Assembly (NCBI GenBank): GCA_017406925.1
Contig: JAFQXO010000014.1
Span: forward strand, 1 to 64,000
Direction: 5' to 3'
Source of the DNA: Eubacterium sp.
Lineage (GTDB): Bacteria; Bacillota; Clostridia; Lachnospirales; Lachnospiraceae
DNA length: 64,000 nt
The notes beneath the pieces are model-generated. The model was not told where the DNA came from, ran no database searches, and worked only from the letters and a program-made list of their open reading frames with translations. Shown here one piece after another: positions 1 to 64,000 of the stretch. How positions within the stretch are numbered: position 1 is the stretch's first letter; the number at the start of each line of letters is the position of its first letter. A program made the translations under genes and the position numbers.

Positions 1-9
1 GAATAATAA

Positions 10-786
10 ATGATCAATTTTGTTGTTAGCACTTTAGAAAATGTCATACCAACAGAAAAAAATGGAATGGTAAAATCAGAGATTATTGATTTGATTCAGC
101 AGCTCAAAGCGAAGGATATTAATTTCTGTGTTGCCACTTCCAAAAATTATGATGCTGTAAAAGATATTTTCGGACCTGTTAAAGCAGACATTGTATACAT
201 ATGTAATGAAGGTGGAGTTGTCATTCATCATGATAAGGTGATTAGCAAGACACCTGTAGATAGATTAGTTTGTTATGAAGTTTCATCTGAGTTCGAGGAT
301 ATGCTCGACTATGATGTAGTATTCTCAGGTGAGAGAAATGCAGTCGTAACTAGACAGAGTTCATTTTTGATGCAGAAGTTGAGAAATATGGGCATCGAGC
401 CAGAGATTCTTAATTCTACAAAAGATATGTCAGGTGAGATCACGAAGGTTACGATATTTGCAAAGAAAGGTTTGAGTGAGGAAGATTTTGCCAAATACTA
501 TGGCAGATGGGAAAATAAAGCTCACTTCTCTGCGACAAATGAACAGGAAGCTTTTCTCACAGGTGAATATGTGTCCAAAGGTACAGCACTTGCAGTAGTG
601 CAACAGGTGTATGATATTTCAGAGGAAGACACAGTCGTATTCGGAAACGGATTCAGCGACATAGAAATGTTTGACCATTCATTTTATAGTTATGCATTGC
701 AGTCGGCAGACGCACAGGTCAAAAATTCTGCAAAGCACATAACTGAAGATATAAAAACGATAATGGAAGACATTATCAGAATGTAA
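10..786 (+). CDS. HAD superfamily (Cof/IIB-like) protein, probably catalytically dead
   Basis: The 258-residue protein has the length and C-terminal block of Cof-type HAD phosphatases (VVFGNGFSDIEMF near residue 210, then the hydrophobic and acidic tail typical of the family). The N-terminal motif that should read DxDGT reads STLEN (residues 7-11), so both catalytic aspartates are absent, and the usual GDGxND metal motif reads GNGFSD. Motif II survives as ATSKN near residue 42. The fold assignment is from family pattern; the loss of catalytic residues is seen directly. It may bind a ligand or act as a regulator rather than a phosphatase. It precedes the lipoprotein gene by 13 bases and could be co-transcribed with it. 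Confidence 0.75.
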   Translation: MINFVVSTLENVIPTEKNGMVKSEIIDLIQQLKAKDINFCVATSKNYDAVKDIFGPVKADIVYICNEGGVVIHHDKVISKTPVDRLVCYEVSSEFEDMLDYDVVFSGERNAVVTRQSSFLMQKLRNMGIEPEILNSTKDMSGEITKVTIFAKKGLSEEDFAKYYGRWENKAHFSATNEQEAFLTGEYVSKGTALAVVQQVYDISEEDTVVFGNGFSDIEMFDHSFYSYALQSADAQVKNSAKHITEDIKTIMEDIIRM

Positions 787-799
787 TAAGGGGAAATCT

Positions 800-1777
800 A
801 TGAAGTTTAAAAAGATGATAGCCATAGGATTGGCTGCTGGTTTGGCGGTATCTGCCTTGACAGGATGTTCCATAAAGACGGATACTCCTTTTATTGGGCA
901 TTTTTTCGGCTTAAAAGACGACCAGGTATTTAAAGTTGACGATTTGATTTGCACGAAACCAGAGTATATGATTCGTATTCTTGACACTGCGAAGAAAACA
1001 TCTAAAGGCCTAGGCGGAAATGTGAATTGGGACAATAAAGTGTCCGAAGAAAAGACATTGGAAGATTATGTGCTAGATAACACGAAGGAATATATCACAG
1101 CCAAGTATGCAGTTTCAGCGATGGCTACCGCCAATGGTATCTCACTAACCACTGATGAGCAGGAGAAGGCAGACAGTGATGCTGAAAAATCATACAATGC
1201 ACTCACTTCAGAAGAGAAAGAGTTTACGGGCGCCAAGGAAGGCGATATGAAAAAACTTTTCACAAACTTAAGACTCGCAGATAAGGCTTACAAAGAGATA
1301 ACTGATGAGGTGAAGACGACAATAAGCGATGAAGATGCCAGAGTGTGTGATGTTCAATACATCAGAATGTCGATCAAAAAGTCAGGCTTGAAAAAGATAA
1401 AGAAGAAGTATAAAGAAATCAAAGAAGTAGTTGAGGGCGAATATCAAAAGTTTGATAAAGAAGCAAAGCAGTATAGCGAAGACGAAAACTATGACTTGAC
1501 TATCAAGAAAAACGAGGCGAAAAGCAAGTTGGAGAAAGAAGCCGTAAATGTCACAACAGGAACTTGCAGCAAGCCTATCGTAGATGGCGATAATGTATAT
1601 TTAGTTTATTGTGTTAAAGGTTATGACAAGAAAGCGACAGCAGCGAATAAAAAAGTTCTGATTGACGCGAAGAAAAAAATCTGTTTCGATCAAAAATATT
1701 CAGACTTTCTCGATAGTGTAGAAACAGATTTTAACAGTTCAGCAATAAAGGGAATAGACCTTTCAAGCATTAAATAG
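800..1777 (+). CDS. Exported lipoprotein, SurA/PrsA-like foldase candidate
   Basis: This 325-residue protein starts with a lipoprotein signal: basic n-region, hydrophobic core, and lipobox LTGC with the lipidated cysteine at residue 23. The body is rich in lysine and glutamate and predicted helical. A long helical part followed by a stretch near residues 175-195 (DARVCDVQYIRMS) resembles the junction where a parvulin domain begins in SurA/PrsA foldases, but no complete parvulin domain is obvious. A role as an extracytoplasmic chaperone is therefore inference. A GGGGAA ribosome site lies upstream. A strong terminator follows the stop. Confidence 0.6.
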   Translation: MKFKKMIAIGLAAGLAVSALTGCSIKTDTPFIGHFFGLKDDQVFKVDDLICTKPEYMIRILDTAKKTSKGLGGNVNWDNKVSEEKTLEDYVLDNTKEYITAKYAVSAMATANGISLTTDEQEKADSDAEKSYNALTSEEKEFTGAKEGDMKKLFTNLRLADKAYKEITDEVKTTISDEDARVCDVQYIRMSIKKSGLKKIKKKYKEIKEVVEGEYQKFDKEAKQYSEDENYDLTIKKNEAKSKLEKEAVNVTTGTCSKPIVDGDNVYLVYCVKGYDKKATAANKKVLIDAKKKICFDQKYSDFLDSVETDFNSSAIKGIDLSSIK

Positions 1778-1791
1778 GTAAAGATAAAAAT

Positions 1792-1820
1792 AAGGCCGGA
1801 AGATAATCTTCCGGCCTTTT
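1792..1820. terminator. Bidirectional intrinsic terminator
   Basis: AAGGCCGGAAGAT pairs with ATCTTCCGGCCTT around a short loop, with A-rich and T-rich flanks on both sides. It sits between the convergent lipoprotein gene (plus) and the YfhO gene (minus) and can serve both. Confidence 0.9.
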
Positions 1821-1833
1821 AATATGCAATTAA

Positions 1834-4512
1834 TTATTTCTGGTCTTTAAGTCTTTTGTTTCTCTTTTTCTCTTCCCAGATTCCAAACCACTTGTCTCTC
1901 CAAGCGAATCCTACGAATATTAGGATGCCACCTATTGTGATGAGAAGTCCAGGTACGAATCCTTGTGGTACATACTTGAGAACTATCTCATGATGACCAG
2001 CTTCTGGAAGTGAGATACCTAGCAATGCTTTGTTGCATATTTCACTAGTTTCAACTTTTTCGCCATCAACATAAGCAGTCCATCCAGCATCATATGGAAT
2101 TGATGTGTATAGTAGTCCAGGTCCAGTTGAATCTACAGTACCCTCTACTGATGAGTCAGAGTAATCTGTAACGTTCATTGGCTGTGCGGCAAGTTGTGCA
2201 TAATCAGCCTCCCAAGCTTCATTGTCGAAGGCATAAGCATAAACTGCGCTTAACGCCTGATCCTCGCCACCTGACAAGGAAATCTTAGAACCGGGAGCTA
2301 CATCGCCCATGTGACAGATGAAATTCTGATCTGTTGATGAGAATGTTTCAGTCTTCTGAGTTCCACCAGTTACAGTAGCTGTAATGCTTGAAGCAGATGT
2401 GGAGCAGAAGAAGTATACATCCATATTGCCCTTCTTGTTTGGTGCAGTGTCACCAGGATCCAAATCATATGTAACATTTATTTCGTTAGAACCATTAGTC
2501 TTTAACTTATGGAAAATAGGTGCGCCATTTGCGATAGCAGCCTTAACGAAGTTGTTCTGCGTAGCGAATGGGTTTCCTGAAACGAACTGCCAGTTTGCCA
2601 TTGTGCTTGAATTAATCATAAAGCCTAATGGCAATGAGTTCTTATATTGATAAAGTCTGAGTGCAACAGATGTAGTTCCATTTTCAGTAGAACCTTGTGT
2701 TGAAGAACCTTGCTGAACTAGCTCCATCTCATTAGGACATGAAGGTTCACTATTTGTGTACTCATATTTAACAGCGAACAGCGCGGCCGTAAGTGGCGTA
2801 TGTCCGTTATATTCATAAGCATTGAATGATGTCTGAAGACCAATCAAATCATAGTAGTCCTGCATAGCAGCAGAAGCAACTGATGAGAATGTCGAGATAC
2901 TGTTGTAGTTATATCTTGCACCGTCGTTTCTAGTCTCGCGGTCTTTCATTTCAGTTCTGAAGAACTTGATGCCCTCAGATTCGGCATGTTGCTTTGCAAC
3001 CTCATTCAATTCTTGAGTAGTATCAAACTTGTCGTAGTATGATTCTCTGTTTGATGTACTCTGGATACCTGTGATAGTGAAGTTCAATGTGAGTTCGCAG
3101 AATACGGCGAGAATTATCAAATATGTAATGAATCCTTTTAAGTTTGGTTTAGCCTTATACCAGCATAGAAGTGCGGCATAAAGAATAACCAACACAATAC
3201 TTGGATAAATAATCTCGTTCATTGTAACGTTGATGGAAACGTCGGTGAAGATTGAAAGCTTTGAAGTGTCCATAACCTGTTCGAACAAGAAAATCAAAGC
3301 AATAGCACCTGCAGCGCAACCACCAATCATTCTGTATGTTATATCTTTGATGTGTAATACGGCTTCGTAGCCCATGACAAGCACTATGAAGATGTAGATA
3401 AATGATTCTCTACATGCAAGGCTGTTAGGGAAGTGAAGTCCGTGCCAAATGTAGTTAGGTATATTAAAACTGAAACTCAAAAGGAGAATTGCCATCAAGA
3501 CAACTTTGCCCACACGTTCCTTAGCTTTAATCTTCCTAGATAACAAGAAGAGTGGTATGAGAATAAATATCGCGAGTGAGCAGTAGATGTTACAGTCATA
3601 AGGATATTTAAGCTCTGCTGGTGGAACGCTGAACAGTGATCTAAAAATCATATATAAGAATGAATAATATGACTCAAATCCTGTTGGGAATTCCGAGTTT
3701 GCCGACTTCGTCGTCAATAAGTTGAAGTACTCAGGAAGTACAACGGCTGCAGCCATCGCTCCGCCGAGTAATGAATAAATAACATAATCTCTAACAATTA
3801 AAAGTCTAGATTTAACTTTGCCCAGAGTAGTGTCTATGTCTGCTGTGCAGAATAGATAAATGAAGTAGAGCACACTGAAGATACACAGCATGATACCGAT
3901 ATAGTAGTTAGAGAAGATTCCGAGTGCGAGTGATATGCAATACATTTTACACTTGCGCTCGCGCACTAACTTGTCTAGGCCTAAAACAATAAATGGCAAG
4001 AGCCACATACAATCTAGCCACATAATGTTCCAACTGTAAGCGGCGAAGTAAGCAGAAAGGGCATAACCCATTCCAAACATAACTGTAACAACGCTTTCTT
4101 TGTTGAAACGTTTTGTCAAATAGTATGACATTGAGAAACCAGCAAGACCCATCTTCAAGATAATGAAGAAACTTGTGATGTCCGCTGAGTTAGAAGGCCA
4201 TATCAATAGAAGTAGATTGAATGGACTTGCAATATAGTAGGCGATGATAGCGAGGAAGTTCATTCCGCCACCAATCTCCCAAGTGTAGAAGAGGCTACTA
4301 AATGATCTCATCTTATCTTGCATGATATTCAAGTAAGGTGTGTACTGATGATAGCAGTCACTTCTTAGATAAGTTTCACTTCCAAATGGGAAGATTCCCT
4401 TGAACGCATAAACAACCAGCATAGCAATAACTGGTAGGATAAATGCTAACAAGAAAAATTTATTCTTTTTTACCCACTCAGAAAATGAAAATCTAGGCTT
4501 TTTCTGATTCAT
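1834..4512 (-). CDS. YfhO family multi-pass membrane glycosyltransferase (GT-C fold)
   Basis: About 892 residues: a dozen or so hydrophobic segments over the first 500 residues, then a soluble extracytoplasmic domain and one last membrane segment near the C-terminus (PGLLITIGGILIFVGFAW). This is the YfhO layout; an extracytoplasmic loop early on contains a DCYHQY motif (ETYLRSDCYHQYTPY). Family members such as Bacillus YfhO and Listeria GtlB move a sugar from a polyprenyl carrier onto cell-wall polymers. The ATG at 4512 is chosen because AAGGAGA lies about 11 bases upstream; a GTG at 4554 in frame has no such site and would overlap the upstream gene by 62 bases. The gene overlaps gtrA-like by 20 bases, so the two are coupled. 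Confidence 0.85.
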   Translation of the reverse strand: MNQKKPRFSFSEWVKKNKFFLLAFILPVIAMLVVYAFKGIFPFGSETYLRSDCYHQYTPYLNIMQDKMRSFSSLFYTWEIGGGMNFLAIIAYYIASPFNLLLLIWPSNSADITSFFIILKMGLAGFSMSYYLTKRFNKESVVTVMFGMGYALSAYFAAYSWNIMWLDCMWLLPFIVLGLDKLVRERKCKMYCISLALGIFSNYYIGIMLCIFSVLYFIYLFCTADIDTTLGKVKSRLLIVRDYVIYSLLGGAMAAAVVLPEYFNLLTTKSANSEFPTGFESYYSFLYMIFRSLFSVPPAELKYPYDCNIYCSLAIFILIPLFLLSRKIKAKERVGKVVLMAILLLSFSFNIPNYIWHGLHFPNSLACRESFIYIFIVLVMGYEAVLHIKDITYRMIGGCAAGAIALIFLFEQVMDTSKLSIFTDVSINVTMNEIIYPSIVLVILYAALLCWYKAKPNLKGFITYLIILAVFCELTLNFTITGIQSTSNRESYYDKFDTTQELNEVAKQHAESEGIKFFRTEMKDRETRNDGARYNYNSISTFSSVASAAMQDYYDLIGLQTSFNAYEYNGHTPLTAALFAVKYEYTNSEPSCPNEMELVQQGSSTQGSTENGTTSVALRLYQYKNSLPLGFMINSSTMANWQFVSGNPFATQNNFVKAAIANGAPIFHKLKTNGSNEINVTYDLDPGDTAPNKKGNMDVYFFCSTSASSITATVTGGTQKTETFSSTDQNFICHMGDVAPGSKISLSGGEDQALSAVYAYAFDNEAWEADYAQLAAQPMNVTDYSDSSVEGTVDSTGPGLLYTSIPYDAGWTAYVDGEKVETSEICNKALLGISLPEAGHHEIVLKYVPQGFVPGLLITIGGILIFVGFAWRDKWFGIWEEKKRNKRLKDQK

Positions 4513-5056
4513 TGTTTTGTTTTCTCCTTTTGTTTTTCTTATTCTTTTTATCACTAAAAATAAATAGTTTACTAAATACGTAGTTCAGAATAACAGTAAG
4601 TACCAATCCGATAAACTTAGCTGTCTTTGGCATGCGCAATGTGTAATGGTCAATCAAGAGAATAAACTCTGTCATAACTAGCGTGAATACTCTAACTTCA
4701 GAGAATGCTAAAAATTCGAGAAGTACATTCTTCACACCTTTAACCTTACTCCTAAACACCCAAATCCTGTTTGTGATATAGGCGAAGACAATGGCGCATA
4801 TCGTCGAAATAATATTTGCAACGAGTGGATACATTCCAGCCATTTGCAAACCAGCAAATGTCGCAAAGTCGATAATGGCAGTACCCGCACCAAATGCCAT
4901 ATAAAGAATCATCTCATAACTAATCAATCCCCAGATTAACGTTTGAATCTTTTTGTTCTTAAAGTGTCTGAGTAAAAAGAATCTGAGTTTAATGATCCAT
5001 CTTACGAGATGACTTTTTTCGGCTATATATTGTTTGTTAATATGATGTCTTTCCAT
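4493..5056 (-). CDS. GtrA/GtcA family membrane protein (putative lipid-linked sugar flippase)
   Basis: The 187-residue protein has four membrane segments and the GtrA signature in the second half of the first repeat (AYITNRIWVFRS, residues about 92-103; NYVFSKLFIFSD near the C-terminus). A basic N-terminal extension of about 45 residues precedes the first membrane segment and the C-terminus is strongly basic. GtcA-type proteins are proposed to flip polyprenyl-phosphate sugars across the membrane. It sits between the polyprenyl-sugar synthase and the YfhO protein, which is the order expected of a three-part glycosylation system. Confidence 0.85.
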   Translation of the reverse strand: MERHHINKQYIAEKSHLVRWIIKLRFFLLRHFKNKKIQTLIWGLISYEMILYMAFGAGTAIIDFATFAGLQMAGMYPLVANIISTICAIVFAYITNRIWVFRSKVKGVKNVLLEFLAFSEVRVFTLVMTEFILLIDHYTLRMPKTAKFIGLVLTVILNYVFSKLFIFSDKKNKKNKRRKQNNESEKA

Positions 5057-5073
5057 ATAACAATCCTTGAAAA

Positions 5074-6012
5074 CTATTTGGCATCATCTATATTGCTGTC
5101 TTTGACAATGTAAAGTGGTCTGTTCTTGCTCTCGATATAGATATTGGCGATGTATTCGCCAATGATACCTAACGAAATCTCGATAATACCACCTATAAAC
5201 AGTATTGCTATCAGCATAGTGGCGAAACCGCTCACGTTGATGCCGAAGGCAAGTTTTCTGACTATTGTGACAATGATAAGTAGTGCTGCGATAATCGCAA
5301 AGAAAACGCCTGACGTAGTGAGTAGACGCAGTGGAGCAGTAGAGAATGAAGTCACGCCCAATATTGCGTACTTAACTAATCCCTTGAAGTTCCATTTGGT
5401 AGTACCAGCCGGTCTCTCAACATCTGTATGCTCAATCCATGCAGTGTCGAAACCTACCCATGCGAAAATACCCTTCGAAAAGCGTTGGTTTTCTGTCAAA
5501 CGTAGAACAGCATCGACCATCTGTCTAGACATAATGCGAAAGTCTTGTGAATTCTGTTGTAATCTAACATCTGAGAATTTATTGCTTAGTTTGTAGAAGA
5601 TAGAAGCAAAGCCTGCTCTTATTTTAGGCTCACCCTTACGGCTCTTGCGCATAGTAGCGCATGAATCGTAACCCTCTCCAATCTTCTCAAGCATTTTTGG
5701 TATAAGTGCTGGAGGATGCTGAAGATCTGCGTCCATAACTATCACATAGTCGCCCTTAGAATTGCAAAGTCCAGCATACATCGCAGGTTCTTTGCCAAAA
5801 TTTCTAGCGAATGAAACGTACTTTACATTGTTATGCCTAGCGGCAAAATCTTTCATAATCTTCAATGTATCGTCAGTACTTCCATCATTAACGAAAATGT
5901 ATGTGAAAGTATAGTCTGAAAGCGTGCTAATAACCTTTTCAGACTCTTCGTAGAACATGTTCAAAACTTCTTGCTCATTATAGCAAGGAACAACTATATC
6001 TACAGTCTTCAT
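5074..6012 (-). CDS. Family 2 glycosyltransferase, polyprenyl-phosphate sugar synthase (CsbB/GtrB/DPM1-like)
   Basis: A 312-residue GT2 enzyme. The GT-A domain shows VVPCYNE near the N-terminus, VNDGSTDDT, and the metal-binding MDADLQHPP motif; two C-terminal membrane segments (about residues 220-245 and 260-285) anchor it, as in GtrB and CsbB. It would make undecaprenyl-phosphate-sugar on the cytoplasmic face. The start at 6012 is chosen over an in-frame ATG at 6045 because GGAGG lies five bases upstream. It is the first gene of a minus-strand operon with the GtrA and YfhO genes. Confidence 0.88.
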   Translation of the reverse strand: MKTVDIVVPCYNEQEVLNMFYEESEKVISTLSDYTFTYIFVNDGSTDDTLKIMKDFAARHNNVKYVSFARNFGKEPAMYAGLCNSKGDYVIVMDADLQHPPALIPKMLEKIGEGYDSCATMRKSRKGEPKIRAGFASIFYKLSNKFSDVRLQQNSQDFRIMSRQMVDAVLRLTENQRFSKGIFAWVGFDTAWIEHTDVERPAGTTKWNFKGLVKYAILGVTSFSTAPLRLLTTSGVFFAIIAALLIIVTIVRKLAFGINVSGFATMLIAILFIGGIIEISLGIIGEYIANIYIESKNRPLYIVKDSNIDDAK

Positions 6013-6111
6013 ATCAACCTCCAATTGGACATTATAAGTGCCCATAATCGCCTATTATTTTACTATAAATACGGGCAAAAATAAAGGTTATGGCGAGGGT
6101 GGAAATAAATA

Positions 6112-6358
6112 AGACTACGCCCAGACATAAATCATTTTCATACTGCTAAGTCGTAGATAGTTGCTAAATTCAACATCGTCAAAACACGACGAGTCCGACT
6201 ACAAGAGAGGGAGTTTTCTTTATATGAAAACTCCCTCTCCTTACGTCCGAAATCTGTTTCGGAAAACAGATTTCGCTCTGTGTTTTTTCGATGTTTCATT
6301 TGCAACTATTACTACGCCTATGCAACGTATGCAAATGATTTATGTTTGCTCGTAGTCT
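6112..6358. repeat. 247-bp imperfect palindrome with two internal hairpins, MITE-like
   Basis: Arms of about 79 bases (6112-6190 and 6280-6358) are imperfect inverted repeats of each other. They begin and end with AGACTACG / CGTAGTCT and share CATAAATCATTT, GTAGTAATAGTTGC-like and AACATCG blocks. Between them sit two perfect hairpins: 6205-6218 with 6226-6239 (14 bp) and 6248-6259 with 6264-6275 (12 bp). ATA flanks both ends, which could be a 3-bp target duplication but is weak evidence in AT-rich DNA. The element abuts the argG stop codon. No coding gene is convincing in 6046-6361. Confidence 0.75.
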
Positions 6359-6361
6359 ATA

Positions 6362-7588
6362 TTATTTTTCGTCCTTCTCTAAAGCTTGCTTTTTCATTGC
6401 ACGTACTTGTAATGGTAAACCGAATAGCTGTATAAATCCTTCAGCGTCGTGGTGATCATAAAGGTCGCCAGTAGTGAAAGATGCGAGTGACTCGCTATAT
6501 AGAGAAAATGGAGAAGTAGTGCCGGCCTTGATGATGTTACCTTTGTAAAGTTTGAATTTAACTTCGCCAGTAACATTTTCTTGAGTCTTCTCAACGAAAG
6601 CCTGAAGTGCTTCACGAAGAGGAGTAAACCAAGTACCTTCATATACAACCTGTGCGAGTTTCTCAGCTACAGACTTCTTGTAGTTCATAGTAGCGCGGTC
6701 GAGTACAAGTTCTTCGAGTTGGTCATGAGCTTCCATAAGGATAGTTCCACCTGGAGTCTCATAAACACCACGAGACTTCATACCAACAACACGATTTTCA
6801 ACGATATCAACGATGCCGATACCGTGCTTTCCACCAAGTTCATTTAACTTGCGGATGATATCCGCAACCTTCATCTTCTCACCATTGACAGAAGTTGGGA
6901 TACCTTTCTCAAATGTCATTGTCACATACTCACCCTCATCTGGCGCCTTCTCTGGAGAAACGCCGAGTACGAGTAGGTGATCGTAATTAGGCTCATTGGC
7001 TGGATCTTCTAACTCGAGACCTTCGTGACTGATGTGCCACAAGTTACGGTCACGGCTGTAACTCTGATCAGCAGAGAATGGAAGATCAATTCCGTGTGCC
7101 TTACAATATTCAATCTCAGATTCGCGAGAATCCATATTCCATTTGTCATCACGCCATGCGGCAATAATTTTGATATCTGGAGCAAGGGCTTTAATGCCTA
7201 GCTCAAAACGAATCTGGTCATTTCCTTTTCCAGTAGCACCGTGGCAGATAGCAGTAGCACCTTCTTTGCGCGCAACTTCTACCAACTTGGCAGCGATGCC
7301 AGGTCTAGCCATTGATGTGCCGAGTAAATATTTGTTTTCATAAACTGAGCCCGCCTGTACACAAGGCATAATGTAGTTCTCGCAGAAGTCATCAGTAATG
7401 TCTTCTATATAAAGTTTAGAAGCACCAGAGTATTTAGCTCTCTCTTCCAAACCATCGAGTTCTTCTTCCTGTCCACAGTCGATGCAACAGCAAATAACTT
7501 CGTAGTCATAATTTTCCTTTAGCCATGGGATGATAGCAGTAGTATCAAGTCCACCTGAATAGGCTAAAACAACTTTTTCCTTTGCCAT
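6362..7588 (-). CDS. argG: Argininosuccinate synthase
   Basis: Joins citrulline and aspartate using ATP in arginine biosynthesis. The protein of about 408 residues opens with the PP-loop motif AYSGGLDT (residues 9-16) and keeps family blocks such as [15 protein letters not shown] and [14 protein letters not shown]. The start at 7588 is chosen because GGAGG lies eight bases upstream; an in-frame ATG at 7603 overlaps that ribosome site and is unlikely. It is transcribed away from argC from a shared control region holding ArgR-like palindromes. argH and the carbamoyltransferase gene are not in the window. Confidence 0.97.
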
Positions 7589-7630
7589 AATAACTTCCTC
7601 CATTTAAAAAATCATTCTCAAACGCAACTA

Positions 7631-7659
7631 ACTATACACTAATTGTGCATAAAATGCAA
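7631..7659 (-). promoter_or_regulatory. argG promoter overlapping an ArgR-like half-site pair
   Basis: On the minus strand TTGCAT (7659-7654) and TATAGT (7636-7631) are 17 bases apart. The -35 lies inside TGCATAAAATGCA (7646-7658), which has the TGCAT...ATGCA half-sites of an ARG-box-like operator. Confidence 0.6.
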
Positions 7660-7686
7660 GCATAAATTGTATTTTTATTAAAAATA

Positions 7687-7701
7687 TGCATAATTTATGC
7701 A
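7687..7701. promoter_or_regulatory. ArgR/AhrC-like operator palindrome
   Basis: TGCATAATTTATGCA is a perfect 15-base palindrome midway between the argG and argC promoters. It resembles ARG boxes (TGAAT/TGCAT half-sites with an AT-rich centre), although the half-site spacing is one base longer than the usual four. Confidence 0.6.
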
Positions 7702-7707
7702 AAAGTG

Positions 7708-7736
7708 TTGAATAATATGCAAAAATAATGTATAAT
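7708..7736 (+). promoter_or_regulatory. argC operon promoter with overlapping ARG-box-like site
   Basis: TTGAAT and TATAAT are 17 bases apart. TGAATAATATGCA (7709-7721) overlaps the -35 and matches ARG-box half-sites. Transcription would begin near 7743, so about 290 bases of leader precede argC. Confidence 0.65.
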
Positions 7737-7740
7737 CCTC

Positions 7741-7998
7741 CACAGTGTATTTTTTTGCTCGAGTAATGCATACTTAATGCCTTACTCGAGTGTGGATAGC
7801 ATTTGCTTGTAATTGTCACAAAGATTGTTTGCAAGCTTTGTGGCAATTGCAAGTGAATGGTAATTGTCCACGTCAGTGGACAATGCACGAAGTGCATCCA
7901 CACGAGTGAGTATATATGAAAGATAGGTATAAAAAATACACTGTGAGTACTAGACATAAAACACAGTGAGTGGATTTGCCACACAAATCCACTCACTG
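7741..7998 (+). ncRNA. Highly structured argC operon leader RNA (candidate cis-regulator)
   Basis: Helices seen: P0 7741-7755 with 7931-7945 (15 bp); P1 7758-7766 with 7782-7790 (9 bp, loop of 15); P2 7790-7797 with 7896-7903 (8 bp). P2 encloses P3 7806-7823 with 7836-7853 (18 bp, two G-U), P4 7863-7871 with 7876-7884 (9 bp) and P5 7885-7888 with 7892-7895. P6 is 7964-7978 with 7984-7998 (15 bp, 5-nt loop), 35 bases before the argC ATG. CACAGTG occurs at 7741 and again at 7962, so CACTGTG at 7939-7945 could pair with either. No T-box motif and no U-tract after P6 are seen. The helices are read from sequence; a regulatory role is inferred. Confidence 0.6.
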
Positions 7999-8032
7999 CA
8001 AAAATACCAAATGAAGTTGAAAGGAAACTATC

Positions 8033-9073
8033 ATGATTAAAGTAGGAATTATCGGATCAACTGGATATGCAGGTGCAGAACTTGTGCGTCTTATAGTCGG
8101 ACATCCACAGGCGGAAATTGTGTGGTATGGTTCGCATAGTTATAAGGGTGAAAGTTATGCTGATATCTATCAGAACATGTTTGAAATCGTTGATGCCAAG
8201 TGCATGGGCGAGGATATGGATAGATTAGCGGATGCAGTAGATGTGATATTTACAGCAACACCACAAGGACTTTGCAGTTCGTTGGTGGACGAAGATGTTT
8301 TAAATAAAGTAAAAGTAATTGATTTGAGTGCTGATTTCCGCATCAAGGATGTTGAGACATACGAGAAGTGGTACGGCATTGAGCATAAGAGTCCACAGTT
8401 TATCGATGAAGCTGTGTATGGACTTTGCGAGATTAACCGCGAGGATATCAAGGGTGCGCGTCTTATTGCTAACCCAGGTTGCTACACGACTTGTAGTATT
8501 CTGTCTATTTATCCTCTGTTAAAAGAGGGATTGATTGATCCGCTATCTATTATTGTGGATGCAAAATCAGGAACTTCAGGTGCGGGTCGTGGCTCCAAAG
8601 TTGCCAATCTGTTCTGTGAAGTGAATGAGAACATTAAGGCGTATGGTGTGACAACTCATCGCCATACTCCAGAGATAGAAGAACAACTCTCATATGCAGC
8701 AGGAAAGAGTGTAATTCTAAACTTCACACCACATCTTGTCCCAATGCAGAGGGGCATCCTAGTCACAGCGTATGCAAATCTTTTGAAAGAGATTTCTTAT
8801 AAGGAAGTAAAGGCTGCGTATGATAAGTACTATAAGAACGAAAAGTTTATCCGCGTGTTGAATGAGGATGTAAATCCAGAAACTCGTTGGGTTGAGGGCA
8901 GCAATTACGTGGACATCAATTTCAAGATTGATGAGCGCACGAATCGAATCGTTATGATGGGCGCGCTCGATAACTTAGTGAAAGGTGCAGCTGGTCAGGC
9001 TGTTCAGAATATGAACCTTGTGTTCGGATTAGATGAGGATATGGGACTAGAACAAGTTCCAATGTTCCCATAA
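8033..9073 (+). CDS. argC: N-acetyl-gamma-glutamyl-phosphate reductase
   Basis: NADPH-dependent reduction of N-acetylglutamyl phosphate to the semialdehyde, third step of arginine synthesis. The 346-residue protein has the Rossmann motif GSTGYAGAEL at residues 9-18 and the catalytic cysteine in NPGCYTT (Cys150). KSGTSGAGRG and the histidine-rich THRHTPEIEEQL block follow. AAAGGAA precedes the ATG. It is the first gene of argC-argJ-argB-argD, with argJ 15 bases downstream, and is preceded by a long structured leader. Confidence 0.97.
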   Translation: MIKVGIIGSTGYAGAELVRLIVGHPQAEIVWYGSHSYKGESYADIYQNMFEIVDAKCMGEDMDRLADAVDVIFTATPQGLCSSLVDEDVLNKVKVIDLSADFRIKDVETYEKWYGIEHKSPQFIDEAVYGLCEINREDIKGARLIANPGCYTTCSILSIYPLLKEGLIDPLSIIVDAKSGTSGAGRGSKVANLFCEVNENIKAYGVTTHRHTPEIEEQLSYAAGKSVILNFTPHLVPMQRGILVTAYANLLKEISYKEVKAAYDKYYKNEKFIRVLNEDVNPETRWVEGSNYVDINFKIDERTNRIVMMGALDNLVKGAAGQAVQNMNLVFGLDEDMGLEQVPMFP

Positions 9074-9088
9074 AGAAGAGGAGAATCT

Positions 9089-10312
9089 ATGATTTTTAAA
9101 TGTGAAGGTGGCGTTAATGCTCCGCTTGGCTTTTCAGCGATGGGTGTTTTCGTCGGAATCAAAAAGACTAAAAAAGATATGGCTATGATTATGAGCCAAG
9201 TTCCTTGTATTGCCGCAGGCACATACACTACGAATCAGGTGAAGGCGGCGCCAGTGCTCTGGGATCAAAAGATTACTGAGGAGTCGGGCGTTGCGCAGGC
9301 GATTGTTTGTAATAGTGGCATAGCCAATGCTTGTACAGGCGAAGTTGGAATGCAGTATTGTAAGGAGATGGCGCAAGTTACAGCTGATACTTTTGGAATT
9401 AACCCAGACCATGTACTCGTGGCATCAACAGGTGTTATTGGTGAGCAACTTCCAATGGATAAGATTTCGCAAGGCATTCAAATGCTTGGTCTTACGATGG
9501 ATCAGAGTGCAGATGGTGCGCACCTAGCGGCCGAGGCAATAATGACGACAGACACTAAAGCGAAAGAAGTTTCATTTGAATTTAGAGTTGCAGGACAAAA
9601 TTGTCACATAGGTGGAATGTGTAAGGGATCAGGAATGATTCATCCTAATATGTGTACGATGTTAAGTTTTATAACGACTGATGTTAAGATTTCCAAAGAA
9701 CTATTGCAGGAGGCATTAAAGGAAGACATCAAAGATACTTACAATATGGTATCGGTAGATGGAGATACTTCGACTAATGATTCAGTATTGTTGTTAGCAA
9801 ATGGACTGGCTGATAACAAAGAGATAACTGAGAAAGATGAAGACTATGCGACTTTTGTTGAGGCACTCCACGCAGTAAATGAACAACTTGCTAAGGAGAT
9901 GGCAGCAGATGGTGAAGGAGCCACATCACTCTTCGAGGTAAAAGTTGTAAATGCTGACAAGAAAGAAAGTGCCATTGAATTTGCAAAGACTGTAGTTGGT
10001 TCAAGTTTGGTTAAGGCAGCGATTTGTGGAAGAGATGCAAACTGGGGAAGAATCATGGGTGCACTTGGAAGATGTAGTGCAAAGTTCAACCCAGAACAGG
10101 TTGACATAACTTTCGCAAGTAACAAGGGAAATATTCAAGTAGTCGAAGGTGGAATGTCCACAGGATACGATGAAGAAAAGGCTACAGATATATTGACTTC
10201 GGATGAAGTCACATGCAAGATTGATATGCATATGGGTGACGCGGAGGCTACAGCATGGGGATGCGATCTCACACATGAGTATGTTAGTATAAATGCAGAT
10301 TATAGAAGCTAA
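9089..10312 (+). CDS. argJ: Bifunctional ornithine acetyltransferase / N-acetylglutamate synthase
   Basis: Recycles the acetyl group from N-acetylornithine to glutamate, giving the cyclic arginine pathway. The 407-residue precursor self-cleaves in family members before a conserved threonine; here the site reads NMCTML with Thr190 as the expected nucleophile, with Cys in place of the more common Ala before it. Further family blocks are KGSGMIHPN and GRDANWGRIMGALG. AAGAGGAGA precedes the ATG. Whether it also makes acetylglutamate from acetyl-CoA cannot be told from sequence, but no separate argA is seen here. Confidence 0.96.
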   Translation: MIFKCEGGVNAPLGFSAMGVFVGIKKTKKDMAMIMSQVPCIAAGTYTTNQVKAAPVLWDQKITEESGVAQAIVCNSGIANACTGEVGMQYCKEMAQVTADTFGINPDHVLVASTGVIGEQLPMDKISQGIQMLGLTMDQSADGAHLAAEAIMTTDTKAKEVSFEFRVAGQNCHIGGMCKGSGMIHPNMCTMLSFITTDVKISKELLQEALKEDIKDTYNMVSVDGDTSTNDSVLLLANGLADNKEITEKDEDYATFVEALHAVNEQLAKEMAADGEGATSLFEVKVVNADKKESAIEFAKTVVGSSLVKAAICGRDANWGRIMGALGRCSAKFNPEQVDITFASNKGNIQVVEGGMSTGYDEEKATDILTSDEVTCKIDMHMGDAEATAWGCDLTHEYVSINADYRS

Positions 10313-10323
10313 GGTGAACAATT

Positions 10324-11253
10324 ATGAAGATGAAGAATAAGGGTGAAGTTAAACTTGATAAGCTAGTTGAAAAGGCGGATGTGCTTATTGAAGCGCTTCC
10401 TTACATTCAGCGCTTCAATAGAAAAATTATCGTTGTGAAGTATGGCGGAAGTGCAATGCTTGACGAGGACTTTATGACGAATGTTATCCAAGACGTGACA
10501 CTTTTGAAGTTGGTAGGTTTCAAACCTATCATCGTTCACGGTGGTGGAAAGGCTATCAGTGGTCATATCGACAAACTTGGAATGGAGACTGAGTTCAAGA
10601 ACGGACTTCGTGTGACTGATGAGGAAACTCGTGATGCAGCAGAGATGGTTCTCAACAGCGTAAACAAACGTCTCGTTCAGATGGTTGAGAAACTGGGCGT
10701 TCGTGCCATCGGCATCAGCGGTAAAGATGGAAACCTTCTGCGAGTGGAAAAGAAGTTGGCAGACGGTGAGGACATCGGATACGTGGGAGAAGTGAAAGAA
10801 GTCAATGCAGAGATTCTTTTAGACCTTATTGAGAAGGACTTTCTTCCTATAGTATGTCCTATCGGTTTGGATGAGGAGTTTGATGGTTACAATATTAATG
10901 CCGATGATGCGGCTTCAGCTATCGCCAAGGCAGTTAATGCCGAAAAACTTGCATTCTTGACAGACACACCTGGCGTGTACATGGATATCGACGATGAAGA
11001 TTCAGTGATTTCAGAGATGACAGTTACTGAGGCGAAGGAACTAATAAAAGATGGAACCATTGCCGGAGGCATGATTCCAAAAATCAACAACTGCATCGAA
11101 GCTATCGATGAAGGAGTTGCAAGGGTGCATATTTTGGATGGAAGAATTCCACACTGTGTTCTTTTGGAAATATTCACTAACAAAGGTATTGGTACAGCGA
11201 TTCTCTCAGATGAGCAAGAGAAGTTCTACAATGAAGAGTTGGAAGGTAAATAA
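10324..11253 (+). CDS. argB: Acetylglutamate kinase
   Basis: Phosphorylates N-acetylglutamate, normally the arginine-feedback step. The 309-residue protein shows VVKYGGSAM near residue 38, VHGGGKAIS near residue 74 and the C-terminal GGMIPKI block of the amino acid kinase fold. The N-terminal helix ([20 protein letters not shown]) is the extension found in arginine-sensitive hexameric enzymes, which suggests feedback control. AAGGTGA precedes the ATG. Its TAA overlaps the argD ATG by one base. Confidence 0.96.
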
Positions 11254-12398
11254 TGAATTTAGATAATTATTTTATTCATACTTACAATAGATTTCCGGTT
11301 GTAATGGATTACGCAGATGGCGTGTATATATATGACGAGAACGGGAAAAAATATTTGGACGCAGCAGCAGGAATCGGAGTGTGTTCTTTGGGCTATGGTC
11401 ATGAGGGCTGGAAAACAGCCATCACTGATCAGCTTGATAAAATTACACATACTTCGAATCTTTTTTACAATATGCCAAGTGTGGAGGCTGCGGAAAAATT
11501 GGCGAATGCCACAGGCCTAAAGAAGGTCTTCTTCACGAACAGTGGAGCGGAGGCTGTGGAAGGTGCGCTAAAAATGGCACGTCGCTATGGCGATACGAGA
11601 AGAGAAGTAATCGCAATGGAGCAATCATTCCACGGTAGGACTATGGGTGCGCTTGCCCTCACGGGCAATGAAGCCTACCAGACACCTTTTAAACCTATGA
11701 TAGGTGGAGTGAAGTTCGCCAAGTTTAATGATTTGGAAAGCGTGCGTGAGAAGGTGAGTGCTGAGACGTGCGCTATTATCGTGGAACCTATTCAGGGCGA
11801 AGGTGGAGTGACACCTGCGACTGAGGAATTTATGAAAGGTATTCGCGAACTTTGTGATGAGAAAGATATACTTATGATATGTGACGAGATTCAGTGCGGA
11901 ATGGGTCGGACAGGAAAGATGTTTGCGTACGAGCACTATGATGTGAAGCCGGATATTGTGACTTGCGCGAAGGCTCTCGGCTGTGGTGTGCCTGTCGGTG
12001 CATTCGTAGCTGGTGAGAAATGTATGGACTCATTAGTTCCTGGCGATCACGGAACCACTTATGGTGGAAATCCACTTGTGACTGCAGCAGTGAGCGCAGT
12101 GCTCGACATATATAAGGAAGAAAAAATCGTGGAAAATGCCAAGGAAGTTGGTGACTACCTCGCAGAATGTCTCAATGAAATCGTTGAGACATCTGACAAA
12201 GTCGATGCTCGCAAAGGTATGGGAATGATGCAAGGCTTAGTTCTCAACATCCCAGTTGGCGACGTCGTATCAAAAGCCATAGAAGAGGGAGTATTAGTTA
12301 TTTCTGCCGGAGGCAATGTTCTTCGAATGCTTCCACCATTGGTTTTCACCAAGGAAAATGTCGATGAATTAGTTGAGGTACTTAATAATATTTTGTAA
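11253..12398 (+). CDS. argD: Acetylornithine aminotransferase
   Basis: Class III PLP aminotransferase that converts acetylglutamate semialdehyde to acetylornithine. The 381-residue protein has FFTNSGAEAVEGALKMAR, the FHGRTMGAL block, CDEIQCGMGRTG and the PLP lysine in CAKALGCG (Lys240). The start shares a TAATG junction with argB, implying translational coupling. It ends the arg operon; no clear terminator follows, but a new promoter lies just downstream. Confidence 0.95.
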   Translation: MNLDNYFIHTYNRFPVVMDYADGVYIYDENGKKYLDAAAGIGVCSLGYGHEGWKTAITDQLDKITHTSNLFYNMPSVEAAEKLANATGLKKVFFTNSGAEAVEGALKMARRYGDTRREVIAMEQSFHGRTMGALALTGNEAYQTPFKPMIGGVKFAKFNDLESVREKVSAETCAIIVEPIQGEGGVTPATEEFMKGIRELCDEKDILMICDEIQCGMGRTGKMFAYEHYDVKPDIVTCAKALGCGVPVGAFVAGEKCMDSLVPGDHGTTYGGNPLVTAAVSAVLDIYKEEKIVENAKEVGDYLAECLNEIVETSDKVDARKGMGMMQGLVLNIPVGDVVSKAIEEGVLVISAGGNVLRMLPPLVFTKENVDELVEVLNNIL

Positions 12399-12410
12399 TT
12401 AATCTCTGAA

Positions 12411-12439
12411 TTGAAATAGCCTCTCCATAATGGTATCAT
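12411..12439 (+). promoter_or_regulatory. Promoter for the DUF1846 gene
   Basis: TTGAAA and TATCAT are separated by 17 bases, 37 bases before the ATG at 12477. Confidence 0.55.
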
Positions 12440-12476
12440 ATAACGAGTGTGGGAGTTTATTTAAGGGGAATTTATT

Positions 12477-13961
12477 ATGGGAAAAATCGGATTTGATAAC
12501 GAACTGTATATTACGAAACAGAAAGAACATATCCTTGAGAGAATCAAGGGTGCTAACGGCAAACTCTATTTGGAGTTTGGCGGTAAACTTTTCGATGATT
12601 ATCACGCAGCAAGAGTCCTTCCAGGATTTGATGTAAACGCGAAGATAAAACTATTAGAAGAGTTAAAAGATGAGGCGGAGATTATTTTTGCAATCTCAGC
12701 TGGAGATATAGAAAAGACGAAGATTAGAGCGGACCTCGGCATCACATACGATATGGATGTGCTCCGCCTAATTGACAACATAACAAAGCTGGGCATAGAA
12801 GTTAACAGCGTAGTAATTACACGTTACGCTGGACAGCCAGCAGCTGATGCATTTGCTGCAAAATTAGAGCAGCATGGTATCAAGAATTACTTCCATAAAT
12901 CGATAAACGGTTATCCAACCGATATCGATTATATTTGTAGTGAAAAAGGCTTTGGATCGAATCCATATATCGAGACTACCAAGCCACTTGTAGTCGTAAC
13001 TGCTCCTGGACCAGGAAGCGGAAAACTTGCGACTTGTCTTTCACAGGTATATCACGAGACGACTCGTAACGTACCTGCTGGTTATGCGAAGTTTGAGACG
13101 TTCCCTATTTGGAACCTTCCGCTTACGCATCCAGTAAACCTTGCCTACGAGGCAGCTACAGCAGATCTAGACGATGTAAATATGATTGATCCATATCATC
13201 TAGATGCCTACGGCAAGACAACAGTAAACTACAACCGCGATGTGGAAGCATTCCCAATCGTACAGAGTACACTTGCAGCGATTGGCAATAGTAATTTTGA
13301 TTATAAGAGCCCAACAGATATGGGTGTTAATATGGCAGGATATGCCATTTCTGATGATGAAGTGGTACAAGAGGCTAGTAAGCAAGAAATTATTAGGAGA
13401 TTCTTTGCTACAAAGTGTGCATATCGTCAGGGTAAAGAAAAGAAAAGCGCAGTTGAAAAGATTAAACTCTTGATGAGTGGTCTTGAGATCACTCCAGAAT
13501 ATAGACCGGTCGTTAATGCGGCACTCGAGAAAGAGAATGAGGTTGATTCACCTTCAGCAGCTATTCAGTTGGATGATGGTCGTATCATCACAGGTAAAGC
13601 CAGTGAACTTATGAGTGCTAGCTCATCAGTTGTTTTGAATTCCATCAAGGCTATTATGAATATTGATGATGATTTAACACTCTTGAATCCTATCGTTCTC
13701 GAGCCAATTATTGAGATGAAGACTAACGTTTTGGGAAGTATCACTAATTACCTAGACTTGGAAGCAGTTCTCACAGCTCTTTCTGTAACAGGATCAACCA
13801 ACTCTCTTACAGCTAAGGCTATGAAAGGTCTAGAGAAGTTGCGCGATTGCGAATTTCATTCAACACAGATGCTTCAATCAGGAGATGCAAGAGTACTCCG
13901 TGAACTCGGCCTTCGCGTGACAAGCGAACCGATATATCCAAGTAAAGATTTGTTCTTCTAA
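12477..13961 (+). CDS. DUF1846 family protein
   Basis: The 494-residue protein matches DUF1846 (PF08903) from its N-terminus (MGKIGFDNELYITKQ) through LEFGGKLFDDYHAARVLPGF and VVTAPGPGSGKLATCLSQ near residues 175-192. The last block looks like a nucleotide-binding loop. The family is common in Firmicutes, structurally known, and of uncertain function. AAGGGGAA is a good ribosome site. It has its own promoter and terminator, so it appears monocistronic beside the arginine operon. Confidence 0.9.
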   Translation: MGKIGFDNELYITKQKEHILERIKGANGKLYLEFGGKLFDDYHAARVLPGFDVNAKIKLLEELKDEAEIIFAISAGDIEKTKIRADLGITYDMDVLRLIDNITKLGIEVNSVVITRYAGQPAADAFAAKLEQHGIKNYFHKSINGYPTDIDYICSEKGFGSNPYIETTKPLVVVTAPGPGSGKLATCLSQVYHETTRNVPAGYAKFETFPIWNLPLTHPVNLAYEAATADLDDVNMIDPYHLDAYGKTTVNYNRDVEAFPIVQSTLAAIGNSNFDYKSPTDMGVNMAGYAISDDEVVQEASKQEIIRRFFATKCAYRQGKEKKSAVEKIKLLMSGLEITPEYRPVVNAALEKENEVDSPSAAIQLDDGRIITGKASELMSASSSVVLNSIKAIMNIDDDLTLLNPIVLEPIIEMKTNVLGSITNYLDLEAVLTALSVTGSTNSLTAKAMKGLEKLRDCEFHSTQMLQSGDARVLRELGLRVTSEPIYPSKDLFF

Positions 13962-13983
13962 ATAGAAGAAGTATAACGATGAC

Positions 13984-14013
13984 AAAGAGCAGGCTTAAGC
14001 TTGCTCTTTTTTT
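13984..14013 (+). terminator. Intrinsic terminator
   Basis: AGAGCAGGC and GCTTGCTCT form a stem with one imperfect pair, followed by a run of T residues, just after the DUF1846 gene. Confidence 0.85.
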
Positions 14014-14020
14014 GCGAATA

Positions 14021-14049
14021 TTGACACTACAAAAAAGTAGCGTTATACT
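14021..14049 (+). promoter_or_regulatory. SOS promoter of the Y-family polymerase
   Basis: TTGACA and TATACT at 17-base spacing, a near-consensus sigma-A promoter, immediately upstream of a LexA box. Confidence 0.8.
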
Positions 14050-14059
14050 TTAATTATAT

Positions 14060-14073
14060 CGAACAAATGTTCG
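14060..14073. promoter_or_regulatory. LexA/DinR operator
   Basis: CGAACAAATGTTCG is a perfect match to the Gram-positive SOS box pattern CGAACNNNNGTTCG. It covers the expected transcription start region of the following polymerase gene. Confidence 0.92.
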
Positions 14074-14086
14074 TAAAGGACAAATT

Positions 14087-15349
14087 ATGAGTTGGGAACG
14101 AAGTTACATCTGCATAGATTTAAAGAGCTTTTATGCTTCGGTAGAGTGTGTGGAGCGTGGCTTAGATGCGATGAAGACTAATCTAGTCGTGGCTGACCCT
14201 ACGAGGACAGACAAGACTATATGTCTAGCAGTTTCTCCTGCAATGAAGAAACTAGGCGTGCCAAATAGATGTCGAGTGTTTGAAATTCCGAAAGGAATCA
14301 AATATATTATGGCTCCGCCAAGGATGCAGCTTTATATTAACTATGCTGCAGAGATATATGGCATATATTTAAATTACTTTTCCAAAGAGGATATACATGT
14401 TTATTCGATAGATGAGGTTTTTATAGATGTGACGCATTATAAAGAATTGTATGAAATGGATGAAATCCAAATAGCAATGATGTTGATGGATGAGATAGTA
14501 GGGGATTTAGGAATATTGTCGACGTGTGGTATCGGTGAGAATATGTATCTGGCAAAGATAGCACTCGACATCACTGCGAAACACTCTCCAGATAGGATAG
14601 GTGCTTTGGATGAAGAGACATATAGGAAGACTTTGTGGACGCATGAGCCGCTGGATGATTTTTGGAGGATAGGAAGAAGGACAGCGAATAAACTGAAGAA
14701 GTATGGGATTAGAAATATGAGAGACATCGCTACGACGAATCCAGATTTTCTGTACGATATGTTCGGGATAGATGCCGAGATATTGATTGATCATGCGTGG
14801 GGGAGAGAGCCAGTGACGATGGCTGATATAAAGAATTACAAGCCGAAAAGTAATGGTTTGACGAACTCGCAGATATTGCCACACGATTATTCGTTTGAGG
14901 AAGGATTGTTGATAGCGAAGGAAATGCTAGATGTATTGTGCCTTGAATTGGTAGAGAAAGGTCTGGCTACAGAGTCGGTGACAATGTATGTAGGATATTC
15001 GAACGCATTGGCCCTGCCAGGGGCAAAGGGTACTTTTTCGTTAGGCGAGGCTACAAGTTCATATGCTGTGCTGGCACGCGAGATGGAGCGATTGTTTCAT
15101 GAAATAGTAAATCCCGAGTATGGTATTAGAAGGATAGGGATATTTTTTAATAAGGTAAACCACCAGACATATAGGCAGTATAGTTGGTTTATGGATTCTA
15201 CGTCCGCCGATAGGGAGCGGCAAATCCAAGAGGCTGCGATTGCAGTGAAGAAACGATATGGAAAAAACAAATTTCTTCGCGGAATGGATTTAGAGGAGAG
15301 TGCCATGGCAATGGAGAGGAATGATCAGATAGGAGGGCATAGAAAATGA
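14087..15349 (+). CDS. Y-family translesion DNA polymerase (UmuC/DinB-like)
   Basis: The 420-residue protein opens with CIDLKSFYASVECVERGLD and has the catalytic YSIDEVFIDVT near residue 108. A helix-hairpin-helix block (WRIGRRTANKLKKYGIRNM) and a C-terminal little-finger domain complete the family architecture. It is longer than the usual DinB, closer to the UmuC-like enzymes of Firmicutes (YqjW/UvrX type). AAAGGACAA precedes the ATG. The consensus promoter and LexA box argue for DNA-damage induction. The next small gene starts inside its stop codon. Confidence 0.93.
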   Translation: MSWERSYICIDLKSFYASVECVERGLDAMKTNLVVADPTRTDKTICLAVSPAMKKLGVPNRCRVFEIPKGIKYIMAPPRMQLYINYAAEIYGIYLNYFSKEDIHVYSIDEVFIDVTHYKELYEMDEIQIAMMLMDEIVGDLGILSTCGIGENMYLAKIALDITAKHSPDRIGALDEETYRKTLWTHEPLDDFWRIGRRTANKLKKYGIRNMRDIATTNPDFLYDMFGIDAEILIDHAWGREPVTMADIKNYKPKSNGLTNSQILPHDYSFEEGLLIAKEMLDVLCLELVEKGLATESVTMYVGYSNALALPGAKGTFSLGEATSSYAVLAREMERLFHEIVNPEYGIRRIGIFFNKVNHQTYRQYSWFMDSTSADRERQIQEAAIAVKKRYGKNKFLRGMDLEESAMAMERNDQIGGHRK

Positions 15350-15510
15350 AAGATGTAAAGCCGAGAGCTAAGATGCCTAACTCACAGCGTGCGAAACAGT
15401 TCTTGCCGTTTGCGGCACTAAAAGGATATGAAGAAGCGCTAAGGAAGAAAGAATTAGAAATAGAAAGAAAGAGAGCAGAATCTGAAAAAGGAGAAACTAT
15501 AATGGATTAA
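15346..15510 (+). CDS. Small YolD-like protein, putative polymerase partner
   Basis: A 54-residue ORF whose ATG overlaps the polymerase TGA (ATGA), with GGAGGG upstream. It contains SQRAKQFLPFAALKGYEEAL, which resembles the conserved core of YolD-like proteins that accompany Y-family polymerases in Firmicutes, followed by a charged helix. Translational coupling and the recurring context suggest it works with the polymerase; its function is not known from sequence alone. Confidence 0.7.
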   Translation: MKDVKPRAKMPNSQRAKQFLPFAALKGYEEALRKKELEIERKRAESEKGETIMD

Positions 15511-15535
15511 TAATATTCATTTTTTTGCATTTCTA

Positions 15536-15565
15536 TTGACATATTTAGTGTGAATATGTGATAAT
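15536..15565 (+). promoter_or_regulatory. Promoter of the Na/phosphate symporter gene
   Basis: TTGACA (15536-15541) and GATAAT (15560-15565) with an 18-base spacer, about 54 bases before the ATG. Confidence 0.55.
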
Positions 15566-15618
15566 TTTATTGATTTCGCGTTTTTTATTTTCGAAATAAG
15601 GAGAGGAGAAATCAATTT

Positions 15619-17370
15619 ATGGATTGGTCACAGATTATTAATCCAGCAGGGGACATAGCATACCTTTTGTGTGGATTGGCATTATTCTTGTTCGGTATGA
15701 AATACATGAGCGAGAATTTGCAACAGGCTGCTGGTGCTAAACTAAGAAATTTCTTAGATAAAGCTACCAGAAATAAATTTATCGGCGTCATCGTCGGTAT
15801 GCTTTTTACAGCCTTTATACAATCATCAGGTGCGACCACAGTTATGGAAGTGGGATTTGTAAACTCGGGTATTCTCACGCTTGAGAAATCTGTAGGTCTC
15901 ACGCTCGGTGCTAATATTGGTACATCCATAACATCACAGTTGGTATCATTAAAACTTACTGCAATAGCTCCATTCATTATTATTGTGGGTGCAGGAATTA
16001 TAATGTTCTGTAAGAGACCTATGATAAAGAGAGTGGCAGCCATTGTATTTGGATTTGGTGCACTATTTACTGGAATTAACTTTATGACCATGGGACTTCA
16101 GAATTTAGCTGAAAATCATAAAGGATTCCAAGAAGTATTTGTATCAATGAATGGTAGTCCAATTATCGCTATATTGATTGGTTTGATAATGACGGCTATC
16201 GTACAGAGTTCATCAGTTACGGTCAGTGTACTAGTATTATTGGCAGGTATAACAGGAGCTAATGGATTGCCATTAGTAAGCACACAGGCTTGTGTGTTCT
16301 TTATAATAGGTGCCTATGTAGGTGCGTGTACACCGGCGATTATGGCATCGCTTCACGCGAACAGAAATGCGAAGCGTACAGCGTTCGTTTATTGGATGTT
16401 TAATGTTGTTGGTTTGATAGTATTGGGTGTGCTTTTGGCACTCTTCGGGGACCAAATCACTTCAGCTATCGCAAAGATTAACGGTGTCAATAATCACGAG
16501 AGATTCGTAGCCAATGCGGATACTATATTTAAGATTATTATCTGTATCGTAGGTATTCCATTGTCAAATGCTTTAGTGGCATTGTCGAGAAAGGTTATCC
16601 GTTCGAGACACAAGGGAGAGGAAGACCTCGAAGAGTTCAGACTCAAATATATCAATGATTCCATCGAGCAGACACCTGCTACATTCATCGTTGCAGTTAC
16701 TAGCGAGATTAAGCGCATGGCAGATATGGCTAGAGAGAATCTAGTGGCATCTATGGATGCGTTACTTACTAATAATCGTAAGAGAGCAGATGAGATTTAC
16801 GCAAGGGAAGATTACATTGACTTCTTGAGTCACAAGATTACTGAATATATGGTTACTGCCAACAGATATGATATTCCGTTGGCGGATAGAAATAGACTTG
16901 GTGGATTGTTTCACGTAGTTATCGACTTAGAACGTATAGGTGACCACGCGGTCAATATTATAGATGATGCTTGGAAAGAAAAGACTCAGAAGATAGACTT
17001 CTCAGATGAGGGACGCAATGATCTAGAAGAGATGTATGAAAAAGTTCTTCAGATTTATGATATGGCTATTGATATCTTTGAGCATGAGGACAAGGATAAA
17101 TTCCCTGAGATTAATGCACTAGAGGAAGAAATCGATAAGATGGAAATTTCATCTCAAGAAGGTCACGTTAAGAGAATGGCTGATGAGAAGTGTACTATCG
17201 AAGCGGGATTAGTATTTACTGATATTATAATCGGTCTTGAGAGAATAGCGGATCACTCGATGAATATTGCATACTCCATACTAGGTGAAGGAGACTATCC
17301 TGTGGAGGGTGATGCCAGAGACGAAATAGCGAAAGAGGAAAGACAAGAAGAAAAGAGTGACGAAATCTAA
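15619..17370 (+). CDS. Na/Pi cotransporter family protein with C-terminal PhoU-like domain
   Basis: The 583-residue protein has two inverted Na_Pi repeats with hallmark QSSGATT (near residue 74) and QSSSVTVSVL (near residue 197), then a cytosolic helical PhoU-like region from about residue 345 to 560. Family members import phosphate with sodium. A GGAGAGGAG ribosome site precedes the ATG. It stands alone between its own promoter and terminator. The PhoU-like tail may make transport responsive to phosphate status, which is inference. Confidence 0.92.
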   Translation: MDWSQIINPAGDIAYLLCGLALFLFGMKYMSENLQQAAGAKLRNFLDKATRNKFIGVIVGMLFTAFIQSSGATTVMEVGFVNSGILTLEKSVGLTLGANIGTSITSQLVSLKLTAIAPFIIIVGAGIIMFCKRPMIKRVAAIVFGFGALFTGINFMTMGLQNLAENHKGFQEVFVSMNGSPIIAILIGLIMTAIVQSSSVTVSVLVLLAGITGANGLPLVSTQACVFFIIGAYVGACTPAIMASLHANRNAKRTAFVYWMFNVVGLIVLGVLLALFGDQITSAIAKINGVNNHERFVANADTIFKIIICIVGIPLSNALVALSRKVIRSRHKGEEDLEEFRLKYINDSIEQTPATFIVAVTSEIKRMADMARENLVASMDALLTNNRKRADEIYAREDYIDFLSHKITEYMVTANRYDIPLADRNRLGGLFHVVIDLERIGDHAVNIIDDAWKEKTQKIDFSDEGRNDLEEMYEKVLQIYDMAIDIFEHEDKDKFPEINALEEEIDKMEISSQEGHVKRMADEKCTIEAGLVFTDIIIGLERIADHSMNIAYSILGEGDYPVEGDARDEIAKEERQEEKSDEI

Positions 17371-17390
17371 AGTATAATAATAGAGTGTTA

Positions 17391-17421
17391 AAGGAAGCGA
17401 GTGATCTCGCTTCCTTTTTTA
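17391..17421 (+). terminator. Intrinsic terminator
   Basis: GGAAGCGAG and CTCGCTTCC form a nine-base stem followed by six T residues. Confidence 0.92.
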
Positions 17422-17485
17422 TGTCCAAAGAATTTTAAATTTTTCAATAATAATACAAAAAGAAACAAAATTGTAAAAAAATCGA

Positions 17486-17514
17486 TTGATAAGTGTCAAA
17501 AAGTTATGTAAAAT
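17486..17514 (+). promoter_or_regulatory. Promoter of the comEA-like gene
   Basis: TTGATA and TAAAAT at 17-base spacing, 40 bases before the ATG; the 184-base gap otherwise holds only the preceding terminator. Confidence 0.55.
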
Positions 17515-17554
17515 AGATTTGAGCGTTCATTTGAGTCTCCAGAAAGGAGCTTAA

Positions 17555-18169
17555 ATGAGAAAAAAATTATATATTATTATTGCAGTTACGATGTTTGCTG
17601 GAGTTATTCTATCGGGTTGTGGTAACAAATCAGATGGTATCTCTCTCTCGACAGATGCAACAAGTGGAGGAGATTTTGCAAACGCAACTTCTTCAGAAAT
17701 GCAAAGTGGAGCAGGAAATGGTGCAGTTTATGTTTATGTGCTTGGAGAGGTAAAAAAACCTGGAGTATATAAAGTTGCCGCAGGCACAAGACTCTATGTT
17801 GTAATAGATATGGCTGGGGGTTTGACCGATAAAGCCAGCAGAAGCGCAGTGAATCTGGCGGAAGAAGTGCATGATGGCCAGCAGATAAATATTTTGTCGA
17901 AAAAGCAGGCCAAGAAACTCGCAAAGAGTGAAAAGTCTAGTGCGACGCCAGGTGAGAGCGGAAATAGTGGCGATTCTAGCCAGATTAACATCAATACGGC
18001 GACTGCGGATGAGTTGACGAAATTGCAAGGTATTGGCGAGGCGCGAGCCGCAGCCATCATCGACTATCGTACAAAGAATGGTGGATTTAAGTCTATAGAG
18101 GACATTAAAAATGTTTCCGGTATAGGCGATGCAACGTTCAACAACATCAAGTCGAGTATAACTGTATAA
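17555..18169 (+). CDS. comEA: ComEA-like DNA-binding lipoprotein (SLBB plus helix-hairpin-helix)
   Basis: The 204-residue protein has a lipoprotein signal (ILSGC), an SLBB domain (VYVLGEVKKPGVYKVAAGTR, about residues 57-110), a short serine/glycine-rich linker and a C-terminal HhH domain starting ININTATADEL and containing LQGIGEARAAAIIDYR. ComEA binds transforming DNA at the outer membrane face and delivers it to ComEC. Bacillus ComEA is anchored by a transmembrane helix; this version appears lipid-anchored. comEC lies four genes downstream with a two-component system between them. Confidence 0.88.
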   Translation: MRKKLYIIIAVTMFAGVILSGCGNKSDGISLSTDATSGGDFANATSSEMQSGAGNGAVYVYVLGEVKKPGVYKVAAGTRLYVVIDMAGGLTDKASRSAVNLAEEVHDGQQINILSKKQAKKLAKSEKSSATPGESGNSGDSSQININTATADELTKLQGIGEARAAAIIDYRTKNGGFKSIEDIKNVSGIGDATFNNIKSSITV

Positions 18170-18185
18170 GTAGGAAGGATTATCA

Positions 18186-18878
18186 ATGAAAGCATTAGTT
18201 GTTGATGATGAGAAATTAATAGTAAAGGGACTGAAGTTCAGCTTGGAACAAGAAGGATATGAAGTCGATTGTGCTTATGACGGCCAGGAGGCAGTAGATA
18301 AGGCACAGGAAGGCGATTACGATATCATTCTTTTGGACTTGATGCTCCCTGTTTTCGATGGCTATGAAGTATGTCAGAAGGTACGCGAATTTTCGAATGT
18401 GCCTATTGTCATGTTGACAGCTAAGGGCGATGATATGGATAAGATCTTAGGCCTGGAATATGGAGCCGATGATTATATAACGAAGCCTTTCAATATCTTA
18501 GAAGTGAAAGCTAGAATTAAGGCTATCACTAGACGTAATGCCACACAGCAAGCGGCAGCACCAGCGGAAGAAGAGCCTAAGATTATTGAGGCTGGTGATT
18601 TGAGACTTGAGATTGAAGCAAAGAGATTATTTATCAAAGATAATGAGATTAGACTTACGGTCAAAGAGTTTGATATATTAAAACTTCTTGCGGAGCATCC
18701 AGGAAAGATTTACTCGAGAGAGGACTTGTTGAATATCATTTGGGGAAGCAATTATCCAGGTGATGCGCGTACAGTGGATGTTAATGTGAGACGTCTAAGA
18801 GAAAAAATTGAGGAGAACCCAGCTAAGCCTACTTATGTTCAGACAAAGTGGGGAATGGGATACTTTTTTCAAGGATAG
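18186..18878 (+). CDS. OmpR/PhoB-family response regulator
   Basis: A 230-residue regulator: receiver domain with acidic pair Asp7-Asp8, phosphorylatable Asp51 in LLDLMLP, switch threonine in MLTAKGDD and Lys in TKPFN. After a linker rich in alanine and glutamate comes a winged-helix DNA-binding domain ending VDVNVRRLREKIE and TKWGMGYFF. It most resembles PhoP/WalR-type regulators. The kinase gene begins three bases after its stop. The signal is unknown; the third operon member is a GerMN lipoprotein. Confidence 0.95.
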   Translation: MKALVVDDEKLIVKGLKFSLEQEGYEVDCAYDGQEAVDKAQEGDYDIILLDLMLPVFDGYEVCQKVREFSNVPIVMLTAKGDDMDKILGLEYGADDYITKPFNILEVKARIKAITRRNATQQAAAPAEEEPKIIEAGDLRLEIEAKRLFIKDNEIRLTVKEFDILKLLAEHPGKIYSREDLLNIIWGSNYPGDARTVDVNVRRLREKIEENPAKPTYVQTKWGMGYFFQG

Positions 18879-18881
18879 GAA

Positions 18882-20348
18882 ATGAGAGACTTTAGCTTAC
18901 GCGAATACCTTTTAAATTTAATAAAAAGCATGAAGTTTCGCATATTCATGATTGTTGCACTTGCGATTATAGTGCCTGTAATTCTTGCAGGCACTATTAT
19001 TATTCAAGTGTCTGTAAATAGTTATATGGATGATCGCATTGAACAGTTCCAGGCAGAAAATGCTGTATTGAAAAATACGATTGTCAGCAATAACTATTTT
19101 ACTGAGGGTGATTCCGATGTAGTAGAAGCTACTATTGATATGGTTGCCAATGAATATAATTGCCATGCACAGATTGTAGATACTAGCAACATTGTTCTTT
19201 TAGATACAAAGAATACGAATGTTGGAAACACTAGTGTGGCGGAACCAGTAATGCTTGCGCTTCAAGGTGAAGATCAGACAATCCGCGATGATGGTGAACA
19301 CTATATGGAATTTGCACTTCCATTGATTAGTACTGTGCCTGATGAGAAGGGAAACACTGCCAGTCAAATCGTGGGCGTTTTGTATTTGAAGTACTCAACA
19401 ATCGAAGCAGTAAGCTTTAGAACAGAGGTTACACGAAGCGTATACATCGCAGAAATTTTAGCATTTATATTTGCACTTATCATTTCATGGATTTGTTCTA
19501 TTATTTTCATTCGTCCACTTCAAAGAGTGGAGAAGAACATCAGAGATGTGAATGCTGGTGTCAGTGAAGAGTATGTGTATCAAAAAGAATATACAGAAAT
19601 TGTTAACATCGCGGAGCAATTCAATAAGATGATAGATGAGTTTAATGCTCAGGCAAAGAAGAGAGACGAGTTTGTGTCAAATGTCTCTCATGAATTAAAG
19701 ACGCCGATAACATCAATGAAAGTGCTAGCAGATTCATTGCTCAGCATGGAAGGTGTATCGAGTGAGATGTATGAAGAATTCTTAAAGGACATCTCCAAGG
19801 AGATTGAACGTGAAAATGAAATCATATCTGATCTTCTTGATATTGTTAAGGGAGAAAGAGAGGCTGAGGAACTTAATATTTCTTCAGTAAGTATAAATGA
19901 CGTTATTGAGAGTACGTTGAAGCGACTTACCCCTATTGCAAAAGAGAAGAATGTAGAGATTATTTATGAGGATTTTCGCCCTGTTATAGCTGAAGTAGAT
20001 GAGTTGAAATTCTCGAGAGTAGTCACTAACTTGATTGAAAATGCGATTAAGTACAATAACGTCGACGGCAAGGTTACAGTTTCATTGAATGCTGACCACC
20101 AGTACTTTTTCTTGTCAGTTGCTGACACAGGTATTGGTATTGGCGAGGAAGACCAAGAGCGCGTATTTGAGCGCTTCTTCAGAGTGGACAAAGCTAGAGC
20201 GCGTGAGACAGGTGGAACTGGTCTAGGACTCGCCATAACGAACGACATTGTGAAACAGCATTACGGTTCTATCGGAGTGCAGAGTAAAGAGGATGAGGGT
20301 ACTACCTTCACGGTTCGTATCCCATTGAAATATATAGAGCAGGTGTAG
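18882..20348 (+). CDS. Membrane sensor histidine kinase
   Basis: The 488-residue protein has a membrane segment near residues 18-37, an extracytoplasmic sensor of about 140 residues, a second membrane segment near 190-212, a HAMP linker, HisKA with His270 in SNVSHELKTPI, and HATPase_c with NLIENAIKYNN, DTGIGIGEED and GGTGLGLAI. It should phosphorylate the adjacent regulator. The GerMN lipoprotein gene starts one base after its stop, implying joint translation. Confidence 0.95.
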   Translation: MRDFSLREYLLNLIKSMKFRIFMIVALAIIVPVILAGTIIIQVSVNSYMDDRIEQFQAENAVLKNTIVSNNYFTEGDSDVVEATIDMVANEYNCHAQIVDTSNIVLLDTKNTNVGNTSVAEPVMLALQGEDQTIRDDGEHYMEFALPLISTVPDEKGNTASQIVGVLYLKYSTIEAVSFRTEVTRSVYIAEILAFIFALIISWICSIIFIRPLQRVEKNIRDVNAGVSEEYVYQKEYTEIVNIAEQFNKMIDEFNAQAKKRDEFVSNVSHELKTPITSMKVLADSLLSMEGVSSEMYEEFLKDISKEIERENEIISDLLDIVKGEREAEELNISSVSINDVIESTLKRLTPIAKEKNVEIIYEDFRPVIAEVDELKFSRVVTNLIENAIKYNNVDGKVTVSLNADHQYFFLSVADTGIGIGEEDQERVFERFFRVDKARARETGGTGLGLAITNDIVKQHYGSIGVQSKEDEGTTFTVRIPLKYIEQV

Positions 20349-20349
20349 T

Positions 20350-21270
20350 ATGAGAAAGTTTTCAAAAATCACACTCAGTTTAATATTGATTCTAACTATG
20401 ATTCTCGGTTTGTGTGCCTGCGGCAATGAACACGATGAAATTTCTGATTTTAACATTTATTATGTGAATAGTCAGAGCACAAAACTAATAAAAGAAGGCT
20501 ATGATACGAGAACAAAGAATTTGAAAAAACTTGTCTTTGAATTGCTCGATAAACTATCGAGCAATGGAAAAGAAGTTGGAAGCATCAGAGCCATTCCTAA
20601 AGAAGTTACAGTCAACAAGTTTAACATTGAAGACGGAAATATCGCTGTAGATTTTGGAAATCAGTACTTAAAGATGGCAAACGGAAGAGAAGTACTTTGT
20701 CGTGCAGCGGTGGTGCTTACACTAGTTCAGATTTCATCTGTCAATTCCGTTTCAATTACAGTAGAGGGAAAACCTATTGTGAAGAAAGACGGAACAAAAA
20801 TAGGTGTAATGAATGCGGCTAGTTTTGCGGGAGATCTTGCGGGACGAGATGGCTTGTACGCTAAATCTGATTTCGTTCTTTACTTTGGAAACGAGAATGG
20901 AACTAAACTCAAACGCTATGTGATTAAGAATGGAAAATACGGCGAGATGAGCAAAGAAGAATATATCGTAAAGAAATTAATTGCCGGACCTAAGAGAGAT
21001 GGTTACAGAGCAAGTATCTCACCGCGCGTCAGACTCTTAAATGTTAAGACTTCAGAGAATATATGTTATGTAAACTTCAATCAAAGTTTCCTAGATGAAC
21101 AAAGTGAACTTACAGCTCAACTCACAATCTATTCAATAGTAGATTCGCTGTCCGAGTTGAAGAATGTCCACAAAGTTCAAATCATGGTAAACTCTGAGAG
21201 TAACTTAATGTATAGAAATACGATTTCTCTAAGAGATCCATTTCTTAGAAATTTAGATTATGTAGAATAA
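20350..21270 (+). CDS. Lipoprotein with two GerMN domains
   Basis: The 306-residue protein has a lipobox LCAC (cysteine near residue 24) and two GerMN-type repeats, roughly residues 35-155 and 170-290, each with a conserved pattern around VNFNQSFLDE / VDFGNQYLKM. GerMN domains occur in spore germination protein GerM and in actinobacterial LpqB. Here the gene is the third member of a regulator-kinase-lipoprotein operon, the same order as mtrA-mtrB-lpqB, so it may modulate the kinase; that is inference from context. Confidence 0.85.
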   Translation: MRKFSKITLSLILILTMILGLCACGNEHDEISDFNIYYVNSQSTKLIKEGYDTRTKNLKKLVFELLDKLSSNGKEVGSIRAIPKEVTVNKFNIEDGNIAVDFGNQYLKMANGREVLCRAAVVLTLVQISSVNSVSITVEGKPIVKKDGTKIGVMNAASFAGDLAGRDGLYAKSDFVLYFGNENGTKLKRYVIKNGKYGEMSKEEYIVKKLIAGPKRDGYRASISPRVRLLNVKTSENICYVNFNQSFLDEQSELTAQLTIYSIVDSLSELKNVHKVQIMVNSESNLMYRNTISLRDPFLRNLDYVE

Positions 21271-21282
21271 TAGGAGGCAGTT

Positions 21283-23841
21283 ATCAAAAGACCAATACTA
21301 TGCATCTTTTTGGCATTGGTACTCGGAGAGGTCTTAGCTGTTAACCACATACCTATTTGGTGGCTGTTGTTAGCCATTCCGATAGGAGTAATAATAAAAA
21401 TCACCACAAAAAGACATATTGTTGTCTATGTGGTGATTTTTTTGTTTTTAATAATTGGATTTTTGTGCGCTGACCACGCAGTAAAGTTAAGGGATAGTGT
21501 GTGGAGCGAGCATGAACGTTTTATAACTTGCAAGGGACAAGTTGGAAAGATAGCTCAGACAAAATTGGGCTTTAATGTTAACCTTGAAAATACGATTGTG
21601 GAAAACGACAGTTTTGAGAATTCTACAGGGAAGAATATTGGAAGAATAATTGTTTATTTGGAAGAAAAGCCAATTTGTAAGATTGGCAATATGGTTCGTG
21701 TAAAAGGAACCATATCTCAATTTGAACCTGCTAGAAACTATGGAAATTTTGACACGAGAAACTATTATATGTCTCTTGGAATTTTCGCAAAAATAAAAGC
21801 TGATTCCTTCGAGATAGTTGACGGGCGATTTGATGGCCTTCGCCAATATCTCTATGACTTGAAACAAAAAATGATGCAGACTCTAAAAAAGATATGTGCT
21901 AGTGGCGGACTTGCTGGCGTCTGCAATGGAAAAGATGGAATATATGCTGCGATACTGCTAGGAGAGAAAGCGGATCTAGATGAAGATGTGCGAGAATTGT
22001 ATTCAACATCAGGTATTGCACACATATTAGCGATTAGTGGATTACATATTAGCTTTATTGGGGTGTTTTTGTATGGAATGCTGAGAAAAAAGTTTAAGTT
22101 CGCAGTGTCAGCATCTGTTTCAATTTTAATTGTCACCTTTTTTGGTATTTTATCAGGGATGGGAATAGCAACGATAAGAGCAGTCACAATGTTTGGGCTG
22201 AGAATACTAGGAGAAGTTCTTGGACGCATATACGATGCCTTGACTGCAATATGTACTGCAGGATGTCTGTTGTTATTGTGGAATCCATTTGTGATATATC
22301 ACTCAGGATTTCAAATGTCATTTATTGCAATTATAGGAATCATCCTTATATGGCCGAAGGTGAGATATATTTTGAGCCTCAAGAAATATGAGACCGATAA
22401 GAGCATAGATAAAAATACGATAACTGAAATAGAAAAAAATAGAGAGCGAAATAGAAAAATCAAAGCAACTTTTATAGAGAGCCTTGTGTTTAGTGTAAAC
22501 ACGAGTCTGTTTATGGCGCCGATAATTGCTTACAGTTATTCTCAATTACCATCATTTTCGTTTCTTTTGAACATAGTAGTTATCCCGCTTATGAGTGTTG
22601 TCATCCTATCGGGTGTAGTTGGTATTGCCCTAGGGGCAATAGTAAACATTTTAGGAACAATTGCGATTCTTCCAGGAAGTATAGTTTTAGAAATATACTC
22701 AATGCTTTGCAATGTGGTTGGTGAGATACCGTTCTCAAATATAGTTGTCGGAAAGCCGAGCGTAGAAGTGGTGGTTGGAATTTATATTTTCTATATTATC
22801 TTTGTGATGGCTACAGCTAAATTAAAACATTTTAGAGAAAAGAAGATTGCAGAACAGCCGATTGATGCAAAAGGTAAATCGTATTTCAAGCAGAAGAAAA
22901 AGTCATATAAGCAAATGAAACTGATGGAGAAAAAGTTTAGAAGAGTAACAGGTGCTGTCGCAATGATCCTAGTGGTTGTCTTGTACTTCAGGTTTTTCTC
23001 GCTTAACGTTGGATTGTTCGGATGGAATTTGGATTCGGCAATTCTTCATAGTGGAATATTTGAAATATGCTTTATTGATGTTGGACAAGGCGACGGAATA
23101 CTGATGCACACTCCTGATGGAACGAACATCACTATGGATGGTGGAAGCACAACAGTGCAAGATGTAGCGAAGAATAGAATAACGCCATATCTAAAAGCCA
23201 GATGTTATCCAACGATAGATTATGCTTTTCTTACTCATGCGGATGAAGATCATATTAGTGGAATTCAAGAAATAATGGAAGGTAATGGTAAGGATATAAC
23301 TATCAGAAATCTAGTTTTAAACTATGCGGGAGTTCTTGAAGGATCTTTTGATAAATTGATTGGAATAGCAAAGACGAATAATGTAAATATTATGTATATA
23401 AAAAAAGGAGATAAGTTTACAGTGGGAGGGGTTAGTTTTGAATGCCTACATCCGGATAGAAGTTTTACTAGTTCCAATGTTAATGACTTATCGACCGTTA
23501 TGAATGTTTCATATGGAGATTTTTCTATGCTCCTTACTGGAGATTTGACATCGTCAGTTGAAGGGAACTTAGAAGGGCTATTGGCGAAGCCATATACAGT
23601 GTTGAAAGTGGGCCATCATGGATCGAAATATTCCACATCAGATGAATTTGTGGCAAAAGTAAAACCTAGACTGAGTATCCTCTCAGCAGGAAAGCGAAAT
23701 AGATATGGACATCCGTCAAAAGAAGTAGTAGAAAAGTTGGAAAAATCAAGCAGTTACTATATCCGTACCGATTGGAGTGGCGGTATCACAATCACCACCG
23801 ACGGAAAAGAAATAAAATACAAAGAAACAATTATAAAGTAA
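21283..23841 (+). CDS. comEC: ComEC/Rec2 DNA uptake channel, apparent AUC start
   Basis: About 852 residues: short N-terminal membrane region, OB-like domain, the Competence domain (ILAISGLHISFIG near residue 250) with many membrane segments, and a C-terminal metallo-beta-lactamase-like domain (IDVGQGDGIL, THADEDHISG, KVGHHGSKYSTS). It carries single-stranded DNA across the membrane. AGGAGG at 21272-21277 is followed five bases later by ATC AAA AGA CCA. Read from there the N-terminus is KRPILCIFLALVLGE, typical of the family. The first conventional in-frame start is TTG at 21310, 32 bases from the ribosome site. Confidence 0.9.
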   Translation: MKRPILCIFLALVLGEVLAVNHIPIWWLLLAIPIGVIIKITTKRHIVVYVVIFLFLIIGFLCADHAVKLRDSVWSEHERFITCKGQVGKIAQTKLGFNVNLENTIVENDSFENSTGKNIGRIIVYLEEKPICKIGNMVRVKGTISQFEPARNYGNFDTRNYYMSLGIFAKIKADSFEIVDGRFDGLRQYLYDLKQKMMQTLKKICASGGLAGVCNGKDGIYAAILLGEKADLDEDVRELYSTSGIAHILAISGLHISFIGVFLYGMLRKKFKFAVSASVSILIVTFFGILSGMGIATIRAVTMFGLRILGEVLGRIYDALTAICTAGCLLLLWNPFVIYHSGFQMSFIAIIGIILIWPKVRYILSLKKYETDKSIDKNTITEIEKNRERNRKIKATFIESLVFSVNTSLFMAPIIAYSYSQLPSFSFLLNIVVIPLMSVVILSGVVGIALGAIVNILGTIAILPGSIVLEIYSMLCNVVGEIPFSNIVVGKPSVEVVVGIYIFYIIFVMATAKLKHFREKKIAEQPIDAKGKSYFKQKKKSYKQMKLMEKKFRRVTGAVAMILVVVLYFRFFSLNVGLFGWNLDSAILHSGIFEICFIDVGQGDGILMHTPDGTNITMDGGSTTVQDVAKNRITPYLKARCYPTIDYAFLTHADEDHISGIQEIMEGNGKDITIRNLVLNYAGVLEGSFDKLIGIAKTNNVNIMYIKKGDKFTVGGVSFECLHPDRSFTSSNVNDLSTVMNVSYGDFSMLLTGDLTSSVEGNLEGLLAKPYTVLKVGHHGSKYSTSDEFVAKVKPRLSILSAGKRNRYGHPSKEVVEKLEKSSSYYIRTDWSGGITITTDGKEIKYKETIIK

Positions 23842-23866
23842 CAGAGAAAAATCAAGTCGCATGTGA

Positions 23867-23872
23867 TAAAAT
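23867..23872 (+). promoter_or_regulatory. Possible -10 element giving a leaderless holA transcript
   Basis: TAAAAT ends eight bases before the holA ATG, which has no ribosome site upstream. No good -35 is visible. Weak evidence. Confidence 0.3.
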
Positions 23873-23880
23873 AGTATGCG

Positions 23881-24855
23881 ATGAAAGTTTTGAATGAAGA
23901 TATTAAAAACAAAACATTCAAGAAGGCGTATCTCTTGTTCGGCGAGGAGGAGTATCTCAAGGTAAATTATAAGAGACAGCTCGTGGCTGCCATCACAGAT
24001 GGCAATGAGATGAACCTCGCCAAATATGAAGGCGATAGAATTGACATCCAAGAAGTAATCGACGATGCCGATACAGCGCCTTTCTTTGCGGAGCATAAAT
24101 TGATTCTCATAGAAGATTCGGAACTATTCAAGACGGGTGGCGATGAACTGGCAGAATATCTCGAGAAGTCGCCTGAGAGTAGTATATTTGTTTTTGTTGA
24201 AACGAAAGTTGATAAACGAACCAAATTTTACAAGGCTGTGAAAGAATTGGGTTATCCTTGCGAGATTAATAAGCAGAGCGAGGATGTGCTGGCGCAATGG
24301 GGAGCGCAGCTTTTCGCTAAAGCAGAAAAACGCATAAAAAAAGCGGATATGTCATATCTCATAACGATTGTTGGAACAGATATGGATATGCTATCCAATG
24401 AAATAGAAAAACTTATCGGATATGTTGGCGAAAAAAAGACTATAGATAAAGAAGACATTGATGCAGTATGCATCAAGCAACTAAGTGTAAAAATTTTCGA
24501 TATGGTTGATGCGATGTCTGTGAAGAATCAAAAAAAGGCATTGAGCTGTTATTATGAGTTGATAGCAGAGCGCGAACCACCGATGGGAATTTTGTATATG
24601 ATTACAAGACAGTTTAATCTAATCTTGCAGGCGAAAGATCTCTCGGCTAGAGGAATGGGGCAGAATGAGATTGCTCGTGTTATGGGAGTTCAAAATTTTA
24701 TAGCGAGGAAGAGCATATCACAGGCTAAGAATTTTTCAATCAAAGATTTGAAAAATGGACTGAATGATTCTCTAAAGGTTGAAACAGATTTTAAGAATGG
24801 ATTAATAAATGAAAATGTGGGCGTTGAAATGCTTATTATTAAATACAGCGAATAA
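23881..24855 (+). CDS. holA: DNA polymerase III delta subunit
   Basis: The 324-residue protein begins MKVLNEDIKNKTFKKAYLLF with the GEEEYL motif, as in clostridial HolA, and ends with the helical collar region. It is the clamp-loader subunit that opens the sliding clamp. The comEC-holA-rpsT order matches that of Bacillus apart from rpsT orientation. No Shine-Dalgarno sequence precedes the ATG, yet the N-terminus is clearly canonical, so initiation may be leaderless. Confidence 0.93.
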   Translation: MKVLNEDIKNKTFKKAYLLFGEEEYLKVNYKRQLVAAITDGNEMNLAKYEGDRIDIQEVIDDADTAPFFAEHKLILIEDSELFKTGGDELAEYLEKSPESSIFVFVETKVDKRTKFYKAVKELGYPCEINKQSEDVLAQWGAQLFAKAEKRIKKADMSYLITIVGTDMDMLSNEIEKLIGYVGEKKTIDKEDIDAVCIKQLSVKIFDMVDAMSVKNQKKALSCYYELIAEREPPMGILYMITRQFNLILQAKDLSARGMGQNEIARVMGVQNFIARKSISQAKNFSIKDLKNGLNDSLKVETDFKNGLINENVGVEMLIIKYSE

Positions 24856-24863
24856 GCAAGCAC

Positions 24864-24903
24864 AAAAAAACAGGTAGCGGATAAACCGTTACCTGTTTTT
24901 TTA
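24864..24903. terminator. Bidirectional terminator between holA and rpsT
   Basis: CAGGTAGCGG pairs with CCGTTACCTG (one wobble) and is flanked by A-run and T-run on both sides, serving convergent genes. Confidence 0.9.
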
Positions 24904-25167
24904 TTAGTCAATTGCATTGACCATTTTTGAAAGACGAGAAACTTTTCTTGCCACATTGTTCTTGTGATAAACACCCTTCGATCCAGCCATCTCAATAATC
25001 TTTGTAGCTGTAACAAGTTCTGCAGCAGCAGTTTCTTTATCCTTAGCGTCTACAGCAGCTTCAACTCTTTTGATAGCTGTCTTAACTTCAGATCTAACTG
25101 CTTTGTTTCTCTCGAACTTAGTCTGGTTGACTAAAATTCTTTTCTTAGCTGACTTAATATTAGCCAT
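24904..25167 (-). CDS. rpsT: 30S ribosomal protein S20
   Basis: The 87-residue protein starts MANIKSAKKRILVNQ and is basic and helical throughout, as expected for S20, which binds 16S rRNA early in 30S assembly. GGAGGTGCAC precedes the ATG. The gene is monocistronic on the minus strand with its own consensus promoter and a 100-base leader that can fold into two stems. Confidence 0.97.
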   Translation of the reverse strand: MANIKSAKKRILVNQTKFERNKAVRSEVKTAIKRVEAAVDAKDKETAAAELVTATKIIEMAGSKGVYHKNNVARKVSRLSKMVNAID

Positions 25168-25193
25168 TGTGCACCTCCGTGTGTATTAACTGT

Positions 25194-25267
25194 AACTTCC
25201 GTTGAGAGAGATTGGAAGTTAAACCTCAGTGTCTACGTATTTTGGAAATGCGGACTAACGCAGACAC
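25194..25267 (-). promoter_or_regulatory. Structured rpsT leader, possible S20 autoregulatory RNA
   Basis: On the minus strand GTGTCTGCGT (25267-25258) pairs with ACGTAGACAC (25238-25229) with one mismatch, and AACTTCC (25220-25214) pairs with GGAAGTT (25200-25194). Both stems lie between the predicted transcription start and the ribosome site. Autoregulation by S20 is known in Escherichia coli; here it is a guess. Confidence 0.45.
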
Positions 25268-25274
25268 AAGGAAT

Positions 25275-25303
25275 ATTTTAGAGCAATTGGCGAGGTATGT
25301 CAA
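25275..25303 (-). promoter_or_regulatory. rpsT promoter
   Basis: Minus strand TTGACA (25303-25298) and TAAAAT (25280-25275) with a 17-base spacer; start of transcription would fall near 25268, exactly at the first leader stem. Confidence 0.8.
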
Positions 25304-25374
25304 TAAAAATGTGACCTGAAGTGTCAATTTATCACAAATTAGTGTTATAATTCATCTTAGTTAGGGAGGACATT

Positions 25375-26562
25375 ATGAAGAAAATCACGACAATCTTAAA
25401 AATCACACTTATTGTATGCCTCGTGGCATTCGCCACATCGGCAATGATCATGACAACACAGGCAAAACCTAAGTATGTGATTTCACCTAAATCAAAACCT
25501 ATTAACAACTGGCAATATGGAAAGAAGAATCACCATTATGTTCTTTTGAGATCCATTCTTAAGAAACTTGAAAAGAAACATGGTGGAACTATTGTGCTAA
25601 AGAAAGGTAAGTACACTATTAGTAATACGTTATATGTACCTTCTAATGTCACGATTAAGTTTAAAAAGGGCGTTAAACTTATCAAGGGTAAGAAGACGGG
25701 CACATCGCAATATAAAGCCTCGAATACGATGTTTCAATTTGTGAGAGATTCCAAACAGAAAAAGAAGAACTTTACAAAGAAGTATAAGGGAGAGAAGAAT
25801 ATTAAATTTATTGGCGCCAAAGGCGTCACAATAGATATGAAAAACTTCAATTCGAATGGCACAAAAGAAATAGGAATTGTTATGGCCAACAACAAAAATG
25901 TTGTGTTTAAAAATATTACTTTTAAAAATGTAAAGATGGGTCATATCATTGAAATGGACGGATGTAAAAATGTCAGTTTCCAAAAATGTACTTTCAAAAA
26001 TATGAAAGACAACAAATATCACAACAAGGAAGCCGTCAACATCGATACAAACGATAAAAAGAATAATGCTTTCTCGCAAAAGTGGAGTAAATCTGACAAG
26101 ACTCCAAACTACAATATAAAATTCAATAAATGTAAGTTTGAAAATTTGGTTCGTGGAATTGGAACTCATCAATACTCGGAGAATAAGTATCACACGAAAA
26201 TTAAAATTACTAATTGCACGTTTACTAAATGTAAAACTCCGCTTGGCATAATCAATTGGAAAGATTCGATTATCACGAATAACACTATGAAGAATTGCAA
26301 AAGCAATAGTAGATATGACTACACGATTTTGATGGCTGGAGCAAAGAATCCGACATTTACTAACAATGTCTTCGACAATTGTAAGAGCGCAAATGTTATT
26401 AAGTTTTACTATCGTTATCAAACTTCACATCACACATATCCTTATACATATTCAGAATTGTCTAAAGCCAATATAAAAGATTTAGCGAATAACAAGGCCA
26501 TCAATGGTACTAAAAAATACTTTGACGCAAAAGATTATGGACGAATCAAGTTTAGTGGATAA
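25375..26562 (+). CDS. Secreted right-handed parallel beta-helix protein, lysine-rich
   Basis: The 395-residue protein has a signal peptide with probable cleavage after TTQA near residue 30. The rest shows repeated NNKNVVFKNITFKNV, CKNVSFQKCTFKNM and ITNNTMKNC turns characteristic of beta-helix folds of pectate-lyase or polysaccharide-degrading type. Lysine and asparagine dominate, so the protein is strongly basic. Specific catalytic residues are not identifiable by eye. It could be a polysaccharide lyase, epimerase or surface binding protein. GGGAGGA precedes the ATG and TATAAT lies at 25346. Confidence 0.8.
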   Translation: MKKITTILKITLIVCLVAFATSAMIMTTQAKPKYVISPKSKPINNWQYGKKNHHYVLLRSILKKLEKKHGGTIVLKKGKYTISNTLYVPSNVTIKFKKGVKLIKGKKTGTSQYKASNTMFQFVRDSKQKKKNFTKKYKGEKNIKFIGAKGVTIDMKNFNSNGTKEIGIVMANNKNVVFKNITFKNVKMGHIIEMDGCKNVSFQKCTFKNMKDNKYHNKEAVNIDTNDKKNNAFSQKWSKSDKTPNYNIKFNKCKFENLVRGIGTHQYSENKYHTKIKITNCTFTKCKTPLGIINWKDSIITNNTMKNCKSNSRYDYTILMAGAKNPTFTNNVFDNCKSANVIKFYYRYQTSHHTYPYTYSELSKANIKDLANNKAINGTKKYFDAKDYGRIKFSG

Positions 26563-26564
26563 TA

Positions 26565-26594
26565 AAAAAAGAGCTTCAATCGAAGCTCTTTTTT
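26565..26594. terminator. Bidirectional terminator
   Basis: A-run, GAGCTTC, short loop, GAAGCTC, T-run; placed between the convergent beta-helix gene and dut. Confidence 0.92.
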
Positions 26595-26605
26595 AATGCT
26601 TAAAT

Positions 26606-27046
26606 TTATTTGCCAGTAGAACCGAAACCGCCGACGCCTCTGACTGTGTCTGAAAGTTCATCGACTTCATTGAATTCTACCGCCAAGAATGGTGCCACCA
26701 CCATCTGTGCGATTCGCTCGTCTTTTTCGATAGTCTGTGGCTCTGTTCCGTGATTGTGAAGTGCCACAGTAACCTCGCCTCTGTAGTCTGCATCTACAAC
26801 TCCAACTTTATTGGCGGGAGCCAAATCTCTCTTACACGAAAGTCCGCTTCTTGCGTAGATCAATCCAGCGTAACCTTCAGGTATCTCAACCGCAATTCCT
26901 GTTCCGACAAAAACTGTCTCATTAGGCTGGATCGTTAATGCTTCGTCTAGGCAAGCATATAGATCAACACCAGCTGCATAGTCACTGCCGTAAGTAGGAG
27001 TAGTTGCGTTATCTTTCAATTTTTTAATATTTATTTTGACTGCCAT
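26606..27046 (-). CDS. dut: dUTP diphosphatase
   Basis: Hydrolyses dUTP to dUMP and pyrophosphate. The 146-residue trimeric-type enzyme shows all five motifs in order: AGVDLYA, ARSGLS, NKVGVVDADYRGEV, ERIAQMV and the C-terminal RGVGGFGSTGK. AGGAGG precedes the ATG. It starts nine bases after nrdG, so both belong to one nucleotide-metabolism operon. Confidence 0.97.
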   Translation of the reverse strand: MAVKINIKKLKDNATTPTYGSDYAAGVDLYACLDEALTIQPNETVFVGTGIAVEIPEGYAGLIYARSGLSCKRDLAPANKVGVVDADYRGEVTVALHNHGTEPQTIEKDERIAQMVVAPFLAVEFNEVDELSDTVRGVGGFGSTGK

Positions 27047-27055
27047 AAGTCCTCC

Positions 27056-27580
27056 TTATATTTCTCTTTCCCATTCAACAATCTTACCAGACTTTAAAGT
27101 TTCAGGTACATTGATGAGTCGTTGGTTCTCTGAACCACGGAAGAGTAGCATTAGGTTTTTTTGTTCCTCTATAAAAGGTCCGTCGACCAAAACATCCAAA
27201 AGCGAAAGGATTTCCTCTGTCTCTGGAAGCTTTCCGACCATTTCTTTCATTATGTATTCGTAAGTATATCCGCTGAAGAGCCAAATGTCTTTATCTGGAT
27301 ATGCTTCCTTGAATGCTTTTGCAGTTTTTAAAACATCTGCCTGGTTCTGAGGGTCGAGTGGCTCACCGCCAAGAAATGTCAAACCTCTGTAAGCGCCGAA
27401 AGACGCTGCGTCAATCAACTTCTGAAGAACTTCATCAGTGAAAGGCTCACCATAATCGAAGTCCCAAGCCTCTTCATTGAAGCAACCCTTACACTTGTGA
27501 GTGCAACCACTCACAAAAAGAGAGACCCTGATACCAGGACCATTGGCTACATCATATGTTTTAATCTCAGCGTAATTCAT
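27056..27580 (-). CDS. nrdG: Anaerobic ribonucleotide reductase activating protein
   Basis: Radical SAM activase that installs the glycyl radical on NrdD. The 174-residue protein has GCTHKCKGC with Cys26, Cys30 and Cys33 for the 4Fe-4S cluster, and TFLGGEPL further on. AAGGAG lies just before the ATG; a second strong AGGAGGTG sits about 30 bases upstream with no usual start codon behind it. nrdD is not next to it, contrary to the common nrdD-nrdG arrangement. It supports an anaerobic lifestyle. Confidence 0.95.
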   Translation of the reverse strand: MNYAEIKTYDVANGPGIRVSLFVSGCTHKCKGCFNEEAWDFDYGEPFTDEVLQKLIDAASFGAYRGLTFLGGEPLDPQNQADVLKTAKAFKEAYPDKDIWLFSGYTYEYIMKEMVGKLPETEEILSLLDVLVDGPFIEEQKNLMLLFRGSENQRLINVPETLKSGKIVEWEREI

Positions 27581-27678
27581 AAAAACTCCTTAAGGTATTC
27601 GATAGAAGAACACCTCCTAGAATTATAAATCAACAAAATATAAAAGTCTATAAACGAGACTAAGAAACTGCACCATAA

Positions 27679-27707
27679 TTGTAAAAAATCTTCTCAAATG
27701 ATAAAAT
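27679..27707 (+). promoter_or_regulatory. Promoter of the sulfhydrylase gene
   Basis: TTGTAA and TAAAAT with 17-base spacing, ending 22 bases before the chosen start codon. The rest of the 125-base divergent gap holds the nrdG leader; no S-box or T-box is seen. Confidence 0.5.
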
Positions 27708-27729
27708 GGTGAAGATTGAGGAGGTTTAT

Positions 27730-29013
27730 ATGAGCGATTATAAAATAAACACAAAATGTATTCTTGGTGGTTATGACCCAGGAAATGGAGAGCCTAGACA
27801 GATTCCTATAATCCAGTCTACAACTTTTAAGTATGACACTAGTGAGGAGATGGGAAAACTATTTGACCTAGAGGCTTCGGGTTATTTCTATACTAGATTG
27901 CAAAACCCAACTAACGATACAGTAGCAGCAAAGATTTGCGACCTTGAAGGTGGAACAGCAGCGATGCTTACATCATCAGGACAGGCGGCTAACTTCTTTG
28001 CGCTTTTCAACATATGCGAGAACGGAAGTCATATTGTTGCCTCATCGGCAATATACGGTGGAACGTTCAACTTAATTGCTGTCACAATGAAGAAGATGGG
28101 AATCGATGTGACATTTGTTTCACCTGATGCCACAGAGGAAGAGATAGACGCAGCATTCCAAGACAATACGCGTGCAGTGTTCGGCGAAACTATTGCAAAC
28201 CCAGCGTTGGCAGTTTTGGATATCGAGTTGTTTGCGAAGGTGGCGCACAAGCATGGAGTTCCATTGATTGTGGATAACACATTCCCAACACCTATCAACT
28301 GCAGACCATTTGAGTGGGGTGCAGACATAGTCACACACGCCACTACTAAATATATGGATGGCCATGGAGTGACTGTTGGCGGAGCCATCGTAGATTCTGG
28401 AAAGTTTGATTGGAAGGCAAATGCTGACAAATTCCCTGGACTCACTACACCAGACGATTCATATCACGGAATCACTTATGTGGAGCAGTTCGGACAGGAA
28501 GGCGCATTCATCACAAAGGCGACAGCACAACTTATGAGAGACTTCGGATGCATTCAGTCTCCACAACATGCTTTCTATATTAATCTGGGACTTGAGTCGC
28601 TTCATCTTAGAATGCCACGACATGTCGAGAACGGTCAGGCATGTGCGGAATTCTTGCAGAACCATCCAAAGGTTAAGAAGGTTAACTATTCAGGACTTCC
28701 TGGAGATAAATATTATGAACTCGCACAGAAGTATCTTCCAAATGGAGGATGTGGTGTAGTTTCATTTGAAATTGAGGGTGGAAGAGAAGAGGCATTGAAG
28801 TTTATGAAGACTCTCAATGTTATTGCTATCGAAACTCATGTGGCAGATGCAAGATCTTGTTGCTTGAACCCGGCTACAGCGACACATCGTCAGCTCACAG
28901 ATGAGCAGTTGGAGGCAGCTGGTATCTCGCCAGGACTTGTAAGACTATCATGTGGTATCGAGGATAAGGAAGACTTGATAGCAGATTTAGAGCAAGCGCT
29001 CGCAGCAATATAA
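27730..29013 (+). CDS. metY: O-acetylhomoserine sulfhydrylase (Cys/Met metabolism PLP enzyme)
   Basis: Forms homocysteine from O-acetylhomoserine and sulfide. The protein of 427 residues has the PLP lysine in HATTKYMDGHG (Lys207), DNTFPTPINCRPFEWGAD before it, and the C-terminal RLSCGIEDKEDLIADL signature. The start at 27730 is chosen because GAGGAGG lies seven bases upstream; an in-frame ATG at 27706 falls in the promoter -10. Substrate (acetylhomoserine versus acetylserine) is inferred from close family resemblance. Confidence 0.9.
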   Translation: MSDYKINTKCILGGYDPGNGEPRQIPIIQSTTFKYDTSEEMGKLFDLEASGYFYTRLQNPTNDTVAAKICDLEGGTAAMLTSSGQAANFFALFNICENGSHIVASSAIYGGTFNLIAVTMKKMGIDVTFVSPDATEEEIDAAFQDNTRAVFGETIANPALAVLDIELFAKVAHKHGVPLIVDNTFPTPINCRPFEWGADIVTHATTKYMDGHGVTVGGAIVDSGKFDWKANADKFPGLTTPDDSYHGITYVEQFGQEGAFITKATAQLMRDFGCIQSPQHAFYINLGLESLHLRMPRHVENGQACAEFLQNHPKVKKVNYSGLPGDKYYELAQKYLPNGGCGVVSFEIEGGREEALKFMKTLNVIAIETHVADARSCCLNPATATHRQLTDEQLEAAGISPGLVRLSCGIEDKEDLIADLEQALAAI

Positions 29014-29019
29014 GATTTA

Positions 29020-29053
29020 ATAGCACTATTGACTTAACGGCCAATAGTGCTAT
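29020..29053. promoter_or_regulatory. Perfect 12-10-12 inverted repeat over the ATPase promoter
   Basis: ATAGCACTATTG and CAATAGTGCTAT are exact complements flanking ten bases. They overlap both the -35 and the -10 of the next promoter. It may be an operator, or a weak terminator of the sulfhydrylase gene, since AATTTTA follows. Confidence 0.6.
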
Positions 29054-29056
29054 AAT
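29029..29056 (+). promoter_or_regulatory. Promoter of the metal ATPase operon
   Basis: TTGACT and TATAAT with 16-base spacing, buried in one inverted repeat and followed at once by a second. Confidence 0.7.
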
Positions 29057-29060
29057 TTTA

Positions 29061-29092
29061 TTGAATATATGAATAAGTGTTCATATATTCAA
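29061..29092. promoter_or_regulatory. Probable ArsR/SmtB operator
   Basis: TTGAATATATGAA and TTCATATATTCAA form a perfect 13-6-13 palindrome just downstream of the promoter. ATATGAA...TTCATAT half-sites are typical of SmtB/CzrA-type repressors, one of which is encoded at the end of this operon. Confidence 0.8.
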
Positions 29093-29105
29093 TAAAGGAG
29101 GAATT

Positions 29106-31004
29106 ATGACAAGAGGACAAAGACTGACATTAACTAGAATTATTATTTCAGGCCTCATGGTTATCGCGCTTATAGTGTTGCCTAAGGTTTATCCGGATGT
29201 ATATAAAACTATCCCAGAGCAATATATGAGATTCTTATATCTCGTTCCATATTTATTAGTGGGCTGGGATGTAATTGTTGGAGCTATTAAAGGACTCTTT
29301 AATCTCAAGTTTTTGGGCGAAAAGTTCTTGATGGTTATTGCGACGATAGGAGCATTCCTGGTAGGAGAGTATCCGGAAGCAGTTTGTGTAATGATTTTCT
29401 ATCAATTGGGAGAACTGTTCGAGGATTATGCTGTCGACAAGAGCAAAGAAAATATTGCGAAGTTGATGGACATCAGACCAGACTATGCAAATGTATATAA
29501 AGATGGAAAACTGGAACAAGTAAATCCGGAAGAGGTATTGGTCGGAACGACCATCGTGGTTAAACCAGGAGAGAAGATTCCTATAGATGGTTTTATCACA
29601 AAAGGACAGTCGTCTATTGATACTACAGCGCTTACTGGAGAGAGTGAGCCATACAGTTGCAAAGAGGGCGACGATGTTATAAGTGGAAGCATCAATGTGA
29701 CAGGTCTTCTAGAGATTGAGACGACTAAAGAGTTTAGCGAGTCGACGGTTTCTAGAATTATTGAGATGGCTCAGACATCGAGCGATAAGAAAGCCAAATC
29801 TGAGAGATTCATCTCAAAGTTTGCGAAGGTGTATACACCTATCGTTTGTGCGCTGGCGGTTGTTATTGCTGTGGGTCCACCGCTGGTTAGAATGGCGTTT
29901 ATGCATTTAGATCCAGATTGGATGACATGGATTTATCGAGCACTTATCTGTCTCGTAATCAGTTGTCCATGTGCGCTTGTTATGAGTATTCCGCTAGGTT
30001 TCTTTGCGGGCATTGGCGGAGCCAGCCATGAGGGTATTTTGATTAAAGGTTCCAACTATATGGAGACGCTCGCAAATGCGAAGCATATCGTTTTCGATAA
30101 GACGGGAACGCTCACTCACGGAGTTTTCAAAGTGAACGGCATTCACCATTCAAAGTTTGCTGACGCAATGCTCCTTGAGTACGCGGCATTGGCGGAGGCA
30201 CATTCTAGTCATCCGATTAGCGCGAGCTTAAAGGCGGAGTGTCCTCGACACGGTGAGCATTATCGTGTGAAAGATGTAGAAGAGTTTCCTGGCAAGGGTG
30301 TGAAGGCTACTGTGGATGGCAGAAAGATTGCAGTAGGCAATGAGACACTTATGCGCGAGGAAGATATTGATTATATTCCATGTAGTCATGTGGGAACTGT
30401 TGTGCACGTTGCAATCGACGGTGAGTATGGCGGACATATTTTGATAAAGGATGAAATTAAGCCTACAACTGAAAAGGCGATTAAGTTACTGAAAAAACTT
30501 GGCATAAAAGATACAGTGATTCTTTCTGGTGACAAAAAGGCGAACGCAGAGGAAGTGGCGGAGAAGATTGGTGTTGATAGAGTTTATAGTGAACTCTTGC
30601 CAGATGAGAAGGTTATTAAACTTGAAGAAATTATAGATAAGAAGAAACCAAATGAGAACGTGGTTTTTGTCGGAGATGGCGTTAACGATGCGCCTACACT
30701 TGCCAGAGCAGATGTAGGAGTTGCGATGGGTGCGTTAGGCTCAGATGCAGCTATCGAGGCGGCAGATGTTGTTCTCATGGATGATGATCCAAGAAAATTG
30801 CCGAAGGCAATAAGAATAGCGAAGAGAACGCTTAGAATCGTTAAAGAAAATATATATTTTGCAATCGGAGTAAAGGTGTTATGCTTAATACTGGGAACAG
30901 TCGGACTTGCAAATATGTGGCTTGCGATTTTTGCTGATGTTGGCGTTATGATTATTGCGGTAGCAAACGCTATTAGAGCGATTATAGTAAGGGATGGTGA
31001 ATAA
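29106..31004 (+). CDS. P1B-type heavy-metal ATPase, zinc/cadmium exporter type
   Basis: The 632-residue pump has the ion motif SCPCAL (Cys287, Cys289), phosphorylation site DKTGTLT (Asp331), SSHPIS, and GDGVNDAPTLA. The acidic residue in the last helices (FADVGV) and FYQLGELFE in an early helix are hallmarks of Zn/Cd/Pb exporters. It lacks the N-terminal metal-binding HMA domain that ZntA and CadA usually have. GGAGG precedes the ATG. The repressor gene with an alpha-5 zinc site follows, supporting zinc or cadmium as substrate. Confidence 0.92.
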   Translation: MTRGQRLTLTRIIISGLMVIALIVLPKVYPDVYKTIPEQYMRFLYLVPYLLVGWDVIVGAIKGLFNLKFLGEKFLMVIATIGAFLVGEYPEAVCVMIFYQLGELFEDYAVDKSKENIAKLMDIRPDYANVYKDGKLEQVNPEEVLVGTTIVVKPGEKIPIDGFITKGQSSIDTTALTGESEPYSCKEGDDVISGSINVTGLLEIETTKEFSESTVSRIIEMAQTSSDKKAKSERFISKFAKVYTPIVCALAVVIAVGPPLVRMAFMHLDPDWMTWIYRALICLVISCPCALVMSIPLGFFAGIGGASHEGILIKGSNYMETLANAKHIVFDKTGTLTHGVFKVNGIHHSKFADAMLLEYAALAEAHSSHPISASLKAECPRHGEHYRVKDVEEFPGKGVKATVDGRKIAVGNETLMREEDIDYIPCSHVGTVVHVAIDGEYGGHILIKDEIKPTTEKAIKLLKKLGIKDTVILSGDKKANAEEVAEKIGVDRVYSELLPDEKVIKLEEIIDKKKPNENVVFVGDGVNDAPTLARADVGVAMGALGSDAAIEAADVVLMDDDPRKLPKAIRIAKRTLRIVKENIYFAIGVKVLCLILGTVGLANMWLAIFADVGVMIIAVANAIRAIIVRDGE

Positions 31005-31005
31005 G

Positions 31006-31302
31006 ATGAAAAGAGTAATTCCTAGCGAGACAGAAATGTATGATATAGCCGAGCTATTTAAGGTGTTCGGTGATTCGACTAGAATTAAAATATTATATTC
31101 GTTATTTGATGGCGAAGTTTGCGTGCAAGATATTGCGGACAAACTGGGAATGACTCAGTCGGCGATTTCACATCAACTTCGAATCTTAAAACAGAACAAG
31201 TTAGTGAAGACTAGAAGAGAGGGAAAGATGATTTACTATTCGCTCGATGACGATCATGTCAGAACGATTATTGCGCAAGGATGCGAGCACATAAGAGAGT
31301 AA
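31006..31302 (+). CDS. ArsR/SmtB family metal-sensing repressor
   Basis: A winged-helix protein of 98 residues with recognition helix TQSAISHQLRILKQ. The last helix holds Asp-x-His and, eleven residues on, His-x-x-Glu (DDH...HIRE), the exact spacing of the alpha-5 zinc site in SmtB and CzrA. The alpha-3 CxC motif of cadmium and arsenic sensors is reduced to one cysteine (EVCVQD). It likely represses the operon through the palindrome upstream of the ATPase. ATG 31006 is chosen over 30994, whose ribosome site would be too close. Confidence 0.92.
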   Translation: MKRVIPSETEMYDIAELFKVFGDSTRIKILYSLFDGEVCVQDIADKLGMTQSAISHQLRILKQNKLVKTRREGKMIYYSLDDDHVRTIIAQGCEHIRE

Positions 31303-31308
31303 TTTATT

Positions 31309-31338
31309 GGGAAAGGTTATTCGACCTTTCCCTTTATT
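31309..31338 (+). terminator. Intrinsic terminator
   Basis: GGGAAAGGT and ACCTTTCCC form a nine-base stem followed by TTTATTTA after the repressor gene. Confidence 0.8.
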
Positions 31339-31379
31339 TATGCTAAAATATGCAAGGAAATAAAGATAGGAAAACTATA

Positions 31380-33185
31380 ATGGATCAGAGTAAAGTTAGG
31401 AATTTTTGCATAATTGCACATATCGACCATGGTAAGTCGACACTCGCAGACCGCATCATCGAGATGACCGGTCTTTTGACTGACCGCGAAATGCAAGCGC
31501 AAGTTCTCGACAATATGGACCTCGAGCGTGAACGTGGAATTACAATCAAGTCGCAGGCTGTTCGAACTGTTTACAAGGCAAAGGACGGCGAAGAGTATAT
31601 ATTCAACTTGATTGACACTCCAGGTCACGTTGATTTCAACTATGAGGTCTCGCGTAGTCTTGCTGCGTGTGATGGAGCAGTGCTTGTGGTAGATGCTGCA
31701 CAAGGAGTGGAGGCGCAGACCCTCGCGAACGTATATCTAGCACTTGACCACGACCTGGAAGTTTTCCCTGTCATAAATAAGATAGATTTAGACTCCGCAG
31801 ACCCAGAGCGAGTGAAGGCGGAGATAGAGGATGTTATCGGTCTCGATGCATCGGACGCGCCACTTATTTCAGCGAAAACTGGATTAAACTGTGAGGATGT
31901 TCTCGAGGCTATTGTCGAAAAGATTCCTGCCCCTACGGGCAATGCTGATGCACCCCTTCAGGCTCTGATTTTCGACAGTTTATATGACGCATACAAAGGT
32001 GTAATTGTTTTCTGCCGTATAAAGGAAGGAACAGTTAAGCCTGGAATGAATATAAAGATGATGGCTACTGGCGCTACCGCCAATGTAGTCGAAGTAGGTT
32101 ACTTTGGAGCGGGACAGTTTATACAGTGTGATGAATTGTTGGCCGGAATGGTTGGATACATCACAGCGAGCATAAAAAATGTGGCTGACACACAAGTTGG
32201 TGACACAGTGACAGATGCCGACAGACCTGCAAGTGAGCCACTCCCTGGTTATAAGGAAGTTCACTCGATGGTTTACTGCGGTATTTATCCAGCGGACGGT
32301 GCGAAGTATCCGGACTTAAGAGATGCGCTCGAAAAATTGCAACTAAACGATGCGTCTCTTCATTATGAACCAGAGACATCCGTGGCTTTGGGCTTTGGAT
32401 TTAGATGTGGATTCTTGGGACTACTGCATTTGGAGATAGTACAAGAACGTTTGGAGAGAGAGTACGACCTTGACCTCGTCACGACGGCTCCATCTGTTAT
32501 ATATAAAGTACACAAGTCAAGTGGTGAAGTAATAGAACTCACAAACCCAACTAACTTGCCAGACCCTAGTGAGATAGAGTATATGGAAGAGCCTATAGTG
32601 AATGCAGAGATAATGGTGACTTCAGAATTTATAGGACCTATCATGGAACTATGTCAGCAGAGACGAGGTAGTTATGTGAGTATGGAATATGTTGAGGGTA
32701 CGAGAGCACTCTTGAAATATGATATGCCACTTAATGAGATTATTTATGATTTCTTTGATGCGCTTAAGTCGCGTTCTAGAGGCTATGCGTCATTTGATTA
32801 TGAGATGAAGGATTACGAGAGAGCAGATCTTGTGAAACTCGATATCCTAATAAATAAAGAGGAAGTGGATGCACTTTCATTTATCGTGCCAGAGGTTTCT
32901 GCGTATGAACGTGGAAAGAAAATGTGTGAGAAGTTAAAGAAAGAGATTCCACGCCAGCAGTTTGAAGTGCCTATCCAGGCTGCCATCGGATCAAAGATTA
33001 TCGCTCGTGAGACTGTGAAAGCTGTTCGTAAGGACGTGCTTGCAAAGTGTTATGGTGGAGATATTTCAAGAAAGAAAAAACTTCTCGAAAAGCAGAAGGA
33101 AGGTAAGAAGCGTATGCGCCAAGTTGGAAATGTGGATATACCACAGTCGGCGTTTATGTCAGTTCTGAAATTAGACGATGAATAA
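31380..33185 (+). CDS. lepA: Elongation factor 4
   Basis: Ribosome back-translocase GTPase. With the start at 31380 the protein is 601 residues, the family norm; the in-frame ATG at 31350 has no ribosome site. G motifs are AHIDHGKST near the N-terminus, DTPGHVDF and NKIDL, and the LepA-specific C-terminal domain ends [20 protein letters not shown]. It overlaps hemW by eight bases, the conserved lepA-hemW pairing of Firmicutes. Confidence 0.97.
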
Positions 33186-34323
33186 ATTAGAAATATATAT
33201 CCACATTCCATTTTGTGCTAAGAAATGTGACTACTGTGATTTTTTATCGGCTCCTTGCGATGATGAGACGGTGAACCGATACGTAGAGGCATTAAAGTAT
33301 GAGATAGAATGTGCGAGAGATGAAATAAAAGAGTATCTAGTCGATACGATATTTATCGGTGGAGGTACTCCTTCCATATTAGAGGGAAAGCAGATTACTA
33401 GCGTTCTTGAAACGCTTAAGAATTGCGCCAATATTTCTGATGATGCAGAGATAACAATCGAGTGTAATCCTGGAACCGTTGATGAGTCTAAGCTAAAAAC
33501 ATTATTTGCCGCAGGCATCAATCGAATTAGCCTTGGTCTTCAGAGCGCTAATGACGACGAATTGAAAAGTATCGGACGCATTCATACATATGACGAGTTT
33601 TTGGAGTCTTATAATATTGCTCGCGAGTGTGGCTTTAACAATATCAATGTGGATCTTATGAGTGCTTTGCCTGGGCAAACAAAAGAAACGTATGTGGAAA
33701 GCTTAAAGAAGGTTGCAGCTTTAAACCCAGAACATATTTCAGCGTACAGTTTGATAGTGGAGGATGAGACGCCACTTGAGGCGAGAGTATCTAATGGTGA
33801 AGTTGATCTTCCTGATGAGGATACAGAGCGTGAGATGTATTATGCGACCAAAGACGTATTGGAAAAGTCTGGTTATCACAGATATGAGATTTCAAATTAT
33901 GCGAAGGAAGGCTTCGAGTGCAGACACAATATCGGTTACTGGAAGAGAGTAGACTATATGGGGTTTGGAATCGGAGCAGCATCATTAGTTAAGAACGAAA
34001 GGTATAACAATATCAGTGAGTTGAATAAGTATATTGCTGTGATGGATGAGTTTTCAGATGTAAGTTCGATAAGAGAAAATGTTCAGAAACTAAGCATACA
34101 GGAACAGATGGAAGAGTTTATGTTCCTGGGACTTCGAATGATAGATGGAATAAGTAAAACCGATTTTGAGAATTGCTTTGGAAAAAGCATAGATGAAGTA
34201 TATGGGGACGTTGTTAGGAAAGAAGAGCAAACGGGCAATTTGATTTGCGAAAAAGATAGAATTAGATTGAGTGACAAAGGAATAGATATTAGTAATATTG
34301 TGTTGGCTAAGTTTTTGTTGTGA
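33178..34323 (+). CDS. hemW: Radical SAM heme chaperone HemW
   Basis: The 381-residue protein has the cluster motif [11 protein letters not shown] (Cys13, Cys17, Cys20) followed by FIGGGTPS, and the HemW C-terminal domain. The extra cysteine present in HemN is missing from the motif (CDYCDF), marking it as HemW rather than coproporphyrinogen oxidase. It inserts heme into target enzymes. The start lies inside the end of lepA. In Bacillus hrcA follows; here four kilobases of other genes intervene. Confidence 0.93.
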
Positions 34324-34386
34324 TTAATTAGTTTTAAAGAAATGTTAAATAGTGTATGATGAGAAAGGTAGACGGTATATTATAAA

Positions 34387-34809
34387 ATGAAGAAAAAAGA
34401 AGAATTAATTAGAACAATTAAATTTGTATTATTTTCAATATCAGCTGGAATAATTGAAATATCTGTTTTTGCATTGATGTATGATTTGATTAGGATTCCA
34501 TGGTGGCCAAGTTACTTGACGGCGCTTGTTTTGTCGGTGCTTTGGAACTTTACATTTAACAGACGATATACTTTTAAGTCGGCGAACAATGTTCCTATCG
34601 CTATGATTAAAGTTGCAATCTTTTATGCTATATTTACACCGCTTACAACTATTGGAGGAAATTATTTGGAACAGACGGTGGGATGGAATGGTAATTTGGT
34701 GACAGGTGTGACAATGGCTATTAATCTTACGACAGAATACTTGTATGATAGATTATTCGTTTTTAGGAAGACGGTAGATACAAATGATTTGGCTAATAAA
34801 AACGATTAG
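34387..34809 (+). CDS. GtrA family membrane protein
   Basis: The 140-residue protein has four membrane segments and the GtrA motifs NFTFNRRYTFKS and TEYLYDRLFVFRK. It is a second GtrA-like protein, separate from the one in the 4.5-6 kb cluster, and has no glycosyltransferase beside it. It might flip a lipid-linked sugar or isoprenoid for genes elsewhere. A terminator follows. Confidence 0.85.
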   Translation: MKKKEELIRTIKFVLFSISAGIIEISVFALMYDLIRIPWWPSYLTALVLSVLWNFTFNRRYTFKSANNVPIAMIKVAIFYAIFTPLTTIGGNYLEQTVGWNGNLVTGVTMAINLTTEYLYDRLFVFRKTVDTNDLANKND

Positions 34810-34836
34810 TGAAACGAAATAGTTAAATAGTTAATC

Positions 34837-34874
34837 AAAGAGGCTTTGAGGTTAACCCCAAAGCCTCTTTTTGT
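34837..34874 (+). terminator. Intrinsic terminator
   Basis: AAAGAGGCTTTG pairs with CAAAGCCTCTTT; an inner GGTTAACC extends the hairpin, and T residues follow. Confidence 0.9.
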
Positions 34875-34956
34875 ATTGAAAGATTATTTAACTTTAATCG
34901 TAAAAGATCCTCCTGCGATGTAAGTACATTTCTTGAACTTGAAATAGGGTTTTTTT

Positions 34957-35286
34957 TTATTTGTCAAAACATATCCAATTATTTAACAAATCTTCATTGG
35001 ATTCATAAAAGTCCAAGTCTTGATCATAAAAGAAAATATAATAAATAGTACTTGTTTTATCATTGTTGCCAATAAGCATTATCTCGTGAGGCATTTCCCA
35101 ATAATCATCTGGATCAAGTTGAACATATCTAAAATAAGTATTATCCTTTGAGGAAAAGTATGGTTTTATAATTATCTTTTCATCATCAACACCCTCCATG
35201 AGAATATTTTCTTTAATAAAATCGAAGTTTTTATCAATTTTATCTAATTCTTTTTTATAGTTTTTATTATTATATTGAACTTTCAA
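34957..35286 (-). CDS. Small unrecognised protein, start uncertain, possibly 5'-truncated
   Basis: The 109 codons from a TTG at 35286 encode a lysine-, asparagine- and tyrosine-rich protein I do not recognise. There is no ribosome site at the TTG. The frame stays open for 17 more codons upstream, to a TAA at 35338-35340, and those codons also read like protein (HQDILVFYSDSYVL). A frameshift or truncated 5' end near an A-run there is plausible. The DNA is clearly more AT-rich than the neighbours, and it lies between hemW and hrcA in accessory sequence. Confidence 0.45.
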   Translation of the reverse strand: MKVQYNNKNYKKELDKIDKNFDFIKENILMEGVDDEKIIIKPYFSSKDNTYFRYVQLDPDDYWEMPHEIMLIGNNDKTSTIYYIFFYDQDLDFYESNEDLLNNWICFDK

Positions 35287-35436
35287 TACATATGAATCTG
35301 AATAAAAAACAAGTATATCTTGATGAAGGTTGCTTTTTTATAGATTTTTCTCAATATTTCGTGATAAAATTATCCTATATTAAATAATGAGCGGATATGT
35401 GAAGAACGGCAAATAAGAATAAAGGAGAACTGCAAT

Positions 35437-38235
35437 ATGTTCAAGAAAGTAACAGTTTATTCAACAGTAATTGCCCTTGTAGTGAGTGGAATCTCGCTTA
35501 TTCCATCCAATATCAAAAAGACATCAGCGAACGTGGCTGATCCTACTGCTAGTGGATGGCAATTGCAGTGGAGCGATGAGTTTACTGGTAACTCGTTAGA
35601 CACAAGCGTTTGGACTTGCGAGCAAGGTGCAGGCGGCTGGGGTAATAACGAGCTTCAGTATTACACGAATCGAAGCGATAACGTCTATGTGCAAGGTGGA
35701 TTCCTGAATATCAAAGCCAAAAAAGAAAACTATAATGGCTCAAATTATACATCAGGACGTCTCATCACAAAGAATAAAAAGGTTTTTAAGTACGGAAAGA
35801 TGGAAGCCAGAATCAAAGTGGATGGCGGAAACCAAAACGGTGTTTGGCCAGCATTTTGGATGATGGGTAATGACTATGATTCAGTGGGTTGGCCTAGATG
35901 TGGCGAGCTCGACATTATGGAGCATGCAAATAGCAATAATTATGTAGAAGGCACGCTTCACTGGGGAACTGCTTGGGATTCTCATTCATCTTGGGGTAGT
36001 TTCAGTACTGGAGATTATAAGTATTATTCGGATAGCACTAATAATGGAATTAACGGCTGGCATACATATGGTGTAACTTGGGATGACAGCTATATTAAAT
36101 GGTATATGGATGACGAAGTATTCCTTGTTGCTTCTATTGGAACAGGATATAGTTCTCATGATTACTTTACAAAGGATGCTTTTTTCCTACTTAACCTTGC
36201 ATTAGGAAGTACAGGCACTGGTTATACGAACTATACGGCTCCAGATGCAAACTTCCAAAGTGCAACTATGATAGTTGATTATGTAAGAGCTTATTCGTGG
36301 GGTGGCGGAGAAGTAGAAACCACTTCAGCATATCCTAGTGGATACACGGAAGCACAGCGAGGTCAGTTCTATGACATTGGCGGCTGGCAATATTACTTTG
36401 GTGATGATAACTGGGGACAGTGTAAAGCCGCTTACAAGGACGGAACTAACACGAGCGATATGTCGGTTTATATAATCAAGCAGGCAACGGACGATTGGGG
36501 AGCCCAGATTAAGCCTAATCTATCATTGGCTGCCAACACCACATATAATTATAGTTTTACTGTGGATACGGATGCCGGAGGCAATAATCTTTTAGTAAAG
36601 TCTGAAAATTCTGGAATTGATAAGGTGTTAGTGAATGAAGCTTTGACTTCGGGTTCTAAGACATATACAGGAACATTTACTACGGGTAGTAGTACTTCAG
36701 GTCAAATAGTTTTTGATTTGGCGGCTATTGCGAAAGGAAAAACAATTTCGATTAAAGATCTTACTGTTTGGAAACAAGGTGAGACTACAACGGTAAGACC
36801 GACTACTACAGTAAAACCAACTACAACGACGACACCAAAACCTACGACGACTACAGTCAAACCAACGACTACACCAAAACCTACGACTACAACAGTAAGA
36901 CCAACAACTACACAACAGAGTGGAAATATAGTAGCAAATATAGATGTGCCATCAGAAAGTTGGGGAACATTTGGCATTTATAAAGTGTATACGGGAACTT
37001 GGGCTGGCATAAACACGGCTAAAGCTGGAGTAGATGCGAACAATCCATCGCATATCATTGTCAACAAGACAGATGACAATTATAACAATGCATGGCTTAC
37101 TCAGGTTAAACTCGAATTGCCTAATCTCAATCCAAATGCAGTGTATACATATGAGTGGCCAATTAAAGCAAAGAATGCAGATGGTACTGTTTGTTCTTCG
37201 AATGGAACAGATGGAGATAATAATAGAACTACTTTGACTGGTGGAAATCAAACATTGACTGGTCAAGTAGAAGTAACAGATGGAGTTCCTATGATAGTAG
37301 TAGGAATGGGCTGGGTTAATCCATCAAATCCTATTGAATTTTTCCAGCCAACAATCAAAGATGCAAGTGGTACAGTAGTTTATCCTGAACAGGAAACAAC
37401 AACAGTTCAACCTACAGTGCCAGTAACAACTACAACAGTAAGGCCTACTACAACAACGGTAAGACCAACAACTACAACAGTAAGGCCTACAACGACAACA
37501 GTTAGACCTACAACAACAACAGTTAGACCAACAACTACAACAGTTAGACCTACAACTACAACAGTAAGACCAACAACTACAACAGTAAGGCCAACAACTA
37601 CAACAGTAAGGCCAACAACTACAACAGTAAGGCCAACAACTACAACGGTAAGACCTACTACAACAACAGTTAGACCAACAACTACAACAGTAAGGCCAAC
37701 AACTACAACGGTAAGACCTACTACAACAACAGTTAAACCTACAACGACAACGGTGACGCCAACAACCACAACGGTAACACCAACGACAACAAAAATAATA
37801 ACAATAAGACCAACGGAGACTTATCCAACAGCAGTTCCTACAACTGCTTCGCAGCAGACAACGTTGTTAGATGAAACTACCACTGCGCAGCCTGAAAATG
37901 TCGTTACTACAACGACAACTAAAAAGGCAAACATAAAACTTGCAAGAGTTAAAGTTAAGAAGGCAGTTAAGAAGAGAAGTGCAAAGAAGGTTAGAATCAA
38001 GATCAACAAGGTTAAGGGTGCAACTGGATATTATGTAGTAATTTCAAAGAAGAAAAATGGAAAGAAATCTCTAGTAAAGAAGAGAGTAAAGAAACTTAAA
38101 TTTACTATTAAATCTAAAAAACTAAAACGCAAAAAGAAACTTTACGTAAGAGTTAGAGCATTTGTTGTTAGAAAAGGCATAACAACATACGGTCCATGGT
38201 CTAAACCAAAGAAAGTAAAAATCAAAAAACGATAA
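35437..38235 (+). CDS. Secreted modular GH16 beta-glucanase (laminarinase-like) with Thr/Pro linkers
   Basis: The 932-residue protein has a signal peptide (to about residue 30) and a GH16 domain (about 37-290) with catalytic GELDIMEH, nucleophile Glu157 and acid/base Glu162. Next come a CBM4/9-like beta-sandwich (about 305-448), a Thr/Pro linker, a second similar module (about 492-648), and a long TTTTVRP repeat tract (about 655-790). The last 100 residues are very basic and resemble a fibronectin-type repeat with a lysine-rich surface (ISKKKNGKKSLVKKRVKK). It should cleave beta-1,3 or mixed-linkage glucans outside the cell. The basic tail may bind the wall or acidic glycans; that is inference. 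Confidence 0.92.
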   Translation: MFKKVTVYSTVIALVVSGISLIPSNIKKTSANVADPTASGWQLQWSDEFTGNSLDTSVWTCEQGAGGWGNNELQYYTNRSDNVYVQGGFLNIKAKKENYNGSNYTSGRLITKNKKVFKYGKMEARIKVDGGNQNGVWPAFWMMGNDYDSVGWPRCGELDIMEHANSNNYVEGTLHWGTAWDSHSSWGSFSTGDYKYYSDSTNNGINGWHTYGVTWDDSYIKWYMDDEVFLVASIGTGYSSHDYFTKDAFFLLNLALGSTGTGYTNYTAPDANFQSATMIVDYVRAYSWGGGEVETTSAYPSGYTEAQRGQFYDIGGWQYYFGDDNWGQCKAAYKDGTNTSDMSVYIIKQATDDWGAQIKPNLSLAANTTYNYSFTVDTDAGGNNLLVKSENSGIDKVLVNEALTSGSKTYTGTFTTGSSTSGQIVFDLAAIAKGKTISIKDLTVWKQGETTTVRPTTTVKPTTTTTPKPTTTTVKPTTTPKPTTTTVRPTTTQQSGNIVANIDVPSESWGTFGIYKVYTGTWAGINTAKAGVDANNPSHIIVNKTDDNYNNAWLTQVKLELPNLNPNAVYTYEWPIKAKNADGTVCSSNGTDGDNNRTTLTGGNQTLTGQVEVTDGVPMIVVGMGWVNPSNPIEFFQPTIKDASGTVVYPEQETTTVQPTVPVTTTTVRPTTTTVRPTTTTVRPTTTTVRPTTTTVRPTTTTVRPTTTTVRPTTTTVRPTTTTVRPTTTTVRPTTTTVRPTTTTVRPTTTTVRPTTTTVRPTTTTVKPTTTTVTPTTTTVTPTTTKIITIRPTETYPTAVPTTASQQTTLLDETTTAQPENVVTTTTTKKANIKLARVKVKKAVKKRSAKKVRIKINKVKGATGYYVVISKKKNGKKSLVKKRVKKLKFTIKSKKLKRKKKLYVRVRAFVVRKGITTYGPWSKPKKVKIKKR
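37438..37794 (+). repeat. Seventeen tandem 21-bp coding repeats (VRPTTTT)
   Basis: Starting at 37438 the sequence repeats every 21 bases: fourteen VRP units, one VKP and two VTP units. Third-position differences distinguish some units while runs of identical units occur (for example 37585 onward), consistent with recent slippage. The tract encodes the glycosylatable linker of the GH16 enzyme. Confidence 0.92.
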
Positions 38236-38247
38236 CAAGTTTTTAGC

Positions 38248-38279
38248 AAAAAAGGCGAGATTGATTCTCGCCTTTTTTG
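38248..38279 (+). terminator. Intrinsic terminator
   Basis: AAAAGGCGAG pairs with CTCGCCTTTT followed by T residues, directly after the glucanase gene. Confidence 0.92.
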
Positions 38280-38353
38280 TTGCGAAAAATCCCGTTTTTT
38301 TTTCGACTAAAAAAAGGCCATAATAAGTTCATAAATCTTTAACAAATAATGTG

Positions 38354-38381
38354 TTGACATGACACACTTTCTGCGTATAAT
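38354..38381 (+). promoter_or_regulatory. hrcA operon promoter
   Basis: TTGACA and TATAAT with 16-base spacing, 17 bases upstream of the CIRCE element. Confidence 0.85.
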
Positions 38382-38397
38382 AGATACAGATGGACAG

Positions 38398-38424
38398 TTA
38401 GCACTCACTTCGGATGAGTGCTAA
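38398..38424. promoter_or_regulatory. CIRCE operator
   Basis: TTAGCACTC, nine bases, GAGTGCTAA: an exact CIRCE element, the HrcA binding site controlling the class I heat-shock operon. Confidence 0.98.
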
Positions 38425-38453
38425 TAATTTGTAAAAAGCAGAGAGGAGGGCCC

Positions 38454-39494
38454 ATGGAACTTAGCGAGAGACAAGAGAAAATCTTAAACGCAGTTATTAG
38501 GAATTACCTGGAAACTGGCGAACCTGTAGGTTCCAGGACCATTTCCAAATACACAGATCTCAATTTAAGTTCAGCGACTATCAGAAACGAGATGTCTGAT
38601 CTTGAGGAGGCGGGATACATTGTTCAGCCTCACACATCTGCGGGAAGAATTCCTACAGATACAGGATACAGATTCTACGTGGACCATATGTTGAAGGACA
38701 AGCTAGAAGAGATTGACCAGCGAGAGCAGAAAGTCACAGAGCGCGAAGATTTGATTATCGAAAAGATGGATCAAGTTGAGAACATGCTTCAGAATATGGC
38801 CAACGTGTTGGCCAATAACACAGAGTACACTACGATGGTTACCACGCCGAAGACTCTGGGTAACAAAATTAAGTTTGTTCAGCTCTCACTCCTAGAAGAT
38901 AATCAACTTTTGTGCACAGTTGTCTCTGACAAGAATCACGTTGTTAACAAGATTCTTGAAATTGAGGAACAAGTGAATCAGGAGATGATAGTGAGATTGA
39001 ATGTAGCTATCAACACAGCGCTCGCAGGCTTGGCATTGGAAGAGATTAACTTAGGAGTCATATCTGCACTTACTTCGCAAGCTGGTTCGATGGAGTCGCT
39101 AGTAAATGAGATTCTAAAAGCCATCACTGAAGCCATTAGCACAGATGAGCAGATGAAGATTTACACATCGGGTGCTACAAATATTTTCAAATATCCAGAG
39201 CTCAGTGATAAGGACAGAGCACAGCAGCTATTGACTACGCTTGAAGAAAAGTCACAACTGACTGAGTTAGTTAAGGATGGCGATGAAGAGACAGGTATTC
39301 AAGTTTATATAGGAAACGAGACACCAGTTCAGGCGATGAAAGATTGTAGTGTGGTTACAGCCACTTACGAACTTGAAGATGGCTTTAAAGGTACTATAGG
39401 AATCATCGGTCCTAAACGAATGGATTACGACAAGGTAGTTGAGACTTTAAGAGATGTGAAAAAACAAATAAGCAAATCATTTGATAAGAAATAG
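38454..39494 (+). CDS. hrcA: Heat-inducible transcription repressor HrcA
   Basis: The 346-residue repressor begins MELSERQEKILNAVIRNYLE, followed by the winged helix (EPVGSRTISKY, SSATIRNEMSDLEEAGYI) and the GAF-like domain. It binds the CIRCE box just upstream and so controls its own operon. ATG 38454 is chosen because GAGAGGAGGG lies immediately upstream; a further in-frame start at 38418 lies inside the CIRCE element. A longer acidic coiled stretch (about residues 80-115) looks normal for clostridial HrcA. Confidence 0.97.
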   Translation: MELSERQEKILNAVIRNYLETGEPVGSRTISKYTDLNLSSATIRNEMSDLEEAGYIVQPHTSAGRIPTDTGYRFYVDHMLKDKLEEIDQREQKVTEREDLIIEKMDQVENMLQNMANVLANNTEYTTMVTTPKTLGNKIKFVQLSLLEDNQLLCTVVSDKNHVVNKILEIEEQVNQEMIVRLNVAINTALAGLALEEINLGVISALTSQAGSMESLVNEILKAITEAISTDEQMKIYTSGATNIFKYPELSDKDRAQQLLTTLEEKSQLTELVKDGDEETGIQVYIGNETPVQAMKDCSVVTATYELEDGFKGTIGIIGPKRMDYDKVVETLRDVKKQISKSFDKK

Positions 39495-39508
39495 AGAAAG
39501 GAGACGAA

Positions 39509-40102
39509 ATGGAAGATTTAAAGAAAGAGAAATCTCAAGAGGAAGAGATTGAAGAAAAAACTCAAGAAGAAGAGACCAAAGAAAAAGAAACTGAGTCTCC
39601 GAAAGAAGAAAAAACAGAGGCGCCGCCAGGGGATAAGGAAAAGAAGCCTAAGAAGCAGTCCAAGAAAGAAAAGCTCAAAGAGGACTTGGCGGAAATGACC
39701 GATAAGTATCAACGACTGTTCGCAGAATTCCAGAATTATCGTTCAAGGAATGAAAAAGAAAAGTCGGAGATGTACGAGATGGGAAAGATAGGTGTTATCG
39801 AAAAACTACTACCTATCGTAGATGACTTCGAGAGAGGCATCGAGGCATTAGGAGACGATAAAGATTCACCCGCTGGAGAGGGAATGAATCTTATCTATAA
39901 AAAATTAACGGATACGCTCTCCGAGATGGGCGTAGAAGTTATCGAAGCCGAAGGTCAGCAATTTAATCCAGAGCTTCACAATGCAGTAATGCATGAGGAC
40001 AATGATGAATATGAAGAAAACATTATTGTCGAAGAATTTCAGAAAGGATATAAGTACAATGACACCGTTATCAGACACAGCATGGTAAAGGTGGCAAATT
40101 AA
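39509..40102 (+). CDS. grpE: Nucleotide exchange factor GrpE
   Basis: The 197-residue protein has a very acidic and lysine-rich N-terminal tail of about 60 residues, the long dimerisation helix ([17 protein letters not shown]), and the C-terminal beta domain with [16 protein letters not shown] and VKVAN end. It exchanges nucleotide on DnaK. GGAGACGAA precedes the ATG. It is the second gene of the heat-shock operon, 14 bases after hrcA. Confidence 0.97.
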
Positions 40103-40115
40103 GGAGGTAATAGAA

Positions 40116-41978
40116 ATGGGAAAAATAATAGGTATTGATTTAGGAACAACAAATTCATGTGTAGCAGTAATGGAAGGTGGCGAGCCAACAGTTATCACAA
40201 ACGCTGAAGGTTCAAGAACTACACCATCAGTCGTTGCTTTCAAGAAGGACGGCGAGAGACTGGTAGGTGACAACGCAAAGCGTCAGGCGGTTACAAACGC
40301 AGACGGTACAGTTTCATCTATTAAGCGTCACATGGGTACAGACTACAAGGTAACTATCGAAGGAAATGAGTACACGCCTCAAGCTATTTCAGCGATGATT
40401 CTTCAGAAGTTGAAGGCAGATGCTGAGAGTTATCTCGGCGAGAAGGTTACAGAGGCTGTTATCACAGTCCCAGCGTACTTCAACGATGCTCAGCGTCAGG
40501 CTACAAAGGATGCCGGCAAGATTGCAGGTTTGGATGTTAAGAGAATTATCAACGAGCCTACAGCAGCTGCCTTGGCCTACGGCCTCGACAATGAAGGTGA
40601 GCAGAAGATTATGGTTTATGACTTAGGCGGTGGTACATTTGACGTATCTATCATCGACATTGGCGAAGGCGTCATCGAGGTTCTCGCAACATCGGGCGAT
40701 AACAAACTCGGTGGTGACGACTTTGACAAGAAGATTATGGACTACATGGTAGAAGACTTTAAGAATAAGACAGGCATCGATCTTAACAATGATGCCATGG
40801 CAATGGAGCGTGTTAAGGCAGAGGCTGAAGATGCTAAGAAGAAACTTTCTCAGGCTTCACAGGTTGAGATTAATCTTCCATACATCACTGCAAATGAGCA
40901 GGGCCCACAGCACTTGAATATGACTATCACAAAGGCTAAGTTCGACGAACTCACAAGAGACCTTGTTGAGAGAACAGTTAAGCCAGTTGAGAATGCTTTA
41001 AGCGATGCAGGAATCAGCGCATCAGACCTTGGAATGGTTCTCTTGGTTGGTGGTTCAACACGTATCCCAGCTGTACAGGATAAGGTTAAGCAGCTCACAG
41101 GTAAGGAGCCATCAAAGAAGATGAATCCTGACGAGTGTGTAGCTATCGGCGCATCAATCCAGGGTGGTAAACTTGCTGGTGATGAGGGCGCAGGCGACAT
41201 CCTTCTATTGGATGTAACTCCACTTTCACTTTCAATTGAAACTATGGGTGGTGTAGCTACTAAGCTTATCGAGAGAAATACAACTATTCCTACAAAGAAG
41301 AGTCAAATTTTCTCAACAGCAGAAGACAATCAGTCAGCAGTTGATATTCACGTAGTACAAGGTGAGCGTGAATTTGCAAAAGATAACAAGACATTAGGTC
41401 AGTTTAGATTAGATGGTATTGCGCCAGCACCTAGAGGAATCCCTCAGATCGAGGTTACATTTGATATCGATGCAAACGGTATCGTAAACGTAACAGCTCA
41501 GGATAAGGGTACAGGTAAGGAGCAGCACATCACTATCACAGCTGGTTCTAACATGTCAGAAGAAGATATCGACAAGGCTGTAAAAGAAGCGGCTGAGTTT
41601 GAAGAGCAGGATAAGAAGCGTAGAGCAGGCGTTGATGCTAAGAACGAGGCAGAGGCTATCGTATCTAGCACAGAGCAGGCTTTGAAAGAGGCAGGCGACA
41701 AGATTACTGAGGACGAGAAGAACACAGTTCAGACTGAGGTTGACGCGTTGAAGGCAGTTCTTGAGAAGTGCAAAGAAGGCGAAGAGATTTCAGAGGATCT
41801 CGTTAAGGAAATCAATGATGCCAAAGAGAAACTTATGACTGCTAGTCAGCCAGTATTCACAAAGATGTATGAGCAGGCAGCAGCTGAGGCTCAGGCACAG
41901 CAGCAGGCACAGGGCGATGCAGCGAATGCTGACGCAACAGAAGATGGCGTAGAGGACGCAGATTTTACGGAAGTATAA
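40116..41978 (+). CDS. dnaK: Hsp70 chaperone DnaK
   Basis: The 620-residue ATP-dependent chaperone opens [21 protein letters not shown] and has [15 protein letters not shown] and [11 protein letters not shown] in the ATPase domain, [14 protein letters not shown] at the linker, and a glutamine- and alanine-rich lid tail. Highly codon-biased sequence fits strong expression. AAGGAGG precedes the ATG. dnaJ starts three bases after its stop. Confidence 0.99.
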
Positions 41979-41981
41979 AAG

Positions 41982-43073
41982 ATGGCAGATAAAAGAGATT
42001 ATTATGAGGTTCTAGGCGTAGATAAAAACGCCGATGATGCCACGATAAAAAAAGCATACAGAAATGTTGCGAAGAAGTACCATCCAGACGTGAATCCTAG
42101 TGAGGAAGCGGCTGAGAAGTTCAAGGAAGCTTCGGAAGCCTATGGCGTACTGAGTGATCCTGAGAAGCGTAAACAGTATGATCAGTTTGGTCATTCTGCC
42201 TTCTCAGGCAATGGTGCTCCAGACTTCGACTTTACGCAGTTTGACTTCGGTGATATTTTCGGTGAAGGTGGATTCGGAGATATCTTTGGAGACTTCTTTG
42301 GTGGCGGTCGTCGTAGCAGACGCCAGAGCAATGGACCTATGCGAGGAGCCAACTTAAGCACTCTGATTCAACTCACATTTGAGGAAGCAGTTTTCGGATG
42401 TAAGAAAACTATTACCATTGACTACAAAGAAGAGTGTAGTTCATGTCATGGCTCAGGAGCCAAGGCAGGTACATCCCCAGAGACTTGTTCGAAGTGTAAC
42501 GGAACAGGACAGTACACCACTACTCAGCAGTCATTGTTTGGCGTAGTTCAGAGAGTGGTTCAATGTCCAGACTGTAACGGTTCAGGAAAAGTCATTAAGG
42601 AAAAATGTCCTGATTGCAGCGGCAATGGCTATAAGCAAGTTAAGAAGAATGTGGAAGTTGACATACCAGCAGGTATCGATGACATGAATAGTGTCAGGGT
42701 ATCAGGTATGGGCGAACCGGGTATTAACGGTGGACCTCGAGGAGATTTATTAGTAAATGTTCGAGTTAAACCAAGTAATGAGTTTGGCCGTGAAGGTATG
42801 GACATCTACACATCAGTTAGGATATCGTATGCAGACGCTGTTCTTGGCGCAGACATACAGGTGAACACGATTGACGGTGAAGTAAAATTCCCTATCAAGG
42901 CAGGCACTCAGACAGGTACCCGCATTAGATTGAAAGGAAAGGGTGTGGCCAACGTTCACAATCCTAAACAGCGCGGTCACCAGTACACGACATTAGTAGT
43001 CGATGTTCCAAAGAAACTGAACTCAGCGCAGAAAAAGAAGCTGAAAGAATTTGACGAGTTGATGAAAAAATAA
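41982..43073 (+). CDS. dnaJ: Chaperone DnaJ
   Basis: The 363-residue Hsp40 has the J domain with HPD ([12 protein letters not shown]), a Gly/Phe region with [14 protein letters not shown], four zinc-binding CxxCxGxG repeats ([32 protein letters not shown]) and the C-terminal substrate domain. It delivers substrates to DnaK. Its stop codon overlaps the prmA ATG (TAATG). Confidence 0.98.
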
Positions 43074-44032
43074 TGAGATGGAATAAGTTTAAAATCAAAA
43101 CGACCACACAAGCTACAGATTATGTCTGTGGCTTGTTGGCCGCTTTTGACATTACAAGTGTTGAAATTGAAGATAACATTCAGTTGTCCGAGGAGGACAG
43201 CAAGAAGCAGTATGTGGACATCTTGGCTGATTTGCCAGAGGATGACGGTACTGCTTATGTCATTTTCTATACAGATGATGATGTAGACATAAAAGATTTA
43301 CTAGAAAAAATAGAAAAGAGTATGAATGAAGCCAGAGATTTCCTTGATGTCGGCGAAGCGACAATAGAGCAGTCGACGACAGAGGAAGAAGACTGGATTA
43401 ACAATTGGAAAGAGCATTTCAAGGCTTTCGAGGTGGGCGATTTTTATATCAAGCCTTCTTGGGAAGAATTGGATGATGAATATAAAAACAAACATGTGAT
43501 TGAAATAGATCCGGGGACAGCTTTCGGAACAGGTCAGCATGATACGACGCAGCTTTGCATCAAAGAATTAATCGATTATGTGAAACCAGGAATGAAGGTG
43601 CTAGATCTAGGCTGTGGCAGTGGTATTCTTGGCATTGCTGCCAAGAAACTAAACGCAGGAAGAGTAGATTTGATTGATATCGATGAGAATGCAATTCCTG
43701 TCGCAAGCGACAATTTCACTCAAAACAACATAGATAAGAGCGATGTAAATTTCATAGTAGGAAATGTTTTGGAAGATAAATCTCTCATGGAGAGATCTGA
43801 GAGTGAAAAGTATGATATAGTAGTAGCGAATATTTTGGCGGACGTAATCATTCCTATCGCTGGAATAGTTGACCGCTTCTTAGATAAAGATGGCATTTTT
43901 ATTTCATCAGGAATAATAGATATGAAAGAAAAAGAAGTAGTAGATGCCATTGATAAGAATGAGAATCTAGAACTTGTTGACGTTAAGTCACAAGGCGAGT
44001 GGCGAGCAGTAGTCGCTAAGAAAAGTAATTAG
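43073..44032 (+). CDS. prmA: Ribosomal protein L11 methyltransferase
   Basis: SAM-dependent enzyme that methylates ribosomal protein L11. The 319-residue protein has PGTAFGTGQHDTT, the SAM loop DLGCGSGILGIAAKKL and NILADVIIPI. dnaJ-prmA-rsmE is a widely conserved Firmicutes order, and the TAATG overlap with dnaJ supports co-translation. Confidence 0.95.
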   Translation: MRWNKFKIKTTTQATDYVCGLLAAFDITSVEIEDNIQLSEEDSKKQYVDILADLPEDDGTAYVIFYTDDDVDIKDLLEKIEKSMNEARDFLDVGEATIEQSTTEEEDWINNWKEHFKAFEVGDFYIKPSWEELDDEYKNKHVIEIDPGTAFGTGQHDTTQLCIKELIDYVKPGMKVLDLGCGSGILGIAAKKLNAGRVDLIDIDENAIPVASDNFTQNNIDKSDVNFIVGNVLEDKSLMERSESEKYDIVVANILADVIIPIAGIVDRFLDKDGIFISSGIIDMKEKEVVDAIDKNENLELVDVKSQGEWRAVVAKKSN

Positions 44033-44033
44033 T

Positions 44034-44768
44034 ATGTACAAATTTTTTGTTAACAATGAACAGATAAAAGATAATAAGGTTACTATCACAGGTGATGACG
44101 CTCACCATATCAAGGATGTACTTCGTATGAAAGAAGGCGAGACTATCTTGGTTGGTGATGGCGGAGATCATGAGTATGTTTGTGACATAGAGTCATTAGA
44201 TGACGATGTGGTTGTAAATATAGTTGATATGAATAGAGAAGGCAGAGAACTTCCTATCAATGTTACGCTTTTCCAGGCATTGCCGAAGGCAGACAAGATG
44301 GAAACCATCATTCAGAAAATGGTGGAATTAGGCGTGAATGAAATCGTGCCAGTTGAGACATCTAGATGCGTGGTAAAACTGGATTCGAAGAAGTCTGAAA
44401 AGAAAGTGAAGAGATGGAATGCCATAGCGGAGAGTGCAGCGAAGCAGTCGAAGCGAGGAATCGTTCCTCAGATTAGAAGCGTCGTGAAGTTTGACGATGC
44501 GCTAGCACAAGCGAAGCATATGGATGTGATTTATATGCCATATGAGCTGGCAGATGATATGGATCACACTCGTAAACTCTTCGAACAGATTGAGCAGGGG
44601 ATGAACATCGCGATATTTATCGGCCCTGAAGGTGGCTTCTCAGAAGAAGAGGTAAAGAAGGCCATTGACATCGGCGCGAAATCCATAACTCTTGGAAAAC
44701 GAATTCTTAGAACTGAGACAGCTGGAATGACTGTGATGGCTGTTCTCATGTATTTAAATGAGGTATAG
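44034..44768 (+). CDS. rsmE: 16S rRNA (uracil-1498-N3)-methyltransferase
   Basis: The 244-residue SPOUT enzyme has an N-terminal PUA-like domain (HHIKDVLRMKEGE), QALPKADKMETIIQKMVELGV in the middle, and the trefoil-knot motif FIGPEGGFSEEE with LGKRILRTETA. It methylates U1498 in the decoding region. It starts one base after prmA ends. Confidence 0.95.
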   Translation: MYKFFVNNEQIKDNKVTITGDDAHHIKDVLRMKEGETILVGDGGDHEYVCDIESLDDDVVVNIVDMNREGRELPINVTLFQALPKADKMETIIQKMVELGVNEIVPVETSRCVVKLDSKKSEKKVKRWNAIAESAAKQSKRGIVPQIRSVVKFDDALAQAKHMDVIYMPYELADDMDHTRKLFEQIEQGMNIAIFIGPEGGFSEEEVKKAIDIGAKSITLGKRILRTETAGMTVMAVLMYLNEV

Positions 44769-44769
44769 A

Positions 44770-45978
44770 ATGAGTATTTATTTTGACAACGCAGCTACGA
44801 CGAAGACCAGTGAGTCTGTCAGAGAAGTGATGCAGAAGGTGATGGATGAGGATTTTGGAAACCCATCATCGCTTCACATCGTAGGTGTGAATGCAGAAAA
44901 ATATATAAAGAACGCACAGGAAGTGATTGCGGAAACTCTCAAGGTGGAGCCTAAGGAGATTTATTTCACATCCGGTGGCACGGAGGCGAACAATATGGCT
45001 ATCATTGGCGCAGCCATGGCGAACAAGCGCTCCGGCAAAAAAATCATTACAACTCAGGTTGAGCATCCATCTGTGGCTTCGCCAATGAAGTACTTGGAGG
45101 AGCAGGGATTCGAAGTTGTGTATCTTCCAGTGGATGAAAACGGAGTTGTCTCAAAAGAGACGTTCGAGAGAAAGATGGACGAGGATACGATTCTCGTCTC
45201 AATTATGCATGTGAACAATGAGGTGGGTGCAGTGATGCCTATCGAAGAGATTGGAAAGATTGCGAAATCCATTAATCCATCAGTTGTTTATCATGTAGAT
45301 GCGATTCAATCGTACGGTAAATATGAGATTAGACCTAAGAAGTGCAATATAGACCTCTTAACAGTTAGCGGTCATAAGATTCACGGCCCTAAGGGCGTAG
45401 GTTTTATATATATTCGAAAGGGAACAAAGATTAATCCTATTCTGCTAGGTGGCGGACAGCAACTTGGCATGAGGTCAGGTACAGAGAACGTTCCTGGAAT
45501 CGCTGGACTGGCAAAAGCAGCCCAAGAGGCATATGATGGCTTAAATAGTTATGTAAACCAGATGGTAAATTTAAAAGATTACATGATTGATAGCCTAAAC
45601 GCTATGGGCGAGAGACTAGATAAGGATGGCGATGTGATGGAAACATTAGTAAATGGCAACCACACTATCACAGTAAATAGCCAGAAGGGTTCAGACGGTG
45701 CGCCACATATCGTGAGTGTCTCGTTTAGAAATGTGGGAAGCGAAGTAATGCTCCACGCTTTGGAAGATAAGGAAATTTATATTTCCGCAGGTAGCGCTTG
45801 TTCTTCTAACAAGCCAGCCGTGAGTGAAACGCTTAAGGCCATGAATGTGGACAAAGGCTTGTTGAAATCGACAGTTAGATTTAGCTTTAATAGAAACAAC
45901 ACGAAAGAAGAAGTGGACGAGGCTCTCAAGGCCATAGAAGAGTTGATTCCGCTTTTGAGTAAATTCGTCAGACGTTAG
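44770..45978 (+). CDS. Cysteine desulfurase (NifS/IscS-like), likely ThiI partner
   Basis: A PLP enzyme of 402 residues beginning MSIYFDNAATTKTS, with the PLP lysine in VSGHKIHGPKG and the catalytic cysteine in GSACSSNKPAVSET. It releases sulfur from cysteine as a persulfide. The next gene is thiI, a pairing seen in many Firmicutes where this desulfurase serves tRNA thiolation. ATG 44770 is preferred because GAGG sits six bases upstream; the ATG at 44758 overlaps rsmE. Confidence 0.93.
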   Translation: MSIYFDNAATTKTSESVREVMQKVMDEDFGNPSSLHIVGVNAEKYIKNAQEVIAETLKVEPKEIYFTSGGTEANNMAIIGAAMANKRSGKKIITTQVEHPSVASPMKYLEEQGFEVVYLPVDENGVVSKETFERKMDEDTILVSIMHVNNEVGAVMPIEEIGKIAKSINPSVVYHVDAIQSYGKYEIRPKKCNIDLLTVSGHKIHGPKGVGFIYIRKGTKINPILLGGGQQLGMRSGTENVPGIAGLAKAAQEAYDGLNSYVNQMVNLKDYMIDSLNAMGERLDKDGDVMETLVNGNHTITVNSQKGSDGAPHIVSVSFRNVGSEVMLHALEDKEIYISAGSACSSNKPAVSETLKAMNVDKGLLKSTVRFSFNRNNTKEEVDEALKAIEELIPLLSKFVRR

Positions 45979-45990
45979 TAAGGGAAAGAT

Positions 45991-47169
45991 ATGTATAACG
46001 CTTTATTAATCAAGTATGCCGAGATCGGTTTGAAAGGAAAAAATAGATATCTGTTCGAAGATGCCTTGGTGGCAAATGCGCAGTCCGCATTGGATAAAGT
46101 GGACGGCGATTTTACTGTGACCAAGGAATCTGGAAGAGTTTACGCACTGCCAAAGGGTGAGTGCGATATGGATGAGGCTATCGAAGCATTAAAGCATGTC
46201 TTCGGTATCGCCGGAATATGTCCTATGCTTCAGGTCGAAGACAATGGTTATGAAGACCTTTCAGAAAATGTCTGCAAGTTTATCGATGAGACGTATGACA
46301 AGAAAGATTTTACATTCAAGGTTTTCGCAAGAAGAGCTAGAAAGAATTATCCGCTAAACTCTATGGAACTAAACCAAGAACTTGGCGCAGATATATTGGA
46401 AAAATTCCCTACTCTCAAGGTAGATGTTCACGAACCAGAAGTTGAGCTCTATGTTGAGATTAGAGAGCAGATAAATATTTATTCGAAGATTATTCCAGGA
46501 CTTGGCGGTATGCCAGTTGGAACTGCCGGAAAGGCAATGCTTCTTTTGTCGGGAGGTATCGATAGTCCAGTGGCAGGATGGATGACGGCGAAGAGAGGTG
46601 TACAGGTAGATGCAGTGTATTTCCACGCACCACCTTATACATCAGAGCGTGCGAAGCAAAAGGTTGTTGACCTTGCGAAGCAAGTGTCAAAGTATTCTGG
46701 ACCGATGAAGTTATATGTCGTAAACTTTACCGACATTCAGATGTACATATATGAGAAGTGTCCACACGATGAACTCACTATCATTATGAGAAGATATATG
46801 ATGAAGATTGCAGAGCATTTTGCGAAGCAAGAAGAGGCGGATGCACTTATAACAGGTGAATCTATCGGACAGGTAGCCAGTCAGACAATGAAATCACTTG
46901 CATCGACCAACGAAGTGTGTACTATGCCAGTATTCAGACCGGTTATAGCATTCGATAAGCAAGAGATAGTGGATGTGGCATTGAAAATCGGAACTTACGA
47001 GACATCGATTCAGCCTTTCGAGGATTGTTGCACAATATTTGTTGCGAAGCATCCGGTCACAAAGCCAAACATCAATAAGATAAAGAATTCTGAGAAGAAT
47101 CTCGAAGAAAAGATAGATGAGATGTTTGAGACAGCAGTGGAGACTGCAGAGTTAATCGAAATAAAATAG
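45991..47169 (+). CDS. thiI: tRNA 4-thiouridine synthase
   Basis: The 392-residue protein has an N-terminal ferredoxin-like and THUMP region, then the PP-loop ATPase motif LLSGGIDSPVAGW and the TGESIGQVASQT block. It lacks the C-terminal rhodanese domain of the Escherichia coli enzyme, so sulfur must come directly from the neighbouring desulfurase. Product is s4U8 in tRNA, possibly also thiamine thiazole sulfur. AGGGAAAG precedes the ATG. Confidence 0.95.
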   Translation: MYNALLIKYAEIGLKGKNRYLFEDALVANAQSALDKVDGDFTVTKESGRVYALPKGECDMDEAIEALKHVFGIAGICPMLQVEDNGYEDLSENVCKFIDETYDKKDFTFKVFARRARKNYPLNSMELNQELGADILEKFPTLKVDVHEPEVELYVEIREQINIYSKIIPGLGGMPVGTAGKAMLLLSGGIDSPVAGWMTAKRGVQVDAVYFHAPPYTSERAKQKVVDLAKQVSKYSGPMKLYVVNFTDIQMYIYEKCPHDELTIIMRRYMMKIAEHFAKQEEADALITGESIGQVASQTMKSLASTNEVCTMPVFRPVIAFDKQEIVDVALKIGTYETSIQPFEDCCTIFVAKHPVTKPNINKIKNSEKNLEEKIDEMFETAVETAELIEIK

Positions 47170-47180
47170 AGCATAAAAAT

Positions 47181-47205
47181 ACTGCGTTACATTGTGTAAC
47201 GCAGT
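47181..47205. terminator. Terminator between thiI and the HPr-like gene
   Basis: ACTGCGTTAC and GTAACGCAGT form a perfect ten-base stem. A T-run follows on the minus strand (ATTTTTATGC), so it best serves the HPr-like gene. Confidence 0.75.
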
Positions 47206-47223
47206 AAGTTTAATCTTAGAAAA

Positions 47224-47454
47224 TTATACAGTATATTTACCTAATACTTCCATAATCTCATCGATGTTATCATCACTGTGGATAGTAAGATCGATAGGTT
47301 TTGAAAGGTCTAGGCTGAAAATACCCATAATAGATTTGGCATCGATTACATATCTTCCTGAAACCAAATCAAAGTCACAGTCAAACTTTGTGACATCGTT
47401 TACAAAAGATTTAACTTTGTCGATAGATCCTAAATCAATTTTTACTGTTTTCAT
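47224..47454 (-). CDS. HPr-fold protein lacking the phosphorylatable histidine
   Basis: This 76-residue protein aligns along its length with HPr. The active-site block that should read GIHARP reads GSIDKV, so His15 is absent, while the regulatory serine region is almost perfect (AKSIMGIFSL, serine equivalent to Ser46). Like Bacillus Crh it cannot pass phosphate in the PTS but might be phosphorylated on serine and take part in catabolite control. ATG 47454 is chosen because GAAAGGAA lies upstream and it matches the HPr start. Confidence 0.8.
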   Translation of the reverse strand: MKTVKIDLGSIDKVKSFVNDVTKFDCDFDLVSGRYVIDAKSIMGIFSLDLSKPIDLTIHSDDNIDEIMEVLGKYTV

Positions 47455-47535
47455 AGAAATCATTCCTTTCTTTTTGGTTTCCAAAGCCATATTATTACAT
47501 TTAAAGGGATGTTGTCAAGGAAAACGAGGAGCAAT

Positions 47536-48831
47536 ATGAAGAAAGTGGCATTGCACACGCTAGGGTGCAAAGTAAATTCATACGAGACCGAGGCGATGAG
47601 CCAGCTTTTGGAGAAAGCCGGCTTTTCTATCGTGCCATTTTCGGACGTTGCGGACATTTATATTGTAAATACATGTTCCGTGACGAATATGGCTGACAGA
47701 AAGTCTCGCCAGATGCTCCACAAGGCAAAGAAAAAGAATCCAGACGCCATCGTCATCGCGGCAGGTTGTTATGCGCAGACGGATACAGATGGCGCTAGAG
47801 ACGATGTTGCCGTCGACATAGTCGTCGGCAATAATAAAAAAATAAATATAGTAGAAATCATAAATGACTACTTTGAAAAACACGTTTCAGAGAGTCTAAT
47901 CGACATAAATAAGACAGATGAGTATGAGGCATTGGAACTCACTGAGAAGGTGGAACATACAAGGGCCCATATCAAGATTCAGGATGGCTGCAACAATTTC
48001 TGTGCTTACTGCATTATTCCTTATGCAAGGGGAAGAAACAGAAGCAGATATATGAAAGAGATTAAGGCTGAGGCAGAGAGACTAGCTGAGATAGGATACA
48101 AAGAGATAGTCCTAACAGGAATAAATCTCTCAGCATATGATGATGCAGGCCAGAAACTTATAGATGTATGTGAGATGCTCAATGAAGTAGATGGAATCGA
48201 GCGCATTAGAATAAGTTCGCTTGATCCAGTTATAGTTGACGAGGCTTTTGCCGAGAGATTAGCAATGTGCGAGAAAATTTGTCCACATTTCCATCTTTCA
48301 CTTCAGAGTGGATGTGATAAGATTCTCAAGTCTATGAATAGGCATTATACAGCGAATGATTACTATGCGAAATGTGAGATTCTGAGGAAATACTTCCCAG
48401 ATGTGGTATTTACAACCGATATAATAGTAGGTTTTCCAGGAGAGACGGAAGAAGACTACAAAGAATGTAGAGATTTTGCCCGGAAAGTGGGCTTTGCTAT
48501 GCTTCATGTCTTCAAATATTCCAGGAGAAACGGTACTGTCGCAGCAAATATGCCAGAACAGGTAGATGAGCAGGTCAAATCAAGGCGAAGTGACGATTTG
48601 ATTCAAGTTGGCGAAGCCATGAGGGAAGAATACCTAAAAAACCAGCTAGGAAAGCAAAAAGCGGTTCTATTCGAGGAAGAAGTAGAGATAGATGGCGAGA
48701 AATACTGGGTTGGACACACGAAAGATTACATCCAAGTGGCTGTAAAGAGCGATGAAATCATTGCCGGAGGCATAAAAGATGTAAATCTTGAAAAAATCGC
48801 GAAAAATCAAATTATACTTGCTACATTGTGA
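47536..48831 (+). CDS. mtaB: tRNA t6A37 methylthiotransferase
   Basis: A radical SAM enzyme of 431 residues that makes ms2t6A37. It has the UPF0004 domain (HTLGCKVNSYETEAM, NTCSVTNMAD, AAGCYAQ), the SAM cluster motif DGCNNFCAYCIIPYARG, and a C-terminal TRAM-like domain. CGAGGAG precedes the ATG at 47536. In Bacillus this gene follows rsmE directly; here nifS, thiI and the HPr-like gene intervene. Confidence 0.95.
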   Translation: MKKVALHTLGCKVNSYETEAMSQLLEKAGFSIVPFSDVADIYIVNTCSVTNMADRKSRQMLHKAKKKNPDAIVIAAGCYAQTDTDGARDDVAVDIVVGNNKKINIVEIINDYFEKHVSESLIDINKTDEYEALELTEKVEHTRAHIKIQDGCNNFCAYCIIPYARGRNRSRYMKEIKAEAERLAEIGYKEIVLTGINLSAYDDAGQKLIDVCEMLNEVDGIERIRISSLDPVIVDEAFAERLAMCEKICPHFHLSLQSGCDKILKSMNRHYTANDYYAKCEILRKYFPDVVFTTDIIVGFPGETEEDYKECRDFARKVGFAMLHVFKYSRRNGTVAANMPEQVDEQVKSRRSDDLIQVGEAMREEYLKNQLGKQKAVLFEEEVEIDGEKYWVGHTKDYIQVAVKSDEIIAGGIKDVNLEKIAKNQIILATL

Positions 48832-48886
48832 CATTTATAATAAAATTAGTTGTATGGAAGTCTAAATGACGAAAGAGGAACGGATT

Positions 48887-49150
48887 ATGAACAATGATTT
48901 AGGAAATACTCAATATTTTAATGTTCCACAGGATCAGAAATACGGCGCAGCTGATATTTTGAAACAGGTTTTCGACGCATTGAACGAAAAAGGCTATAAT
49001 CCTGTTAATCAGATCGTCGGATACATTATGTCTGGTGACCCAACGTACATCACTAGCCATAAGAATGCACGTAGCCTTATAATGAAGGTTGAGCGTGACG
49101 AGCTTATTGAGGAAACAGTAAAATATTATATTGACAACAAATTAAAATAA
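48887..49150 (+). CDS. ireB: IreB/UPF0297 family regulatory phosphoprotein
   Basis: The 87-residue protein has [12 protein letters not shown] at its start and [27 protein letters not shown] in the middle, both diagnostic for UPF0297. The Enterococcus homologue IreB is a substrate of the PASTA kinase IreK and affects cephalosporin resistance. ATG 48887 is chosen because AAAGAGGAA lies upstream and it fits the family N-terminus. A terminator separates it from ruvX, although ireB-ruvX-DUF1292 is a conserved trio. Confidence 0.92.
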
Positions 49151-49153
49151 TCT

Positions 49154-49184
49154 AAAAAGCCTTTTTCCTGAGAAAAGGCTTTTT
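49154..49184 (+). terminator. Intrinsic terminator
   Basis: AAAAAGCCTTTT pairs with AAAAGGCTTTTT around CCTGAG, followed by T residues. Confidence 0.85.
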
Positions 49185-49206
49185 TCGAGCGTGATATAGG
49201 AAAGAT

Positions 49207-49620
49207 ATGAGGATTTTAGGTTTAGATTTTGGTTCAAAAACAGTTGGCGTAGCCATCACAGACCCTTTGGGGCTCACAGCACAAGGACTAGAAGTGATTA
49301 GACGCGACCGCCCCAATAAACTGAGAAAAACTATCGCACGCATCGAAGAGATAATTGGGGAGTATGAAGTAGGAAAGATTGTTATGGGTATGCCCCTCAA
49401 TATGGATGGAACAGAGGGTGAAAGAGCAGAACTGACTAAGGAATTTGCAGAAAAACTAAAGAAACGTTGTGAATTAGATATCGAGTTCCAGGATGAGAGA
49501 CTTACGACAGTTGAGGCCTACGAGATAATGGAGCAGACTGGGACTAAAAATAAAGAAGATATAGTTGATGAAGTGGCAGCAGTTGTGATCTTGGAAGATT
49601 ATATGGCAGCCAACAAATAG
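49207..49620 (+). CDS. ruvX: RuvX/YqgF Holliday junction resolvase-like nuclease
   Basis: The 137-residue RNase H-fold protein has LGLDFGSKTVGVA at its start, VMGMPLNMDGTEG and FQDERLTTVEA, with the acidic residues expected for metal binding. Family members act on Holliday junctions or in 16S rRNA maturation. It lies between ireB and the DUF1292 gene as in most Firmicutes. Confidence 0.94.
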   Translation: MRILGLDFGSKTVGVAITDPLGLTAQGLEVIRRDRPNKLRKTIARIEEIIGEYEVGKIVMGMPLNMDGTEGERAELTKEFAEKLKKRCELDIEFQDERLTTVEAYEIMEQTGTKNKEDIVDEVAAVVILEDYMAANK

Positions 49621-49643
49621 AGTATGAGAAAAGAGGGAAAACT

Positions 49644-49907
49644 ATGGATGAGATGATTGTCTTCACAGACGATGAGGGTAATGAAATCGAATTTGGTATC
49701 ATTGCCGAGACTAAAATTAATAGTGTTAATTACATTCTCGTGGCGGATGCGAACGAGGATGATGAAGCGGAAGCTTTTATATTAAAAGATGTTTCTGATG
49801 ACGAAGACGAAGAAGCTGTTTATGAGATGGTCTCTGACGAGCAGGAGGTATCTTACATAGGTAAGGTGTTCTCCGAGCAACTCGAGGACGTCGAAGTAGA
49901 GTACTAA
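49644..49907 (+). CDS. DUF1292 (UPF0473, YrzB-like) protein
   Basis: An 87-residue very acidic protein: MIVFTDDEGNEIEFGIIAE then YILVADANEDDEAEAFILKDV, as in UPF0473. Function is unknown, but it travels with ruvX and ireB. GAGGGAAA precedes the ATG. Confidence 0.9.
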   Translation: MDEMIVFTDDEGNEIEFGIIAETKINSVNYILVADANEDDEAEAFILKDVSDDEDEEAVYEMVSDEQEVSYIGKVFSEQLEDVEVEY

Positions 49908-49982
49908 ACAGTCATTCTCTTTGGGCATTTGAATGTCTAGGTTTATTTTTAGTGTACGGAAATAATTGAAAAGGAGAAAAGA

Positions 49983-51644
49983 ATGGCTAAAAAAGAGAAG
50001 GTAAAGATTATTCCACTCGGCGGTTTAGAGCAGATTGGAATGAATATTACTGCGTTCCAGTTTAACGACGATATCATCGTTGTCGATTGTGGTATGTCAT
50101 TTCCAGAGAACGGTATGCTGGGAATTGACTGCGTTATACCAGACGTAAGTTTCTTAAAAGAGAACAAGGATAAGATTAAGGGTTTCGTGATTACTCATGG
50201 TCACGAGGATCATATTGGTGCGCTTCCATATGTGTTGAAGGACATCAATGTGCCGATTTATGCGACAAAACTTACTATGGCTATCATCGAGAGCAAGCTT
50301 GAGGAACACGAACTTTTAGATGTGGTCAAACGCAAGGTTATTAAATTTGGACAGAGCATTCACTTAGGTGAGTTTAGAGTTGAGTTTATCAAGACCAACC
50401 ATAGTATTGCGGATGCCGCTGCGCTGGCAATACACACACCAGTCGGAGTGATTGTTCATACTGGCGATTTTAAGATTGACTATACGCCGCTCTTTGGCGA
50501 CGCCATCAATCTTACTCGCTTTAGCGAACTTGGAAAGAAAGGTGTGCTTGCACTTATGTGTGATAGTACGAATGTCCTACGCCCAGGCTTCACGCCTTCG
50601 GAGCGAAAAGTGGCGGATACTATCAAACAGATTTTTATGGATCATTCGAAGAGTCGAATTATCATTGCGACATTCGCATCGAATGTGGATAGAGTGCAGC
50701 AGATTATAAATACAGCGTATGAGTTTAAACGAAAAGTAGTAATCGAAGGTCGAAGCATGGCGAATGTAATCAAGATTGCAGCAGACCTCGGTTATATCAA
50801 GATGCCTGAGAATACACTCATCGAGACAGAGGAGATGGGGAACTACACTGACGACCAACTTGTACTTATTACAACTGGTAGTCAGGGTGAGTCGATGGCA
50901 GCGCTATCTAGAATGGCGGCGTCGACGCACAAGAGAGTTCACATCAAACCTGGTGACACTATAGTGTTCAGTTCATCGCCTATCCCAGGAAATGAGAAGG
51001 CCGTAACTAAGGTTATCAATGAACTATACGAGAAAGGTGCAGAGGTTATCTTCCAGGATACTCACGTGTCTGGTCACGCGTGCGAGGAAGAGATTAAACT
51101 TATGTATTCGCTCATCAAACCAAAGTATGCAGTTCCTGTTCACGGTGAGTACAGACATTTGCTGGCGCAATGTAAACTAGCCCAGCGCTTAGGAGTTCCA
51201 TCAGAAAACATATTCCTACTTCAATCAGGAGATGTATTGGAACTCTCAGAAGATTCAGGAAAGATAGCTGGTACTGTTCCAGTTGATACAGTTCTAGTAG
51301 ATGGACTAGGTGTCGGTGATGTCGGCAACATAGTTCTCAGAGATAGACAGTACCTAGCAGAAAATGGTATTATTATTGTCGTGCTTACATTAGAAAAAGG
51401 CTCGAATCAGTTATTGGCAGGACCTGACATAGTGACTAGAGGTTTCGTATATGTCAGAGAGTCAGAAAACTTGATTGAAGATGCCAAATATGTCATTGAG
51501 GGTGCGCTCGATAAAGTTCTCACAGATCCTAAGGTAGATTGGAGCACCATCAAGGATACAGTCCGTGATTCACTCGGTGATTACATTTGGTCAGAGATTA
51601 AGCGTAAGCCAATGATTTTGCCTATCGTAATGGAAGTAGAATAG
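49983..51644 (+). CDS. rnj: Ribonuclease J
   Basis: The 553-residue protein is a metallo-beta-lactamase/beta-CASP nuclease with ITHGHEDHIGALP, HSIADAAALAIHTPVG, TGDFKID and the C-terminal HGEYRHL motif. RNase J performs 5'-to-3' decay and processing of mRNA. GGAGAAAAG precedes the ATG. The next gene starts seven bases after its stop, so it appears to lead an operon with the MltG-like, methyltransferase and U32 genes. Confidence 0.95.
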   Translation: MAKKEKVKIIPLGGLEQIGMNITAFQFNDDIIVVDCGMSFPENGMLGIDCVIPDVSFLKENKDKIKGFVITHGHEDHIGALPYVLKDINVPIYATKLTMAIIESKLEEHELLDVVKRKVIKFGQSIHLGEFRVEFIKTNHSIADAAALAIHTPVGVIVHTGDFKIDYTPLFGDAINLTRFSELGKKGVLALMCDSTNVLRPGFTPSERKVADTIKQIFMDHSKSRIIIATFASNVDRVQQIINTAYEFKRKVVIEGRSMANVIKIAADLGYIKMPENTLIETEEMGNYTDDQLVLITTGSQGESMAALSRMAASTHKRVHIKPGDTIVFSSSPIPGNEKAVTKVINELYEKGAEVIFQDTHVSGHACEEEIKLMYSLIKPKYAVPVHGEYRHLLAQCKLAQRLGVPSENIFLLQSGDVLELSEDSGKIAGTVPVDTVLVDGLGVGDVGNIVLRDRQYLAENGIIIVVLTLEKGSNQLLAGPDIVTRGFVYVRESENLIEDAKYVIEGALDKVLTDPKVDWSTIKDTVRDSLGDYIWSEIKRKPMILPIVMEVE

Positions 51645-51651
51645 GAGAGAT

Positions 51652-52059
51652 ATGAGTACTGGAACAACAAAAATGCAACAAAGCTTTTCAAATGCTTCGT
51701 TTAGAATAGTTAAATATGTAGTAATGATAGCTGTAATTGTTATTTGCGCAATTATGGCGTTCAACTTTGGCTTGAAAGTGTTCAGCAACGATGGAGTTGA
51801 GAGTGCGCCGGGTACAAATATGACTATCACAGTCGGCAAAGGAACCACCATCGGAGATATGGGAGACCTTTTAGAGGAATACAACGTTATCAACAATAAA
51901 CTTGTATTTAAGGTTCAGTCGATGATTTACAAGACTAGTGAAATCAAGCCTGGCACTTACATATTCAACACATCGAAAGGTGGCGAGGAGATTTTTAAGA
52001 CAATAGAAGAAGGACCTGAGGAACTCAAGAAAGTCCAAAAAGGAGAGGATATAGATTAA
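51652..52059 (+). CDS. Short MltG/YceG-like membrane protein without catalytic domain
   Basis: The 135-residue protein has one membrane segment (about residues 20-45) and then a LysM-like segment (ITVGKGTTIGDMGDLLEEYNVI and IKPGTYIFNTSKGGEEIF) that matches the N-terminal part of MltG. It ends at about one third of the normal MltG length, before the transglycosylase domain with its catalytic glutamate. It may be a stand-alone binding module or a reduced remnant kept for regulation. It overlaps the next gene by one base (TAATG). Confidence 0.75.
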   Translation: MSTGTTKMQQSFSNASFRIVKYVVMIAVIVICAIMAFNFGLKVFSNDGVESAPGTNMTITVGKGTTIGDMGDLLEEYNVINNKLVFKVQSMIYKTSEIKPGTYIFNTSKGGEEIFKTIEEGPEELKKVQKGEDID

Positions 52060-52697
52060 TGTTTGATGACGAGAGAATCGCCACTTACATTCATTCATTG
52101 GAGAAGCCAAACAGCGAGGTTTTAGAGGGTATCGAAAAACAGGCTGTCGAGAATGCAGTACCTATTATCCGCAAGGAAATGGAGAGTTTCCTAAGGGTTA
52201 TGCTTGAGATTAAGAATCCGAAAGAAATTTTAGAGCTGGGTACCGCCATTGGGTACTCAGCTATTTTAATGAGTGAGTGTTGCGACGCACATATCACAAC
52301 AATTGAAAACTACGATAAGCGCATTCCTTTGGCTGAAGCCAATATCAAAAAGGCTGAGAAGTCAGAGCAGATAACTTTGGTGGAAGGCGATGCGCTAGAA
52401 GTTATGCAGACTCTTGAAGATGAAAAATATGATTTTATCTTTATGGATGCAGCGAAAGCTCAGTATATTAATTATTTGCCGCAGGCAAAGAGGCTGATGA
52501 AGAAAGGTGCAGTGTTAGTCTGCGACAATATTTTACAAGACGGAGATTTGATTCAGTCGAAGTTCGTCGTTGAGAGAAGAGACAGAACAATTCACAAAAG
52601 AATGCGTGAATTTTTAGAAACAATAAAACATGATGAGGAGTTGGAGACGAGCATTGTTCCATTGGGAGATGGAATAACGGTAAGTGTAAAACTATGA
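52059..52697 (+). CDS. trmR: O-methyltransferase, TrmR (YrrM) type
   Basis: The 212-residue SAM enzyme shows ILELGTAIGYSAILMSE, DFIFMDAAKAQY and CDNILQDG, as in class I catechol-type O-methyltransferases. The Bacillus orthologue YrrM/TrmR methylates 5-hydroxyuridine at tRNA position 34 to 5-methoxyuridine. The downstream U32 gene overlaps by four bases (ATGA), which matches the trmR-trhP pairing and supports this role. Confidence 0.88.
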   Translation: MFDDERIATYIHSLEKPNSEVLEGIEKQAVENAVPIIRKEMESFLRVMLEIKNPKEILELGTAIGYSAILMSECCDAHITTIENYDKRIPLAEANIKKAEKSEQITLVEGDALEVMQTLEDEKYDFIFMDAAKAQYINYLPQAKRLMKKGAVLVCDNILQDGDLIQSKFVVERRDRTIHKRMREFLETIKHDEELETSIVPLGDGITVSVKL

Positions 52698-53914
52698 GTG
52701 CAAGAAAACCGGAACTGATGGTTCCAGCTAGTAGTTTAGAAGTGTTGAAAACAGCCGTGAATTATGGTGCGGATGCAGTGTATATCGGCGGTGAAGTTTT
52801 CGGACTCAGAGCGAAGGCAAAGAATTTCACAATTGAAGAGATGAAAGAGGGTGTAGAGTACGCTCACGACCATGATGTAAAAGTTTATGTCACGGTTAAT
52901 ATTCTTGCGCACAATGCAGACCTCGAGCCCGTTAAGGAGTATCTAGAAGATTTAAAAGATGTGAAACCTGATGCTCTGATTATTGCAGATCCAGCTATCT
53001 TTACCATTGTTCGCGAGCAAATGCCAGATATGTGTATCCACGTTTCGACTCAAGCGAACAATACGAACTATGGAACTTACAATTTCTGGCACAACCTTGG
53101 CGCGAAGCGTGTCGTTTCAGCTAGGGAACTTAGCCTGAACGAGATAAAAGAGATTCGCGATAACATTCCTGAAGATATGGAAATTGAGACATTTGTGCAT
53201 GGCGCAATGTGCATTTCATATTCGGGCAGATGTCTCTTGAGCAGTTTTATGGCTGGTCGTGATGCGAACAAGGGAGCATGCACTCATCCATGTCGCTGGA
53301 AGTATGCAGTGGTGGAAGAGTCGAGACCAGGCCAGTATATGCCTATCGAGGAGAACGAGCGTGGAACATACATTTTCAACTCGAAGGATCTCTGTATGAT
53401 AGAGCACATCCCAGAACTCGTGGAAGCTGGCATCGACAGTTTCAAAATAGAGGGACGTATGAAGACGGCGCTTTATGTCGCGACAGTTTCTAGAACATAT
53501 AGGATGGCTATCGATGATTATTTCGAGGACCCTGAAAAGTACAAGGCAAATCTCGATAAATATAGAAAACTAATTTCGCAGTGTACTTACAGACAGTACA
53601 CGACAGGCTTCTTCTTCGGAAAGCCTGATGAAGATGCGCAGATTTATGACAAGAACGAGTACGAGAAGGACAGCGTCTATCTCGGAATCGTAGAGAGTGT
53701 CGAAGACAATGTTGTCGAACTAACTCAGAAGAATAAATTCAGCGTAGGTGATATAATAGAAGTGATGAAGATAGATGGAGAGGACATTAAAACAAAAGCT
53801 CTTTCTATTAAAGATGAGGATGGAACGGAAATGGACTCTTGCCCACATCCTCAACAAAAAATATATGTGGAATTAGACACAGCCCCAGATGTGGGCAATG
53901 TACTGAAGATGTAA
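52694..53914 (+). CDS. Peptidase U32 family protein, TrhP-like tRNA hydroxylase candidate
   Basis: The 406-residue protein has ELMVPASSLEVLKTAVNYGADAVYIGG at its start, HVSTQANNTN, and the U32 signature ETFVHGAMCISYSGRCLLSSFM with cysteines for an iron-sulfur cluster. Bacillus YrrN/YrrO (TrhP) of this family use prephenate to hydroxylate U34 of tRNA. Here one protein sits where Bacillus has two. The overlap with trmR places both steps of 5-methoxyuridine synthesis together. Confidence 0.88.
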   Translation: MSARKPELMVPASSLEVLKTAVNYGADAVYIGGEVFGLRAKAKNFTIEEMKEGVEYAHDHDVKVYVTVNILAHNADLEPVKEYLEDLKDVKPDALIIADPAIFTIVREQMPDMCIHVSTQANNTNYGTYNFWHNLGAKRVVSARELSLNEIKEIRDNIPEDMEIETFVHGAMCISYSGRCLLSSFMAGRDANKGACTHPCRWKYAVVEESRPGQYMPIEENERGTYIFNSKDLCMIEHIPELVEAGIDSFKIEGRMKTALYVATVSRTYRMAIDDYFEDPEKYKANLDKYRKLISQCTYRQYTTGFFFGKPDEDAQIYDKNEYEKDSVYLGIVESVEDNVVELTQKNKFSVGDIIEVMKIDGEDIKTKALSIKDEDGTEMDSCPHPQQKIYVELDTAPDVGNVLKM

Positions 53915-53930
53915 TGCGAGGGAGGTTACT

Positions 53931-54836
53931 ATGAAGTATTGTAGTAAATGTGGAAAAGAATTAGCTGATAATGCAGTCTTTTGTCCTAACTGTGGAAACA
54001 ACTTGAACCAAACATCAGGACAGAATGGGAACGACAATAAGAAAATGGTAGTATTATTGGCAACTATTTTGGCAGTAGTAGTTGTAATCTGCACAGTTGT
54101 TTTGGTTATTTTTGTGGTGAAGAATACTCAAAACAAAAATGACACGACCACTCAAGAGACAACAGTAACTGCTACAACAGCAAGTACACATGATATAGAA
54201 GAAGAGAGATATCGAAGTCTCAAGCAGAGATTTAATGATGCCAAACTGAAGGCAGCAAACAACGGAACAAATGTTAAAAAAGAAAAGAATGCCGCACAAG
54301 AAGCCTTGGATCAGTATGAGGACGCCATAGAGCATAATGACACAGCTCTTATGACACAGTACGGCGATGAGGCAGAGAGATATGTATCAAAACTTGAGTC
54401 GGCAACAAACAAATCCAAGAAGGTTAAACATAAGAATAATAAAGTAGAAACTCAATATAATGTGCCAGAGTATGAGAAGGTTGACTTCCATGTGGCTCCA
54501 AAGGGTTATATTGACGCGTACTATTTCGACAATCTTTTGGATGATGATGTAGATAGATATGCAGCCACATCGTTGGCTATCAATGAGTATTTTGCTAAGA
54601 AAGGATGTCAGTTCAAGACTAAGGCTCTGCAAGAATACTTCGAGCACCAGAAGTGGTATGTCAATAAAGGAAAGAGTACAGACTCTGTTAGCTTAATCGG
54701 AGAAGAGAAGCACAATGTTTCAAGACTCCAAAAGGATCGCGAATGGTACAAGAAGAACTTGTATGGTGCCACTGGCAATGCCAAGGATTTCACATTCGGT
54801 GATTATATGGCTGTCGCCAAAATGATAACATATTAG
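53931..54836 (+). CDS. Zinc-ribbon membrane protein of unknown function
   Basis: The 301-residue protein begins with a zinc ribbon (Cys4, Cys7, Cys18, Cys21 in YCSKCGKE and FCPNCGNN), then a single membrane helix around residues 38-62 and a threonine-rich stretch. A coiled-coil-like charged region (about 85-150) and an unassigned C-terminal domain (about 170-300) follow. The C-terminal domain contains APKGYIDAYYFDNLLDDDVD. I do not recognise that domain. GGGAGG precedes the ATG. Confidence 0.8.
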   Translation: MKYCSKCGKELADNAVFCPNCGNNLNQTSGQNGNDNKKMVVLLATILAVVVVICTVVLVIFVVKNTQNKNDTTTQETTVTATTASTHDIEEERYRSLKQRFNDAKLKAANNGTNVKKEKNAAQEALDQYEDAIEHNDTALMTQYGDEAERYVSKLESATNKSKKVKHKNNKVETQYNVPEYEKVDFHVAPKGYIDAYYFDNLLDDDVDRYAATSLAINEYFAKKGCQFKTKALQEYFEHQKWYVNKGKSTDSVSLIGEEKHNVSRLQKDREWYKKNLYGATGNAKDFTFGDYMAVAKMITY

Positions 54837-54897
54837 AAATAATATAAATGTACTTTTGCAGTTAGATAACAATTTTACGGTATTTAATGAGGTGAGT

Positions 54898-55314
54898 ATG
54901 AAAAAAATAAATAGCATATTGATGATGGCAATACACATATTGGAAAAAATAATAGCCGTTATTTTGATGGCGGTGGTAATTGTGGCTGGAGTGTATTTGG
55001 TAAAAGATATTGTAGAAGGAATAAGGGTTGGATTTGATAATGCCCTAATCAAAACTATTTTATCAGATACTTTTAATATAATTATTGTTATTGAGTTTAT
55101 AAGGGTATTAGTGAAACATACAATGGGAATGGTTGTAGAGGTATTGATATTTGCCTTGGCTAGAGGACTAATTGTGGCAGATGAAAAAATATGGGAAATG
55201 ACTATAACCATAGTAGCTATCGTGTTATTGTTTGCATGTAGAAAGTTTCTATTTCTTAAGGACGATTTAAAAAGAATTACAGATGATAAAAATGATAAAA
55301 AAGACAATGAATAA
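54898..55314 (+). CDS. PsiE-like membrane protein
   Basis: The 138-residue protein has four hydrophobic segments and the pattern of the phosphate-starvation-inducible PsiE family (EFIRVLVKHTMGMVVEVLIFALARGLIV), ending in a charged tail. Function is unknown in this family. ATG 54898 is chosen because GAGGTGAG lies upstream; a TTG at 54856 extends the frame but has no ribosome site and no homology to the family. An AT-rich hairpin at 55321-55350 may be a weak terminator. Confidence 0.75.
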   Translation: MKKINSILMMAIHILEKIIAVILMAVVIVAGVYLVKDIVEGIRVGFDNALIKTILSDTFNIIIVIEFIRVLVKHTMGMVVEVLIFALARGLIVADEKIWEMTITIVAIVLLFACRKFLFLKDDLKRITDDKNDKKDNE

Positions 55315-55362
55315 CAAATAAAAGAATATATTACACATCACATATTCTTTCTATAAAATAAG

Positions 55363-55391
55363 TTGACCATTCATATAAAATGTGATATATC
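55363..55391 (+). promoter_or_regulatory. Promoter of comM-dprA
   Basis: TTGACC and TATATC with 17-base spacing, 35 bases before the GTG start. Confidence 0.5.
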
Positions 55392-55425
55392 AGAAATATA
55401 ACAATTTTATAGGAGGAAATGGGAA

Positions 55426-56937
55426 GTGGTATGTAAAACTAATTGTGCTACGATTACGGGAATCTCAGTTTTGCCAGTCGTAGTAGAAACAGATATAGCA
55501 AATGGCCTACCATCTTTTGATATGGTAGGTCTTTTGTCGTCTGATGTTAAAGAATCGAGAGAGCGTGTCAGAACGGCCCTTAAGAATTCAGGCTTTATGA
55601 TTCCAACAGGGCGCATAACGATTAACATTGCACCTGGGCATATCAGAAAGAGTGGAACGTACTTTGATATTGCGATAGCAATATCTCTGCTTCAGTCGAT
55701 GGGTGTAATTAATCAAGATTTAACTGAAATGATGTTTATCGGAGAACTAAGTCTTGATGGTGAAGTTGTGAGCGTAAACGGTGTGCTTCCCATAGTGATG
55801 GATGCAGCATCGAGAGGCATTAAGAAATGCTTCGTCCCGAGGGACAATGCCAAAGAGTGTATAAACTTTACGGGTATCGAAGTCATCGCTATTAAGAGTC
55901 TAAGCGAATTGGTAATGATGCTTACGAGTGGAAAGTATGAGAAGTTGACCGTCGCAAATCGAATGACATCAGAAACTACGAAATACAAATATGACTTCAA
56001 GGAAATCAAAGGCCAGACGCAGGCTAGAAGAGGTGCAGAGATAGCGGCAGCAGGCCAGCATAATCTAATAATGATAGGTCCACCTGGTACAGGTAAATCT
56101 GCTATAGCCAAAGCTACACAGTCGATACTACCTGATATGGATGAAAAAGAGCGGATGGAGATCTCAAAGATTCAGAGTATAGCCGGCAATTTGAAAGACG
56201 GCCCTGTTAGAACAAGACCATTTAGGAGTCCGCATAATACTGCGACAGTCGCTGCGATGACAGGCGGTGGAATCAACCCTAAACCTGGTGAGATAACATT
56301 GGCGCATGGTGGAGTTTTATATATGGATGAGTTTCCAGAGTTTAGACGTGCAGTGATGGAGACGTTAAGACAGCCACTGGAAGATGGCATCATCAAAGTC
56401 TCTCGTGTGGGAGGGGATTATGAATTCCCGGCACGTTTCATTTTGCTTGCAGCGATGAATCCGTGCAGATGCGGTTATTATCCAGATAGAAATAGATGCA
56501 ACTGCACCGAGCGAGATGTGCAGAAATATACTGAAAAGGTTAGTGGTCCCATAATGGACAGAATGGATCTTTGCGTGCATATGAATCCAGTTAAATATAC
56601 GGAGCTTGAGATGGAAGAGGGTGTAGAGGATTCTGAAACGATAAGAGAGCGCGTGAACAAGGCGGTAAAGATTCAAAGAGAAAGGTATGTGAATGAAAAT
56701 ATATTATTCAACAGTCAGCTGGAGGGTGAGATGTTAAACAAATACTGTCATTTAGATTCCAAAGAAAAGGCTTTGATGGAAAATATATATGAGACATTCA
56801 AACTGAGTGTTAGATCTTATCAAAAAATCTTGAAAGTGGCTCGTACTATAGCTGATCTAGCGTGTGATAAAAATATTAAAGAAAGGCACTTAGCGGAGGC
56901 GCTAAGTTTTAAGGTGAACGATGGAAAAAGTAGTTAA
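55426..56937 (+). CDS. comM: YifB/ComM family AAA ATPase
   Basis: The 503-residue protein has the N-terminal Lon-like domain (VETDIANGLPSFDMVGL, TINIAPGHIRKSGTYFDIAIA), the Walker A MIGPPGTGKSAIAK, Mg-chelatase block with LYMDEFPEF and PCRCGYYPD, and the C-terminal helical domain. ComM is a branch-migration helicase that helps integrate transforming DNA. Start is GTG at 55426, nine bases after AGGAGG. dprA overlaps its end by 17 bases. Confidence 0.95.
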   Translation: MVCKTNCATITGISVLPVVVETDIANGLPSFDMVGLLSSDVKESRERVRTALKNSGFMIPTGRITINIAPGHIRKSGTYFDIAIAISLLQSMGVINQDLTEMMFIGELSLDGEVVSVNGVLPIVMDAASRGIKKCFVPRDNAKECINFTGIEVIAIKSLSELVMMLTSGKYEKLTVANRMTSETTKYKYDFKEIKGQTQARRGAEIAAAGQHNLIMIGPPGTGKSAIAKATQSILPDMDEKERMEISKIQSIAGNLKDGPVRTRPFRSPHNTATVAAMTGGGINPKPGEITLAHGGVLYMDEFPEFRRAVMETLRQPLEDGIIKVSRVGGDYEFPARFILLAAMNPCRCGYYPDRNRCNCTERDVQKYTEKVSGPIMDRMDLCVHMNPVKYTELEMEEGVEDSETIRERVNKAVKIQRERYVNENILFNSQLEGEMLNKYCHLDSKEKALMENIYETFKLSVRSYQKILKVARTIADLACDKNIKERHLAEALSFKVNDGKSS

Positions 56938-57859
56938 AAATACAAGTGATTGGATGAATGAAACATTAGCCCTGATACGAGACAGAGAGTATAAAGAAAA
57001 GATGAAAAAGGCTGGAGTAAATGTGGTGGTAAGAGGAGAACCAGATTATCCGGAAATATTAATGCAGTATAGGGAGGCTCCAGAGTTTTTGTTCTACAAA
57101 GGGAATCTTCCAGACCCAAAGAAAGCAACGGTGGCTATAGTGGGCGCAAGGGGCTGTTCTAGTTATGGAAGAAGAATGGCAAAAGATATAGCAAGAGATT
57201 TGTCGAACTCTGGAGTACAAGTAGTAAGTGGGCTAGCAAGGGGCATAGATTCATACGCGGCGTTAGGAGCGCTAGAAGGAGATACACCCACATTCGCAGT
57301 ATTGGGAACAGGTGTGGATGTTTGCTATCCGGCAGAGAATATAGATATATACGAAAGAATAATAGAAACAGGTGGAGGAATAATCTCTGAATACCCTATG
57401 GGAGATGCGGGGTTAGGATGGCATTTTCCAGCAAGGAATAGAATAATATCGGGGCTAGCCAACAAAGTCCTAGTAGTAGAAGCGAAAGCGCGAAGTGGAT
57501 CGCTTATAACAGTGGAATGGGCTGTTGAGCAAAACAAGGATGTATGTGCTGTTCCAGGAAGAGCAACTGATAAATTAAGTCAAGGAACAAACGCACTTAT
57601 AAAAAACGGTGCCCTAATGACTACCAACGCCAAAGATATCTTAGACGATGTCTTCGTCTTTTCATGCGAGGATGAAAGTATAGGTATAAGAAGTGATTTG
57701 GCAAAACTATATTCTGTAATGGATACCGCACCTAAAAGTGTAGATGAATTAATAAGCGAAACAAAACTATCTTACAGCGAGATAACAGAACAGTTAATGG
57801 AACTGCAAATGCTCGGGTATATAAGGCAGTCGATAAGTGGATATTATGAATTGAAATAA
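56921..57859 (+). CDS. dprA: DNA-processing protein DprA
   Basis: The 312-residue protein contains the DprA Rossmann core: VAIVGARGCSSYG, VSGLARGIDSYAA, VLGTGVDVCYPAEN, FPARNRIISGLA and AVPGRATDKLSQGTNALI. A short winged-helix domain ends it (KSVDELISETKLSYSEI). The N-terminal SAM-like domain of longer homologues is mostly absent. DprA loads RecA on incoming single-stranded DNA. AAGGTGA precedes the ATG. Beyond it, hicAB and a defence-type region begin where topA is commonly found. Confidence 0.95.
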   Translation: MEKVVKNTSDWMNETLALIRDREYKEKMKKAGVNVVVRGEPDYPEILMQYREAPEFLFYKGNLPDPKKATVAIVGARGCSSYGRRMAKDIARDLSNSGVQVVSGLARGIDSYAALGALEGDTPTFAVLGTGVDVCYPAENIDIYERIIETGGGIISEYPMGDAGLGWHFPARNRIISGLANKVLVVEAKARSGSLITVEWAVEQNKDVCAVPGRATDKLSQGTNALIKNGALMTTNAKDILDDVFVFSCEDESIGIRSDLAKLYSVMDTAPKSVDELISETKLSYSEITEQLMELQMLGYIRQSISGYYELK

Positions 57860-57860
57860 A

Positions 57861-57888
57861 TTGACAATGTGTATTGAGTGTGTATAAT
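57861..57888 (+). promoter_or_regulatory. hicAB promoter
   Basis: TTGACA and TATAAT with 16-base spacing and a TG just before the -10; 15 bases before the hicA GTG. Confidence 0.8.
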
Positions 57889-57902
57889 AAAAGGAGAAAG
57901 AA

Positions 57903-58076
57903 GTGAAGAGAAGAGACTTAATTAAAAAACTAGAAAAGGCAGGCTTTAGATTTGACAGGCATGGAGGGAATCATGATATTTATTCTAAGGGTGATGAAAC
58001 AGAGAAGATTCCTAGGCATCGAGAAATAAACGAAGTATTGGCAAAAGCGATAATAAAAAAATGGAATATAAAGTGA
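57903..58076 (+). CDS. hicA: HicA mRNA interferase toxin
   Basis: A 57-residue protein starting at GTG 57903, with AAAGGAG just upstream. It reads MKRRDLIKKLEKAGF then RHGGNHDIYSKG, the HicA double-stranded-RNA-binding-like fold with the catalytic His24. HicA cleaves mRNA in a ribosome-independent way. The HicB antitoxin follows after ten bases. Confidence 0.92.
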   Translation: MKRRDLIKKLEKAGFRFDRHGGNHDIYSKGDETEKIPRHREINEVLAKAIIKKWNIK

Positions 58077-58086
58077 GGAGGTAATT

Positions 58087-58509
58087 ATGGTAGTACTATA
58101 TCCAACATTTTTATGCAAAGATGGCAAATATTATTTAGTTTCTGTGCCAGATTTAGATTCACATACTCAAGGAAAGTCTATGGAAGATGCAGTGGTTATG
58201 GCTCGCGATTTAATTGGAAATGATTTATTAGAAAGAGAAAAACATGGACTTGCAATACCGGAACCTTCTAACTATGAAGAAGCATCAAAAAAAGCGAAAA
58301 AGTATGAGGACATTTACGATTTTAGTAAAGGCCTCTTTACTCTTGTTGATGTTGACATGGACGAGTTTAGAAGAAAGTATGATAACAGAACGGTAAGGAG
58401 AAATGTCACATTACCATCTTGGATGGATTATGAAGCAAAAAAACAAAATATTAATGTTTCAGGGATATTGCAAGAGGCATTAGCTAAGATACTAAAAGCA
58501 ACTAAATAG
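58087..58509 (+). CDS. hicB: HicB antitoxin
   Basis: The 140-residue protein has the HicB partial RNase H-like fold (YPTFLCKDGKYYLVSVPDLDSHTQGKSMEDAVVMARD) followed by a C-terminal ribbon-helix-helix (NVTLPSWMDYEAKKQNINVSGILQEAL), which would bind the operon promoter. It neutralises HicA. GTGAGGAGG precedes the ATG. A strong terminator follows. Confidence 0.92.
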   Translation: MVVLYPTFLCKDGKYYLVSVPDLDSHTQGKSMEDAVVMARDLIGNDLLEREKHGLAIPEPSNYEEASKKAKKYEDIYDFSKGLFTLVDVDMDEFRRKYDNRTVRRNVTLPSWMDYEAKKQNINVSGILQEALAKILKATK

Positions 58510-58533
58510 AATGGATATTCATTTTAATCTCTT

Positions 58534-58561
58534 GGAGAGCGCATTATGCGCTCTCTTTTTA
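58534..58561 (+). terminator. Intrinsic terminator of hicAB
   Basis: GAGAGCGC and GCGCTCTC pair around ATTAT, followed by TTTTT. From here to 58740 I see no gene. Confidence 0.92.
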
Positions 58562-58740
58562 GTGCCATCGACTTATTGGGAGATGTTCTTCACAACTAGA
58601 GAGAAGAGACCTCTGAATGTTGTAGTGTGGTTCATGTTCTGAGTGTACCATTGAATGGTGTTATAAAATATATAATAGGAATTGAATATATGGTACAATA
58701 AATACGTTAGTTTGCCAGGAATAATAGCGGAGGGTATTAC

Positions 58741-59121
58741 ATGGCGCAAGGCGGCTTAGGAAAAGCAAAAAAACTTAAAAACGATGAGTTTTATACTCAA
58801 TATGAGGATATTCAAAAGGAAATTAATGCATATCTTGATTACAATTCAGATACTTTCAAGGATAAAACAGTTTTGCTACCATGTGATGATCCTGAATGGA
58901 GTAACTTTACAAAATTCTTTGCACAAAATTTTGAAATGCTTGGATTGAAAAAATTAATTAGTACAAGTTATGCAAATGAAAGCAAAAGAAAAGTAATAGA
59001 GGATTATGATTATATTTCCGAGTATGAGAAATCGTCAAAACAATATGATGAAAGAATAACTCAGTCTAGAGGAAAACTCTTTATATTAGATCATGACACA
59101 AATAATAATTTGAAAGAGTGA
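58741..59121 (+). pseudogene. N-terminal fragment of an EcoRI-family adenine methyltransferase
   Basis: The 126-residue ORF matches the start of EcoRI-type adenine-specific DNA methyltransferases: KNDEFYTQYEDIQKEI, LLPCDDPEWSNFTKFFAQNF and LGLKKLISTSYAN. Family members are about 300 residues or more and carry the NPPF catalytic motif further on; here the frame stops at 59121 after LDHDTNNNLKE and no NPPF motif follows before the next gene. It is probably a remnant after deletion, though expression as a short protein cannot be excluded. GGAGGG precedes the ATG. Confidence 0.75.
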
Positions 59122-59149
59122 TAATACTATTTTGATAAAGGAGTTCGCT

Positions 59150-59779
59150 ATGTTAAAAGAAAAAGGATATATTTACATTTTAACAAACCCAGCATTTCCT
59201 CAGTATGTAAAATTAGGATATGCCAAAAATGTAGAAAACAGGTTGAAATCTTTGAACGCGAGTTCAGCTGTTCCATTTGCGTTCAGATTATATGCTACAT
59301 ACGAAGTAAATAAAAAGTTAACAGACAAGGGCTTACATAAATTAATAGATCAACTAAACCCAGAACTTAGAACTATAGATGAGGTGGATGGTAAAAAGAG
59401 AGTAAGAGAATTCTACGCAATGTCTAGAGAAGATGCCTACTCATTACTTGAAAGTATCGCAAAGATAAGTGGAACAGAAAGAAAACTCAAAAAGATAGCT
59501 CCATCTAGTTCTGAATCAAAAGATGAAAAGAAGGCAAATGAAGATAGACAAGGACCATTGAAGTTTAGTGAGTGTAATATATCAGTAGGTGCTAAACTGC
59601 AATTTGCTAGAGATAAATCAATCGAAGTAGAAGTTGTTGATGATAGACATGTTGAGTATAAAGGTGAAGTGACTTCATTATCGAGGGTGGCACAAATGCT
59701 ACTGAAGAGAAAATATAATGTTCAGGGACCAGCGTACTTTGAGTATAAGGGGAAGTTGTTGGTGGATTTGAGAAAATAA
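59150..59779 (+). CDS. GIY-YIG (T5orf172) nuclease with C-terminal RAMA-like domain
   Basis: A 209-residue protein with GYIYILTN and VKLGYAKNVENRLKSLNASSAVPFAF, the T5orf172 form of the GIY-YIG fold. A charged linker follows, then a C-terminal block (VEYKGEVTSLSRVAQMLLKRKYNVQGPAYFEYKG) typical of RAMA domains found with restriction enzymes and adenine methylases. Start 59150 is chosen because AAAGGAG lies upstream; a TTG at 59132 is also in frame. It follows the methyltransferase fragment and may have been its restriction partner. Function is inferred. Confidence 0.82.
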   Translation: MLKEKGYIYILTNPAFPQYVKLGYAKNVENRLKSLNASSAVPFAFRLYATYEVNKKLTDKGLHKLIDQLNPELRTIDEVDGKKRVREFYAMSREDAYSLLESIAKISGTERKLKKIAPSSSESKDEKKANEDRQGPLKFSECNISVGAKLQFARDKSIEVEVVDDRHVEYKGEVTSLSRVAQMLLKRKYNVQGPAYFEYKGKLLVDLRK

Positions 59780-59828
59780 CGACATTAATGAATGCAGGAA
59801 TTGATGAAATAGAAAGGAAAAACTGGTA

Positions 59829-60821
59829 ATGAGTAAAAGGAATGCATCATCAGCATTATTTGGATGGGACTTTCAGGTTAATTCTGCAATCTTACTTATG
59901 CTTGAGAATATTAAGGACGCAAAAAGAATTAGAGTTGAGGGAGCAGATGAGGATATTGAAATAACACTTGAAGATAAATCAAAAATATATGCGCAAGTAA
60001 AGGCGGTTGAAAAACCAGGTGACACTTCCAATGTTATCGGGAAGCTTACAAAGGCATTAGAAACATTAAGCGTTGCTTCGAAAAATGGTGATGGCAGATT
60101 ATTTACCTATGTGACAAACTCTAATAATCCGTTTAATAATATAAAAACTATTTCTTATTTCACTGGAAGAACACATTTAAGATTCGATGAACTACCTGAT
60201 GTTGCACAGAACAAGATAAAAGATATTGTAAAGAAAAAGAATTATTTAGATTTAGATGTTAATAAGATTGATGTTCGTGTAATACCGTTTTATGGTGATG
60301 ATTTAAAGAATCGTTACAAGGAAATAAAAGCATATATAATTGAATTTTTAGAGGAAATAGGAATAAATGCAGAATACATTAATCAAAAAATAATGGATAT
60401 TTGGCAAAAAGACCTTTTTCACAATGCAACAAAGAGTAATACTAACGTTTCAATTTCAAAAGAAGAAATGATGTGGCCACTGATAGTTGTCGTTGTAGAA
60501 AAAACAGTGGCAAAGGATTATGAAAATGATTTTGAAGAGGACGATATTGAGGAGATTGAACATAAGTACAAAGATATAATTAATTATAATACAATGCGTT
60601 ATGAGATGGTTTCGCGAGTTTTGACAGATTATATTAAGAAAAAAGATAAAATACCCATCTTTGTTGAAAAACAATGGAAAAACTATTTAGATATTGTAAA
60701 AGAAATCGAAGCAGATGAGGAAATCAAAGAATCTATTATTAAAGTTATTCTTTACAAAATCCTTAAACAGAGAAAGAATATTAAAAGAATAAAGAAAGGT
60801 GCTAACTTACTGGACAATTAA
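59829..60821 (+). CDS. DUF4297/Cap4-like PD-(D/E)XK nuclease, putative defence effector
   Basis: The 330-residue protein opens with ASSALFGWDFQVNSAI and the nuclease core RIRVEGADEDIEITL...KIYAQVK, with acidic Glu37, Asp40-Asp42 and a QxK motif at Gln56-Lys58. This is the DUF4297 type found in Cap4 and in Lamassu LmuA effectors. The C-terminal half (from about 150) is helical and lacks a recognised sensor domain such as SAVED. It is followed 14 bases later by an ABC-type ATPase gene, and both are AT-rich. A DNA-degrading effector controlled by the ATPase is the likely role. Confidence 0.72.
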   Translation: MSKRNASSALFGWDFQVNSAILLMLENIKDAKRIRVEGADEDIEITLEDKSKIYAQVKAVEKPGDTSNVIGKLTKALETLSVASKNGDGRLFTYVTNSNNPFNNIKTISYFTGRTHLRFDELPDVAQNKIKDIVKKKNYLDLDVNKIDVRVIPFYGDDLKNRYKEIKAYIIEFLEEIGINAEYINQKIMDIWQKDLFHNATKSNTNVSISKEEMMWPLIVVVVEKTVAKDYENDFEEDDIEEIEHKYKDIINYNTMRYEMVSRVLTDYIKKKDKIPIFVEKQWKNYLDIVKEIEADEEIKESIIKVILYKILKQRKNIKRIKKGANLLDN

Positions 60822-60835
60822 AGAGGTTTTGATAT

Positions 60836-62299
60836 ATGAAGTTTATTGAATTCACATTAAAAGAAGGTCTGTTAAAAAGAACATTCAAGTTTTCTGAAAT
60901 TACAAACCTTATTTATAGTAAAAAGAATAGTGCTGGGAAAACCACTTTTTTACGAGCAATCATTTATTCCTTGGGGTATCCGATTCCTAATACAAAAGGA
61001 ATAAACTTCAAAAAAATGGAATTTTGGTTAACAATTGAAAATGCCAATAAGCAATACAAGATTTATAGATGTGACTCATATATATCTGTTGATGACGGTG
61101 AAAAACGGATTGAGTATTCTTTACCAATAGATTTATGTGATATGATAATGCATATAACAGGTTGCAATAATAGAGAAATTATAAATAACTTGTTAGGTGC
61201 ATTTTATGTTGATCAAGAGAAGGGATGGACACTTCTAAATAGAGGTATTGTTATAGGTGATATTCATTTTAATATTGAAGAATTAGTAAGAGGATTGGAT
61301 GGAAGAAATTGCGATGAAGAATTAAAACAACTCAAAGCTGTTGAAGAATTATTGAAAAAATATAGATATATGATGTCTGTTAATGATTATCAAGAAGCAT
61401 TGTTTGAAGAAGGTGATGACATTGAATACGATACACCTGATGAAAAAATTGAAATTGAAGTTGAAGCATTAAGAAGTGAACGTGAGTCTATATACAAGGA
61501 AATTCGACAAATAAGTGATATCCAAAGAAAAAATAAAATATTAGTGGATTATATTTCTGATTTCAAACTGATTGTTAAATCAGACTCGGGTGAGGAAATA
61601 CCAGTGACAAAGGATACGCTTTTAGATTTTGATGATAATCGGGAATTCCTTGCAGGAAGGAAGAGAGTTCTAGCAATAGATTTAGAAAAAATCGATAAGA
61701 AGATCTCTAAACTGGAAGAAAAGAAAGACAATAATAGATATTTATTTAAGGTTGAAACTGCTATAGAAGCATTTGATTCTAATATTAAAAAGATAAAAGT
61801 AAATCCTATAGAGACTAATAATATTATTAAAGATTTAGAAAAACAACGTAAAAATCTTAAAAGCGTGATTAACAAAAAAACAATTACAAATAATAGCGTT
61901 GTAAAAGAATTGCATGATTGCATTAGTAAATATGCAAAAGAATTAGGTGTAAATGAAGAATATGTATCACCCCAAAGGGACTATATCTTTACAAGAGATT
62001 TAAAATCATTGTCAGGGGCAATTCTTCATAAGATAGTATTTTCTTTTAGATTGGCATATATTAAACTTATTAAAGAAAAGACAGGAATAGTACTTCCGAT
62101 TGTGCTAGATTCTCCTTCAGGAAGAGAAGTAGAGCATAGTACGGTAAAACAAATGATTAATATTCTACGGAGGGATTATGAGGAGCATCAATTTATAGTT
62201 GCATCAATTTATGATTATGAATTAAAGAATAATAGTAATGTAATAGAGTTTGCAGATGGGGTATTAACTTTTTCAGATGCAGTAGTGATTAAGGAATAG
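60836..62299 (+). CDS. SMC/ABC-like ATPase of a defence operon (LmuB/ABC-3C type)
   Basis: The 487-residue protein has a variant Walker A SKKNSAGKTT (residues 28-37, with Ser where the first Gly is usual), a short coiled-coil middle (about 200-370), an ABC-like signature SLSGA (391-395) and a Walker-B-like IVLDSPSG (Asp425). It then reads HQFIVASIYD, an ATPase H-loop or switch region. Compared with SMC proteins the coiled coil is very short. Similar ATPases partner nucleases in Lamassu and ABC-3C systems. TAAAGAGG lies about 13 bases before the ATG, at the end of the nuclease gene. Confidence 0.75.
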   Translation: MKFIEFTLKEGLLKRTFKFSEITNLIYSKKNSAGKTTFLRAIIYSLGYPIPNTKGINFKKMEFWLTIENANKQYKIYRCDSYISVDDGEKRIEYSLPIDLCDMIMHITGCNNREIINNLLGAFYVDQEKGWTLLNRGIVIGDIHFNIEELVRGLDGRNCDEELKQLKAVEELLKKYRYMMSVNDYQEALFEEGDDIEYDTPDEKIEIEVEALRSERESIYKEIRQISDIQRKNKILVDYISDFKLIVKSDSGEEIPVTKDTLLDFDDNREFLAGRKRVLAIDLEKIDKKISKLEEKKDNNRYLFKVETAIEAFDSNIKKIKVNPIETNNIIKDLEKQRKNLKSVINKKTITNNSVVKELHDCISKYAKELGVNEEYVSPQRDYIFTRDLKSLSGAILHKIVFSFRLAYIKLIKEKTGIVLPIVLDSPSGREVEHSTVKQMINILRRDYEEHQFIVASIYDYELKNNSNVIEFADGVLTFSDAVVIKE

Positions 62300-62338
62300 T
62301 TGCATATCTGATGATAGAAAGTCAAAGAGGTATAATAA

Positions 62339-63040
62339 GTGGAAAAGTATACAGTTCATATTGAAAACATTGTTACAGGTGAAAAGAGTTTAAAAACAAT
62401 AACTGAAAATCAATTAGACGAAAATATTCTCAATGCATTCGATATTAGTACAGAATCTGACTTCGAAGATATATTTCTCACTGACAGGAGTTACATGGTT
62501 TATGGAAAAATGCCTTATGTATTAGTGGATGGAAAATTACAGTGGGATGTTCAATTTAGGGATGTTACGGTTAGACAGTTCATTAATACTTATAATATTG
62601 TTGATGGCAAAATAAATGTTAAAACTGGTTATCCGGCTGTTAGTGGAGCTGGTTTGGCAATGGTAGATGATGTATGGAATTGTTTTCTTAATGACATTCT
62701 GCCTGCGATAATAAGCATTTGTGAAATAATAAACGCAACTGATGTTATAAAAAGATCTTTTGTATCATTAAGAAATAAATTGAAGAAAGAACAGAATAAG
62801 GATGTTTTCCCAGATGCTATTACTGATGCAATATATAGAAAGAATGCTTGGAATCATTATGAGTTAAGTGAAGAGCTAGACAATGAAGTGGAAGATGCAA
62901 AAAATCTACTGAAAGGTTTAGGTTATTCATGGGATAGGACTAGATTACTTTTTGTTATAAGTGATGATGATAAAAAAGAAAGAATAAAGAAATTTAGCAA
63001 ATTAGTAGAAATGAAAAACAAAACAGGTTATTCACGGTAA
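62339..63040 (+). CDS. Unrecognised third gene of the nuclease-ATPase operon
   Basis: The 233-residue protein starts at GTG 62339 with CAAAGAGG upstream, 39 bases after the ATPase gene. The first 100 residues look beta-rich (KYTVHIENIVTGEKSLKTI, YMVYGKMPYVLVDGKLQWDV). Then comes a hydrophobic, possibly amphipathic segment (VWNCFLNDILPAIISICEIIN, near 112-132) and a charged helical tail. I do not recognise the family. Same strand, no terminator before it and a strong one after suggest it belongs to the operon, as sensor, regulator or membrane-directed component. Confidence 0.65.
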   Translation: MEKYTVHIENIVTGEKSLKTITENQLDENILNAFDISTESDFEDIFLTDRSYMVYGKMPYVLVDGKLQWDVQFRDVTVRQFINTYNIVDGKINVKTGYPAVSGAGLAMVDDVWNCFLNDILPAIISICEIINATDVIKRSFVSLRNKLKKEQNKDVFPDAITDAIYRKNAWNHYELSEELDNEVEDAKNLLKGLGYSWDRTRLLFVISDDDKKERIKKFSKLVEMKNKTGYSR

Positions 63041-63072
63041 AAAAAGACTTCATCATTTAGATGAAGTCTTTT
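63041..63072. terminator. Bidirectional-looking terminator ending the defence operon
   Basis: AAAAGACTTCATC pairs with GATGAAGTCTTTT around ATTTA. From 63073 to 63254 no gene is seen, only an AT-rich leader with GAAGGAG near the next start. Confidence 0.9.
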
Positions 63073-63254
63073 ATGCTTTTTCTTCCATGTCAACTTTTTC
63101 TCCCCGCCCTCTTTTTCTTCACCGAAGTCACCTAATATGTTATATTACTTATAACCTCTTTAATAAAAGGAACACATCGTAGACCTAAACAACCTAGAAA
63201 GATTAAGAAAAGAGATTAAGAAATAGGAATCTTAATATATAAGAAGGAGACTAT

Positions 63255-64000
63255 ATGAAATTTGATTTTGGAACTGTATGTGAACGAGATATGGATATGA
63301 TGTTTTTAAATGCCATTAGTACGGATAAAGGCTTTTTAAAACTGTTCCTTGATAAAACAGACTTCCCTAAAACCGTTTTTGACGTTATGGAAGTTTATTT
63401 GTCGAAGTCTGATAAGGACGGAGAATCAGACATTACAGTTGTTATCAAATCTGAAGGAAAGAAATACGGCCTCCTTATAGAAGATAAGATTGATGCAATA
63501 GCTATGCTTAAGCAGCCAGAGAGATACATAAAAAGAGGTGAGAAAGGCATCAAGAATAAGGACTATGATGAATTTTACAGTTTCATAGTTTGTCCAGAAA
63601 AATATTACAAGAATAATGATGAGGCTAAAAAATATCCTTATGCAGTTATGTACGAAGAAATAGGAGAATACTTCAAGGATAAGACAGAACCACAGTACGC
63701 AGTTTGTTATCAGCAGATATCTCAGGCAATCACAAAGGCAAAGAAACCTCCTAAGGTAGAAATTAATGAAAAAGCAAATCGCTTTTATAGAAAATATAAA
63801 GATTATCAAGAGGAAAACTATCCAGAGTTAGATTTGACTACAAATAGAAAAGCAAATGGATATTGGGCTCATTATAATACAAGGTTTGGAAGTGTATATC
63901 TGTTGCATAAGATAGGTGAAGGAAGAGTGGATCTTACATTTAATAAAGCTAAAGAACACCTAGATAAACTTGAAGTGGTAGCAGATTGGCTTAGAAAAAA
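63255..64000 (+). CDS. PD-(D/E)XK nuclease family protein, cut by window end
   Basis: An open frame of 248 codons from ATG 63255 (AAGGAG just upstream) runs off the window. It starts MKFDFGTVCERDMDMMFLN and has ESDITVVIKSEGKKYGLLIEDKID, the PD-(D/E)XK core with Asp59 and Glu76-x-Lys78; a helix with Glu10 precedes it. This is the arrangement of the PDDEXK_4 family, common in accessory and defence regions. Role unknown; it has no visible partner before it. Confidence 0.75.
   Translation, partial: MKFDFGTVCERDMDMMFLNAISTDKGFLKLFLDKTDFPKTVFDVMEVYLSKSDKDGESDITVVIKSEGKKYGLLIEDKIDAIAMLKQPERYIKRGEKGIKNKDYDEFYSFIVCPEKYYKNNDEAKKYPYAVMYEEIGEYFKDKTEPQYAVCYQQISQAITKAKKPPKVEINEKANRFYRKYKDYQEENYPELDLTTNRKANGYWAHYNTRFGSVYLLHKIGEGRVDLTFNKAKEHLDKLEVVADWLRK

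Follow-up and report, generated by a model that had tools for sequence, protein, structure and literature searches.

We consider it rather likely that the 5' leader of argC in this Lachnospiraceae genome (1.28 Mb in 15 contigs, 84% complete) is a BOX- or MITE-like repeat that has turned into a structured, constitutive leader. The core of the leader occupies positions 7785-7908 of the window (the whole 64,000-nt stretch that was analysed) and appears, from its match to covariance models, to be a diverged copy of a four-way-junction family dispersed in Lachnospiraceae. The leader is probably not an arginine riboswitch.

A candidate argC promoter was found at 7708-7736 of the plus strand, with the -35 box TTGAAT (7708-7713), a 17-bp spacer and the -10 box TATAAT (7731-7736). 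Of 79 distinct regions upstream of argC, 60, our own included, contain TTGMRT-17-TATAWT; for mononucleotide shuffles the mean is 0.08. This shared pattern predicts a transcript start at about 7741-7744, at the 5' strand of a 15-bp helix, where the preliminary description had placed it. The promoter overlaps TGAATAATATGCA, which differs by one base from TGCATAATATGCA, common in relatives, and the palindrome TGCATAWTATRCA is found in 43 of the 79 argC upstream regions (400 nt upstream searched). This palindrome is a putative ArgR site. At one relative's locus (L094:2884-3005), the argC promoter itself is a long perfect hairpin (TTGCATAATATACA...TGTATAATTATGCAA, -35.6 kcal/mol).

The leader (7741-7998, 258 nt) has a minimum free energy of -120 kcal/mol; the shuffled sequences average -60.9 +/- 3.9 kcal/mol (z -15.1), and none of 200 is as low. 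It is the top plus-strand outlier of the window (200-nt windows, G+C-corrected), and on the minus strand it is outranked by 6151-6350. No stronger outlier was found in a further 320 kb of the same genome, scanned on one strand; the top fold there contains tRNA-Gly and hairpins. The fold is enclosed by the perfect 15-bp outer helix P0, whose 5' strand (7741-7755) lies at the predicted transcript start and pairs with 7931-7945 (pair probability 0.66-1.0). Hairpin P2 follows at 7758-7790. The junction is closed by 8 bp between 7790-7797 and 7896-7903 (stem P1 of the family, pair probability 0.43-0.97) and carries three arms: the long arm hp1 (7799-7860, 62 nt, UUUG loop), hp2 (7863-7884, 9 bp) and a shortened hp3 (7885-7895, 11 nt), which has 4 bp and a GAA loop (GCAC-GAA-GTGC). 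The 15-bp hairpin P4 lies at 7964-7998 (pair probability 0.99-1.0); it and P0 are almost always formed. The helices described earlier are thus all present, and so are the 8-bp closing stem and the 9- and 4-bp arms; only the supposed 18-bp arm has to be redrawn, as in the minimum energy fold it has 24 pairs and a 3-bp tip. P4 is not an intrinsic terminator, since no T-run follows it, nor does one follow any other hairpin of the leader. This agrees with the earlier remark that terminator and T-box signatures are absent, as RF00230 does not match either. The gene itself occupies 8033-9073 of the plus strand, and the AAGGA ahead of it (8021-8025) is unpaired with probability 0.81-1.0. The arms of P4, GTGAGTGGAT/ATCCACTCAC, are similar to the closing stem of the core, GTGTGGAT/ATCCACAC, and P4 is perhaps the remnant of a second element.

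The preliminary description had proposed mutually exclusive helices, in which CACTGTG at 7939-7945 leaves the outer helix and pairs with CACAGTG at 7962-7968. Forcing this pairing gives -122.7 kcal/mol compared with -135.2 kcal/mol, i.e. 12.5 kcal/mol worse, with a pair probability of 0.00, and the proposal is not borne out. A nearer competitor is the pairing of 7784-7788, the 3' strand of P2, with 7903-7907, which lengthens the closing stem; it lies 3.7 kcal/mol above the minimum and has a pair probability of about 0.02. A riboswitch or attenuator would combine two competing folds of like stability with an expression platform. The argC leader does not have this combination, since both alternatives are less stable by the margins given, there is no terminator, and AAGGA is unpaired.

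The dispersed family was reached through a covariance model of the argC leader itself (R1). R1 matched one congener site, the priA-def interval of L177, with E 2.7e-4 and over only part of the model. Another match, ahead of a pheA-type gene of G135, was dropped, as the later model R3 finds nothing there at E<=1. BLAST with the priA-def element gave matches in 15 of the 23 genomes of the genus; the hp3 part was matched in 13, often in tandem, with a spacing of 40-96 nt in the fetched loci. In L192, L195, L202, L215, L219 and L242, hp3 and the downstream stem strand are repeated three or four times at a spacing of 51-96 nt, so that one 5' strand has several candidate partners. Automatic parsing resolved 37 of 50 clusters around hp3 as a junction with at least three branches, a few of them irregular. 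The common architecture is a closing stem (P1) with three arms, namely hp2, hp3 and the long hp1, whose length is nearly constant. The next model (R2), made from the single element L198, had 67 matches at E<=0.01 in 49 loci. The 38 full-length same-genus matches at E<=1e-12 served for training R3, with the window excluded; the weaker ones (E>1e-12, 29 of 67), several of which are partial or tandem pieces, were left out.

In the alignment of these 38 elements, which was fitted to the tested structure and leans toward it, 94.5% of cells pair, compared with 57.9% when the 3' letters are shuffled and 34-39% when the partners are slid. Both sides have changed in 52 of 54 pairs, 25 of which are in hp1 and its tip, and the covariation score is 0.828 against 0.169, with kinship inflating such counts. 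A second set, fitted to R3 and sharing some copies with the first (36 other matches from 34 loci of G013 and L260, and the window), scored 0.796 against 0.186. Covariation holds across dispersed copies at many unrelated genes, and not across argC leaders. Among the 38 members, 35 have an hp1 of 57-63 nt (full range 53-65 nt); its loop is CTTG in 32, TTTA in three and TTTG in none, the last being present in L276. The sequence of the hp1 stem differs in most copies, also within one genome. The length of hp3 is mostly 29-33 nt, and 29 of the 38 members have a GAA loop in it. With an arm that is hypervariable yet self-complementary, the repeat family looks new.

The ratio of G-U to A-C pairs bears on the strand polarity of the arms. 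In the 38-element set it is 25:8 for hp1, 22:3 for hp2, 5:1 for hp3 and 4:7 for P1; in the second set without the window, the respective values are 18:8, 23:10, 14:1 and 6:8. In the window, the modelled hp1 stem has 14 Watson-Crick pairs, one other pair, and a G-U to A-C ratio of 4:0. The excess in the arms favours a folded single strand of this polarity, which may be RNA or single-stranded DNA. For P1, these counts are uninformative.

The window core was found by R2 at 7784-7907 in its own frame (equal to 7785-7908) with 29.7 bits; this match was seen with filters off only, the default filters missing it. R3 scored the core, over model positions 1-138, at 44.6 bits; E was 6e-10 when 12 kb were searched with filters off and 2.3e-8 when 470 kb were searched with default filters, values that are rough owing to short calibration. 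The 97 control loci (578 kb: 80 argC loci, 16 giant-palindrome loci and L178) contained one match at E<=1, with 18.1 bits, in L094. No second match at E<=0.05 was found in the window and 320 kb of other stretches of the same genome. The window hp1, with 62 nt and a UUUG loop, conforms to the family arm of about 57-63 nt with a CUUG- or UUUA-type loop, and 10 of 13 modelled positions of the closing stem are paired, three being unpaired. The arm hp3 lacks the AGCGAGAAGAAGCGAAGCG...CGAGCT motif and has 11 nt instead of about 30; as the motif is absent but the GAA loop is kept, the window copy was classed as divergent rather than canonical. The family model contains nothing that corresponds to P0, P2 or P4. 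The assignment to the family is thus supported by a match to a model built independently of the window, the low control scores, the shared hp1 of 62 nt with its YUUG-type loop and the shared GAA loop of hp3. It is weakened by the truncated hp3 without its motif, the three unpaired positions of P1, the extra helices P0, P2 and P4 and the need to switch filters off for R2 to find the core.

At E<=0.01, R3 matched all 23 genomes of the genus, with 2 to 71 matches each and three in the genome of the window. One of these three, assigned by the order of listing, is most likely L260, located 5 nt after an rpsI-like gene recognised by eye. At E<=1e-4, matches were found in at least 230 of 397 sampled genomes of Lachnospiraceae and at least 205 of 334 genera, with our genome and one congener among them; as eight candidates per genome were scored, both counts of this survey are lower bounds. 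Fifteen copies from other genera, among the highest-scoring, have the same shape, and the hp3 motif can be recognised in nearly all of them. The site between priA and def is filled in G012 and G002, by differing sequences of the same shape, and is empty in G010 and G021, where the ribosome site and def directly follow. Inspection by eye of 7741/7945 and of the printed flanks of family copies showed no target-site duplication. In L253, a canonical copy separates two divergent genes, one argH-like and one tRNA-dihydrouridine-synthase-like, both named by eye.

The placement of the copies was analysed in G013, where 34 of the 71 matches, taken from the better-scoring ones among those listed, were examined. 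The upstream and downstream ORFs have the orientations -/+ (as at argC, with a divergent upstream and a same-strand downstream gene) in 11 cases, +/+ in 13, -/- in six and +/- in three; one element has no downstream ORF. The downstream gene is thus on the same strand for 24 of 33 elements. Among the 17 elements with a same-strand upstream ORF, eight begin at -2 to +7 nt from its stop codon. Of the 24 same-strand downstream ORFs 17 were scanned, and seven of the 17, a raw fraction, are amino acid or aminoacyl-tRNA synthetase genes. They are leuC, ilvN, trpE, a hisJ-family gene, thrS and pheS, identified at curated cut-offs, and a prephenate dehydrogenase-like (tyrA-like) gene below the cut-off. 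The remaining ones include genes for a nucleotide-sugar dehydrogenase, a malic enzyme-like protein, a MATE transporter, a purL-type and a mecA-like protein, and one gene without any family. The trpE, thrS and pheS genes (L324, L326, L332) have a T-box just upstream, and the element directly follows the T-run of its terminator. The idea that hp1 terminates transcription where the element follows a gene, and does not do so in leaders, was considered and dropped, the T-run lengths overlapping too much.

R3 finds no family element in the argC loci of 80 relatives at E<=0.1, with at least 300 nt upstream of argC searched in all of them except L083 (127 nt). A match in L094 (E 0.12, 18.1 bits), just upstream of argC, is the hairpin of the promoter itself. 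The window leader is therefore not an argC-conserved riboswitch. Nor does any relative have an argC leader that folds as strongly: among those with a recognised promoter, the window leader ranks highest (290 nt, -0.40 kcal/mol per nt) and L068 second (230 nt, -0.32 kcal/mol per nt), and the nearest relative L110 (ArgC 84% identical) has a 126-nt leader with -0.11 kcal/mol per nt. The leaders of L068 and L040 have z-scores of -5.7 and -5.5, compared with -10.5 for the window (30 shuffles each), and their folds differ from that of the window. No common structure was seen in the argC leaders of relatives. By BLAST, the leader is single-copy in its own genome and has only short matches in 60 relatives (best non-self E 0.004). 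Its DNA has no match in phages, a 29-base pattern has no exact match in viral contigs, and the one plasmid match, of 47 bases, is irrelevant.

A comparison with Rfam had been proposed earlier, and no family of Rfam 15, RF00230 (T-box) included, reaches its gathering score in the leader or elsewhere in the window. A loose search of 6000-8040 with E up to 10 gave 22 matches, none to the T-box. The best of these, to the microRNA family MIR2600 (29.1 bits, gathering score 98, E 0.0036), was rejected. The elements in 8 and 20 loci of relatives do not match any Rfam 15 family at the gathering score either. No description of the four-way-junction element was seen among the open-licence papers listed, and the terms looked for do not occur in PMC11109978.

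Another extreme fold lies directly at the 3' end of argG. At 6103-6367, a 41-nt inverted repeat (83% complementary) surrounds two long hairpins. The minus strand of this region folds with -128.8 kcal/mol (z -11.6, none of 100 shuffles as low), and the region is single-copy in its own genome. Its shape is like that of a giant palindromic repeat family (L033:4900-5160, L033:4126-4287, L032:4138-4301). The genome of L033, G060, has eight copies that match the full query at 93-100% identity and many diverged ones besides; such palindromes are also numerous in G061 and G062, frequently at contig ends. The giant palindromes near argG and in G060 were not accepted as members of the junction family. 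They form a separate multi-copy family, to which R3 gives at most 11.5 bits in the window.

Several other explanations of the argC leader have to be weighed against a repeat that became a leader. The preliminary description had pointed to a riboswitch or attenuator with mutually exclusive helices, the ligand of which would be arginine, ornithine or N-acetylglutamate. The position in a leader, the very strong fold and the amino acid pathway gene all agree with this idea, and we still regard it as very unlikely: the switch pairing is far worse than the predicted fold, there is no terminator and the ribosome site is not sequestered, neither the family element nor an equally strong leader was found in argC loci of the 80 relatives, and the core domain is found at unrelated genes as well. 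Dispersed copies elsewhere had been named in advance as an observation that would contradict the initial view, and for the core domain they were found. What stands of the initial suggestion of a cis-regulatory RNA is a strongly structured leader matching no Rfam family, and not a switch for argC. A different reading is that the whole family is a class of cis-acting regulatory RNAs (protein- or ligand-bound, or a conditional termination module) with argC as one target. The pairs changed on both sides, the one-strand excess of G-U over A-C in hp1-hp3, the same-strand downstream gene of 24 out of 33 elements in G013, and leuC, ilvN, trpE, tyrA-like, hisJ-family, thrS and pheS genes among the 17 scanned speak for it. 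We nevertheless think it unlikely, since eight of the 34 examined elements of G013 begin at the stop codon of a same-strand ORF (-2 to +7 nt), copy numbers vary from 2 to 71 and empty sites exist, three of the seven amino acid and aminoacyl-tRNA synthetase leaders already have a T-box just upstream, and the sequence of hp1 is unlike in most copies. On the other hand, passive insertion is weakened by the same seven of 17 genes, which could mean real regulation.

It is also improbable that the core consists of inverted repeats without kinship to the family, resembling it only because hairpin-rich four-way junctions are alike. In this case one would expect what is seen with BLAST, which finds no sequence-level match, as well as the missing hp3 motif, the additional P0, P2 and P4 and the failure of R2 at default filters. 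However, 44.6 bits is well above 18.1, the best of the 97 control loci that include 16 loci with giant palindromes, and both the length and the loop of hp1 match the family. The explanation to which we give the least credence is that the palindromes act as DNA, either as a cruciform or as a spacer that binds protein and separates the divergent promoters of argG and argC. P1 has no excess of G-U (4 G-U and 7 A-C in one set, 6 and 8 in the other) and the minus strand folds strongly too; but the predicted start precedes the element and places it within the transcript, and the arms do have the G-U excess, with four G-U and no A-C in the window hp1. Finally, it is conceivable, albeit doubtful, that the family is an undescribed class of structured RNA in Lachnospiraceae, a four-way junction in which the long arm retains length and pairing although most copies have a replaced sequence. 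Its RNA form would be selected because it serves gene expression generally, in leaders and at the ends of genes, and would somewhat prefer amino acid and aminoacyl-tRNA synthetase genes, the argC leader being a recruited and remodelled copy enclosed by an extra 5'-terminal helix.

The kind of element closest to the family, likened by description, is the pneumococcal BOX, which consists of small, interspersed, composite, strongly folded and transcribed repeats with a tandem module of variable number (PMC3049150). In the same source, BOX elements are regarded as mobile but non-autonomous, with a probable effect on the expression of co-transcribed genes. Unlike BOX, the family has one arm that is hypervariable in sequence and constant in length and pairing, its tandem unit consists of hp3 and the downstream stem strand, and it extends over the genera counted above (at least 205 of 334 sampled). 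It resembles MITEs, as treated in PMC3049150, in the inverted-repeat closing stem, high pairing, many copies and presence or absence between relatives. The closing stem provides the terminal inverted repeats, and the dispersed copies the multiplicity, by which a MITE is recognised; but most copies within one genome differ in hp1, which sets the family apart from MITEs. REP palindromes and REPINs are likewise dispersed and extragenic, whereas the family element is a much longer four-way junction. With the T-box (RF00230) the family shares target genes, as trpE, thrS and pheS of G013 carry both; in these leaders the element is a separate structure after the T-box terminator.

If the argC leader arose from such a repeat, a family copy would have entered the divergent region between argG and argC just downstream of the argC promoter, and the insertion or remodelling would have occurred in the lineage of this genome. 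The copy would then form a constitutive 5' leader in the argC mRNA, and arginine control would remain at the promoter. If the leader is active at all, it would most likely shield the 5' end of the mRNA or tune the mRNA level; this is suggested by the 5' end lying within the 15-bp helix and by the open ribosome site. Such a role would parallel, by analogy, the action thought to be exerted by co-transcribed pneumococcal BOX and MITE-type repeats.

A strong fold ahead of a biosynthetic gene is not in itself proof of a riboswitch. The element occurs in at least 230 of the 397 sampled genomes of Lachnospiraceae, with up to 71 matches in one genome, and yet has no Rfam 15 family. Its hp1 arm poses two questions: which factor could read shape and length and nothing else, and how the copies diverge and yet stay paired, whether by selection, template switching or conversion.
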